A DNA stretch of 43,325 nucleotides, taken from the IMG/VR virus record IMGVR_UViG_3300025151_000080, positions 1 to 43,325 of that record, one strand, 5' to 3'. The translations under genes and the position numbers were made by a program. Source of the stretch: a virus. Shown here piece by piece: positions 1-43,325 of this stretch. Position 1 is the stretch's first letter, and every line of letters begins with the position of its first letter. Under the pieces are notes generated by a model. That model was not told the DNA's origin, did not search any database, and worked only from the letters and a program-made list of their open reading frames with translations.

Positions 1-1673
1 CGTGAACGTCGTGTCGAACTGCGTCACTCCGGTCGGAGCCATCGAAACAAATGGCATCAGCGCCTGGTACTGGGCCAACGGCGCTTGCTGAGCTTGGAGC
101 AATCCAGCGCGTTGAGCATCAAGCTCTCGTTGCCTTTGCTGCTGAGCCATGCCGCCAATGCCTTGCAAGCTTGCCACGTCCTGGGCACCGGACTGTTGCG
201 CCTGCTGTCCCAGGCCGCTCAGGAAGCTACCATAGCCCGTCTGCGCGGCTCCGAGAGCCTGGCCACCCGCCGCCTGCTGCGACCCGATCTGTCCGTACTG
301 ACCTGCAAGAGCGCCAGCCACGCCCATGCCGGTTTGGCCTGCGGCTTGTCTCGCCGCCGCACTTTGCTGTCCGTAACCAGACAGCGCTTGACCCAAACCT
401 GTTCCGGCGGCAAAACGCTGACTTGCGTAGTCGCCAAGCCTTCCTCGCAGTTGTTGCCCTGCGCCAAGTCGAGACTGAGCAGTCTGCCGCAGCAGATCAC
501 TGAATTGAGACCCGGCTGCAAGCTTAGATCCCGCAGCCTGACCAAGTTGCCCGGTCACGTCTCGACCAGCGCCATAAGACTGGCCCAGTAGCGCGGCCAA
601 ACCGCCTGACGCGGTGCGTGCTGCTTGGCGACGCCTTTCGTCCTCGCTGATAGCCCTCTGTTGCGCTTGCTGGAAGCCCTGGGAGCGTAACGCGCCTACC
701 GCCTTTCCTAGCCCCCTACCCATCGCTTCTGCTCGCTCTTGAGCTGTCAGACGCGCTCTTGAGCCAAACGCTGACTCGCCGCCGGTCTGAATGTCTCTGG
801 CACGCTGAGCCGCGTCTTGCTGGGCAAGCCCTTCAGTCGCGTCTTCGATCATTTGCTGGACGACTTGGTCTTCGAAAGGGTCTTGGTAGCGAGCCGTTGC
901 CGCGCCGATGTCAAAGTCACCAGTGGTGCCTCGGAGTAAATCTTCTGACTCGGCCAAGCCGCCGCGAAGTCGCGCAGCTTCCTGCATGCTCATGCCAACC
1001 GTGTCAGTGATGTCTCGCCCGAACTCGTCGTATGCCCTTCTGCCCTGTTGTGTGGCTCCAGCCAGGTCCATGCCAAACCTTTGCGTGTCTCGAATGCCCT
1101 GGCGGCTTAAATCGCCCAGATCCCCTCGGAAACGCTCTTCTGCGGCAATAGATCTCCCGCGCCCCTCTTCAATCCCTCGCAGAGAATCCAAAAGGGCACG
1201 ATCCCTTTGGTCAAGGGCGAATCGAGAACCTTCGCGGATGGCGCGCAGTGCGCGTTGAGACGAAAGAGCCTGATCGCTCAAGCCTTTTTGAATGGAGCCA
1301 ATCCCCAACTCTCCTCGCCGCATCGCCTCATCGATGAAAGGCTGCTGAATTCCGATGTTGGCTCGGGCCATTTCCATTGCCCGGATCTGATCTGGGCTGA
1401 AGCCCGCAATCTCTTGAGGGATAACAATCGGTCGCCCTTCTTCGTCGAAGAATGTTCTCTCCGCTGCGCGAAAAGCGCCGGGGATAAATCCGCCCTGCCC
1501 GTCCAAGCCAAACAGTAGCTGTTGGGTGATCGGGTCCATCCGTTGCTCGGTTTTGCGAATCTCACCGACATACGGCTGCTCGTAAGTAGGCGGCTGATAT
1601 TCTTCGTCGTTATCTGCCGCACCGCCCTCTTCAAAACGCCTAACTCTTCGAAGCTGCCCAGGGGTCAAAATGC

Positions 1674-1677
<4 letters not shown>
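1..1677 (-). CDS. Ala/Gln-rich virion structural protein (3' part missing)
   Basis: The reading frame is open for 559 codons from an ATG at 1677 to the window edge, with no in-frame stop on reading through the frame, so the C-terminus lies outside. The N-terminus (MSILTPGQLRRVRRFEEGG) is followed by a proline-rich stretch and then long Ala, Gln, Arg and Glu-rich helices. Near the edge it becomes Gly/Gln-rich with AQQQRQRELDAQRAG. No enzyme motif is visible. Its start overlaps the stop of the upstream gene as ATGA, so the two are probably translationally coupled. Position at the distal end of the tail block suggests an internal or tail-associated virion protein. The exact role is not known. 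Confidence 0.8.
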
Positions 1678-3496
<1,819 letters not shown>

Positions 3497-3497
<1 letters not shown>

Positions 3498-3808
3498 TAC
3501 GGTGTACTCACGGTTACAGACCCAACGCCAGCGGTGATCGCCAGCCCCGTTGGGTAAGTTTGATGGCTATAAAGATCTCGAAAACTCGTGCCATCAAATG
3601 CTTGATGAATTTGATTGGTAGTATTGAAGATTATACTGCCAGTTGCAAATTGCAGCTCACTGATTTCAGTCGAGTTGAAATGGGGAGAAATGCTGTAATC
3701 TATCGACCCTAAGTTCAATTCGAGAACGCGCACGAGCCGATTGAAGGTTTCGGATGTGACAACATCGCCTTGTGAAAATGGCAGTTGAGTTTCGAGCAGC
3801 CTGCTCAT
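3497..3808 (-). CDS. Small conserved-type virion protein, unknown function
   Basis: 103 residues, mostly beta-prone, ending in TAGVGSVTVSTP. The middle (GSIIFNTTNQIHQAFDGTSFRDLY) looks like the short surface segment seen in small phage tail proteins that describe a displayed text-like beta strand. Its ATG overlaps the stop of the upstream 632-residue gene as ATGA and its stop overlaps the next start, so it is tightly embedded in the tail block. No known domain is assigned. Confidence 0.7.
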
Positions 3809-5703
3809 GCACGCCTGCCGCTGGGCTGAATGTCAATTCGAGTAGAACCGAGCCTCCATTTGTATCCTTTTTGGCTCCCAGCGGCATTGTCATCGTCGCT
3901 TTCGAAGCGAAAGACGACTTGTCTGGCCCTCGTCCGCACGCTGCTAAATGTGGTTGTCGACGTGACCTGAGTGGTCGAGTCAGTCGTCAAGCTCTGCCCT
4001 GGATAGTCACGACTTTTCAAAACAACATTCATCGCCGGATCGACGGAAACGCCCGTTTCCGTCACGAATTTCATGTCTGGGATGATCTGCTTGACGAAAG
4101 AGAATGAGTCGCCAGATGAAATGTCCAGATCGGCACTTTGAATGAACACTCCGGTCATCGCATCTTCGTAGTCGTCATAACCGTTCTCGTGCTCAAAAAC
4201 ACACTGCTGAGAGCTGCTCGTGGCAGTCGCATAAGGTAGATCTTCAATGCCTGCGTCAAGCCAGGCGTAACGCGTCAAGCTGCCAACCGACCAATGGTTC
4301 TCCTCATAATTGTAGATGACATAACGACTGATCTCTCCGGTGCCGTCCTCAATGCTGGGATAAAAAAACCATATTTCACTAAACTCAGAGTTTATCCCCA
4401 TGTGACACTTGAAGGCTTGGTCGAGATCCAAGTCCTCAAACACATACTCTTGAACGGTGCAAGGTAGCCTCCTGACCGACCCGCTGTAAAAATAAAAGCC
4501 CGTCTTGCTGGCGTAGAACACGCCGTTTGGCGCGTTGACCGCGCACTTGGGCGACAGCAGCCCGGAACCCTCGTTGATCAGATTGATCGCAAAAGTCAGC
4601 GGTGGCCCGATGAAGTTCATGCTGTACAAGCTGGTGTCTGTGAAAATCAAGATCTCTTGGCGAGACTTGATGCCCCCGACGATAAAAGAGCCGGATGACA
4701 ATCTCAAAGATCCCGCAGTGTTAGTTGCAGTTGGCTCGAAATCCAACTCGTTTTCTTGGTCCGAGAAAGCCACCAGCATCGGATCGACAGAACCCGTTCT
4801 GGCGCTTCCCGAGATCGGGTCTGCACCCAGCACCACCAGGTGGCGGTCAGTCTCTGATGTGATGACTTGCAGGCCAACCGTCGGCACCAAATTAGCTCCG
4901 CTAACCGAGGCAAGCTCGACTGCCCTTACGCTTGTTCCATTGTTTTCGACCCACCGGTAAATCCCTGCGCCACGAGGATTGATGATTAAATTCTCGCCGT
5001 AGTTGTCGTGGGTCCAGAGCCGAAGTTGGTTGACAGCACTGATTGCTGACGCTGAGCCAAAACCGCCCGCGCCCCAGGTACCAACACCCCAGCCGCTTGA
5101 CTTGACGAACGTATCCAAGCCGACGTTGATTTGATATGTGCCTACTACGCTAGAGCCGCCATTCCCGCTGTCACTGCTGTTCGCCGTGACGGTTGCTCCA
5201 GACGTATCTTTAGCTGTTATTTCGTAAGTGTTCGTTCCGGTGACCAGAGAAATTTGATATTCCTGGTTTAAAACCGCCGCCGTGACGTTCCCGCCGAGCG
5301 TAGCTGCTCCGCTAAAGGTTACGAAATCATTATTGACTGCGCCGTGAGCAGTGTCAGTCACAGTGATTGTGGAGGAGCCGTCCGTTGCAGAAAAAGTGAC
5401 ATCACCCGCAGATGTCGTTGCACGAATCGGGGTGATGTCAAAATAGCTATCGCCATCTTCGACGTAATATTTGAACGTCGTGCCAACGCCCAAATAGCGC
5501 TGACCCCCCAAACTGATCCACGAGTGTAGAGCGCGGCCAGTGCCAAGGAAATAATTTGCCCCCAGCTTTTTCCAGCCGCCTACTTTTTCAACTCGCCCCT
5601 TTCTAAATCGGACCAAGTTGCCATCGACCCATCCGCCCTTTGAGGAATAGTCAGTGCCTTCCTTGTCGATTCCAGGCTGAAACTCTAATGTTTGTAGCGG
5701 CAT
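3805..5703 (-). CDS. Large tail/nozzle-type structural protein
   Basis: 632 residues. The N-terminus (LEFQPGIDKEGTDYSSKGGWVDGNLVRFRKG) with a following KVGGWKKL is a signature I associate with a large tail-associated protein of marine podovirus-like phages. The rest is rich in beta strands, Trp and Tyr, with a Gly/Ser/Thr-rich insert near residues 95-190, as expected for a beta-propeller or nozzle-like tail component analogous to P22 gp10. That analogy is inference from order (capsid, connector, then this) and not from sequence identity. It begins six bases after the upstream stop and ends in an ATGA overlap. Confidence 0.75.
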   Translation of the reverse strand: MPLQTLEFQPGIDKEGTDYSSKGGWVDGNLVRFRKGRVEKVGGWKKLGANYFLGTGRALHSWISLGGQRYLGVGTTFKYYVEDGDSYFDITPIRATTSAGDVTFSATDGSSTITVTDTAHGAVNNDFVTFSGAATLGGNVTAAVLNQEYQISLVTGTNTYEITAKDTSGATVTANSSDSGNGGSSVVGTYQINVGLDTFVKSSGWGVGTWGAGGFGSASAISAVNQLRLWTHDNYGENLIINPRGAGIYRWVENNGTSVRAVELASVSGANLVPTVGLQVITSETDRHLVVLGADPISGSARTGSVDPMLVAFSDQENELDFEPTATNTAGSLRLSSGSFIVGGIKSRQEILIFTDTSLYSMNFIGPPLTFAINLINEGSGLLSPKCAVNAPNGVFYASKTGFYFYSGSVRRLPCTVQEYVFEDLDLDQAFKCHMGINSEFSEIWFFYPSIEDGTGEISRYVIYNYEENHWSVGSLTRYAWLDAGIEDLPYATATSSSQQCVFEHENGYDDYEDAMTGVFIQSADLDISSGDSFSFVKQIIPDMKFVTETGVSVDPAMNVVLKSRDYPGQSLTTDSTTQVTSTTTFSSVRTRARQVVFRFESDDDNAAGSQKGYKWRLGSTRIDIQPSGRRA

Positions 5704-5709
5704 CAGCCA

Positions 5710-6138
5710 TCACGCCAACCGAATGATCGCGCCAGTCGCCGTGGGGCTTGGAAAGACGATGGTGAAATCCCCAGCCGTGCTGGTTTTGTCTCCACCGAAA
5801 TCGATAACCGCGCACGCCTTGTCGCTCTGCGTGTCGTTGTAGATCATACAACCGCGAGCCGTGACGGTAGCCGTTCCAAACGTCAGATCTGCAAAGTCGC
5901 ATACTGCAGTCGTTCCAGAGGTCGTTGGAGTTACGGACGTAACCGTGTTACCACCCGAGGTGTAGTTCGTGCCGCTGGCTTGGCCAGTGGTCGTGAACGC
6001 GGTCGTACTAGCGCCTAGCGTCGCGCTGGACGTATACAGAGCAAGCTTAAAAGCATTGCCGCTGCTCGCCGTGAAGTTGTGCGTGCCAACTAAAAGCTCT
6101 TGCTTAAAGCTAGTGGGAATTGCAGAGGTAATGGCCAT
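5710..6138 (-). CDS. Small beta-rich virion structural protein
   Basis: 142 residues starting MAITSAIPTSFKQELLVGTHN and ending FPSPTATGAIIRLA. Dominated by Thr, Ser, Gly and Ala with the motif FKLALYTSSATLGASTTAF. I recognise this as a common small structural protein of marine tailed phages, always near tail genes, but its position in the particle is not established. The RBS is clear: GGAG lies eight bases before the ATG, in the last codons of the upstream gene, whose stop directly abuts this ATG. Confidence 0.8.
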   Translation of the reverse strand: MAITSAIPTSFKQELLVGTHNFTASSGNAFKLALYTSSATLGASTTAFTTTGQASGTNYTSGGNTVTSVTPTTSGTTAVCDFADLTFGTATVTARGCMIYNDTQSDKACAVIDFGGDKTSTAGDFTIVFPSPTATGAIIRLA

Positions 6139-6423
6139 CTATAGCTCCTTGATTATCTTTGCCATATCTTCATGCCCTTGTGATGCGAGTAAACCACGAA
6201 TCGTCACCCGGTCAGAAGCGATGGCGTTCTTCATTCCAAGCAATATTAAAGTATAAACTTGGTTTCGAAAAGCCTCTGCTTGCAAGCGAATATGTGGCTC
6301 AGCTTCCTCTGAGATCCCCAAAATCTTTTTTGTCGTCTGTTTTGCCCAAAATTCCACGTCGTGCCCACGATTTTCAGTCGTGGAAACCATGATCTGGCCA
6401 AGCTCAAATTTGTCCCCAGGCAT
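6139..6423 (-). CDS. Conserved-type hypothetical protein of tail operon
   Basis: 94 residues, largely alpha-helical. Motifs MVSTTENRGHDVEFWA near the N-terminus and LASQGHEDMAKIIKEL at the C-terminus resemble a small protein that repeatedly accompanies the preceding structural genes in marine phages. No catalytic signature. It sits directly between the MptE/DUF115-like gene and the small beta-rich virion gene with gaps of 0-3 bases, so it belongs to the same transcript. Possibly a virion or assembly factor. Confidence 0.75.
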   Translation of the reverse strand: MPGDKFELGQIMVSTTENRGHDVEFWAKQTTKKILGISEEAEPHIRLQAEAFRNQVYTLILLGMKNAIASDRVTIRGLLASQGHEDMAKIIKEL

Positions 6424-6426
6424 TGG

Positions 6427-7149
6427 TTACCCCTTATATGGCTCGGGAGACGATGGCAGTTCAACCGTCTCCAAATTGTGTTTTTTGACCATCTGCGCCA
6501 ACTCTGAACGGTTGCAGACTACCCATTCTCCTGCCGGATTCGGCATTGCTATTTTCGGATTCGGTAGGCGGTGGTAACCATACAACCTTTCCTCAATCGG
6601 CACGTTCTGATCGAGCAAAGAAGATCTCGGGCTTACGCCAACCTTTATGCCAGTGGCGATCATTTTGCAGATCCAAAACTCAAGGCAGGCCCGACCAGCT
6701 TCCGCAAAGTGCAGGTTGTTTTTGTAGCTGAAGTCCATGCCAAACAGATCGACCTCGCCTACGTTATTCCATGCCGCGAAGGCCAGGGCATAAGACACTG
6801 TAGTGTTCATGTAAGCGCACCGCTGATCCTTGATCACCTCTTCTAGCGGATACTCAACCAGCGCAGGTACGCGCTCATCGAGCTGGCAGGTGTAAATCGG
6901 CTTGTCAAACGTGGGCAGCAGCTTTCGCATCACATCGGTTTGATTTCCTGCATCATCGGTATCCAAAAATCGACTGGCAGGGTCGAGCATAAAAACGCGA
7001 TCACAGTCGAAAACCGACAAGGCCGAGTTTATGACCCAAACCTCATCCCACTCGACGCTGTTTTCCTTGCCGATGACATAGTCGATCTGAGAGGCTCCCA
7101 GACCGATTATCGCTATTTTTTTGCCTTCAAGTTCTTTGATTTTGTCCAA
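6427..7149 (-). CDS. Rossmann-like enzyme resembling MptE/DUF115 or sialyltransferase-fold proteins
   Basis: 240 residues. The N-terminus KKIAIIGLGASQIDYV is a nucleotide-binding beta-loop-helix. It is followed by VWVINSALSVFDCDRVFMLDP, then YMNTTVSYALAFAAW and DLFGMDFSYKNNLHFAEAGRACLEFW. This pattern matches the DUF115/MptE-like group (6-hydroxymethylpterin pyrophosphokinase-like, also linked to flagellin-glycosylation Maf-type proteins). The substrate cannot be told. An enzyme placed within connector and tail genes is unusual. It could modify virion proteins or act on host glycans or nucleotides. The gene abuts its neighbours with one- to three-base gaps. Confidence 0.65.
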   Translation of the reverse strand: MDKIKELEGKKIAIIGLGASQIDYVIGKENSVEWDEVWVINSALSVFDCDRVFMLDPASRFLDTDDAGNQTDVMRKLLPTFDKPIYTCQLDERVPALVEYPLEEVIKDQRCAYMNTTVSYALAFAAWNNVGEVDLFGMDFSYKNNLHFAEAGRACLEFWICKMIATGIKVGVSPRSSLLDQNVPIEERLYGYHRLPNPKIAMPNPAGEWVVCNRSELAQMVKKHNLETVELPSSPEPYKG

Positions 7150-7800
7150 TTAAGTCACCCCTGTACGCAGTAAGTCATATCGATACTCGTCTCGGGTTCC
7201 ACGGCCTTCGCTCAGATTCTTCATCCGAGCAACGCCCTCCACGAAACGAGCCTCGAAATTGGCTATCACGTCAGGAGCTTCTTTCAAGAACACGGCAGCC
7301 TCTACCAAGGTGCCGTAAAGCAAAGGATCAGGATGATCCGTTGACAGCAGTGTCGTTCCCGAATCAGAGCCAGCGGTCAAAGACGCCGGCTTGGCCAGGT
7401 AGTGCAACTCTGCGGTGTAACCAGTATCTGGCACGGGCGACAGCTCAAATGCTGCCTCATCGAACTGAGAGTAATATTTTGGCCTACCAGTCGTTGTAGT
7501 GATGGGGCTGTACTCTTTAATGAACGATGGATGCTTAAAATCCAGATAGTGGTACTTGTTACTGCTGTCAATCACGGCCAATGAGAACGGCGCAAAATAG
7601 TCGCTTGGTGTCGCCAAAAAGCGATTGCTTGCCGTCAACGTGCCCTGAACATTTTTTCTTTGCTCGGGAAGCTGAACCAGCTTAAATATGCGGCTCTCAG
7701 CCTCCTTGATAAAAGTATCAAGGTTGTTGTTGAACGTGGTCTCGTTGACCTGCAAATAATCTTGCACGGTCGATTTTAGCGTTGCCAGTGTGAAGCTCAT
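7150..7800 (-). CDS. Head-tail adaptor protein (SU10 adaptor-like)
   Basis: 216 residues. The N-terminus MSFTLATLKSTVQDYLQVNETTFNNNLDTFI.. followed by AESRIFKLVQLPEQRK is the typical opening of the SU10-type phage adaptor family, which docks below the portal and connects it to the tail nozzle. The middle has a small beta domain (FLATPSDYFAPFSLAV) and the C-terminal part is helical (LVEAAVFLKEAPDVIANFEARF). Starts in an ATGA overlap with the upstream gene at 7797-7800. Position next to the gp4-like gene supports a connector role. Confidence 0.75.
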   Translation of the reverse strand: MSFTLATLKSTVQDYLQVNETTFNNNLDTFIKEAESRIFKLVQLPEQRKNVQGTLTASNRFLATPSDYFAPFSLAVIDSSNKYHYLDFKHPSFIKEYSPITTTTGRPKYYSQFDEAAFELSPVPDTGYTAELHYLAKPASLTAGSDSGTTLLSTDHPDPLLYGTLVEAAVFLKEAPDVIANFEARFVEGVARMKNLSEGRGTRDEYRYDLLRTGVT

Positions 7801-8120
7801 GACGTTGTTACCTCCACAGTTCCAACACTACACGTAATTCCAAAAGTTTGCAAAGTTGTGCCCAATTTACCATCCCCGACATTCGTGTACATCGTGAAGA
7901 CGGTGTTGTCATTGCCATCAGCAGCCTGATCAGGTCTGGTGATTTGCAACGCCTGCGGATCGACCGGCGTTGGCTTTGGCATGAGCTGGGGATGCTTTGG
8001 CGACCACTGATCTGGGCCGACCAGCAGCCCGTCCCAGGTCATCTTCATATCTTTGAGGCGATAGCGAAACCCCGTGATGTCACAGATCCCATAAGCGCGT
8101 TTGTTGGATGCGTAAGCCAT
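7797..8120 (-). CDS. Small connector-region protein, unknown role
   Basis: 107 residues. The N-terminus reads YGICDITGFRYRLKDMKMTWDGLLVG and continues PDQWSPKHPQLMPKP. This combination is familiar from small genes lying between the gp4-like protein and the adaptor in many podovirus-like phages. A single Cys near the N-terminus and a second near the C-terminus are not enough for a metal site. The start codon shares its base with the upstream stop at 8120. No function is assigned beyond virion morphogenesis by context. Confidence 0.75.
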   Translation of the reverse strand: MAYASNKRAYGICDITGFRYRLKDMKMTWDGLLVGPDQWSPKHPQLMPKPTPVDPQALQITRPDQAADGNDNTVFTMYTNVGDGKLGTTLQTFGITCSVGTVEVTTS

Positions 8121-8815
8121 CAGGCGATGTTGTAGCCGCGAAGATCCGGGGCAACCCTAAAAGAAGCTCTATCCTCGTCCTGGCTCAGAGCGCGTTCAAA
8201 TTCTTCTTCGTAGTACGCTTTCAGCATTTGCACCCGCTCTGGCGCTTTTTTTAGCGCGAGGTAGTAAGCCAGGCCAGCGGCCAGGCACGGGTAAAATCGA
8301 AAGGGCACTTGCAACGTGTTAGCTCCAACATCCGCATCATCGATTCGGCTGAGCACGTTCAGATACAAGTCGTATTTTGATGTTTTGTCAGGGGCAGGCC
8401 ACACCGTGACGGTCGGACTAATCTGCTTGTCCACGAAATATTGATTTGGCTTGCCCGTCGTCGCCTTCGTTGACATGTTGGCGTACTCGGATCTTGACAT
8501 CCGCGAAAGCGGAACGTCGGTCGCCACGCCGCCAATTGTTTCTCGGATAAAAACATCGAGCACGTCGATGGTCGCTGTCGAATTCGTTGTGTCAATGGTG
8601 TAAGAAGTCGTGTCTTTGACCATTGCCAAACTTTTTTGGTTGATCGTCCACTGGTTCAAGCCACGGTTTGCCCACTCTGCGAGCATCAAGTTCAGCGATC
8701 TGTTGGCTGTCTTCAGGTCATAGCCAGTACGAAGTTCGAGTCCGCAGCGCTCGAACGCCTCTTCGACGTAATCGGCCACGTCCAATTCGAAATCTTTACT
8801 TCCGCTTACCGCCAT
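8120..8815 (-). CDS. Packaged-DNA stabilisation / tail accessory factor (P22 gp4-like)
   Basis: 231 residues. The N-terminus (DVADYVEEAFERCGLELRTGYDLKTANRSLNLML) and the C-terminal helix PFRFYPCLAAGLAYYLALKKAPERV with LKAYYEEEFERAL are typical of gp4-like proteins that bind the portal ring and close the head after packaging. A beta domain occupies roughly residues 70-150. Its start lies 20 bases inside the upstream gene. With the adaptor gene two positions downstream it makes a short-tail connector module. Confidence 0.75.
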   Translation of the reverse strand: MAVSGSKDFELDVADYVEEAFERCGLELRTGYDLKTANRSLNLMLAEWANRGLNQWTINQKSLAMVKDTTSYTIDTTNSTATIDVLDVFIRETIGGVATDVPLSRMSRSEYANMSTKATTGKPNQYFVDKQISPTVTVWPAPDKTSKYDLYLNVLSRIDDADVGANTLQVPFRFYPCLAAGLAYYLALKKAPERVQMLKAYYEEEFERALSQDEDRASFRVAPDLRGYNIA

Positions 8816-9494
8816 TTTTCTCTTCCGCGTAGAGGTTGTCGAAGACCTGGTTCACATCAAGGCTGTAGTCTAAATCAGATTTTGAATAATGGATATGCTG
8901 AGAGGGCTTGAAATCTGGCGCACCTTCGCCCGCCTCAAACCAGGCGGGATGAGTCACCCTTACCCTGTTATTAGGCAAAGCGACGATGTTTCCAGTCCAC
9001 TCACCGGCATCCAACAACTCTAAGACATGAGACTGCTTATGCTGAGCTGGATCATCAGCTATCTCATTCTCCGCGTAGTCCACAGTGAATAGGTATTTTG
9101 CCGGGTATAAATCTCCATCAATCTTCGCCAGCCAAGGACAGGGAGTGCAACGATCAAGTACATAAACAGAATGATGATAAGAAGAACAATCCCAAGGCTG
9201 AGCAGCCCATACCGGCATAGGCGTCGGCCAATCTTCAAGAGGGGTGTCTCCCACAAGCGCCGTAATAGGCATCCTAGCCCACATAGCGCCGCCGTGTACG
9301 TTTGGCTCCGCATCATCCTCATACGTTTCAGCCCCTGTAAAAATGAGCTGAAATGATAAGCAGCGAGTCGGCATTGTTGTGACAGCGATGGCCATCGCAT
9401 GGAGAAACTCGCCATGATATTTTTCATGGTTGTGCGTGTATTCCCTTCGAACCCAGCACTTAAAGTGCGGGATATTGCTTTGGAGGTAAGACAT
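8796..9494 (-). CDS. Conserved-type virion protein, unknown function
   Basis: 232 residues beginning MSYLQSNIPHFKCWVRREYTHN, rich in Trp, His, Tyr and Pro, with a paired Cys segment LDRCTPCPWLAKIDGD (CxxC, residues about 115-118). I recognise the N-terminus as a frequent companion of connector genes in marine phages but know of no function. The CxxC could bind metal or form a disulfide. Its start shares a base with the upstream stop at 9494 and it overlaps the gp4-like gene by 20 bases. Acidic C-terminal half with a basic last few residues. Confidence 0.7.
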   Translation of the reverse strand: MSYLQSNIPHFKCWVRREYTHNHEKYHGEFLHAMAIAVTTMPTRCLSFQLIFTGAETYEDDAEPNVHGGAMWARMPITALVGDTPLEDWPTPMPVWAAQPWDCSSYHHSVYVLDRCTPCPWLAKIDGDLYPAKYLFTVDYAENEIADDPAQHKQSHVLELLDAGEWTGNIVALPNNRVRVTHPAWFEAGEGAPDFKPSQHIHYSKSDLDYSLDVNQVFDNLYAEEKNGGKRK

Positions 9495-10021
9495 TACCTC
9501 CGGCCATAAAGCCCGCTATTTTTGCTTGAAGGCTTTCTCATCCCGCCTGCTGCTCCACCCCTAGCGTAACCCTTAGTCTTCATGGCCCCGCCCTTCGCGT
9601 AGCCCTTAGTCTTCATCGCGCCGCCTTTGGCCATGCCCTTGGCTTTCTTGGCTGAGCCACCTTTTTTCATGCCGCCGGGCATCATTTTCTTCTTGCCGCC
9701 CATGGCCCCGCCTTTGGTGCCCATCTTGCTCTTCATAATCGTGCCTCCGTTTTTGGCAAAAGTTGCGACGTTAGTGGGCTTCCCACCGACGCCCTGTTTC
9801 TTCGACCGCTTTCGGCGAACCGCTGAAGCGATCTGTTTTTCACTCATTGTTGCAGCTTTGTCGGCGGGCACGCATTTGGGGTAGCCGCGATCCGAATCTT
9901 TTGCACTCTTGCGACCACACTTTTCAAAGCCGCCGCCTTTTTTGGGCGCTGAGATGTCAACCCAGTTGCCACCTTTGCCCTTACCGAACCACTTTTTGAG
10001 TCCTCCCCTGGGCTTAGCCAC
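9494..10021 (-). CDS. Highly basic Lys/Gly-rich protein with DUF5872-like N-terminus
   Basis: About 175 residues from a GTG at 10021, chosen because the usual protein of this type starts AKPRGGLKKWF and because GTGGCTAAG gives an 8-base overlap with the upstream stop, as at other junctions here. A longer form starting at 10072 is possible. Residues 10-60 carry WVDISAPKKGGGFEKCGRKSA and YPKCVPADKAA, a Cys/Lys-rich module (DUF5872-like). The C-terminal half is Lys/Gly/Met repeats such as MKTKGYAKGGA, twice almost identical. The charge suggests nucleic-acid or membrane contact; it may be packaged with the DNA. Function unproven. Confidence 0.7.
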   Translation of the reverse strand: MAKPRGGLKKWFGKGKGGNWVDISAPKKGGGFEKCGRKSAKDSDRGYPKCVPADKAATMSEKQIASAVRRKRSKKQGVGGKPTNVATFAKNGGTIMKSKMGTKGGAMGGKKKMMPGGMKKGGSAKKAKGMAKGGAMKTKGYAKGGAMKTKGYARGGAAGGMRKPSSKNSGLYGRR

Positions 10022-10379
10022 GAGGTACTCGCGTCTTTTTTTGCTTACTTGGCATGATCGCGCCGCAGCCACGACCCTGCACCATGACGGTTCCGCCCAT
10101 GTTCATTTTTTTTGCCATGCTCTTAGCAATTGCAGTGCCGCGCTTGCGCTCGTACCGGCTGAGCTTGCCGTCTTTATTCAGATCGCTTTTCTTGGGGTCG
10201 AGACTCACTTCGCCTCCCTGAGCGCCTTTGTACTTGCCGCCCATGCGTTTGTATTCTTGGACCATCCAGCCATTAGCATACGCGCTAGGGTAAACATCAA
10301 ACTTGGCTTTCGCTTTTGCTTTCGCCTTACGGTATAGCGATGGGTTAGCTACGTTTTTTGGGATATCGCTGGCTGCCAT
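10014..10379 (-). CDS. Small basic protein with one EF-hand-like loop
   Basis: 121 residues from the ATG at 10379, which follows a GGGGGG run seven bases upstream; a TTG at 10385 is also in frame. Residues 15-26 are alternating Ala/Lys (RKAKAKAKAKF). Residues 66-77 (DLNKDGKLSRYE) fit the 12-residue EF-hand calcium loop with Asp, Asn, Asp, Gly, Leu and Glu at positions 1, 3, 5, 6, 8 and 12. The C-terminus (RGCGAIMPSKQKKTRVPRG) is a tail I associate with small phage virion proteins. Only a single loop is present, so calcium binding alone would be weak unless the protein oligomerises. Confidence 0.7.
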   Translation of the reverse strand: MAASDIPKNVANPSLYRKAKAKAKAKFDVYPSAYANGWMVQEYKRMGGKYKGAQGGEVSLDPKKSDLNKDGKLSRYERKRGTAIAKSMAKKMNMGGTVMVQGRGCGAIMPSKQKKTRVPRG

Positions 10380-10381
10380 TA

Positions 10382-12592
10382 TCAAGCCCCCCTAAAATAT
10401 GGAGATGACAAAAAATCTTGGGCAAAGTCGGGCATACTCTTCGTAGGCATCTCCGGGTCAACTGTGCGTTTTTTCGGTGCTACACGAACCGGCTTGTGCC
10501 TATTGGGTACGACCGGATTGCTTCCAGATGCGCCTTGGCCTTGTCCCGCTCCAGATGCTGGCACGGCGACTGGGTATGGGGCTGCAGAAGTGCTGTAGAT
10601 TTCGCCCTCCCCGTAGTAGGGGTGGCCCTCAAAGCGGTAGGGGTCAGTCGGCCCAGCGGGGTCGGTGGAGGAACCGTCAGTCGGATCTGGGCCGGTGGGC
10701 GCTGGGCCTGCCGGTTGCTGGGCCGCCATTTGCGCCATGACATCTTCGGTGATTTGCCGGCGCAAAGCCTCAACGTCTACCTCTCCAGGAATCTGTCCCC
10801 TGAGCGCCTCAATTTGAGCTTGTATCGGATCGATGGCCGAACCAATTTCTTGCTGACGCTGACCAGCTATCGTTTGCGTGAGGCTGCTCAAATCCTCTTG
10901 AGTTAAGCCAGCGGACGACAGTGCCTGAAGTTGTGCGGCAAGGTCAGATCTTTCGGTTGCCGCAGCGTCTATCGCTTGCTGGAATGTAGCGGTCTGGTCA
11001 TTGACCGAAGCTATTTCAGCTTGAATCGCAGCGATTGGCAACGCTCCCAAATTTTCCGACAGAGCGTCAATTCTCGATTCTAAGCCGGACACCAAATCCG
11101 CCGTGTTGCTTCGAATGTCATCCGAATAAGACGCCATGCCAGAATCGACATCCTGATACAGACTTTCTAGCTTCTGGTTAAGCTCACTGATTTCATCTTG
11201 AGTCGCGTCGGCGTAAGTTTTCTGACGTTCATCAAGTTGTGTGTAGTTCTGATCGATAGCCGCATCAATCTCTGCTAAGTCTCCAGACAAAGACGCTAAA
11301 CGGTCTTTGAGATCTCCAATCAGCGAGCCTTGTCGGTCGCTTAGGTCGCCTATCGCAGCTTCTTGAGCCTCTCGAACAATTCTGTCGCCCTCCTCGATTT
11401 GACGAGCAAGCTCAGCGCGTTCGTCTAATCCGGCCATGCGCAAGTCAAGTGTTTCCGCGCCAACCTCGCGCTGCAACTCTTCAATACGTTGCTCCAGCGC
11501 TTTGCTCAAGTCTGACCTTTCGGCAAGCGCCGCCTGTTCTGATGAGGCAAGCTCCTCACGCAGTAGGTCTCGAAGGGTGTTTATTTCTGCCTGACGTTCA
11601 GCCTCGGAAGCTTCGTTCGCAGCCCGCTGATCTTCGATGATTTTTTCGAAGCGCCGAACCGTCATGTCTTCGTCTCTCGGCATGGGAGCGGCTAACGTCC
11701 TCATGCTGTACGGTTGCGGAGCCTCTCTTTCACCCCTGTCGTAAACCGGGCGATTCATCAAGTAGTCTTGCAGAGATGCGTATGGCGACGTTGCTTGAGA
11801 ATATTCTCCTTGCGCAGACAGCAGATCTTGAGACGGAGATACTTCTCCTCCGTCCGCGTAAAACCCGAGATCCCTCCAGATGTTTCCTGTTTGGCGGGGG
11901 AAAACGCTCCCAACATTCCGCAAAAAAGCGTTTTGAGACTGATCGAGTCTAGCGCCGACTTCAGAGATACCCCTATTCAACGCATAGTTTTGCGCCATCG
12001 ATTTGGCTGCCATCGTGGGGTTGTAAGCAAACCCTGCGAGAGTCCCCAGGGTACGAATGCCCCTCATCACGGGTTGGCCGAGACTGAAAGCTTGGTTGAA
12101 AGCTCGACCAGCCGCGCTCTCAGTCCCTGGCGTTACGAAGTCAGAAAAAGCCGCAATGCCTCTTTCAACTCTGTCTTTGCCCGCTATCAACTTGAGAGCC
12201 TGCGCCAGCGGGTTGTTTGAAACAGTTTCTGTAAGAAACTTGGCCGCTGGAGCGCGGGTAGCATCAGCCGTTCCGAGCCGGTCCTCAGATTCAAGATCCT
12301 CTTTGAGTTTCTCTCTGATTTCCGCTTTCAGCTCTTCGATGTCCTCCAGCCCGTAAATTTCTGGCATCGGAATATCGAAATCGATTGGAGTTGCAAATGC
12401 GCCCGGCTCAAAACTGAAGTTGGCGGGGTCGATAAACGTACCGCCAGCAGCGCTAATCCTTGGCGCAGTGACAACCAACTCCGGGATGAAATTGCCGCCA
12501 GAAACGCCAATCCTTGGCGCAGTGACAATCATATTCGGGATGGCACCGCCATCTGGGTTTAGGTCGTCAGCGTCTCCGTCTCCACCGCCCAT
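10382..12592 (-). CDS. Long coiled-coil virion protein
   Basis: 736 residues. An Asp/Gly-rich start is followed by two copies of a VTAPRI unit (residues about 22-46), each encoded by an identical 20-base stretch. Residues 95-240 look like a helical transmembrane-prone or internal region. Residues about 300-620 form an almost continuous heptad-rich Glu/Leu/Arg/Gln coiled coil. The end is Pro/Gly/Ser-rich and closes with FLSSPYFRGA. Such architecture suits a fibrous or internal virion protein; there is no tape-measure-like hydrophobic core. RBS GAGG lies six bases before the ATG. Confidence 0.75.
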   Translation of the reverse strand: MGGGDGDADDLNPDGGAIPNMIVTAPRIGVSGGNFIPELVVTAPRISAAGGTFIDPANFSFEPGAFATPIDFDIPMPEIYGLEDIEELKAEIREKLKEDLESEDRLGTADATRAPAAKFLTETVSNNPLAQALKLIAGKDRVERGIAAFSDFVTPGTESAAGRAFNQAFSLGQPVMRGIRTLGTLAGFAYNPTMAAKSMAQNYALNRGISEVGARLDQSQNAFLRNVGSVFPRQTGNIWRDLGFYADGGEVSPSQDLLSAQGEYSQATSPYASLQDYLMNRPVYDRGEREAPQPYSMRTLAAPMPRDEDMTVRRFEKIIEDQRAANEASEAERQAEINTLRDLLREELASSEQAALAERSDLSKALEQRIEELQREVGAETLDLRMAGLDERAELARQIEEGDRIVREAQEAAIGDLSDRQGSLIGDLKDRLASLSGDLAEIDAAIDQNYTQLDERQKTYADATQDEISELNQKLESLYQDVDSGMASYSDDIRSNTADLVSGLESRIDALSENLGALPIAAIQAEIASVNDQTATFQQAIDAAATERSDLAAQLQALSSAGLTQEDLSSLTQTIAGQRQQEIGSAIDPIQAQIEALRGQIPGEVDVEALRRQITEDVMAQMAAQQPAGPAPTGPDPTDGSSTDPAGPTDPYRFEGHPYYGEGEIYSTSAAPYPVAVPASGAGQGQGASGSNPVVPNRHKPVRVAPKKRTVDPEMPTKSMPDFAQDFLSSPYFRGA

Positions 12593-12600
12593 GATCTACC

Positions 12601-12894
12601 TCACCAATTCTTGCACGACCAGTAGGACGCTGCGAATACGTCTTTTTTCTTTTGCACCGCGTCGCAGTTATGGCGAGCGCGAAAGTTTCGCCTGCGCTCC
12701 TTGTTGTCGCGTTTAATTTCCATATTCGGGTCGCCGTAACGCACAATCTTAACCTGATCACCTTTTTTGGCTAGAACCGCAAACTTCTTGTTCTCGCCAG
12801 GCGTTCTTTTCTGCTGGTTGTAGCCAGGGAAAGACTCGCCACGGTAGACGAGTCTTCCAGACTTAGTACGTTTAACGTCGCTCGTGTCAGCCAT
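12601..12894 (-). CDS. Small basic conserved-type phage protein
   Basis: 97 residues. The core KKFAVLAKKGDQVKIVRYG followed by DPNMEIKRDNKERRRNFRARHNCD and a C-terminal YWSCKNW is a widespread small phage protein in my experience, usually near capsid genes. Two Cys and two His near the C-terminus (RHNC, SC) hint at metal binding but the pattern is incomplete. Basic, so possibly nucleic-acid contacting. Start overlaps the upstream stop at 12894. Confidence 0.75.
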   Translation of the reverse strand: MADTSDVKRTKSGRLVYRGESFPGYNQQKRTPGENKKFAVLAKKGDQVKIVRYGDPNMEIKRDNKERRRNFRARHNCDAVQKKKDVFAASYWSCKNW

Positions 12895-13298
12895 CAGGCG
12901 TAGGTCTTCAGCACCTCGACGATCACCGTGTAGGTGTCGCCGCTGCTTGCACCAATCGTCGTAAACTTCACGTCCCCAGTCTTTCCTGAGCCGGCATCAT
13001 TTGGGATTCCCGAAAAATCTGAATAATCGTGATACCCGTTTGAGTCGGGGGAAAGCCCGATGATTAACGTGTCCGAAGTTGCGTCGTTGAGCAATTCAAC
13101 ACCCATGCCGACGCATTGCCACCAAATTTTGGAGACAGCCACCTCGCTGCACGACTTGCCTGCGCTGTTCGCGGCCATCGAGCTGACATCAATCTTCGTA
13201 ACAGCAGACTCACCGCTACCATCGCTGATATTAGTGAATTTAAGGACGGCTTTGCGCTCGCCGTCCTGGATCGTTTGGCTGGTTACTGCATCTGCCAT
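12894..13298 (-). CDS. Small beta-rich virion structural protein
   Basis: 134 residues starting MADAVTSQTIQDGERKAVLKFTNISDG and containing KIWWQCVGMGVELLNDAT and GDVKFTTIGASSGDTYTVIVEVLKTY. The pattern (beta-sandwich-like with a WW pair) matches a small structural protein frequent next to capsid or decoration genes in marine phages. Could be a head decoration or minor tail protein. It follows the 169-residue gene after 21 bases that hold a GGAGA ribosome site. Confidence 0.75.
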   Translation of the reverse strand: MADAVTSQTIQDGERKAVLKFTNISDGSGESAVTKIDVSSMAANSAGKSCSEVAVSKIWWQCVGMGVELLNDATSDTLIIGLSPDSNGYHDYSDFSGIPNDAGSGKTGDVKFTTIGASSGDTYTVIVEVLKTYA

Positions 13299-13319
13299 GC
13301 CTATCTCCTATTTGGTGGA

Positions 13320-13829
13320 TTAAGCGTCAGCGAAAGGCGTAACAATCGTCCCTGAGCCAAGCAACAGCGTGTTGTGAACGAGGTAAGTTGCAGCGTCAAT
13401 AGCTGTCACTTGCACTACGCTGCCGACCAAACCGCCTTTGGTGGAGCCGTTCAGCGTCATCACGTCGTTGGTTGCTGCCGGGAAAAAAGCCTTTTTCGAG
13501 CCATCATCTACAGCGACCATCGCTGCGCCTTTAAATTTGTCAGTGCCATCGGTCAAGATGTCCAGGTCCGTCGCTGCAGTTTCCACGTAGAAGAAAAAAG
13601 ACGCGCCGATGTTGTTGTCTTGGTCAGGCGACGTGGGGTCAGAAGGCGTGCTGGACTTAATTGATGGCAGAGTAAATTTGCCGTCTGCATCGTTCAGCAG
13701 AATGATCTTGCCCGCGTGAGCCGCGACAGTCAGCGTGGTGTCTGCTGAAAGACTGACGCTGCTGTTTACGCCGGCAGTGATGAAGCCACCCAGAGATTTA
13801 ACTGGGCCAGAAAATGTTGTCTGCGACAT
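13320..13829 (-). CDS. Probable virion structural protein, first gene of the second late block
   Basis: 169 residues, low in Trp and rich in Thr, Ser, Ala and Asp (SLSADTTLTVAAHAGKIILLNDADGKFTLP), typical of a small beta-rich virion protein such as a head fibre or decoration protein. The ATG at 13829 is preceded by AGAGG with nine-base spacing. It is the first minus-strand gene after the capsid terminator and has a long leader containing a 7-bp inverted repeat, which suggests separate control of this block. Confidence 0.75.
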   Translation of the reverse strand: MSQTTFSGPVKSLGGFITAGVNSSVSLSADTTLTVAAHAGKIILLNDADGKFTLPSIKSSTPSDPTSPDQDNNIGASFFFYVETAATDLDILTDGTDKFKGAAMVAVDDGSKKAFFPAATNDVMTLNGSTKGGLVGSVVQVTAIDAATYLVHNTLLLGSGTIVTPFADA

Positions 13830-13905
13830 TAGGATATACCTCTTACGAAAGGATTCGCCCCAGAGTCTTCGTAACGTCTGCTGAGCCAGTCGCTGGGGCT
13901 GATTT
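13830..13905 (-). promoter_or_regulatory. Possible structured leader upstream of the second late block
   Basis: On the minus strand the sequence GCCCCAG (13893-13899) pairs perfectly with CTGGGGC (13857-13863), enclosing 29 bases that hold smaller complementary pieces. It lies 28 bases upstream of the ATG at 13829. It could be a cis-regulatory RNA, a processing site or chance. I do not recognise a known riboswitch class. Confidence 0.35.
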
Positions 13906-13951
13906 AATCTCAGGCTTTCAGTTTATGCCAACAGCCCACCAAAAAAAAGTT

Positions 13952-13979
13952 AAATTATTTCCACGTTTATGTGTGTAAA
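13952..13979 (-). promoter_or_regulatory. Weak minus-strand promoter candidate
   Basis: TTTACA (13974-13979) and TAATTT (13952-13957) are separated by 16 bases and face the gene at 13829. The -10 is poor. It is proposed mainly because a strong terminator lies upstream and the block needs a start. Confidence 0.25.
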
Positions 13980-13982
13980 TAG

Positions 13983-14010
13983 TTGTACATCGACACGGGA
14001 TCTGTATAAT
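13983..14010 (+). promoter_or_regulatory. Sigma70-type promoter for the three-gene plus-strand cassette
   Basis: A perfect TATAAT (14005-14010) lies 16 bases after TTGTAC (13983-13988, half-match to TTGACA). The transcript would begin near 14017, just ahead of AAAGGAGAT and the ATG at 14036. Host-type recognition suggests expression before or independently of late functions. Confidence 0.6.
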
Positions 14011-14035
14011 TAGGGCCACAACAAAGGAGATCGAA

Positions 14036-14266
14036 ATGGGTAACGACATCAAAAATTTTGGCGACATGGATCTAAGCAACTTGACCGACGAACAGCTTGA
14101 CTCAGTCAAGGTACTGGCTTCAGCGGCGATGGAGCACTTTGACAGAATGAGGTGGGCCGGCCCTGATAAGGACTCCCGGTTGGCCTCGAAAGAGGATGGG
14201 TTGATGGCGTTCCGACTAATTGGCCGAACTCGGCGGGAGAAAGAAGCAAGAACGGAGGCCGCGTAA
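14036..14266 (+). CDS. Small unknown protein, first gene of inserted cassette
   Basis: 76 residues, acidic N-terminal half (DMDLSNLTDEQLDSVKVLASAAMEHF) and basic C-terminal half (RLIGRTRREKEARTEAA), predicted helical. Strong RBS AAAGGAG seven bases ahead. Oriented against the surrounding structural genes and driven by its own promoter. No family recognised. Its stop codon TAA sits in the loop of a small hairpin that precedes the next gene, so its termination and the next start may be coupled. Confidence 0.7.
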   Translation: MGNDIKNFGDMDLSNLTDEQLDSVKVLASAAMEHFDRMRWAGPDKDSRLASKEDGLMAFRLIGRTRREKEARTEAA

Positions 14267-14280
14267 GCGGTCCAAGGAGG
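14257..14280 (+). repeat. Hairpin with GUAA loop plus strong RBS, copy 1
   Basis: GGCCGC-GTAA-GCGGTC (14257-14272) can form a 6-bp stem (one G-U) with a GNRA-type tetraloop, followed by AAGGAGG. The 12-mer CCGCGTAAGCGG recurs at 14509-14520 in the same position relative to the next gene. The upstream stop codon is inside the loop. Confidence 0.6.
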
Positions 14281-14284
14281 AGAA

Positions 14285-14497
14285 ATGAAACAGCGTATCA
14301 TTACGGCAAATGCCTACGTGCTCACGGAGGTTCGCCGGCTGGCGGGGGATGGTCGAACCGTCGTTGCCGTTTACCCAACGAGAGAACTGGCTGAGCAAGC
14401 GAAGGTGAGCCGCGAAGAAACGTGGCATCACGCGATTGTGACGATCGAAGAAACCACGCTCAAGCACGCAGACCAATTAGATTTGCGTCTCACATAA
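14285..14497 (+). CDS. Small unknown protein, second gene of inserted cassette
   Basis: 70 residues: VVAVYPTRELAEQAKVSREETWHHAIVTIEE reads as an alternating beta and helix pattern, a compact alpha/beta fold seen in small phage accessory proteins that resemble a ferredoxin-like half. No catalytic residues. Excellent RBS AAGGAGG four bases before the ATG, right behind the GUAA hairpin. Function unknown; accessory (moron-like) gene by context. Confidence 0.7.
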   Translation: MKQRIITANAYVLTEVRRLAGDGRTVVAVYPTRELAEQAKVSREETWHHAIVTIEETTLKHADQLDLRLT

Positions 14498-14508
14498 ATC
14501 ACAGCAGA

Positions 14509-14530
14509 CCGCGTAAGCGGCCCGGAGGAG
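14509..14530 (+). repeat. Hairpin with GUAA loop plus strong RBS, copy 2
   Basis: CCGC-GTAA-GCGG at 14509-14520 repeats the 12-mer found at 14259-14270. It is followed by GGAGGAG and the ATG at 14537. The stem is 4 bp, extendable across one A-C mismatch. Confidence 0.6.
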
Positions 14531-14536
14531 AAAGTG

Positions 14537-14773
14537 ATGAAAACGACATATCTATCGCAGCGGGAAATCCAGCAAATGGCAGAAGCCGCTTTAACCTCTT
14601 ATGAGTTCAGTTGCTGCTGGAACCGAGCGTTTGAAGAAGCCGCTGAGTTTGCTGCTGATACGCTAGGCGTAAAGGCTACCCGCGCTCAAACAGCAACAGC
14701 GGTCAAGATCGCGCAAGCAGGCTGGGAGGGGGTTCGGGCCTCAGTTCAGCAAATCACATACACGCCTCAGTAA
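14537..14773 (+). CDS. Small unknown protein, third gene of inserted cassette
   Basis: 78 residues from the ATG at 14537, which has ideal six-base spacing from GGAGGAG; a GTG three bases earlier is too close. The sequence is helical (LSQREIQQMAEAALTSYEFSCCW and FEEAAEFAADTLGVKATRAQTATAVKIAQAGW) with a CC pair. No family recognised. Followed after 19 bases by a strong terminator, closing the cassette. Confidence 0.7.
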   Translation: MKTTYLSQREIQQMAEAALTSYEFSCCWNRAFEEAAEFAADTLGVKATRAQTATAVKIAQAGWEGVRASVQQITYTPQ

Positions 14774-14792
14774 CAAAAAAAATGGCACAAAA

Positions 14793-14814
14793 AAAGGGGG
14801 CATAAGCCCCCTTT
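14793..14814. terminator. Bidirectional rho-independent terminator
   Basis: AAAGGGGGC (14793-14801), loop ATAA, GCCCCCTTT (14806-14814): a perfect 9-bp stem. On the minus strand it is followed by seven Ts, ending the head-gene transcript after the capsid gene. On the plus strand it is followed by CTTTT, ending the small cassette. Confidence 0.85.
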
Positions 14815-14828
14815 CTTTTGCTTGGTAT

Positions 14829-15746
14829 CTACGCGCCTTGTGAGCCGTAGATGCCGCGCCAGTCGCTAAAGCCGAAGCTGTAACGCTCACGAGCCTTGTA
14901 ACGGATGTTACCAGTCGTGAAGTCAGGCTCCATGCTCGTTTCCATCGCGGTGCGTTGGAACATCTTCAAGCCTTCGCCAGCGTCAGTAACGCTAGTCAGC
15001 AGGAAGAAGGCATCAGGGTCAGTCAGATAGTGATTGACCGTGTAGCCGCCTGGCAGTACACCAGTGTTACGCACGGCATTGATGTCGTTGTCTGCAGTAC
15101 CGGAACGCAAAGTTGAGTTCAGGATACGGTCAGCAACGAATACCAACTGAGGCGGAACAACCAGCTTGGTTGCTTGCACCGAAATGGTCAGACCTTTGTC
15201 GTCGGTGAACGTGCTGATGTCGATCAGCGCGTCTTCCAGAGACGTTTCGTTTAGGTCGGCCATCGATGTCGCACGGTTTGCAGCAGTGCCACCACCCGCT
15301 AGAGGGTGTGCCGTGTTGATCAACGTCACGCCATCGCCACCAGTAAAGTTGGTGTCAAATGCGTTGTTGAGAACGTCAGCGCCTTTTACCTCTTTGGTGT
15401 TCGCCATAGATCGGGCCAAAGCCTTCACATAACGCTTGCCAAGTGAGTCATAGAGGTTGTCCTCGACCGCCTCATCGGTGAGCGCAAACGCCAGCGCGAC
15501 AGTGTCGTGCGTATAACGTGCAGTGTAAGACTCAGAGGCGTTATCAAATTGTACGCCCTGACCTTCAGTTTTTGTGGGTGCCCCACTAAAACCCGTGACC
15601 AGAACCTCCTCCTCGAAAGCTCGTTGTGAGTCTTCGATAGCGAAGATTTCTTCGTACTCGCGGTCATAACTGTCGTAAGACATGCCGAAAAGCGAGTTCA
15701 GACCCGGCTCTAGCTCTTTAGCTAGTTGTGCTCTTGAAATAGCCAT
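14829..15746 (-). CDS. Major capsid protein
   Basis: 305 residues. N-terminal helix (AISRAQLAKELEPGLNSLFG), then YEEIFAIEDSQRAFEEEVLVTGFS, the central LYDSLGKRYVKALARSMANTKEVKGADVLNNAF and the C-terminal KARERYSFGFSDWRGIYGS. The length, the central helix and the closing beta strands fit the HK97-fold major head subunit group resembling Mu gpT. It follows scaffold and decoration genes in the classical order and is the last gene before a strong terminator, as expected for the most abundant product. No separate protease gene is visible nearby. Confidence 0.88.
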   Translation of the reverse strand: MAISRAQLAKELEPGLNSLFGMSYDSYDREYEEIFAIEDSQRAFEEEVLVTGFSGAPTKTEGQGVQFDNASESYTARYTHDTVALAFALTDEAVEDNLYDSLGKRYVKALARSMANTKEVKGADVLNNAFDTNFTGGDGVTLINTAHPLAGGGTAANRATSMADLNETSLEDALIDISTFTDDKGLTISVQATKLVVPPQLVFVADRILNSTLRSGTADNDINAVRNTGVLPGGYTVNHYLTDPDAFFLLTSVTDAGEGLKMFQRTAMETSMEPDFTTGNIRYKARERYSFGFSDWRGIYGSQGA

Positions 15747-15760
15747 TGTCTAGCCTCCTG

Positions 15761-16345
15761 TTAAGCTAAGCCAGCGCCCTTGACGCCGAAGATTGAGTTT
15801 TGGATTACCACGAGCACGTTAGTGTTCGCAGCCCCTACGTCCGAATTATTCGGATCTTGCGAAATGTCTATCGCTTTGATAGGCAAGTTCGTGGTGGTTG
15901 CACCGGTGGTGACATCAAGCTCAGCGCCAGAAATTCCGGTCTGAGTGCTGCCCGAGCTGGTATAGACAATGTCGAAATTGCCGAAAAGATCGGCAACAGG
16001 GAACGTGTCGTCAGCCTGAACTTCGTAGACAACATTCGGATCATCGATGATGAACGCAATGATGTCTGAAGCGTTGGTGCTTGCAGGGTAGTAGTTGCTG
16101 TACACCTGCTCGCCCGATGTCGGATCAGTGTACTGACAACCGTTAAAAACACCAACTATCGGCACAGTGCCTCCGTCAGCGTGAACTTCCACCGTACCTC
16201 CGGTGACTTGAGCGACCATATCGCCTTGAAAAATGGAGGTACCATAGTTCGCAGCAATACGATATCGACTTGAGCCACCCGAATAGGGTGCGCCACCGAT
16301 CATTCTGACCGGCTTCATTCCAAATGCAGCGTCTTTATTCGCCAT
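15761..16345 (-). CDS. Head decoration / cement protein
   Basis: 194 residues, starting MANKDAAFGMKPVRMIGGAPYSGGSSRYRIAAN, with a Gly/Thr/Val beta-rich body (SIFQGDMVAQVTGGTVEV, GVFNGCQYTDPTSG) and C-terminal VLVVIQNSIFGVKGAGLA. This profile, directly upstream of the capsid gene, is that of a small capsid-stabilising protein binding outside the shell. No catalytic motif. GGAGG-type RBS leads the capsid gene 14 bases later. Confidence 0.75.
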   Translation of the reverse strand: MANKDAAFGMKPVRMIGGAPYSGGSSRYRIAANYGTSIFQGDMVAQVTGGTVEVHADGGTVPIVGVFNGCQYTDPTSGEQVYSNYYPASTNASDIIAFIIDDPNVVYEVQADDTFPVADLFGNFDIVYTSSGSTQTGISGAELDVTTGATTTNLPIKAIDISQDPNNSDVGAANTNVLVVIQNSIFGVKGAGLA

Positions 16346-16357
16346 TTGAGATTACCT

Positions 16358-16831
16358 CTATCGTCGTCCAAATGTGACGTTGCTATCGCGCTGAGGATCA
16401 TACTTCACGTAACGGCTATCACCACGAGTTTCATTGAACATAGTATTGTCCAACGCATCAGTGGCTTCCTGGCTCTTCGCTCTGTAATAGGCTCGGCGCT
16501 CTTCAACCGTTTCGTTCGGGATCTTCGCTAATAGCAACCCTTCGTTGTAAACCACGCCTTCGTGTCGGCCATTGTCCATCGTGGGTAAAGAACGCCATTC
16601 TTCTGGAAGGTCGGTTCCTCTAACGAGTTCCCATCCCTCACGAATCCGGCGCGAGACATTCGCTCTATCTTCTTGGCCCAGCATTGACTCCCTGATCCAC
16701 CGATAGGTGTAGCCTGGTGGTGGCGGGGGAGTTTCCAATGATCGAACAGGTCGCCATGGTTTTCTGCGAGTCTGATTATCGTGTGACTGCGAATCACGAG
16801 ATGAACGTGCGCTTGCTTTTGTTTCTGCCAT
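16358..16831 (-). CDS. Conserved-type head-region protein, unknown
   Basis: 157 residues from the ATG at 16831 preceded by AGAGAGG with nine-base spacing; a longer form from 16855 would overlap the scaffold gene needlessly. After a basic, polar N-terminus comes PPPPPGYTYRWIRESMLGQEDRANVSRRIREGWELV, then LLLAKIPNETVEERRAYYRAKS. This helical Arg-rich unit is familiar from head operons of marine phages between scaffold and decoration genes. Possibly an assembly or minor capsid component. Confidence 0.75.
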   Translation of the reverse strand: MAETKASARSSRDSQSHDNQTRRKPWRPVRSLETPPPPPGYTYRWIRESMLGQEDRANVSRRIREGWELVRGTDLPEEWRSLPTMDNGRHEGVVYNEGLLLAKIPNETVEERRAYYRAKSQEATDALDNTMFNETRGDSRYVKYDPQRDSNVTFGRR

Positions 16832-16832
16832 T

Positions 16833-17783
16833 TTATCTTGCCTCTCTTGATGCAATTTTCTGCTTCTCTTTGGCTACCCGCTCCAACCATGCCTGTTCAG
16901 ACATGTTATGGGGCTTCAAGCCTCGAAGACGCTCTAGTTCAGACTTTGAAAAGCTTACGCCGTTCTTTTTGCCTTGTGTTTTCGACCGACCCCCGGTGGG
17001 GGCAGAAGCAACTCTTTGCACAGCGGGCTGACTTCCAGTTTCAACGGTCTGAGATCCACCATCAGCGGATCTGGTGTGAGGATACGCCGTACCTACACGG
17101 CTGTCCAATTCTTGATAATACTCATCTGAGCCAACGTCGTAACCTTCGTTTGCCAGGTTGTAGTGAACAAAATAGGCGTATTCGGTCGCCTTCATGTCAT
17201 TTTCATTTTCAGTGTTGGCATACCAAGGATTGCGATTGTGCCAATCAAGGGCGTCCTCGGTTGGCTTTACGACTTGCTGCTCGACCTCCTGGTACTGACC
17301 TTGCTGCGCCGACATTTGGCTGTAATTTTCAGTGTCCTGAACTTCTTGGATCGCTGACTGCTGCCTGGCCTTTGCAACGCGGAGTTTTTCTTTTTGAATC
17401 GAGATGTCGCTCTGAAGCTTTGCCGCCTTCGTGATCAAGTCACTGTCGCCTGACTCAACTGCCTTCTTGTACACATCATCGATCTGCGCTTCTTTCGAAG
17501 CCAAAGCTTCCTCCTCTTTGGCCAACACATGATTCGATTGTTGAACCGAGTAGTTTCGGTACTGCTGAAGCTCTGCTTCTTTCTGAAGCGCAATTTGCTC
17601 AAGCTGCTGCGCTCGCTGTTCCGCCTCGCGGTGCTTAGCGTTCAGCTTGTTAATTCGTTTGGAGACAGACTTCGTGTAACTTTCAAGCTCGTCCTCGGGT
17701 TCGCTGGTTTCGACCGGGTCTTCGGTGATCTCAATAGTCACCGGCTCTTCTTCGATCTGCTCTGCGTTTTGATTGTCAATCAT
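16833..17783 (-). CDS. Scaffolding protein (probable)
   Basis: 316 residues, very rich in Glu, Gln, Lys and Ala, with an acidic head, a coiled coil around residues 30-160 (KLNAKHREAEQRAQQLEQIAL), a polar middle and a basic C-terminal tail (WLERVAKEKQKIASREAR). Length, composition, basic C-terminus and position between portal and capsid all fit a phage scaffold that shapes the procapsid and is then expelled. Start overlaps the upstream co-chaperonin gene's stop as ATGA. Confidence 0.7.
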   Translation of the reverse strand: MIDNQNAEQIEEEPVTIEITEDPVETSEPEDELESYTKSVSKRINKLNAKHREAEQRAQQLEQIALQKEAELQQYRNYSVQQSNHVLAKEEEALASKEAQIDDVYKKAVESGDSDLITKAAKLQSDISIQKEKLRVAKARQQSAIQEVQDTENYSQMSAQQGQYQEVEQQVVKPTEDALDWHNRNPWYANTENENDMKATEYAYFVHYNLANEGYDVGSDEYYQELDSRVGTAYPHTRSADGGSQTVETGSQPAVQRVASAPTGGRSKTQGKKNGVSFSKSELERLRGLKPHNMSEQAWLERVAKEKQKIASREAR

Positions 17784-18199
17784 GTGAAACTCACTATGTC
17801 GTCAGGATTCAGAATGGTGCCAATTACCTCGTCGTCGTTGATGATGCGCACCTCGCCACCATCCTCAAGCTTGAATCTAGCGCCAGAGTATCGACCGATG
17901 AGTACCCACTGCCTCTCTTGGCACCAAGGAGTGTTACCAAACTTCTCAACGTCTCCGTAGCACAACGGCCCCATTTTGACCACGTAGGCAACGACTGTAG
18001 CCAGTGCCTCGCGGTCTACGGTTTCTTTGAGCAGATGGATGCCGCCGTCGCTTTGAGCCTTCCCCTTATAGGGAAGAACGAGCATGCGCCAGCCGGTAGG
18101 GTCTGGCATACGCTCCAGTGCAGATTTGTCGAGAAGGGTCGGGTCGAGAACGCGCTCATCAGTTGGCACGTAGGCCGATTGAGTGGTCGGGATAGTCAA
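17780..18199 (-). CDS. GroES-like co-chaperonin
   Basis: 139 residues. After a 35-residue lead, GWRMLVLPYKGKAQSDGGIHLLKE matches the first strand and mobile loop of Cpn10 proteins, including the GGIxL element (residues 52-56) that binds GroEL. LATVVAYVVKMGPLCYGD corresponds to the central barrel and VLIGRYSGARFKLEDGGEVRIINDDEVIGTI to the roof and closing strands. Likely works with host GroEL to fold capsid protein, as T4 gp31 does. An 8-base Cys-containing insert near residue 93 and the extended N-terminus differ from host GroES. Lies between portal and scaffold genes, supporting a head-assembly role. Confidence 0.8.
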   Translation of the reverse strand: MTIPTTQSAYVPTDERVLDPTLLDKSALERMPDPTGWRMLVLPYKGKAQSDGGIHLLKETVDREALATVVAYVVKMGPLCYGDVEKFGNTPWCQERQWVLIGRYSGARFKLEDGGEVRIINDDEVIGTILNPDDIVSFT

Positions 18200-18200
18200 T

Positions 18201-18383
18201 TTAGGTTTCCTTGTAGAATTCTCTAATGGTGTCCTCGACCAAGTTTATAACAGTTAGCTCGCCCTGCAAACTTTTATAATGTTCTATATCTTTGAGCATA
18301 CCGTCCATCAGGACTTCGCGGATAAGCTCTCTCCGATCTTCCATAATCCGCTTGAGGCGCGAGCCAAGATCAATGTCATCCAC
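18201..18383 (-). CDS. Small helical protein, unknown
   Basis: 60 residues from a GTG at 18383 that shares its G with the TAG of the upstream gene. Fully helical, charged sequence (LKRIMEDRRELIREVLMDGMLKDIEHYKSLQG). Similar short proteins occur beside portal genes in marine phages in my recollection. Possibly an assembly factor. Confidence 0.7.
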   Translation of the reverse strand: MDDIDLGSRLKRIMEDRRELIREVLMDGMLKDIEHYKSLQGELTVINLVEDTIREFYKET

Positions 18384-18553
18384 TAAACTTTCTCGTGAAA
18401 ATCAAGCCCACGGGTCGCAGCGCCAGCGCCACGAGCCTTAATCACTTTAATCTTCCCGCCCATAGTACGACGAACTAGCTCGGGCGCAGTCGGCGTAGAC
18501 TTTATGGCCTTTGTGGGCGATTCAACTTTTTCGATTTTGCTCAGGTCTTTCAT
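18383..18553 (-). CDS. Very small basic protein, unknown
   Basis: 56 residues: MKDLSKIEKVESPTKAI at the start and KIKVIKARGAGAATRGLDF at the end. The RGAGAATRG segment is a motif I associate with tiny conserved proteins beside phage portal genes. The ATG overlaps the upstream stop as ATGA and its own TAG overlaps the next GTG, so it fits perfectly in the operon; GAGGAAG precedes the start. Confidence 0.7.
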   Translation of the reverse strand: MKDLSKIEKVESPTKAIKSTPTAPELVRRTMGGKIKVIKARGAGAATRGLDFHEKV

Positions 18554-18873
18554 GAGTCTTCCTCGGGGTAATGGGTTTTTTTTGCCGCCTTTTTTGCCGG
18601 CTTTTTCATTACAGGCTCTTCTTCAGGCGTTTCTTCGGGCGTTTCTTGTTGAACCTCTTCGACAACAGGCTCTTCTTCCACGGGCGCACTTTCACCAGCG
18701 ATGCGAGCTAATTTAGCTGCAATTCGAGCATCACTTTTTCTCTTTTTCTCAGCAGCCTCCTCGGCCTCCTTTTCTGCGAGGGCAATTTCTACTTGTCTCG
18801 CAAGCTTCTTCCGCTCTCGGAGATCTTGAATCCGCTGCCGCGCACCACTTGTCGATGAAATAATTTCAGCCAT
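18550..18873 (-). CDS. Charged coiled-coil protein downstream of portal
   Basis: 107 residues: helical, Lys/Arg/Glu-rich N-terminal two-thirds (IQDLRERKKLARQVEIALAEKEAEEAAEKKRK), then a Pro/Glu/Val acidic stretch and a Lys-rich KKPAKKAAKKTH tail. No domain recognised. Separated from the portal stop by ten bases with GGAGG ahead of the ATG. Possibly assembly-related. Confidence 0.65.
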   Translation of the reverse strand: MAEIISSTSGARQRIQDLRERKKLARQVEIALAEKEAEEAAEKKRKSDARIAAKLARIAGESAPVEEEPVVEEVQQETPEETPEEEPVMKKPAKKAAKKTHYPEEDS

Positions 18874-18883
18874 TTTGGGCCTC

Positions 18884-21376
18884 CTAGTTTCGGTTTTGCA
18901 TATCGAGGAGCTTCAGCTCCGCTTGTTGCTCTAAACGACGAATGGCTACATCGAGCTTATCGTCAGCAACTTCTTTCTGTACGCCAAGACGTTGTTTAGC
19001 GATCTCCGTCTCTAGCAGTTTTTCTTGAGCGCGTTGCTGCTGCTTGGCCGCAAACTGCTCGTTTTCAGAGTCAATCGCCTTTTCTTTGAGCGCCAGCTCT
19101 TGCTGCCGGATCTGAACGAGCGGATCTGTCTCGTTGCCCTGGCCGATTGACTCTAGCAATTCTTGCGTTAATTGGGCCAGGATTGGCGACGAAAGCTGCT
19201 CAATTTGCATTTGGATTTGACCCTGCATCTGCTGCATTTGCTGAGGCGGAAGCTGGCCAGACTGCGCTGCAACCTGCAGTTCCTGCATCTGCTGGTTCAG
19301 CTCTTGCGGTATCTGGTCCTGAATCATTTGACCCGCCATAAACTGCAAATGCTGCATCATGTGCCCAATGATCATTCCCTGCAACTGAGGGTTCTGCTTC
19401 ACGACATCCGTCAAGAACAACGACCTATGGGCGTCAATGTGAGACTGATGATTCTGCGGCTCAAACGCTTGCGCTGGAGCGCCCATCAAAAAACCGTTGT
19501 TTTCAATGCCTGCATCAACCGGCATCGGCTGCGGGGGCGGTGGAGGCGGCTGTATCAGGCTGTCAACATCGTCAACGCCTAGCGCTGAATACATACGCCT
19601 GTACGCCTCATAAATTCCTTGTGGGCCGTGTATTTCAGGGTTCGATTGAACCATCGTCAGCAGCTCCTGGGCCATCGTGATGCGCTGGGACTGGCTGAAG
19701 ATGTTGGGATCTGAAACGGGGATAACGTCAACTCTTCCATCGAAATCTTGACCCATAATCTCCTGTGGGCCATTGCGTGAAACGTAGGGATAGCTAGGCG
19801 GTAAATACTCAGAAAACACCTTCGCTAGAAGTTGAAACTCAAGCTTTTGGCTGTAGTGCAGGCGCTTGTGGATCGCGCTCATTACCTTCGTGCCGCGCTC
19901 TAATAACGCCACCGTGGTTCCTACGGGCATCGCTTGATTCATGTCACCGACGTTCATGTCGGCGATTGATGCGAAACGCTTACCAGAATCAACCAGCAAT
20001 CCAAGCAATTGCATCAATACGTTGCTAGGCTCTTTGATCGGCAGTGGTATCAGGTTTTCTCGCAAAGAAGCACCCGTGGTGTCGATGTCGCGGAACTCAC
20101 CCGGCTGCAAAGGGCTGTCCTCGTCACGAATGCGCATGCCACGGGCTTTGAATCCTGCTGGCAGGTTAGCCAGCGTGCCCGCATCAATGAGCTGTCTCAA
20201 GATAGAGGTTGCTGATTTCGAGATCCCGCCGATCATGTGGCTCAATCCCAGCCCATAAAACCCGAGACCCGGCAAAAACTTGTACTGCACAAAGAAGTTT
20301 ATTTTGGCCTTGCGCGGGTCCGCTTCGAGATAATTTCGGCGTATCGACAAAACTTTTTGTGATTGCTCGTCGATAGTGACGATGTAGGGGAGTTTTAGTC
20401 CTGTAGGCTCGCCATCTACGCCTATGTCTTCAAACCCAGGGAGATCCAAAATCGTGTGAGTCTCGAAAACAACATGATCACGATCTTCCTGGTAAGCAGG
20501 CTCCATACCCTCGATTTCGTCAATTTGCTCTTCGATTTCACTTCGATTGACGACCATTGAGCCGCCTTTCAGCTCGACATCTGCATAGAAGCCGCTGAGC
20601 TGTTGTTTCTTGATTTCATTTCGACTCATGTTCAGAACGTGAGTCACGCGCTCGGCGGAATACAGATCAGCGCTTTCGTAGGGCACCACGAGGTCTTGTG
20701 GCTCAATGAACTTGCTCATTGCTCGATTGGTGCTGGTGTCGAAATACACTTTCTTAAAAGCAGACCCAGCCAAAGGCAGATAGAAAAGCAGCATGTCCAG
20801 CTCTGGATCGTACTCCTCCATCACGTTGAGGATGTAGTAGTTCATGAAATCTTGGACGCGCCCGGCCTGCATTTCGACCTCTGGGTTACGCGCACCGACG
20901 ATTTCTGTTTTGACTGGCCCTTTAGCTGGCAACAATTCCTTGTAAGCTTGCGCTTGGAACTGCGTTACAGATTCAGCCAGAATTGGGTGGATAACACCTG
21001 TAGAGCCTTCGAATGGCTGGCTTCGAGAGTCATCGAACTTCATCCCCAGATACTTCAACCCGTCCGTATAAGTTTTTTCCCATTCGGCGCGGCTCTCTTT
21101 ATCAGCCTTAATAGAGCCAATTACATCGCTGGCAAGCTTTCCCAGGTCGGACTCAGAGATGAAATTGACCAAGTTTGCGTTGAAGTCAGTAGCGATTTGC
21201 TCCTCTTCGGCGTAAATTTCGTCATCGATAAGAATTTCTTCCTCACGCACTAAAATTTCAGCAGCGTTTCGAATCTCATCGTTTCTCGTCATTTCCGGCT
21301 CGATTTCAATCGCACTCCCCATCGGCATGATGTCGGGGTTGTCCTCGGTGCCTAAGCCTTCTTTTTCAATTGCCAT
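18884..21376 (-). CDS. Portal protein (P22-like)
   Basis: 830 residues, a length typical of large P22-like portals. The core (DGLKYLGMKFDDSRSQPFEGSTGVIHPILAES, YLPLAGSAFKKVYFD, FEDIGVDGEPTG, FFVQYKFLPGLGFYGLGLSHMIGG) contains the usual wing and stem elements. The C-terminal 200 residues are a Gln/Met-rich helical barrel (QQMQELQVAAQSGQLPPQQ) followed by a coiled coil. The protein forms the dodecameric DNA channel at one head vertex. Its start overlaps the TerL stop, and DNA packaging and head genes follow in order. Confidence 0.85.
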   Translation of the reverse strand: MAIEKEGLGTEDNPDIMPMGSAIEIEPEMTRNDEIRNAAEILVREEEILIDDEIYAEEEQIATDFNANLVNFISESDLGKLASDVIGSIKADKESRAEWEKTYTDGLKYLGMKFDDSRSQPFEGSTGVIHPILAESVTQFQAQAYKELLPAKGPVKTEIVGARNPEVEMQAGRVQDFMNYYILNVMEEYDPELDMLLFYLPLAGSAFKKVYFDTSTNRAMSKFIEPQDLVVPYESADLYSAERVTHVLNMSRNEIKKQQLSGFYADVELKGGSMVVNRSEIEEQIDEIEGMEPAYQEDRDHVVFETHTILDLPGFEDIGVDGEPTGLKLPYIVTIDEQSQKVLSIRRNYLEADPRKAKINFFVQYKFLPGLGFYGLGLSHMIGGISKSATSILRQLIDAGTLANLPAGFKARGMRIRDEDSPLQPGEFRDIDTTGASLRENLIPLPIKEPSNVLMQLLGLLVDSGKRFASIADMNVGDMNQAMPVGTTVALLERGTKVMSAIHKRLHYSQKLEFQLLAKVFSEYLPPSYPYVSRNGPQEIMGQDFDGRVDVIPVSDPNIFSQSQRITMAQELLTMVQSNPEIHGPQGIYEAYRRMYSALGVDDVDSLIQPPPPPPQPMPVDAGIENNGFLMGAPAQAFEPQNHQSHIDAHRSLFLTDVVKQNPQLQGMIIGHMMQHLQFMAGQMIQDQIPQELNQQMQELQVAAQSGQLPPQQMQQMQGQIQMQIEQLSSPILAQLTQELLESIGQGNETDPLVQIRQQELALKEKAIDSENEQFAAKQQQRAQEKLLETEIAKQRLGVQKEVADDKLDVAIRRLEQQAELKLLDMQNRN

Positions 21377-22860
21377 CAGTAATAAACCTGTCTGTCACGT
21401 CTCAAAAACTCAGCCTCTTCAGGATAATCGTCTTGCAGGCTCAAAAAGCCGCCTTGTCGAAAACGCATCAACGCCATCGTTGCTGAGTCGCAGTAGTCAT
21501 CATTGTCGCCGAACGGAAAGCTCGCCATTTCTTCGATCACTTCTTCGGCGAAACTTTCATCAGGTGCCCACACCATACCAGACTCAAAAATTGGGGCCAC
21601 GGAATTCATTCGTGCAATTTTATCCTGACCGCGTGATGGCGTATACGCTGTTACCGGAATACCCATTCGACGAAGTTCTTGCGTCAATGGCGTGCCGCTC
21701 GCCTTCGCTTCTATGAGAATACAGTCTGGCTCCCAATACTTGTACTCCTCGTAAGCAAGTCTTTTCAGCTCTGGAAAGTCAAGCCTTACACGCTTCGCGT
21801 CGAGCAAAATCAGAGCCTGAACATCCTCGTCTGGCGACTGGAATATCGCCCAGGTCGTAATGGCCGAGTAGTCAGCGGTTTCTTTTTTGCTGAAAGCGGT
21901 GTCGTAGGATTGAATGACGTAGTCATACGCCGGAACCCAATCGTTTTCCCACTTGCGCCACCACTCGCGTTTGACAATCGAGCCAGCTTCTGCCGTGGGG
22001 TTTTGCATCCACTGGCTGTTCCATTTGCTGACCGGAAGCGATGCCTTGACGGAAAGTAGCTCCTCTTTTTTCCAGAACTCTGGCCAAAGAGGGGTGTCTG
22101 ACTCAGGCATGATGGCCGGGAACTCTATGACTTCCCACTGATCCGCGTGATCGTCGCCTTGCTTCTTTAGCACCTTCCCGACTAGGTCTTTTGTTGACCA
22201 TCGAGTCATGACGATGATGATGATTCCGCCCGGCTGCAATCGCTGACGAGGACCAGAGGTGTACCACTCATACGCCGACTCCATCGCTGTAGGCGACAAG
22301 GCGTCTTGTTCAGAGTGAGGGTCGTCGATGATCAGCAGATCAGCGCCTCGACCTGTAATGGCACCACCAACGCCGGCATAGAATGATTCTCCTTCTTGGT
22401 TCGTGGTCCAACGTCCCGCTGATTTGTTGTCAGCTTGGAGCTGTAAATCCGGGAATATCTGAGAGTAGTCGTCAGAATCGATGATGTTTCGGACCTTCCT
22501 GCCGAAGCGCACGGCAAGCTCAGCGGTGTGCGTCGTCTGGATAATTTTTAAATCACCCTTGAGGCCCATCATCCAAGCCGGAAAGTAGGTGCTGGCGAAT
22601 TCAGACTTAGAATGTCTCGGAGGGAGGCAAACTATCAGGCGTTTTAGCTTCCCCTGCGCGATCTTATTGAATTTGTCGCCTATGATCTTGTGGTGGCGAC
22701 CCAGGATACATTCTGGCCACATGTGCTTGACGAATTCTATGAAATCGCTTTGACACTTGTCCTGTTTTTCCATCTGATCATAGCGCGACAGCAGTGCCAG
22801 AGCTTCGTTCTGATCCTGCTCACTGAGGATCTCGAAGTCTTTCAGCGAAAGTTCAGACAT
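21376..22860 (-). CDS. terL: Terminase large subunit
   Basis: 494 residues from the ATG at 22860, inside the last codons of the endolysin gene (8-base overlap). ATPase: Walker A-type LPPRHSKSE (about 79-87), Walker B LLIIDD (175-180) and the MTRW coupling segment (218-221). Nuclease (RNase H-like): D320 in IQSYDTAF, E384 in LIEAKASG, and D455/D458 near DDYCDSATMAL. All key residues are present, so it should both translocate and cut DNA. The small subunit is not adjacent but about 16.6 kb away at 39441. Confidence 0.9.
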   Translation of the reverse strand: MSELSLKDFEILSEQDQNEALALLSRYDQMEKQDKCQSDFIEFVKHMWPECILGRHHKIIGDKFNKIAQGKLKRLIVCLPPRHSKSEFASTYFPAWMMGLKGDLKIIQTTHTAELAVRFGRKVRNIIDSDDYSQIFPDLQLQADNKSAGRWTTNQEGESFYAGVGGAITGRGADLLIIDDPHSEQDALSPTAMESAYEWYTSGPRQRLQPGGIIIIVMTRWSTKDLVGKVLKKQGDDHADQWEVIEFPAIMPESDTPLWPEFWKKEELLSVKASLPVSKWNSQWMQNPTAEAGSIVKREWWRKWENDWVPAYDYVIQSYDTAFSKKETADYSAITTWAIFQSPDEDVQALILLDAKRVRLDFPELKRLAYEEYKYWEPDCILIEAKASGTPLTQELRRMGIPVTAYTPSRGQDKIARMNSVAPIFESGMVWAPDESFAEEVIEEMASFPFGDNDDYCDSATMALMRFRQGGFLSLQDDYPEEAEFLRRDRQVYY

Positions 22861-23299
22861 ATTCCCAGGCTTCTCCGGTGAACAGCAAAGCCTCAGCCTC
22901 ACGCCTGCGAATCAAGCCATCCAGAACCTGGCCGCCAGCCTTGTTCCAACGGCGAATCTGATGTGGCGCGTCTGCCAGGTCACCTTCGTTCAGGCGTTGC
23001 AGCAGAGTGGATGTTTTCAAATTCGTTGGCCCAAGGTTGTAAGTCCAAGCCACCAAGGCGTCGAATTGGTTTTGCGACAACTCTGTCTCGACCAGGTCAT
23101 TCACATAGCCCTCAAACTCTTCTAGGTCTTCAGCCAACATGGTGTCGGCTTCTTCTTGGGAGCACGAATCACCCTCGCTTACATCTCGTGTGTGCCCATA
23201 TCCAATTGTCCAAACATTCGCTGAACACTGATATGCCTCCAACTCGCAGCCTTCGAATTTTTTAATTAGGGCTTTGCCCTCCCCGCTCGTCTTCATCAT
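22853..23299 (-). CDS. Endolysin, GH24 lysozyme (muramidase)
   Basis: 148 residues. Glu16 in KKFEG is followed after eight residues by Cys25 and after five more by Thr31 (WTIGYGHT), the E-8-D/C-5-T catalytic pattern of T4/P21-type lysozymes, with Cys in place of Asp as in many lambdoid members. The C-terminal helix bundle (QNQFDALVAWTYNLG, WNKAGGQVLDGLIRRREAE) is complete. No signal peptide or SAR helix is visible, so export should depend on a holin. The start lies 38 bases inside the o-spanin gene. Confidence 0.9.
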   Translation of the reverse strand: MMKTSGEGKALIKKFEGCELEAYQCSANVWTIGYGHTRDVSEGDSCSQEEADTMLAEDLEEFEGYVNDLVETELSQNQFDALVAWTYNLGPTNLKTSTLLQRLNEGDLADAPHQIRRWNKAGGQVLDGLIRRREAEALLFTGEAWEYV

Positions 23300-23669
23300 C
23301 GGTGTCCGATCCTGTGTCCAAATTTCTGTAGTATTGTATAACGCTGAGCGCTTGTCGAATATAGCGTTTTATTTCCGCTATGTTCGTGCTTAGGTTTTCA
23401 TATCCCTTCGGGGTTAGCCCGTAGAACGCATCAACTGGCGCTTTGCCTGCGTTCAAATCATCCAGGTAGATTTTCATTGTCTCTGGCGTTAGCACACGCC
23501 ACTCAACAGGCAGCGGCGATATCTGATTGGGCAACGGCGGGTGGTAAACCGGGGCGGGCTTCTCGATAGTGATTACCTCGACCTGCTTTACATCTGGAAC
23601 AGGCTCTGGTCTGAGCAAAGAGCAGCTAGTTAAGCTGGTCAGGATCAGTAATGTCAGCAAGCTCTTCAT
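23262..23669 (-). CDS. Outer-membrane lipoprotein, Rz1-like o-spanin candidate
   Basis: 135 residues with a lipoprotein signal: hydrophobic core LLTLLILTS and lipobox L13-T14-S15-C16, then Pro-rich KPAPVYHPPLPNQISPLPVEW. Unlike Rz1 it is long, with a helical C-terminal half (NLSTNIAEIKRYIRQALSVIQYY). It overlaps the Rz-like gene by 44 bases and the endolysin by 38, the packing expected of spanins. It probably fuses the outer membrane with the inner-membrane partner during lysis. Alternative: a structural lipoprotein. Confidence 0.75.
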   Translation of the reverse strand: MKSLLTLLILTSLTSCSLLRPEPVPDVKQVEVITIEKPAPVYHPPLPNQISPLPVEWRVLTPETMKIYLDDLNAGKAPVDAFYGLTPKGYENLSTNIAEIKRYIRQALSVIQYYRNLDTGSDTDDEDERGGQSPN

Positions 23670-24030
23670 TAACCTTAACCGTCCCTTTGTTGATTATCTT
23701 CTCAATCAATCCGGGCTTGCGTATCGAGAGCATGTTTAGATTATGTCTTGCGAAAGTCTGACGCATGTCGGTGACTTCTTTTTCCGCTGCTCTAGCCGCA
23801 TCTGCCAAATCATTGATCTTTTGCAAGTTCTCTTTTTCTCGGGCGAGTTGCCTTTCTAGTTGCTCGTTTTGGGCTTTGATCTCACCTTCTAAAATGGCTT
23901 GATTCGATATGGCCTGTTGCAACTCCGACCTCAGAAGACCCTTTTCCGCCTCTGCCTTGTCGTAGTAGAGCTTGAAAGCCCCGCCAAGCAAAATCAGACC
24001 CACGCCCAATGCTGCAGATAACTGCCACAT
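23626..24030 (-). CDS. Rz-like inner-membrane spanin candidate
   Basis: 134 residues. One N-terminal membrane helix (LSAALGVGLILLGGAFKLYY, about residues 4-22) followed by a periplasmic coiled coil (LERQLAREKENLQKINDLADAARAAEKEV) matches i-spanins. It starts at the holin gene's stop (TAATG) and overlaps the lipoprotein gene by 44 bases out of frame, like lambda Rz/Rz1. Together they would bridge both membranes for the final lysis step. Confidence 0.75.
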   Translation of the reverse strand: MWQLSAALGVGLILLGGAFKLYYDKAEAEKGLLRSELQQAISNQAILEGEIKAQNEQLERQLAREKENLQKINDLADAARAAEKEVTDMRQTFARHNLNMLSIRKPGLIEKIINKGTVKVNEELADITDPDQLN

Positions 24031-24350
24031 TACTTCTTGTTCATATAAGCAGTTGCGCCAAAGTACAGCCCGACTATGGAAGCTTGTGACAAAAATAGCA
24101 TGTCCGAGAGGGCTGCGATGGTACCGAGCCGAGACTCGCTAACGAAAGGCAACAGGGGCAGTAAGGCGTAGACCATCATGCTTATTACTGCCACCCACGC
24201 CATAAGCTTTTGGCTTTCAGCCTTTTCTTCTCTCAGCTCTAGCTCAAGCATCGTTTGACTGCGCTGCAACTCTTCGTCAGTCACCACGCCATCTTGGTCA
24301 AGGTCAAACTGCTCGTACTGGCTACCCTTCTGCAATCGCTTAGGACTCAT
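24030..24350 (-). CDS. Holin-like membrane protein with N-terminal EF-hand
   Basis: 106 residues. Residues 16-27 (DLDQDGVVTDEE) fit a canonical EF-hand loop with Asp at 1, 3 and 5, Gly at 6, Val at 8 and Glu at 12. A charged helix follows (LELELREEKAESQK), then two membrane helices (about 49-70 and 75-100). Two-helix small proteins next to spanin and endolysin genes are usually holins; the cytosolic or periplasmic EF-hand could make pore formation sense calcium. This is inference. Overlaps the next upstream gene as ATGA. Confidence 0.7.
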   Translation of the reverse strand: MSPKRLQKGSQYEQFDLDQDGVVTDEELQRSQTMLELELREEKAESQKLMAWVAVISMMVYALLPLLPFVSESRLGTIAALSDMLFLSQASIVGLYFGATAYMNKK

Positions 24351-24511
24351 TTGTCTTTAGCTTTGCCGATGTTGAGCGCGAGTGTATCAACGAGCTTATA
24401 CAGCTTGCCCATCCACTCATCGTCTTTCGGGGTTGGCGTTGACGCCGCAACAATAGAGGCTAAAGTGACGATCAGAGTCACAGCGGTTACCAAATCAAAC
24501 AAGATGTCCAT
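24347..24511 (-). CDS. Tiny membrane protein (54 residues), holin-type candidate
   Basis: MDILFDLVTAVTLIVTLASI followed by VAASTPTPKDDEWMGKLYKL and a helical charged tail. One membrane helix near the N-terminus (about 5-23) and a conserved-looking TPTPKDDEW turn. The stop overlaps the next start as ATGA, placing it at the front of the lysis set. Probably a second holin, an antiholin or a pinholin; the sequence cannot decide. Confidence 0.75.
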   Translation of the reverse strand: MDILFDLVTAVTLIVTLASIVAASTPTPKDDEWMGKLYKLVDTLALNIGKAKDK

Positions 24512-24517
24512 AATTCA

Positions 24518-24715
24518 TCAATCCCAAAAAGGTGTATCTTTTGCCACCATTCTTGGCTCGCACCAAGCGGTGACCTTGTACTGACTTTCGTTCAGTCGTC
24601 GCTTTTCTATCGCATCCGCAAAGTAGTTGCATCTATGGATGTCCCTAAAGTACATCATATCTGTATCTACAGCATCTCCATTTACGATGACCATCAGCAC
24701 AAACGCCATAATCAC
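24518..24715 (-). CDS. Small protein with N-terminal hydrophobic segment
   Basis: 65 residues: a short hydrophobic start (MIMAFVLMVIVNG) then DTDMMYFRDIHRCNYFADAIEKRR and CEPRMVAKD. The RCNYFADAIE block is one I recognise from small proteins adjoining marine phage lysis genes. Two Cys residues could pair if exported. ATGA overlap with the upstream gene. Confidence 0.7.
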   Translation of the reverse strand: MIMAFVLMVIVNGDAVDTDMMYFRDIHRCNYFADAIEKRRLNESQYKVTAWCEPRMVAKDTPFWD

Positions 24716-25194
24716 CGGAGGTAATTAACCCACACATAAATGCCCCCGATAATAAAAATGAAACATACCAGGGCAATCGTCCCGTATGTCATAGCTTCCT
24801 TCATCATTTTTTGTCGCTCTTTTTTTCTTTTCTTCAAAAGAGCCATCTTGCGGTTATGCGCCTCACGGGAGTCCTCGATACGCTGCATAATTTCTCGGTA
24901 TTGCGAAGCGCCACCGGATTGCATGAGCAGAGAGTCTTTGAGAGCCTGATGGAACGAATCGGCCTGTCGTTTCGCTACCTGCAACTTCATCGACTGTTCC
25001 AGGGTCAGCGGCTTTTCTACAGCTTTAGAATCAACATTCCGAATTTGTTCGTCGAGATTAGAGTATTTCGAGATCAGGGCACTGAATGAGCTTGCGTTCG
25101 CACCCGTCTCTTTGATTGTCGCAAGCATCTCGTTTAGCCCCTTGAGCGTAGCTAGAATGCCAGCAATTTCGCCAACCCCGAGACCGAATACCAT
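24712..25194 (-). CDS. Coiled-coil protein with C-terminal membrane anchor
   Basis: 160 residues: weakly hydrophobic start (FGLGVGEIAGILATLKGLNEM), long helical middle with heptads (YREIMQRIEDSREAHNRKMALLKKRKKER) and one membrane helix at the end (YGTIALVCFIFIIGGIYVWV). Similar proteins occur upstream of lysis genes. Could be a membrane-active accessory of lysis. Function unknown. Confidence 0.7.
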   Translation of the reverse strand: MVFGLGVGEIAGILATLKGLNEMLATIKETGANASSFSALISKYSNLDEQIRNVDSKAVEKPLTLEQSMKLQVAKRQADSFHQALKDSLLMQSGGASQYREIMQRIEDSREAHNRKMALLKKRKKERQKMMKEAMTYGTIALVCFIFIIGGIYVWVNYLR

Positions 25195-25197
25195 GAG

Positions 25198-25398
25198 TCA
25201 CCTTGACCATACCGCAATGATGATGCCCACTAGAGAAGAGACCATGATTGGATAGATGCCCCAAATCATCTTTTCTAATTTATCAAATCTCTGAGATCCT
25301 GCTTCGAGACGCGCATTAATCGTCTCGTATCTGAGGCTGCACTCGGCTTCATGGACCTCGATCTTTTGCAGTGCCTTGCTTGCGTGGGTCTGAGCCAT
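25198..25398 (-). CDS. XhlA-like small coiled-coil membrane protein
   Basis: 66 residues: amphipathic coiled coil (LQKIEVHEAECSLRYETINARLEAGSQRFDKLEKMIWG) followed by one C-terminal membrane helix (IYPIMVSSLVGIIIAVW). This layout matches the haemolysin XhlA-like family that assists holins in some phages. Family assignment is by layout, not by a firm motif. Start shares a base with the upstream stop at 25398. Confidence 0.6.
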   Translation of the reverse strand: MAQTHASKALQKIEVHEAECSLRYETINARLEAGSQRFDKLEKMIWGIYPIMVSSLVGIIIAVWSR

Positions 25399-25658
25399 CA
25401 GCTCACCACTTCTTCCGATTCTTCAACGGCCTTGATCGACTCTTTCAGAGCGTTTTCACGAAAGCCAAGCGCCACCTGCAGGTTAACCGCTCGACGTTGT
25501 GCAGCCGCTATTTGGTTTCGCAGTTCAGCAATTTCGTTACGAAGGCTGACCACTTCAAGATAATGCTCTTTTGACGCATCGCTCTGCTGGTTGATGTCAT
25601 AGCTTTCGCCGTCAATCGCTACCATGACCGGCTGAACCTCTTGGTTTACTTCGTCCAT
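25398..25658 (-). CDS. Small acidic coiled-coil protein, unknown
   Basis: 86 residues: acidic N-terminus (DGESYDINQQSDASKEHY) and helices (VVSLRNEIAELRNQIAAAQRRAVNLQVALGF) with clear heptads. No domain recognised. Resembles small coiled-coil proteins between tail-fibre and lysis genes of marine phages; a chaperone or fibre-assembly role is only a guess. Confidence 0.65.
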   Translation of the reverse strand: MDEVNQEVQPVMVAIDGESYDINQQSDASKEHYLEVVSLRNEIAELRNQIAAAQRRAVNLQVALGFRENALKESIKAVEESEEVVS

Positions 25659-25660
25659 TT

Positions 25661-25867
25661 TTAAACCTTTACGTTTATTTTTCTTGACGCTGCAACTTGC
25701 TCAAGCTCTAAGCGCCTACCTTTCGCCCGATAGATCTCAAACTGCTGATCTTCTTTAAGCTCTTTGAGCATTCGCCCCTTAGTCGCGTCTTCAAGCCGTT
25801 GCTGTTTTTTATTGGCAACCTGCTGCCAATTAACTTGCTGTACTTGATAGCTAGACGCGACTTTCAT
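25661..25867 (-). CDS. Small basic helical protein, unknown
   Basis: 68 residues, helical with Lys/Glu/Arg-rich core (KKQQRLEDATKGRMLKELKEDQQFEIYRAKGRRLE). No family recognised. Fits exactly between neighbours, with gaps of two bases and none, so it is probably translated within the same message. Confidence 0.6.
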   Translation of the reverse strand: MKVASSYQVQQVNWQQVANKKQQRLEDATKGRMLKELKEDQQFEIYRAKGRRLELEQVAASRKINVKV

Positions 25868-26182
25868 TTACCAAGGTACGCCTTCGCCTTGAGTGGGGGT
25901 TTTCTGCTCATTGATGTTCGCAGTCAAATCGGCCTCTACCCCGGCTTTATCAACTTCTCCATCAGACCAGCACCAACCTAAGACCTCGCTCTCAGTGAGG
26001 TCAGCATAGGGGGTAAAGTCTGAGCTAGACGCATCATAGGTAAAGTTGCACGACCCGTAGCTGCCTGCCCTGTATGTGTCATCGCCTACGGTTTCTTCAT
26101 CCGTTACTCGCCAGTGTGCGGTTGTGACGCCCCCGTCGCTGAGGTTGCGATCCAAGGTTTCAATTTTCCAAGTCGCGGCCAT
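25868..26182 (-). CDS. Small tail-fibre-associated protein, unknown
   Basis: 104 residues: TWKIETLDRNLSDGGVTTAHWRVTDEET then YGSCNFTYDASSSDFTPYADLTESEVLGWCW. This two-part layout (beta hairpin around a WRV segment, acidic C-terminal with WxW) is familiar from a small protein next to fibre genes in marine phages. Possibly part of the tail tip. The gene follows the fibre gene by 12 bases with GGAG before its ATG. Confidence 0.7.
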   Translation of the reverse strand: MAATWKIETLDRNLSDGGVTTAHWRVTDEETVGDDTYRAGSYGSCNFTYDASSSDFTPYADLTESEVLGWCWSDGEVDKAGVEADLTANINEQKTPTQGEGVPW

Positions 26183-26194
26183 GAGTTTCTCCTG

Positions 26195-28840
26195 TTAGAT
26201 TGCTGAGATTATGAATGCTAGAAGTTCTGAGTAACGCACGCCCAGGCGAGTGTGCTCTTCCCCGGTTTCTTCATCAGTCGATGTGTTTGAAGTAAACATT
26301 GCATAGCGTCCAGCGTCTAAACCCTCAGCCTCAAATGCTGCTTGTAGATCTTGCGCAATGATTCCGAAATGAATTCGGGCATCGTCGCCTTTCTCCGCTA
26401 CTGATGACTTCATGCGGTACTTACGAAGCAAGCCTTTGCAAGCGACCGCAACACGTTGCTCTGCATCAGACAGCACTTCAATGTCCTGCTTTAAATTTCT
26501 GTCAGAAGGGTTAACAGTGCCATACGTGTAAACATCATCGAACGCCTTGCTAGATGACCCCAAGTCCTGCGAATTGTTTGCGCCGGGAAGAATATTTCCA
26601 CTCGAATCAATACGCATCCGCTCAGATCCACCATTGAAAAACGTCATCGCATTAGCGGAAAAAAGATAGTTAATCTGGCCTACGTCATTGTCGGAATCAC
26701 TAGAAAAATAAACTGAACTTGTCGCGGAGGAGTTTCCAGCAATGGTCAGCACAACACCCGATCCCGCAGCCGTTCCGCCGGGGTGTATAAACGCCGCTGT
26801 ACCTGCATGGGGAGCCGCGCCAGACCAACTAGCGCCGAGGCGTGAGACAGTGAGCCTGTCTGCAGGATCATCATCACCAAGCCCAAGGTTGCCGGAGCTA
26901 TTGAGCACAAGCAAAGCCCTGCTTACGTCCGCTGTAGAATCCGCATGTGCCGAAGTAGCTTGGCGTGTGACAGCGAACGAATCTATTTTGTTGTAGGGAC
27001 GGCCAACGAAATACTCTACGTCATCGTCCTGATTATGCAGAAACATGCCCTCACCACGAGCAGATCCATTTGCATCCATAATCAGGCGGCTGTGCGTAAA
27101 GCCGGTACCACCATCGTTGCCTATGTGGATGGTGGAATCTACGTCGAGGTTGTAGGCGGGCGAAGTGACGCCTATGCCCATATTTCCAGAGCTATCAATG
27201 TATACGCGCTCTGAGTCATTTGTACGAAAAGACATTTTGTTAGTAGAATGGTGATACCTAATACGCCCTGCATCTGCGTCACCACTATCTCCGAACATTA
27301 AATAAGACGAAGCAGATGTACCCCCAATAGTAATACGCATAAACGCATCATCAGAATCTCCAGTGCCGGTGCTTTTTACTTGTATGGAGGGGTCTGTAGC
27401 TGCCTGTACATCAAGTTCGAAGCCGGGGCTTGAGGTATTTATTCCCAAGCGGCCAGTGTCACGGAACCTCGCTATTTCGGTACCATCTATCTCGAACTCA
27501 ATGGAGGAACTAGAAGACCCGTCATCATTCGGGTCCGCAATAAGCCGAAGGTTGCCATTGGCGGTATTTTGAACTTGTGCAATACCTGCGCCAGATCCAT
27601 CGCTGTCTTCAAGACGAATCGTGGGGTTGCTGTCTTTAATGTGCAAGGGGTTGCTTGGAGAAGTAGTGCCAATTCCTACGCGATCTGCGGACGCATCGAC
27701 AAAAAGCGTGTCTGTATCAACGGCGAGATCATCTGCGACCGTCAGCGTAGAAGCCATATCTACGGCACCGTCAATGTCTACAACATCAAGGTTTGTAGTG
27801 CCGTCTACATCAATATCTCCAGATATATCCAAGTTTGTAAAAACAGACGTTCCGACTGCTGTGATTTTATCGTTGAACGTAGCAGCACCAGCAGCGGACA
27901 TGTCAAACTGAAGCGCGTTAATTGTAGAACCGCCGTCGTTACCACGGATGTAGATGTCTCCGTCGCTGATGACTGCGTTTATATAGAGGTCATTGCCTGA
28001 CTTGGTGACATCTCCAAAATGCGTTCCGCCGCTTTTGAAGAGAATGCTGTCGCCGCCAGCGTCAAGATTGATGTCTGCTGCCACATCCAGAGTTAAATCA
28101 CCCGAACTCAAAGCAATCGTAGTGCCGTCAATATTGATGTTATCGATGTCAATACCGGCGTCTGCGGTGATCTTTCCTGCGGACACGGTAGTGCCCGAGA
28201 TATCTACATTTCCGTTGATGTCGATAGTCGTAGCGGCAATCTGAACCTCTGTATCCGCGACAATATCAAGCTGACCATCTGTGCTCGAATTAATATAGAT
28301 CGCACTGTCACGAAGCTGCACCTTGTCAGTCGTCGTCAACTCGATGTTTGTACCGCTGGATGTGTTGCCTGCAGTCAATACTTCAGCCAGCGTATCCGTC
28401 ACACCAGGATCAACCAGCGCCATCGCGTCAACAACAGCAGCACCAGAGCCTGCACCATCGAGGTAAACAACAGCGGTTTTGCCGGTAGCGATTGTGACGT
28501 TAGCCCCACTGCCCTGGCTGATGTTGATTGACTGAGAGCCGGTGGTAGCGTTCTCAATAAACATCACCCGAGAGATGGTATTCGGAGCGATGGTCAAAGT
28601 CCTGGTTGCGCTCAATGTCGCAGAAGAAGTGACCTTGAAGTACATAGCTCGCGCAGGGTCAGTAGATCCGTCTGCCACCGTGGTCGTTGCATCTGCGTCC
28701 GAACTAAAACAATCCTGAGTACCGTACCCTAGAGCTTCACCAATCAGCTCCAAATTGGTGTTCGTGCTCGTGCCCCAGGTTCCGCTCTCTTCGCCGGTTC
28801 CGATTTCTTTCAAGCGCAGATCATTTACATACGTTGCCAT
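26195..28840 (-). CDS. Tail fibre with self-cleaving S74 chaperone domain
   Basis: 881 residues. The N-terminus (NDLRLKEIGTGEESGTWGTSTNTNLE) is the usual attachment end of marine phage fibres. The long middle is beta-helical, Thr/Asp/Gly/Ser-rich, with repeating DIDG and DSSGNMGIG-type units. The last 100 residues start PSDRNLKQDIEVL and include FGIIAQDLQAAFE: the Peptidase_S74 intramolecular chaperone, whose Ser and Lys in SDRNLK form the cleavage dyad. The chaperone trimerises the fibre and then cuts itself off. This is the best receptor-binding candidate in the window. Confidence 0.85.
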   Translation of the reverse strand: MATYVNDLRLKEIGTGEESGTWGTSTNTNLELIGEALGYGTQDCFSSDADATTTVADGSTDPARAMYFKVTSSATLSATRTLTIAPNTISRVMFIENATTGSQSINISQGSGANVTIATGKTAVVYLDGAGSGAAVVDAMALVDPGVTDTLAEVLTAGNTSSGTNIELTTTDKVQLRDSAIYINSSTDGQLDIVADTEVQIAATTIDINGNVDISGTTVSAGKITADAGIDIDNINIDGTTIALSSGDLTLDVAADINLDAGGDSILFKSGGTHFGDVTKSGNDLYINAVISDGDIYIRGNDGGSTINALQFDMSAAGAATFNDKITAVGTSVFTNLDISGDIDVDGTTNLDVVDIDGAVDMASTLTVADDLAVDTDTLFVDASADRVGIGTTSPSNPLHIKDSNPTIRLEDSDGSGAGIAQVQNTANGNLRLIADPNDDGSSSSSIEFEIDGTEIARFRDTGRLGINTSSPGFELDVQAATDPSIQVKSTGTGDSDDAFMRITIGGTSASSYLMFGDSGDADAGRIRYHHSTNKMSFRTNDSERVYIDSSGNMGIGVTSPAYNLDVDSTIHIGNDGGTGFTHSRLIMDANGSARGEGMFLHNQDDDVEYFVGRPYNKIDSFAVTRQATSAHADSTADVSRALLVLNSSGNLGLGDDDPADRLTVSRLGASWSGAAPHAGTAAFIHPGGTAAGSGVVLTIAGNSSATSSVYFSSDSDNDVGQINYLFSANAMTFFNGGSERMRIDSSGNILPGANNSQDLGSSSKAFDDVYTYGTVNPSDRNLKQDIEVLSDAEQRVAVACKGLLRKYRMKSSVAEKGDDARIHFGIIAQDLQAAFEAEGLDAGRYAMFTSNTSTDEETGEEHTRLGVRYSELLAFIISAI

Positions 28841-28852
28841 CTATTCCACCTT

Positions 28853-30889
28853 TCAAGCCGCATCGCGGCCAGCTTTAATTTCTTCGTATCCTGCCGATTG
28901 GCTGGTGTCCACCGCTACATAACCCGCCGATTGCGAGGTGCTTATGTCTCCATAACCAGGGGATTGACTGGTGTCTATTGCCGCATAACCCGCCGATTGC
29001 GAAGTGTCTACCGGATTGTACGAGGGGACTTGGTCGGTGTCTATCTCGCCCCAAACGAGAATCTCACCAACGCTTGCCGTTGTAGAGAGGCCAACCAGCG
29101 ATACAACTGCACCTGAAACAGTGGTTGCATCACCAATCGCTGAGTTTATCTGTTGGCCGCCTACTGAAACTCTAGTCGCTGCCTGAACGGAGGGCGTGCC
29201 TAAGCCAGACGAAATAGCTTGCCCGGTGGGGGTAACGCTTACGTCCTGATCAACTGCCGGGGCGCCGACAGCAGATATGATCGCCTGGCCTGTAGTCTGA
29301 ACAATCGACGCTGCGACGGTTTGAATCGACCCCACGCCTGATGTAACAGATTGGCCGGCCAAAGTTACATTCGACTCTCCATCGACGGATAAAGCGCCTA
29401 GCCCCGACGTGACGGATTGCCCCGTCAGCGTGATGGTCGCGTCGTTGGATACCGTGACCGCGCCCACGCCAGAAGTGATTGCTTGGCCCGAGACTGAAAC
29501 ATCAACTTCTAGGTTGACTGAGGGCGCGCCGACAGCAGAAGTAATTGCCTGGCCCGTGGGCGTGAGGCTGGATTGACCGGTGACGGTTAGACTTGTACTA
29601 ACGGCTGAATTTATTGCCAGTCCGGTAAGGCTCGCGGTAGCCCCCGACGCGACGGTTGGTGAGCCTAACCCAGAAGATATAGACTGACCCGTCAATGTGA
29701 GATTGGCCTCGGCATCAACCGTCAAAGCGCCAACGCTTGCGGCAATCTGCTGCCCCGCAGGCGAAACATCGACCTCTTCATCAACTGTCAGCGAGCCAAC
29801 GCCAGCGGTAATTGCTTGGCCAGTAAGCTGCACGACAGTGCCAAGATCAACCTGTAGAGAGCCGACAGAAGAAGTAATTGCCTGGCCCGTGGGCGTGATA
29901 TTAGCTTCTGCATCAACCGTCAAAGCCCCAGAAGCGCTACTTACCGATTGCCCCGTAAGGGAGACGTTTGCCTCCGCATCAACCGCCAAAGAACCCAAAG
30001 CGGAACTTATCGATTGCCCTGCAACCGAGGCGTTTGCCTCCGCATCAACCGATAGAGCTGCAACTGCTGAGGTTAAAGCTTGTCCGGCGAGAGTGACGCT
30101 TGCCTCTCCATCGACCGAAACAGATCCAATCGCAGAACTGATCGACTGACCTGTTAGCTGGATCAGTGACCCTGCAACTACTTGAATAGAGCCGACGCCA
30201 GAGTTAATAGCTTGGCCGGTTGGAGTAACGCTTACTGACGCACCTGCAGATACAGCGCCAACAGCGGAGGTGATTGCTTGGCCGGTCGGAGTGACATTTG
30301 ACTCTGCGTCGGGGGTTACTGAGCCTACGGCGCTCGTTACGCCCTGACCAGCAATTGAAACATTTGCCGCTGCATCAACTGATACAGATCCAGCGCCAGA
30401 GGTAACTGCTTGACCAGCAATAGCAACATTTGCCGCTGCGTCGACTGATACAGAACCAACGCCAGAAGTTATTGCCTGGCCGGCAAGAGTGACGTTGACC
30501 CCTGCATCAACTGTTGCAGCGCCAACACCAGAAGTAACGGCTTGACCAGCAGGAGTGACATTGACTCCTGCATCGACTGTGACAGCACCAACACCCGAGG
30601 TTATTGCCTGGCCGGAAACCCCAACGACCGTGCCTGCGTCTACGCTAAGCGAGCCTACCTGCGCTGTAGCTTGTTGTCCGCTAGGCGTGACATTGGCCAC
30701 GCCAGTATTGGAAACACTGCCGACGGATGCTGACGCAGCCTGACCTCCAGGCGTGGCATTTGCCTCTGCATCGACTGTGACAGCGCCAACACCTGAGGTT
30801 ATTGCCTGCCCAGTGACATCGACGGGGAGTGGAGTGCTCCATGCACCTTCACCCCAGCCGCCACGGCCCCAGCCGTTAATGTTAGCCAT
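28853..30889 (-). CDS. Repeat-built virion protein (27 x 22 residues, then 11-residue repeats)
   Basis: 678 residues. N-terminal INGWGRGGWGEGAWS, then 27 tandem units of about 22 residues with consensus (V/I)TxxGQAITSxVGxxxVDAEAN, then four exact-register 11-residue units of the type DTSQSAGYAAI (plus one degenerate unit), and a short tail. The regular hydrophobic spacing suggests a beta-solenoid or stacked beta hairpins. The repeat length halves at the C-terminus. It sits directly upstream of the fibre gene, so it may extend or decorate it, or contact glycans. Not a recognised family beyond the GWGRGGWGEGAW start. Confidence 0.75.
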   Translation of the reverse strand: MANINGWGRGGWGEGAWSTPLPVDVTGQAITSGVGAVTVDAEANATPGGQAASASVGSVSNTGVANVTPSGQQATAQVGSLSVDAGTVVGVSGQAITSGVGAVTVDAGVNVTPAGQAVTSGVGAATVDAGVNVTLAGQAITSGVGSVSVDAAANVAIAGQAVTSGAGSVSVDAAANVSIAGQGVTSAVGSVTPDAESNVTPTGQAITSAVGAVSAGASVSVTPTGQAINSGVGSIQVVAGSLIQLTGQSISSAIGSVSVDGEASVTLAGQALTSAVAALSVDAEANASVAGQSISSALGSLAVDAEANVSLTGQSVSSASGALTVDAEANITPTGQAITSSVGSLQVDLGTVVQLTGQAITAGVGSLTVDEEVDVSPAGQQIAASVGALTVDAEANLTLTGQSISSGLGSPTVASGATASLTGLAINSAVSTSLTVTGQSSLTPTGQAITSAVGAPSVNLEVDVSVSGQAITSGVGAVTVSNDATITLTGQSVTSGLGALSVDGESNVTLAGQSVTSGVGSIQTVAASIVQTTGQAIISAVGAPAVDQDVSVTPTGQAISSGLGTPSVQAATRVSVGGQQINSAIGDATTVSGAVVSLVGLSTTASVGEILVWGEIDTDQVPSYNPVDTSQSAGYAAIDTSQSPGYGDISTSQSAGYVAVDTSQSAGYEEIKAGRDAA
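29039..30817 (-). repeat. 27-unit array coding for 22-residue repeats (about 66 bases each)
   Basis: About 66-base direct repeats encode the 22-residue units of the protein at 28853-30889; copies share GQ-ITS, VG and VDAEAN positions but differ by many silent and coding changes, so the array is old or diverging rather than freshly copied. A separate 33-base-type array follows at about 28890-29005 for the 11-residue units. Confidence 0.8.
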
Positions 30890-31028
30890 CTTCTAGTTTA
30901 GATTCGGCGTCTTTGAGAAGGCCAACTGCCGTAGTCAAAATGTCTCGCACAGCGTCTGTCATAAAGTCGGTCTGAAGAGAGGCTTCCATTTTGCTGATTG
31001 CCTCTTGGATATCTTCGATTGCAGTCAT
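30882..31028 (-). CDS. Very small helical protein upstream of the repeat protein
   Basis: 48 residues: MTAIEDIQEAISKMEASLQ, then TDFMTDAVRDILTTAVGLL and KDAESKLEDG. Entirely helical. GGAG lies eight bases before the ATG at 31028, and its stop overlaps the repeat-protein start by eight bases (ATGGCTAA), strongly suggesting translation and coupling. Function unknown. Confidence 0.65.
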   Translation of the reverse strand: MTAIEDIQEAISKMEASLQTDFMTDAVRDILTTAVGLLKDAESKLEDG

Positions 31029-31060
31029 GAGAATTCTCCACCAAAAACCACATGATAGAC

Positions 31061-31852
31061 CTATGCTGCGTTAGGAACACCCTGAAATTTGCGGTTCAAG
31101 ATGCGCTGCACCTTGGAGTGCGTGAGCGGAGGTATGTTGTGCATGCTGTTGACCTGCTTGGCTATCTTTCGCGGGCCAAGGCCGCGCTTATGCAGCTTGT
31201 AGATCGTCTTCAATACCACCTGCTCTTCAGGCACCTCTACCAACTTCTTGCGCGTCTTGCTGCCCGTCTTCACCTCTTCGTGCCTGAATCCATACGGTGC
31301 AGATCCGCCGATTGCGTAACCGCGTGAGGCCCAATCGAGCTTACCTGCGGCAAATCGATCCTTAATGGTGGCGTGCTCTATCTCGGCAACCGCAGATAGC
31401 ACCATCAGCATGATCTGGTTGGCCATCGAGTTCATATCGAACTTGGCGTCCAAACCCTTCGACCTGCCTGCGTCTGGGTAGACAATCGGCATCTCACCAA
31501 ACTGCTCACAAAAGTACAGCGTGATACCGATTTCCTGCAAAACGGGTATCAGGCCCAACAGGTCAGAGCTGGAACGACTCAACCGATCAAGCCGTGTGCA
31601 GATCACCACGTCATGGCGGTCAATCACGTCAGTCATATCGCGGCTGGCGGGTCGATCTAGCACCGCATGGGTGCCAGAGATGCCCTCATCCGCAAAGAAC
31701 TCGGTCACCTCACGGTTGTACTTTTCACGCACAAACTCACTGATCTGCTGCTTCTGAGTGTCTAGCGAGATGCCAGACTTGACCTGCTCGTCTGTGGATA
31801 CGCGGACGTAGCCGTAGATGTTGTTGATTTGCTTCAGTGGGTTGCCGCTCAT
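31061..31852 (-). CDS. Serine recombinase (medium length)
   Basis: 263 residues. The resolvase/invertase catalytic domain is intact: YVRVSTDEQ with nucleophile Ser19, and TRLDRLSRSSSDL. Then a partial recombinase domain (AIGGSAPYGF, VPEEQVVLKTIYKLHKRGLGPRKIAKQ, THSKVQRILNRKF). It lacks the zinc ribbon and coiled coil of large serine integrases. It could act as a DNA invertase or resolvase for the neighbouring fibre genes, or integrate the genome. No inverted repeat flanking a fibre segment was seen. ATGA overlap with the upstream gene. Confidence 0.85.
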   Translation of the reverse strand: MSGNPLKQINNIYGYVRVSTDEQVKSGISLDTQKQQISEFVREKYNREVTEFFADEGISGTHAVLDRPASRDMTDVIDRHDVVICTRLDRLSRSSSDLLGLIPVLQEIGITLYFCEQFGEMPIVYPDAGRSKGLDAKFDMNSMANQIMLMVLSAVAEIEHATIKDRFAAGKLDWASRGYAIGGSAPYGFRHEEVKTGSKTRKKLVEVPEEQVVLKTIYKLHKRGLGPRKIAKQVNSMHNIPPLTHSKVQRILNRKFQGVPNAA

Positions 31853-32049
31853 TCTGTGTCTCCATTAAGAATGTCCAAAGCTCTGTCTAGGCTTTCAGCC
31901 AACCCCTCTTGCAACTCCCACCCAGTCTTGATGGCTGGCATGTCACCCGCTTCGATGCCTGCGCGAATCATGTTGAGCGAAGCTGCCTTGGTCGCCGCCA
32001 CCCCGAGAGCCTGTCTAAGCTCTTTGATTTGTGCGTCGATAGACTTCAC
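31849..32049 (-). CDS. Small protein upstream of recombinase, unknown
   Basis: 66 residues from a GTG at 32049 overlapping the upstream TGA as GTGA. Helical, acidic: DAQIKELRQALGVAATKAASL and LQEGLAESLDRALDIL. No family recognised. Part of a four-gene early-type run ahead of the recombinase. Confidence 0.65.
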   Translation of the reverse strand: MKSIDAQIKELRQALGVAATKAASLNMIRAGIEAGDMPAIKTGWELQEGLAESLDRALDILNGDTE

Positions 32050-32279
32050 TTCACGCCCCCCTTGTAACCGTAGTCGGTCATCTCTTCGTGCAGTCGCTGC
32101 CAGTTGATATCCAGCGGCATATTGTCGGTGCTGCGGTCAGCAAACATCACCTGACCGTCTTTCACCAGCTCCACGCCGTAGACCGCCTTGGGCATCCCAT
32201 CGTACACAATGTCGATGTCGTGCTTCAGACAAGTACGGCGCACCCGATTGTAGTACACCTTTTTGGCTTGGGCGCTCAT
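32046..32279 (-). CDS. Small protein, unknown
   Basis: 77 residues from the ATG at 32279, which follows AGGAGG by seven bases (a longer frame exists but this RBS decides). Alpha/beta mix with VYYNRVRRTCLKHDIDIVYDGMPKAVYGVELV. One Cys only. No domain recognised. Overlaps neighbours by four bases on each side. Confidence 0.7.
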   Translation of the reverse strand: MSAQAKKVYYNRVRRTCLKHDIDIVYDGMPKAVYGVELVKDGQVMFADRSTDNMPLDINWQRLHEEMTDYGYKGGVK

Positions 32280-32557
32280 GCTATGTCCTCCTGCAATAAA
32301 TTTTCCCAAACGTCTTTGACCGCCGTGGTGGTGGCGAGCCATTGAGCACGCTCGACGATATACGCGCCAAGCTCTTCGGTTTCGATAGACGCCTCAACAA
32401 AATCGGCTGGATCATGGTCAACAACCGCCGCCGCTTTTTTGAAAAGCGCAGGCAGCACCATCGCCTCAATCGGTTCAAGATCATGCTTTCGAGCAAACTT
32501 GTTGATTGCCGCAACAAGAATCTGGCTGTTAATACTCAATTCGCTTTCATCAGTCAT
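32276..32557 (-). CDS. Small acidic protein at the head of the late operon, unknown
   Basis: 93 residues from the ATG at 32557 with GGAG seven bases upstream; the longer frame from 32611 would start inside the promoter. Helical: ILVAAINKFARKHDLEPIEAMVLPALFKKAAAVVD. No family recognised. First gene after the promoter at 32583-32611, so it is likely the first translated in the long right-to-left message. Confidence 0.7.
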   Translation of the reverse strand: MTDESELSINSQILVAAINKFARKHDLEPIEAMVLPALFKKAAAVVDHDPADFVEASIETEELGAYIVERAQWLATTTAVKDVWENLLQEDIA

Positions 32558-32582
32558 CACGTTCTCCGTTAAGTGAGATTGA

Positions 32583-32611
32583 ATAATAAGCGCCTGCGTG
32601 TCGTTGTGCAA
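32583..32611 (-). promoter_or_regulatory. Promoter candidate for the long minus-strand operon
   Basis: TTGCAC (32606-32611) and TATTAT (32583-32588, five of six) are separated by exactly 17 bases and face the ATG at 32557. It would drive recombinase, fibre, lysis, packaging and head genes down to the terminator at 14793. Confidence 0.5.
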
Positions 32612-32696
32612 CAGTTTATCGAATTAAATTAATTTTTGTATATGGGCACGGTGCATGATAGGCTGTTGGTTTGAGTACAAGAGATAGGGGAGTGTG

Positions 32697-32948
32697 ATGG
32701 CCAACATGGAAAGACTTATCGAGATGCTTCGAAACCACGATTGGTACTTCGACTACTCGGATGACCATAGGGTTTGGAGGAGGGGCGTTGAGGAGCGTAA
32801 TCAAATTAGAAAAGAGGCCGAGCGGCTTGGCAGGCCAGAGCTGGTTGAGCAGGCATTTCAAGAATTTGAAGCTGGCGACCTGGAATGGTGGCTGGCGGAA
32901 CTCCAAGAAATAAACGACGAAAATAATGTTCCACGTGGAACAAGTTAG
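32697..32948 (+). CDS. Small unknown protein, plus-strand trio gene 1
   Basis: 83 residues from the ATG at 32697, preceded by GGGGAG; a GTG directly before it is also in frame. Helical and rich in Trp, Glu and Arg (HDWYFDYSDDHRVWRRGVEERNQ, GDLEWWLAELQEIND). No family recognised. Transcribed away from the late operon; probably early. Confidence 0.65.
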   Translation: MANMERLIEMLRNHDWYFDYSDDHRVWRRGVEERNQIRKEAERLGRPELVEQAFQEFEAGDLEWWLAELQEINDENNVPRGTS

Positions 32949-32962
32949 CGCGACGGGCATTT

Positions 32963-33112
32963 ATGAGTAAAAAAATCATTGTAGAAATCGAGGGCGATGA
33001 CGCTGAGATGTTAATCGAGTACCTCGGGAGCATTCGAGAGCTTCTTGAAGAAATCAGAGATGAGCTGGCCAAGCAGCCGGCACCAAGAACTCGGAGAAAA
33101 GCCGATGGATAA
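32963..33112 (+). CDS. Very small coiled-coil protein, plus-strand trio gene 2
   Basis: 49 residues: MSKKIIVEIEGDDAEMLIEY followed by LGSIRELLEEIRDELAKQ and a basic tail. Short beta strand then a coiled coil with a charged C-terminus, typical of small regulator or DNA-binding accessory proteins. Its stop overlaps the next start by eight bases. RBS weak. Confidence 0.6.
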   Translation: MSKKIIVEIEGDDAEMLIEYLGSIRELLEEIRDELAKQPAPRTRRKADG

Positions 33113-33302
33113 GTATTTCGAAACTCTTGATCTGGCGCAGTTCAGGATGATGCACGACGTGAACTCAGAAAAAGCAACGAAGCTTTTTAAGCATGTGCTC
33201 GACTCTCAACATGACGTAGGCGCGGAATCCGACTACATCATCCGGTTGTGGAAGCAGGAGAGAGGAATCAAATCGGCTGAATCGCCTCAACTACCGGCCT
33301 AG
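33105..33302 (+). CDS. Small unknown protein, plus-strand trio gene 3
   Basis: 65 residues from the ATG at 33105 with GGAG eight bases upstream (a longer frame from 33045 lies wholly inside the previous gene). Helical: LAQFRMMHDVNSEKATKLFKHVLDSQHD. Its last 35 bases overlap the 3' end of the convergent polyvalent-protein gene, a tail-to-tail arrangement without a visible terminator. Confidence 0.65.
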   Translation: MDKYFETLDLAQFRMMHDVNSEKATKLFKHVLDSQHDVGAESDYIIRLWKQERGIKSAESPQLPA

Positions 33303-36048
33303 CCGCTTCTCTACGCACTTCTTCCATTTCTGGCGTATCGCGTGGATCGAGTGACAAAATCCCAAGCGCGGCATCTGTCACCGCTTCACCGGCTGGCACC
33401 AATAATTTTTGAAATCCAAACTGCACGGGATCGAGAGACTGCGTGTCGTCCATCAAGTATTCGCCAATCGATCCAATGCCTGACTTGAGCGCTTCTTTGT
33501 ACCGGCGACCTGTAGGCGTTTGCGTCTCGAAGTCTACCAACGCGGACGCTCTTGCACGCGCAGCTTCTGCTTGCTCCGGGGTCAAGCCTCGTTCAAATGC
33601 GTACTCAGCTCCCGCCATGCCCAAAAGCGGCTCAATCAACAAATCCGAAAGCGCCTCATATCCAACTTCGCCCGCGCCATAAAGCGCATCGGTCAAGGAG
33701 TCAATGCCGCCTTTTGCCTTCGGCACATTTGCAGTCTGCAGCCCGCGATCAAGCTCCATCGAATAACGCGCCTGTTCTGCCGCTTTCTCCGGGGTCAAGC
33801 CCTGTAGCCCCGCAATGCCTTGGGGAAGAACCAAAGGCAGTGGCGCAAATCCAAACATCGTGGTCGGGTCTTTCATCTTCTCCGCGATGCTTTCGCCGTC
33901 CCTCGTTAGGTTGTCTAGGTGGTAAATCTTAGACTCGTAACCATCCACTTCCATCGTTTCCGGGCGGTTAGAGGGTATTACGGGAAGTTTGCCCAAGACC
34001 TTATCGATGGCCCTCGGTATGTTTTGCTCGTACTGAACGCGCAAACCTTCATCGCCCCATCGATCAACGTGCGCGTCTGCGGGCGCAAAGCTTACGCCGT
34101 CATAGCCCTCTTCAGCGGCCTTTTTGAAGATATATTTGATGGCCAGCTTGTTCCAAGACTGGGTATCTAAGACGAATGGCCCCTCCTTTGGGTTGCCTCT
34201 TTGCATTCGTTCAGCTTCGAGTTTAGCGCTCTCGGGGTCAGCCTTATCCAGTGCAGATTTCAGTTTCGAGAGAAGCATCGGGTCCACGCCCATACCCGCT
34301 AAATATTTGCGCTGCTCCTCCTTTGCTTGCGACAGAGCGGCCTCAAATTTCGGGTTAGTACCGTCGAATACGGGCACTGCTCCAGAGGGTGGCAATTCGC
34401 CAAGCTCGACCGCACGTTTAAGCACCTGCTCATAAGCGCGATTTATATTTGCTTCAAAATCTCTCCGCAAACCCCTCCTCATATTTTGAATGTACTCTTC
34501 CTCTTCCAAAGGAGAAAAATCCCTGAGTATGCGGCTCAATATGTCTCCTTCTCCCTCAATGGCGATATCCGCAGCCATCTCCATTATTCCATCGCGCCCG
34601 CGCTCTCTCTCCAACTTGTCGAGGTAATCCTCCTCAAGCAAGCTATTTGCCGCCTTTTTTGCTTGTGCGTCAGCGCGTTGCAGGGCAGTTTTGATATTCC
34701 CAGCAGCGTCCAAGGAGAAGGTGCGCTGAAACTCTGTTTTCTCGGCAGTGTCAAGATCGCTATCTGATAAATTTATTCGAGCAAGTCGATCTTGCTTTCC
34801 AGCCTGTAAAAGCTCTGTCAAACTAGCCTGTAAACCTTTCTCCCCAGTCAGTCTGTCACTAACATTCGGGTTCACGGTCAATTCGTCGAGAAGCGGGCCT
34901 ACCTCCTCTAACAGTTGCATCGCGGCCTCTTGCGCCTGTTTCTCAACCTCTGGGTTTTTAAACCCTTGCTTACGGCCTTGCTGCGCCCAGTCAGACTGGA
35001 CCTCTTCCACGTACAAGATATTTTCGCCCATCGGCCCTTCGCGGTCTTTGGTGCGAACGTGAAAGACGTTGTTGATGTCATCAGGGAAGTGAATGCCCTC
35101 TCTAAACTTCTCCCTGCCTTTGCTGGGCAGTGAAAGTCGCGCTTCCTGGTAGTTTTCGCCACCATCTAGGGTGTATTCGCCCCATCGTGTCTCGCCCTGA
35201 GCAAGTCCCTCTACATCGCCGTATTCTTCCGCAATACCTCGAAGCCGAACGATTACTTCGTCTGGGTCATAAATGCCTGCCCTCTCGATTTCTCGAACGA
35301 TATTTCCTGGGACGTTATCTCTTTCCAGTCCATCTAGGCCAAAGCCCATGTTTTCATTACCCACAAGCGAATAACTGAAAGCAGCGCCGGGCATGTCACC
35401 TATGTTTTGTATCTCATTGTTTTGATCGGTGACTTGAACTGTGATCCTGCGAACTGGGTCTTCGTCATAGTCTCGATAGACAAATTCTCTCGCCCTGTCC
35501 TGCAAGTCAAAAACGATTTCGTCTGGCAAGGCGCTTAAAGCCTCGCCTCCGTTAACAACTTTCTCCATACGAGCTATAAGCTCTTCAAACTCGTCTTGAT
35601 CGTCGGAATATCTTCTTGCGTAGCTCTCGATATTCTCTCTATCTAAAAAGACATTTTTTAATAAAATTATATCATCAAGACGCTCCTCCACCTCATACTC
35701 GACGTGGCTGGGGCCATAACTTTCTTCAATATCCAGAATTTCGTTGTCGTATCCATAGTCATAGGAACCATATGATGGTCCCGTACTGACCGTTTCTTCC
35801 ATTTCAATTCGGTCTGAATCGATACGGTCTAAAATTTCTCTTTGAGTTACCCTTTCTTGACGAAATAAATCGTTCAAGCCAAGGGCTTCCAGCTCTTCAG
35901 CTTTTACCCCCTGCTTTAAAAAATATCGCTTTACGTCATCACCGCGACCCTTCTTTTGAGGCATTTTTTCAGCGACATCTTCAGCCAGGCTGTACATGTT
36001 GAGCTTGTTGATCTGCGCCTTAATGATTCCTCTTTTTATAATTCCCAT
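33268..36048 (-). CDS. Large polyvalent-type protein (probably injected or virion-associated)
   Basis: 926 residues. Residues 24-88 carry the small module GVKAEELEALGLNDLF with a following VTQREILDRI. This pairing, with the later FHVRTKDREG and LYVEEVQSDWAQQGRKQGF (about 340-360) and FVLDTQSWNKLAIKYIFKKAAEEGYDGVSF (about 625-650), is the set seen in giant phage and plasmid polyvalent proteins such as DarB-like ones. Much of the rest is acidic and coiled. No nuclease or kinase active site can be named. Likely injected with the DNA to protect it or modify the host. Its neighbour is an ADP-ribosyltransferase-like gene, a known polyvalent companion. Confidence 0.7.
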   Translation of the reverse strand: MGIIKRGIIKAQINKLNMYSLAEDVAEKMPQKKGRGDDVKRYFLKQGVKAEELEALGLNDLFRQERVTQREILDRIDSDRIEMEETVSTGPSYGSYDYGYDNEILDIEESYGPSHVEYEVEERLDDIILLKNVFLDRENIESYARRYSDDQDEFEELIARMEKVVNGGEALSALPDEIVFDLQDRAREFVYRDYDEDPVRRITVQVTDQNNEIQNIGDMPGAAFSYSLVGNENMGFGLDGLERDNVPGNIVREIERAGIYDPDEVIVRLRGIAEEYGDVEGLAQGETRWGEYTLDGGENYQEARLSLPSKGREKFREGIHFPDDINNVFHVRTKDREGPMGENILYVEEVQSDWAQQGRKQGFKNPEVEKQAQEAAMQLLEEVGPLLDELTVNPNVSDRLTGEKGLQASLTELLQAGKQDRLARINLSDSDLDTAEKTEFQRTFSLDAAGNIKTALQRADAQAKKAANSLLEEDYLDKLERERGRDGIMEMAADIAIEGEGDILSRILRDFSPLEEEEYIQNMRRGLRRDFEANINRAYEQVLKRAVELGELPPSGAVPVFDGTNPKFEAALSQAKEEQRKYLAGMGVDPMLLSKLKSALDKADPESAKLEAERMQRGNPKEGPFVLDTQSWNKLAIKYIFKKAAEEGYDGVSFAPADAHVDRWGDEGLRVQYEQNIPRAIDKVLGKLPVIPSNRPETMEVDGYESKIYHLDNLTRDGESIAEKMKDPTTMFGFAPLPLVLPQGIAGLQGLTPEKAAEQARYSMELDRGLQTANVPKAKGGIDSLTDALYGAGEVGYEALSDLLIEPLLGMAGAEYAFERGLTPEQAEAARARASALVDFETQTPTGRRYKEALKSGIGSIGEYLMDDTQSLDPVQFGFQKLLVPAGEAVTDAALGILSLDPRDTPEMEEVRREAARPVVEAIQPI

Positions 36049-36051
36049 GAC

Positions 36052-37347
36052 CTAGCTCGCAAAAATATCGATGTCGTTTATGTTAATTTCCCCACCCTCA
36101 GCCTTGAGCAAGTCAGGCGAATCCAAGTCCTCAAACCCAGCGTTCACAGAGCGGACGTTTTTGGGGTCGAAAATGACTAACTCGTCCTGAACCTTAAAGC
36201 CAGCAAACCCATCGTCTGCCATTTTTTGTTGAGCTTGACGCTTGATGGCTTCGGAACCCAATTTGTCTGGTGCGTCTTTTCTGACGGCTTCAATGGCTTC
36301 GCCAAAATCTTCCCGCGTGCCTATTTTCCCCCGCACAAAAACCGGCAACACGCGAGCGCCCCTACCAAACCTTGGGTCTTTCAAGGATTTCTCATTTATG
36401 TATCTTTCGCTGTATTGAACCTTTGGACTCAGATAAATGCCTGGGCCAAGCTTTCCTTTCTCGCTAGGGATAATTGTTGTGAATTCTTGATCAGGAACGT
36501 CGCTTTCAAACCTATCCGTCGCATGGTAATACACCGTGTCAGTGTCAAAACCAGCTTCTTTGGCCTTCTGCAGCCGCTGTAGCGCCCTCGGCAGCTTCAA
36601 AGCGCCACCAACAACCGGGCCGGCCAGCGGGATAGCACTGGCTGCATCGCCCAAACCGCCCAACAATTGCATGATTCCGCTGAAATACGCCCCCTCAGCC
36701 AAATTTTTGGCCAAGCTAGGCGATCTCGGCCCCGAAAGCATTTCTTTCGTGCTCAACCCCCGTGAGGGAAACTCAGGAAACTCGCCGAATATATCGGCGG
36801 TCGCAGCCCCCGGCGCTAAACTCGCCGTCAAATTGGCAATCTGAGCCGGAGTAAGCTCTGGAAGCTTAGGCTCAGGCGTCCGCCCCATCATCGTGCTGAC
36901 AGCACCACCCAGGTTCATTTCTTGCGGACCGGATGGACTCGACGCCATCTCCTCACCATCCACGTAAAATGGACTCAAACCACGCTTCATGCGTTCTATC
37001 GCGTGGTCAGCAGCCTTGCGAACGATGCTTTCGGGCACCTTATCGATGCCAATGCGCAGATTCATGAGCGCGAGTCGCTCATCCTTGTCCAAAGTCGGTA
37101 CCATCGAGGGGATTTCGACCTCCTGGCCGCCGATATCCACCCCTATCGAAAGCTCAGTCATCACCTTGCCACTAGGCAGGTTGATCAGTGGACCCAAAAA
37201 CCCCTTTTGAGATTTTTTAACGCCGTCCGACCGATAATTTTGACGATTTCGCTGAAACTCCTCGAATTCTCGATTCCGTTTAAACTGCTCAGGGTCTCGG
37301 ATCTTTTGAAGCACCTCGAAAAGATCAATATCGTCAATTCCGGCCAT
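36052..37347 (-). CDS. ADP-ribosyltransferase-like protein fused to a phage virion domain
   Basis: 431 residues from the ATG at 37347 (GGGAGG seven bases upstream; TGATG overlap with the nuclease gene). The N-terminal part contains GGQEVEIPSMVPTLDKDERLA and PESIVRKAADHAIERMKRGLSPF, a segment I know from phage virion proteins. The C-terminal part has YYHATDRF (His about 275), GPGIYLSPKVQYSERY, VLPVFVRGKI and DGFAGFKVQDELVIFDPKNVRSV, the H-Y-E/Q-like pattern of ART-PolyVal ADP-ribosyltransferases. The middle holds a hydrophobic, Gly/Ala-rich segment. It may ADP-ribosylate host or phage proteins after injection. Catalytic identity is by motif only. Confidence 0.7.
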   Translation of the reverse strand: MAGIDDIDLFEVLQKIRDPEQFKRNREFEEFQRNRQNYRSDGVKKSQKGFLGPLINLPSGKVMTELSIGVDIGGQEVEIPSMVPTLDKDERLALMNLRIGIDKVPESIVRKAADHAIERMKRGLSPFYVDGEEMASSPSGPQEMNLGGAVSTMMGRTPEPKLPELTPAQIANLTASLAPGAATADIFGEFPEFPSRGLSTKEMLSGPRSPSLAKNLAEGAYFSGIMQLLGGLGDAASAIPLAGPVVGGALKLPRALQRLQKAKEAGFDTDTVYYHATDRFESDVPDQEFTTIIPSEKGKLGPGIYLSPKVQYSERYINEKSLKDPRFGRGARVLPVFVRGKIGTREDFGEAIEAVRKDAPDKLGSEAIKRQAQQKMADDGFAGFKVQDELVIFDPKNVRSVNAGFEDLDSPDLLKAEGGEININDIDIFAS

Positions 37348-37757
37348 CACGCCGCCTCCCGCTGACCGGCAAAAGATTGTTTCAACAACTCGAACCACTC
37401 ATCTAAGGTGATAACCGCTGTCCGGGAGTGATCTCGCGCCAAATTTTCGTTGATTGCATACAAAGGTATACAAACTCGGATGGCCTTGTTGTTGAACTTA
37501 TAAACCAGCACCGGAGTATCATCGCCGCAGGCTGCGCATACCTGGTCCCACCAGGCCGGTGCATACCACCAGCCCGATTTGTAAGCCTTGCACTCTATCG
37601 AGTGACCGGGAATTCGAATGTCGCAGAGATCTGCTGTCTGATACTGATCAAGGTTGCGCTTGCACTGGAAACCGAGAGCGTTTTGTTCGGAAAACGCATT
37701 GATACGCTTCACAATGTCGCGCTCAAATGCCGCACCTTTGTTTCTTGAATCCGCCAT
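37347..37757 (-). CDS. PDDEXK endonuclease / Holliday-junction resolvase-like
   Basis: 136 residues. NKGAAFERDIVKRIN gives the N-terminal Glu12; DLCDIRIPGHSIECKAY gives Asp46 and E55-C-K57, together the E-D-ExK pattern of PD-(D/E)XK nucleases. A Trp-rich WWYAPAWWDQVC follows and may contact DNA. Length and layout match small phage resolvases (Hjc- or RecU-like) that trim branched DNA before packaging. It overlaps the next gene and lies in a block between the terminase region and the polyvalent genes. Confidence 0.75.
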   Translation of the reverse strand: MADSRNKGAAFERDIVKRINAFSEQNALGFQCKRNLDQYQTADLCDIRIPGHSIECKAYKSGWWYAPAWWDQVCAACGDDTPVLVYKFNNKAIRVCIPLYAINENLARDHSRTAVITLDEWFELLKQSFAGQREAA

Positions 37758-37894
37758 GCAGGGAGTTTAGGCGAAAAAAAAATAGAAATAAAATTTTTGC
37801 TGGGTTACCTTTGCGCCGATCTTTCGATCAAACCCTGCTCATCCATCCCCATTTTTTTGCTCACCCCGCAAAAATCGGGTGAGTAGGGTTCCTT
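37758..37894. other. Short intergenic region with a hairpin
   Basis: 137 bases without a gene. CTCACCC and GGGTGAG (about 37862-37885) can form a 7-bp stem around GATTTTTGCG on the minus strand; it is not followed by a T-run in that direction, so terminator function is doubtful. The AT-rich remainder may hold the promoter or RBS of the nuclease gene, but no clear -10/-35 pair was found. Confidence 0.4.
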
Positions 37895-38956
37895 TTAGAA
37901 AAAGTACCCGCCAGATCCGGGCAGCGAGCCAATCCCGCCGTACATCATCTGAGCACGCGGTGAGTAACCACCGCCAAATCCTCCGAAGCCACCGCCGAAG
38001 CGAGGAGGCATCGGCTGACCATAACCGCCACCCATGCCGTAGGGTGACGGGGGAGCAAATCCACCGCCAAAGCCTCCACCGAAGCCTCCGCCAAAGCGAG
38101 GTGGCTGGGGCATAGGTTGGGGTTGGCGTATCTGAGCTTGATGGCCGTAAAATCCGCCATATCCACCGCCATATCCACCACCATATCCTCCGCCAAAGCG
38201 GGGTGGCTGGGGCTGAGGCATGGGCTGAGGCATGGGCTGAGACATGGGCTGGTCTTTTGGCATCGGCATCGGCTCTTTAATCCTTTCCCTCGGTGGAGGG
38301 CGGCGCGATCCCGGTCGTATTAAATCCTCCATGTTGATGCCCTCGCCCGGAGGAAGAGCTGGCCCCCGTCTATACTTAGGCTGCGGCGGCTGATATCGCT
38401 CCGGCGGAAGGGGAGCTGGCCCCCAGGTCAGGGGTGGTGGTGGCGGCGGCGGCATAAATATTGACGTTGGCGGATCGGACGGAAAGATTGGAGAAGGACG
38501 CCCAGGCGGACGGGGATCGGGAATTTCATACCGCTCCCTTCTTTCGTCCGGCGCTGGCATTTCATACCGCCCCATGCTTTCGTCCGGCGCTGGCATGTCA
38601 GGAAGCGGACCCTTCCCCAATGGGTCAATGATTGGCGGGTTGCCTGGACCCTTGTAATTTACGCCACCCGGTCCCGGCAATACGCCACGAGGGCGCTCAG
38701 AAACCGCTCGTGGCCCGGTAGGGTTAAGCGGACCACCGACACCTCGATTTGCAGCCGCTTCCCTCATTCCGCTCATGCTAAAACCCGGATTAGGGGAAAA
38801 AGAAACCGCCGGCCTGGAAACCGCCAGCCTGGGTCGGGGGGAGTAAGGAATCGCCGGCCTGGCTTGATAAAATTGGCCTCGACCAAACGTCTGGGACGGA
38901 CGAAACAATGCTGCGCGAGAGTTTCGGAATGGCGAAAAGTATTGCGAAGGTATCAT
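37895..38956 (-). CDS. Proline/glycine-rich low-complexity protein
   Basis: 353 residues. A Pro/Arg/Ser-rich N-terminal half (PSPRPRLAVSRP style) contains a doubled MPAPDE-RYE unit and a PPPPPPP run; the C-terminal half alternates PMPQP linkers with FGGGFGGGF and GYGGGYGGGY blocks. Almost no secondary structure is expected. Glycine-rich blocks resemble those of phage adhesins (T4-like gp38) or adhesive or phase-separating proteins, but no true match is claimed. Own promoter candidate upstream at 38985-39013. Repeats also make this gene prone to in-frame length change. Confidence 0.7.
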   Translation of the reverse strand: MIPSQYFSPFRNSRAALFRPSQTFGRGQFYQARPAIPYSPRPRLAVSRPAVSFSPNPGFSMSGMREAAANRGVGGPLNPTGPRAVSERPRGVLPGPGGVNYKGPGNPPIIDPLGKGPLPDMPAPDESMGRYEMPAPDERRERYEIPDPRPPGRPSPIFPSDPPTSIFMPPPPPPPLTWGPAPLPPERYQPPQPKYRRGPALPPGEGINMEDLIRPGSRRPPPRERIKEPMPMPKDQPMSQPMPQPMPQPQPPRFGGGYGGGYGGGYGGFYGHQAQIRQPQPMPQPPRFGGGFGGGFGGGFAPPSPYGMGGGYGQPMPPRFGGGFGGFGGGYSPRAQMMYGGIGSLPGSGGYFF

Positions 38957-39440
38957 CGTGGCAGCCCGTATGTCATTGCAGGCAATAATGTGCGGATTCT
39001 AGGCAAAGGTCAAACGCTTCTATTCGCGTTGCAAATTTTTGGTGATTGAATGCGCCAAACCTTGCTATAGCTATTGCGCCTGCTGCGCTTTCTATTTAGG
39101 GGGGTACGGGGGTCGCCCTAAAACTCGATCTGCCAGGGTTTTTCCGACCCAATAGGGTTCCTACTGTCACGCACGAGATCGCGTTAGAGGGCGCTACAGG
39201 GCGCTTGACGCGCCATAAACCAGGCAGGCGCGGGTCGCAAAGCCCTGCGTATCGGCCCTGCTCAGAGCCACGCAGCCTTGGCGCAACCAAAGCGCCACGC
39301 AAAAATTGCGTAACGCATTGATTTTGCTCGGATTTTTTCCAATTTAACATAATCTGCGCATTTTTTTAAGATTTTGAGGGGCGGGGCGGGAGAAGGGGCC
39401 AGAACGAAGTTGAGTCGGCAAGAATCTTAAACCGGCTTGG
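38957..39440. other. Non-coding region beside the small terminase; cos/pac candidate
   Basis: 484 bases without a convincing gene. It holds GGGGGGTACGGGGGT (about 39099-39113), a small inverted repeat ACCC-TATT-GGGT type near 39155-39170, GC-rich GGCGC-containing short repeats (39190-39300) and an AT-rich flank (39330-39375). Position directly beside TerS makes it the best place to look for the packaging initiation site. An 84-codon frame at 39096-39350 was judged spurious. Confidence 0.5.
38985..39013 (-). promoter_or_regulatory. Promoter candidate for the Pro/Gly-rich gene block
   Basis: TTGACC (39008-39013, five of six) and CATTAT (38985-38990, four of six) are 17 bases apart and point to the ATG at 38956. 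Would serve the 38956 to 33268 gene block. Confidence 0.5.
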
Positions 39441-39968
39441 TTAATAGTCCTTGTCGCTTATATCCTTCTCAACCCCGAGCAGCTCGTTCAATCGATGCTT
39501 GATGTCGTCCTTCGTCATCTTCTGCAAGTCAGCATTGATGTTCAGGTTCTGGCTCCGATGGATCGTCAGCCCGGCGAGTTGGTTCAACTCCTTCACCGCG
39601 CTCACCGCTGCGTTGTACGCTCCGCTCTCGAAAGCCGTCTCCGCAATGTTCCACAACATAGCGCCCGTCTTCTGCGGCGTGATCGCATACTTCTCTCGCA
39701 ACTCATCCTGCTTGACTCGGACCGCTCGCGTGACCTTCGGGAAGTCTTTGCCGTTGAGCATCTTTGTCGCTGCGGCAGCAGGGAATGAGAACCCGGCTCT
39801 TCGCGCTGCTTCTGTCTGCCCACACGCGCCTTCCGTGTAGTGCCACACGAAAGCCGCTTGCATGTCGGTTATGCCAGCCTCTTCGTCCGCAACAAAAGCT
39901 TGTGGCGTTTCTACCAGTTGCTTGCGTTCTTTCCTGGGCCTGCCTCGCTTTGGCTTTTCGTCAGCCAT
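39441..39968 (-). CDS. terS: Terminase small subunit
   Basis: 175 residues. A basic start (KPKRGRPRKERKQ) is followed by GITDMQAAFVWHYTEGACGQTEAARRAGFS, the helix-turn-helix and signature start of the Terminase_2-like small subunits, and by YAITPQKTGAMLWNIAETAFESG, the central helix, ending LNQLAGLTIHRSQN. The C-terminal part is charged and helical, as expected for contact with the large subunit. It recognises the packaging site, probably in the adjacent 38957-39440 segment. It lies far from TerL (21376-22860). RBS GGAGAG is three bases from the ATG. Confidence 0.82.
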   Translation of the reverse strand: MADEKPKRGRPRKERKQLVETPQAFVADEEAGITDMQAAFVWHYTEGACGQTEAARRAGFSFPAAAATKMLNGKDFPKVTRAVRVKQDELREKYAITPQKTGAMLWNIAETAFESGAYNAAVSAVKELNQLAGLTIHRSQNLNINADLQKMTKDDIKHRLNELLGVEKDISDKDY

Positions 39969-40216
39969 CCGCTCTCCTTCAACTTGTTGAACAACTCCCG
40001 CGCCTCTTCCTGCAGAAGAGGCGCTTGCCCTACGCTCTCGCGCTCATCTGAGTTCATCTGGAACCACACCTGAAAGTTGCGCTTTTCGCTTTCCGACTCG
40101 TCATACCAAAACTGTTCCACTGCGACTCCTCGCTCGACCAGGGTACCAGGGGCAGGGTACAGCGTCTCAAACTTTTCAAAAAACCTATACGCGCATTCAC
40201 GCACCTTATAGGCCAT
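39911..40216 (-). CDS. Small unknown protein between primase and TerS
   Basis: 101 residues: CAYRFFEKFETLYPAPGTLVERGVAVEQFWY and LLQEEARELFNKLKESGWL, mixed alpha/beta. No family recognised. Overlaps TerS by 58 bases; no good RBS precedes the ATG at 40216, so a later start is possible. Lies after the AT-rich GGTACC region. Confidence 0.55.
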   Translation of the reverse strand: MAYKVRECAYRFFEKFETLYPAPGTLVERGVAVEQFWYDESESEKRNFQVWFQMNSDERESVGQAPLLQEEARELFNKLKESGWLTKSQSEAGPGKNASNW

Positions 40217-40333
40217 ATACCATATATATATTATTATTATTAAATTAAGGTACCCTACCCTACCCTGTTAATAAATATATACAAAACAATGACTTACAAA
40301 GATGGGTCAAAGGGTACCTTTTCAGGGTACCCT
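40217..40333. promoter_or_regulatory. AT-rich region with clustered GGTACC sites; operator or origin candidate
   Basis: 117 bases. An AT-rich core (TATATATATTATTATTATTAAATTAA and ATAAATATATA-type stretches) is flanked by GGTACC at 40249, 40313 and 40326, and three tandem TACCC units at 40251-40265. AAGGGTACC (40310-40318) and GGTACCCTT (40326-40334) form a 9-bp inverted repeat. Another GGTACC lies at 40142 inside the next gene. Confidence 0.45.
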
Positions 40334-42490
40334 TCAAAAATCACCTCCCCAAGATCCACTGAACTTATCCGCATTGCCAACCTCCACTTTCGTGTAGTCG
40401 AGGTCGTAAACTTTCTTGCCGTTACTCTTTCGAGGCTCTAGCCCATTCGCAGACAATACCCTGCTCGCATCCTTAATATCCGGCATGCGCGGCTGGCTAA
40501 TCCCGAGATCCCGCAGCAGTTTTGTCATCTGCACTGGCTTCGTTTGTGTGCTCTTAAAGTGAACGTGTTCGAGGATCAGATCCTCGACCGTGCTCTGGGT
40601 GCGGTAGTATTCGTTCGAGTCCTGCAGCATCTCTCGCTGCTCGTGATTCAAATACCAGTTGGTGTTCGGGTAGAGCGTCTCCTTGACCTCGGCCCAGAGC
40701 TGCTGCATGTCAATTCCGTGGTTGGCGTTGATCGCAGTCACTGGCACAACCCAGAACCTTCTGTTACCGCTGGTATCAGTTAGGAACTCACGCGCATTGA
40801 CGCTCGCGTAAAACGCCGTGCGCCGTTGATAAGTCGTGCTGGCTCGATCATAGGGCAGGCGTAGCTCGTCGTTCTTCTTGGTCACGAAAGCCTTGAGCTG
40901 GTCGATGTCGCTCTTCTTAAACGTACTCTCGATCTCGCCCAGCTCCACTATCCAATGGCTCACCGCCTGCTTCACGCTGTCTTTGTCGCTCGGGTTGAGC
41001 GTAGCGCCCTCTAGTAACCAGCCTTGCTCGTAGTCCGCCAGTCGCTTAAACCAAAGTGTCTTGCCCAGCCCTTGCGCCCCCTGGAACACCAGTATGCCCT
41101 CCAGGGCTACGCCATTTGGTTCACACACCGCTGCTACGCAGGAAACCAGCCACTTCGTCATCAGCATCTCTTTCAGCGGCTCGTTCGTGCTGGTGATGGT
41201 CGCCAAGAACTCTTTCAGCCTGCTCTTGCCGTCCCATGGCTTCGACTCCATCCACTCTTTGACCGGGTTGTACTCCCGCGCCAGGAGTTTAAGATAGTCG
41301 CGCACCTTCTGGTGTGGCACCCCGATCTGAATGCAGCGATCTTCGATCTCGATCAGCGCACTCTCATCTCTCATGTCAGCGATGAACTCGGTGTGCGGGA
41401 TGATGATCTCCATATTCTTCTTGATGACGTTGTAGCGCACATCAATCTGATTCACGGTCAAAACGCCGCGCACATTGTCCTTGGTGTTTAGGAATCGCCC
41501 CTTCTCAGTTTTGTTCCAATCGTACTCGACCGGCACTGCCACGTTGTTTAACTCGGGCATCAACTCGCCCTCGATGGCGTGGTCGTTGTAGTCGCCCTTA
41601 CTCTTCGGCATCAACACCTCGGCTTGTGCGCCGATGCGTTTCACGACTTGGGCGGCTTTGATCGCCTCCTGCTCACCGGTGTTGCTGTCATCAAAGTCTG
41701 CAATAAAGACGTGCTTAGCCTGGGGGAAGTAGCCGCTGATGGTCTCGGCGACTGGTGATAGGTTGAAGGCATCGAAACAAACCACGACTGGCTGTCCCAT
41801 GTCCTCGAAATAACTCGCACCCGTCGCGTAGCCTTCAACGTAGTTGATGGTGTGCGCCTCGCGCATGGAGTTTGGATCGATGACAAAGAACGAACCCTTC
41901 TTCTTTGTGCCAGGTAGGAACTTCTTGCCGCCATCCCCGTCGATGAACTGCAGCCCAGCAATCTTCAGCCTTGCGTCGAGCACCGGGATGACCAGTCTGT
42001 CGCCCTGTTGTCGCAAACCGTGGCTGGTGACGTTCTTCTTTTGTAGGTATGGGTTATCGTCTGTGGCTTCTGCGTAGCTGTCCCAAAGCGCTTTGGCCTT
42101 CTCTGCAGCCTGCGCCTGGCGCGCCTCTCTTTCTTTCTGTGCCTGCTCGCTGAGCTGCCTGATCTGCTCACGCTGCTCTGGAGTCATCTGGTGGCGCTCT
42201 GAGTTCTCTGGCTTCCACTTCGCAATCGGCTCTTCGTTGCTGATTGTGCGGTCACCGCAGCGACCAAACGGAACCTCTTGATCGAGCCACACCTGGTACC
42301 AGCCAACAAGCTTCTGTTTTCCGCCTACATCCATGTAGGCCCGACCGACATCGCCACCGATCACTAAACCCTTCTGCGGGTCTGGCTTCATGCCGTTCTC
42401 TGCCAAGAAAACCTCAAAGTCGGCGCGTATGTCTCCGCTCAACGGTCGGCTAAAATCTTTTCTACCACCATCATCAATTATTAAGCTCAA
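40334..42490 (-). CDS. Primase-helicase (TOPRIM plus VirE-type ATPase)
   Basis: 718 residues from a TTG at 42490, chosen because AAGGA lies eight bases upstream and the candidate promoter at 42527-42556 would start the transcript near 42520; a frame to 42556 also exists. The TOPRIM part has INYVEGYATG (Glu219) and FIADFDD (265-268). The C-terminal ATPase has Walker A GAQGLGKT (471-478), Walker B-like WIVELGE (514-519) and the later RRFWVVPV sensor segment, as in virulence-associated E-type helicases. It should prime and unwind DNA. No CHC2 zinc finger is seen. Confidence 0.85.
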   Translation of the reverse strand: MSLIIDDGGRKDFSRPLSGDIRADFEVFLAENGMKPDPQKGLVIGGDVGRAYMDVGGKQKLVGWYQVWLDQEVPFGRCGDRTISNEEPIAKWKPENSERHQMTPEQREQIRQLSEQAQKEREARQAQAAEKAKALWDSYAEATDDNPYLQKKNVTSHGLRQQGDRLVIPVLDARLKIAGLQFIDGDGGKKFLPGTKKKGSFFVIDPNSMREAHTINYVEGYATGASYFEDMGQPVVVCFDAFNLSPVAETISGYFPQAKHVFIADFDDSNTGEQEAIKAAQVVKRIGAQAEVLMPKSKGDYNDHAIEGELMPELNNVAVPVEYDWNKTEKGRFLNTKDNVRGVLTVNQIDVRYNVIKKNMEIIIPHTEFIADMRDESALIEIEDRCIQIGVPHQKVRDYLKLLAREYNPVKEWMESKPWDGKSRLKEFLATITSTNEPLKEMLMTKWLVSCVAAVCEPNGVALEGILVFQGAQGLGKTLWFKRLADYEQGWLLEGATLNPSDKDSVKQAVSHWIVELGEIESTFKKSDIDQLKAFVTKKNDELRLPYDRASTTYQRRTAFYASVNAREFLTDTSGNRRFWVVPVTAINANHGIDMQQLWAEVKETLYPNTNWYLNHEQREMLQDSNEYYRTQSTVEDLILEHVHFKSTQTKPVQMTKLLRDLGISQPRMPDIKDASRVLSANGLEPRKSNGKKVYDLDYTKVEVGNADKFSGSWGGDF

Positions 42491-42501
42491 CGAAAAATTC
42501 C

Positions 42502-42531
42502 TTGCATCAATTTCTCCAACATGTGCATAAT
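42502..42531 (+). promoter_or_regulatory. Promoter candidate for the SSB-like gene
   Basis: TTGCAT (42502-42507) and CATAAT (42526-42531, five of six) with 18-base spacing, 34 bases before the ATG at 42566. Its -10 overlaps that of the divergent minus-strand promoter. Confidence 0.5.
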
Positions 42532-42556
42532 AGTACAACTTTTTGCAGAACCACAA
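42527..42556 (-). promoter_or_regulatory. Promoter candidate for the primase-helicase gene
   Basis: TTGTGG (42551-42556) and TATTAT (42527-42532, five of six) with 18-base spacing on the minus strand. The -10 coincides with that of the plus-strand promoter, so the two would compete for polymerase. Confidence 0.45.
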
Positions 42557-42565
42557 GGAAAAGCG

Positions 42566-43246
42566 ATGGCACTTCTAGTAAGCGAAGGTGGCGGGGGCGA
42601 TTTTGAGCAAGTCCCGACTGGCACCCACAACGCAATCTGTTACAAGCTGGTTGACGCCGGCACAACTCTAAATGAATACCAAGGCGAAGTGAACAAACGT
42701 CACAACGTCTTCATATTCTGGGAGCTGCCGGACCTGCGAATGGCAGATGACCGGCCTATGTCGATCTACTGCCAGTACACGCTAAGCCTTAACGAAAGGG
42801 CGAAGCTCAGGCTGCACCTGCAAGCCTGGCGCAACAAGGCGTTCACCGAAGAGGAGCTTGCAAGCTTTGATCTCACGAAAATTCTGGGCACAACGTGCAA
42901 GGTAGACGTTGGTCTGACCAGCGGCGGCAAAGCCAAAGTGATTGGTGTCTTCTGCGCCGATGGCGGCCCCAAAAAGGTGGCCACGACTAATGAGCAGGTC
43001 GTCTTCGACCTGGAAGACTATTGCAGAGAGTTTTCTGGTAAGTCGAACAAGGCAAGCAAGAAAGCTTGCGATGTGTTTGAAGAACTGCCCAGATTTTTGC
43101 AGTGGCAGATCGCCGGGTGTGATGAGCCAGGAAAAGAAAAGATCGACCCCTGTTTCGAATTGCAGGCAGCACTCTCCAAGAATGGCGTCGAGACGGAAGA
43201 GCCGGTGGAAGAAGCGAAAGACTTCGAAGACGACATTCCGTTTTAG
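42566..43246 (+). CDS. Single-stranded DNA-binding-like protein with acidic DDIPF tail
   Basis: 226 residues from the ATG at 42566 (AAGGAA six bases upstream; an earlier in-frame ATG at 42521 lies within the promoter). QVPTGTHNAICYKLVDAGTTLNEYQG and VFIFWELPDLRM suggest an OB-like beta barrel of the replication type, followed by LGTTCKVDVGLTSGGKAKV. The last residues are strongly acidic and end EDDIPF, the same tail ending by which bacterial SSB binds partners. Role: protects single strands at the fork, near the primase-helicase. Family is assigned by layout and tail only. Confidence 0.65.
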   Translation: MALLVSEGGGGDFEQVPTGTHNAICYKLVDAGTTLNEYQGEVNKRHNVFIFWELPDLRMADDRPMSIYCQYTLSLNERAKLRLHLQAWRNKAFTEEELASFDLTKILGTTCKVDVGLTSGGKAKVIGVFCADGGPKKVATTNEQVVFDLEDYCREFSGKSNKASKKACDVFEELPRFLQWQIAGCDEPGKEKIDPCFELQAALSKNGVETEEPVEEAKDFEDDIPF

Positions 43247-43251
43247 TCGAT

Positions 43252-43325
43252 ATGGCGCAGCGCAAATACAATCGGAAAGCAGCCAAGGCATCGTCAGTTT
43301 CGGATGGTTCGACGGCCAGTTACTA
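43252..43325 (+). CDS. Partial gene running off the right edge
   Basis: Frame open from an ATG at 43252 for 24 codons to the window end: MAQRKYNRKAAKASSVSDGS. Basic start. No clear RBS. It directly follows the SSB-like gene, so it may be a replication gene, but too little is present to say what. Confidence 0.4.
   Translation, partial: MAQRKYNRKAAKASSVSDGSTASY

Follow-up and report, generated by a model that had tools for sequence, protein, structure and literature searches.

A tandem 22-residue repeat protein encoded beside a tail-fibre gene in aquatic phages, a probable length-variable module of the fibre apparatus

Introduction

Repeat-built fibre shafts, such as the triple β-spiral and phage long tail fibres, consist of tandem short β repeats whose number sets the length of the shaft. 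The triple β-spiral is a trimer of intertwined hairpins with repeats of about 15 residues. Here we describe a viral protein that resembles these shafts in its tandem organization but has a period of 22 residues and an array without any sequence match to them. It is encoded in a virus record of 43,325 bases, called hereafter the window.

Arrays of the same kind are present in the cultured Pelagibacter phages HTVC027P and HTVC023P, in phage 023Pt_psg01 and in the metagenome-assembled lake phage DSL-LC04 (PMC10611076). In all these named records the array proteins are annotated as hypothetical, and our literature search found no paper describing the array. The gp68 proteins of HTVC027P (QGZ17849.1) and HTVC023P (QGZ17697.1) have homologous or similar 22-residue-type units and keep the same fibre-domain gene next to them, annotated as a putative tail protein. 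However, both are shorter than the window's protein; HTVC027P gp68 also differs by several Trp blocks and the lack of clear 11-residue units, and HTVC023P gp68 by its N-terminus. The protein WJZ48131 of DSL-LC04 shares with the window the Trp/Gly blocks, the 22-residue units, the C-terminal 11-residue units and the adjacent fibre-domain gene, but it has several Trp blocks throughout the array and units of the VTGVQATG type.

Anatomy of the repeat protein and its surroundings

The repeat gene is a minus-strand ORF encoding 678 residues. Its parts and nearest neighbours in the window are the following:

28853..30889, minus strand: whole repeat gene, 678 aa, an ORF whose homologues match from first to last residue
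30815..30889, minus strand: N-terminal Trp/Gly block MANINGWGRGGWGEGAWSTPLPVDV, residues 1-25, the best-conserved part among close relatives
29042..30814, minus strand: 27 units of 22 residues, residues 26-616, one of 23 residues and the last partial
28877..29041, minus strand: five units of 11 residues, residues 617-671, the first degenerate and four clear
28856..28876, minus strand: C-terminal cap KAGRDAA, residues 672-678, kept in many relatives
26195..28840, minus strand: partner tail-fibre gene, downstream, with GTGEESGTWGTSTNTNLELI N-terminal domain and C-terminal S74 chaperone
30882..31028, minus strand: 48-aa ORF (MTAIEDIQEAISKMEASLQTDFMTDAVRDILTTAV...), overlapping the start of the array gene by 8 bases
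31061..31852, minus strand: serine recombinase, upstream, a frequent but not universal neighbour

The repeat anatomy was established directly. In an autocorrelation of residues 21-620, the self-identity of the protein was 0.45 at a lag of 22, against a maximum of 0.17 in 500 shuffles over lags 1-89, and a position weight matrix placed 27 unit starts at residues 26, 48 ... 599. The spacing is exactly 22 along the array, with the exception of one 23-residue unit at 422, and the last 22-mer gives way to the 11-mers after only about 18 residues (599-616). The latter read, in order, DTDQVPSYNPV (degenerate), DTSQSAGYAAI, DTSQSPGYGDI, STSQSAGYVAV and DTSQSAGYEEI. The count given by the original prediction, 27 tandem 22-residue units and then four or five 11-residue units, was therefore right; its description of the whole protein as built from repeats holds for both arrays, but not for the 25 N-terminal residues, which lie outside them. 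At the DNA level, TRF detected a 66-base period only in parts of the array and a 33-base period at 28918-29010, so that the repeat is kept mainly at the protein level.

Downstream of the array, on the same strand, lie the S74 fibre gene, which starts MATYVNDLRLKEIGTGEESGTWGTSTNTNLELI, a DUF7936 gene, and genes for spanins, endolysin, large terminase, portal and a Mu gpT-like capsid protein. On the upstream side, a small ORF similar to the 48-aa one was present in 40 of the 144 loci tested, loci with a Trp-block start, and its product is a candidate co-translated helper. A serine recombinase motif occurred in 63 of 145 upstream regions. We considered an invertible segment around the recombinase and rejected it: the inverted repeats of the 24.5-33 kb region are short and imperfect, none resembling an inversion site. 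Farther upstream, the window encodes on the minus strand a 926-aa protein (33268-36048) that matches nothing in Pfam and only weakly a PHROGs endolysin (E 5.5e-6), and a 353-aa Pro- and Gly-rich low-complexity protein (37895-38956) with PMPQP and FGGGYGG repeats and no match in Pfam or PHROGs.

A widespread family without a name

Searches of environmental viral contigs with three queries retrieved 280, at least 575 and 115 stretches encoding relatives of the repeat protein. By sequence homology, it thus represents a real and widespread family with several hundred environmental relatives. From 1840 units we derived the 22-mer consensus T-G-[VQ]-x-[AGI]-T-[GS]-x-[LVI]-G-[ST]-V-x-V-x-A-x-A-N-V-x-[VPL], in which V and A alternate at positions 12-22. 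We defined the family here by at least six tandem 22-residue units of this consensus together with an SGTWG-type fibre gene next to them; the window's gene has 27 such units and the fibre gene at 26195-28840 (minus strand) is of this type. Because fibre bodies, too, contain 3-7 scattered matches to the unit matrix, a small number of units by itself lacks specificity. Among 178 distinct relatives with a complete C-terminus, the number of 22-mers ranged from 6 to 32 and that of 11-mers from 0 to 5. Some members carry a GFxPFA-kind N-terminus in place of the Trp block.

Profile searches matched the repeat protein to no Pfam or NCBIfam family. PHROGs gave only weak partial matches to function-unknown families (E 9e-4 and 5e-3), and none for the relatives, while the top sequence match in the PDB, an aciniform spidroin, was not significant (E 0.045). 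PF12815 (Spt5 CTD), matched in 7 of 21 members, was discarded as a chance likeness to QTP-rich 11-mers. Hence the original prediction, which could name no family of this form, is supported for Pfam, NCBIfam and PHROGs, and the homologues of the protein did not lead by sequence to any known fibre family.

Variation in unit number

Copy-number variation between related genomes, proposed as a check in the original prediction, was found among near-identical relatives for either array. Contig pairs sharing about 94-98.6% identity upstream show length differences of 66, 132, 198 or 264 bases, which correspond to whole units, as read from metagenome assemblies, where repeats can be mis-assembled. Alignments showed four 22-mers gained or lost near the N-terminus in one pair of loci (L203/L206), a difference of three 22-mers together with a changed N-terminus in another (L002/L136), and differences of two 11-mers each in L034/L047 and L126/L152. 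Other pairs show differences that are not multiples of a unit, some of them from subfamilies with uneven unit length or inserted Trp blocks.

When the window is compared with L001, the units align in order and their identity rises from about 0.3-0.5 on the N-terminal side to about 0.7-0.8 on the C-terminal side. The closest unit pairs inside the window's own array are units 1/4/5 and 6/7. Growth of the 22-mer array thus seems to take place towards its N-terminal end. We detected no positive relation between the numbers of 22-mers and 11-mers, and the unit number does not increase with fibre length (rho -0.21).

Linkage to one type of fibre gene

The placement of the array beside a fibre gene, foreseen from the window, was borne out across the family. 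An HMM search found a fibre gene with the SGTWG N-terminal domain downstream of the array in all 152 loci with at least 450 bases of downstream sequence. It was immediately next to the array in 118 of these loci, and a single short gene separated the two in most of the remaining 34. In the reverse direction, an array lay upstream of the SGTWG-domain fibre in 71 of 74 usable loci, or in 61 if at least six units were required; this sample came from the 80 loci nearest to the window's fibre, so the linkage is overstated for distant groups. On the other side of the array, many relatives encode phrog_644 plus a phrog_2941 adaptor-like virion protein, or a tail-fibre assembly protein. As a separate observation, in one subgroup the array and the fibre are separated by a conserved gene of about 76 aa whose product contains CxxC pairs and is zinc-ribbon-like (L175, 3959-4189; L174, 4691-4921; L203, 7260-7490; and similar loci).

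The fibre domain also occurs without the array, in the Roseobacter phages CRP-901 and CRP-902, in Pag-Yong1 and in L315. The gene order in CRP-901 and CRP-902 is adaptor-like protein, phrog_644-like protein and fibre, and L315 has a phrog_644-like gene followed by the fibre. In relatives with the phrog_644 arrangement, the array sits between phrog_644 and fibre. The array is, therefore, an optional cassette at a fixed place that is not needed to attach that fibre, and its optional presence suggests that it modifies reach or binding instead.

One-fibre-type linkage, adaptor and fibre-assembly neighbours, β repeats (see below) and length variation all fit a structural role, and we consider it probable that the protein is an optional, length-variable, β-rich module that serves the tail-fibre apparatus as a shaft or spacer. 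Several features count against this role: the fibre domain occurs without the array, the number of units does not grow with fibre length, and some members have Trp blocks inside their arrays, so that these blocks are not solely an N-terminal anchor. The protein might alternatively form a virion appendage distinct from the tail fibre, for instance a fibre on the head or neck or a surface adhesin binding sugars via its 11-mers or Trp blocks, its gene merely lying beside that of the fibre. The fibre of CRP-901/902 and Pag-Yong1, which works without an array, the Trp/Tyr-rich motifs at both ends of the repeat protein and the fast change in 11-mer number would all agree with this. However, the linkage to a single fibre N-terminal domain is near-complete in both directions whereas the other neighbours vary, which makes such an appendage unlikely.

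Fold of the array

The array could instead be a flexible low-complexity linker devoid of regular fold, its length variation being tolerated slippage. Ala, Val, Ser, Gly and Thr indeed make up about 71% of the array, and an AlphaFold2 model of a short homologue reached a pLDDT of only 48, falling to about 33 in the 11-mer region. Nevertheless, hydrophobic residues recur with the period of β strands (z 6.5-7.3 at 160-180 degrees), and in the charge/hydropathy plot the composition lies with ordered proteins. Likewise, the strict 22-residue spacing is maintained across 27 units and the same positions are kept across the 1840 units of the family (G2 in 88%, T6 in 81%, G10 in 96%, and V14 and V20). 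We regard a flexible linker as rather improbable, and a β-rich array as supported.

The type of β structure is less clear. The short homologue was modelled with two strands per unit. Seven units of the window, modelled from an in-register 60-row alignment, gave instead a solenoid with three strands per 22 residues (pLDDT 64, pTM 0.53) that resembles the coil of right-handed β-helices such as family 3 pectate lyase and phage tailspikes, with about 22 residues per turn. Both models are of low confidence and their topologies disagree. AlphaFold2 is known to invent solenoids for repeat sequences (PMC11795689), and for that reason we take only "β-rich" as supported. The long regular rod of the original prediction is thus no more than plausible: the β periodicity and the ordered composition would agree with it, but the models differ in topology. 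The structure prediction it had called for recovered β strands in both models, but no common topology and no significant Foldseek match.

Taken at face value, the solenoid would make the array a monomeric right-handed parallel β-helix similar to pectate lyases or tailspikes, which might act as an enzyme or as a stalk that binds sugars. VIA-align placed a family 3 pectate lyase on top (Z 14.4, 150 residues, 3.0 Å), but also many unrelated solenoids; sequence similarity was no more than about 11%, no catalytic site was identified, and Foldseek returned nothing below E 0.3 in the PDB and no significant match in BFVD. With a model of moderate confidence from a suspect class, and two strands per unit in the other one, we find this fold quite improbable; it is, in any case, mainly a statement about fold and compatible with a shaft or spacer. 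Curlin repeats are similar in length to the 22-mers. A curli-like amyloid subunit is nonetheless very improbable, despite the curli genes reported in related HTVC023P-type pelagiphages (PMC9599517), because this record contains no Curlin_rpt (PF07012) at E 10 and no CsgG (PF03783) at E 1 in searches that detected their controls.

Proposed role and significance

As a shaft or spacer, the repeat protein would act together with the product of the adjacent fibre gene, and the 22-mer array would fix the length of the module. Most gain and loss of units seems to take place towards the N-terminus, and the C-terminal 11-mers change in number separately. The conserved ends, namely the N-terminal Trp/Gly or GFxPFA block and the C-terminal units, 11-mers and cap, may serve as docking or capping parts. 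On this view the protein would be part of the virion, rod-shaped, attached by one of its ends and in direct contact with the fibre. A more specific version is possible, and we put it forward tentatively: an insertable repeat cassette that tunes the reach of the host-attachment apparatus in a widespread aquatic phage family, with 22-mers on one side setting length and 11-mers at the other end setting valency.

The array gene, frequent among contigs of aquatic phages, is still without a family name, and its place is in the genome region that determines host binding. Cultured phages for comparison exist both with the array (HTVC027P and HTVC023P) and without it (CRP-901 and CRP-902). If the proposed role is true, unit number would be a fast-changing control of length beside one fixed fibre type, a simple and testable way for these phages to adjust adsorption.
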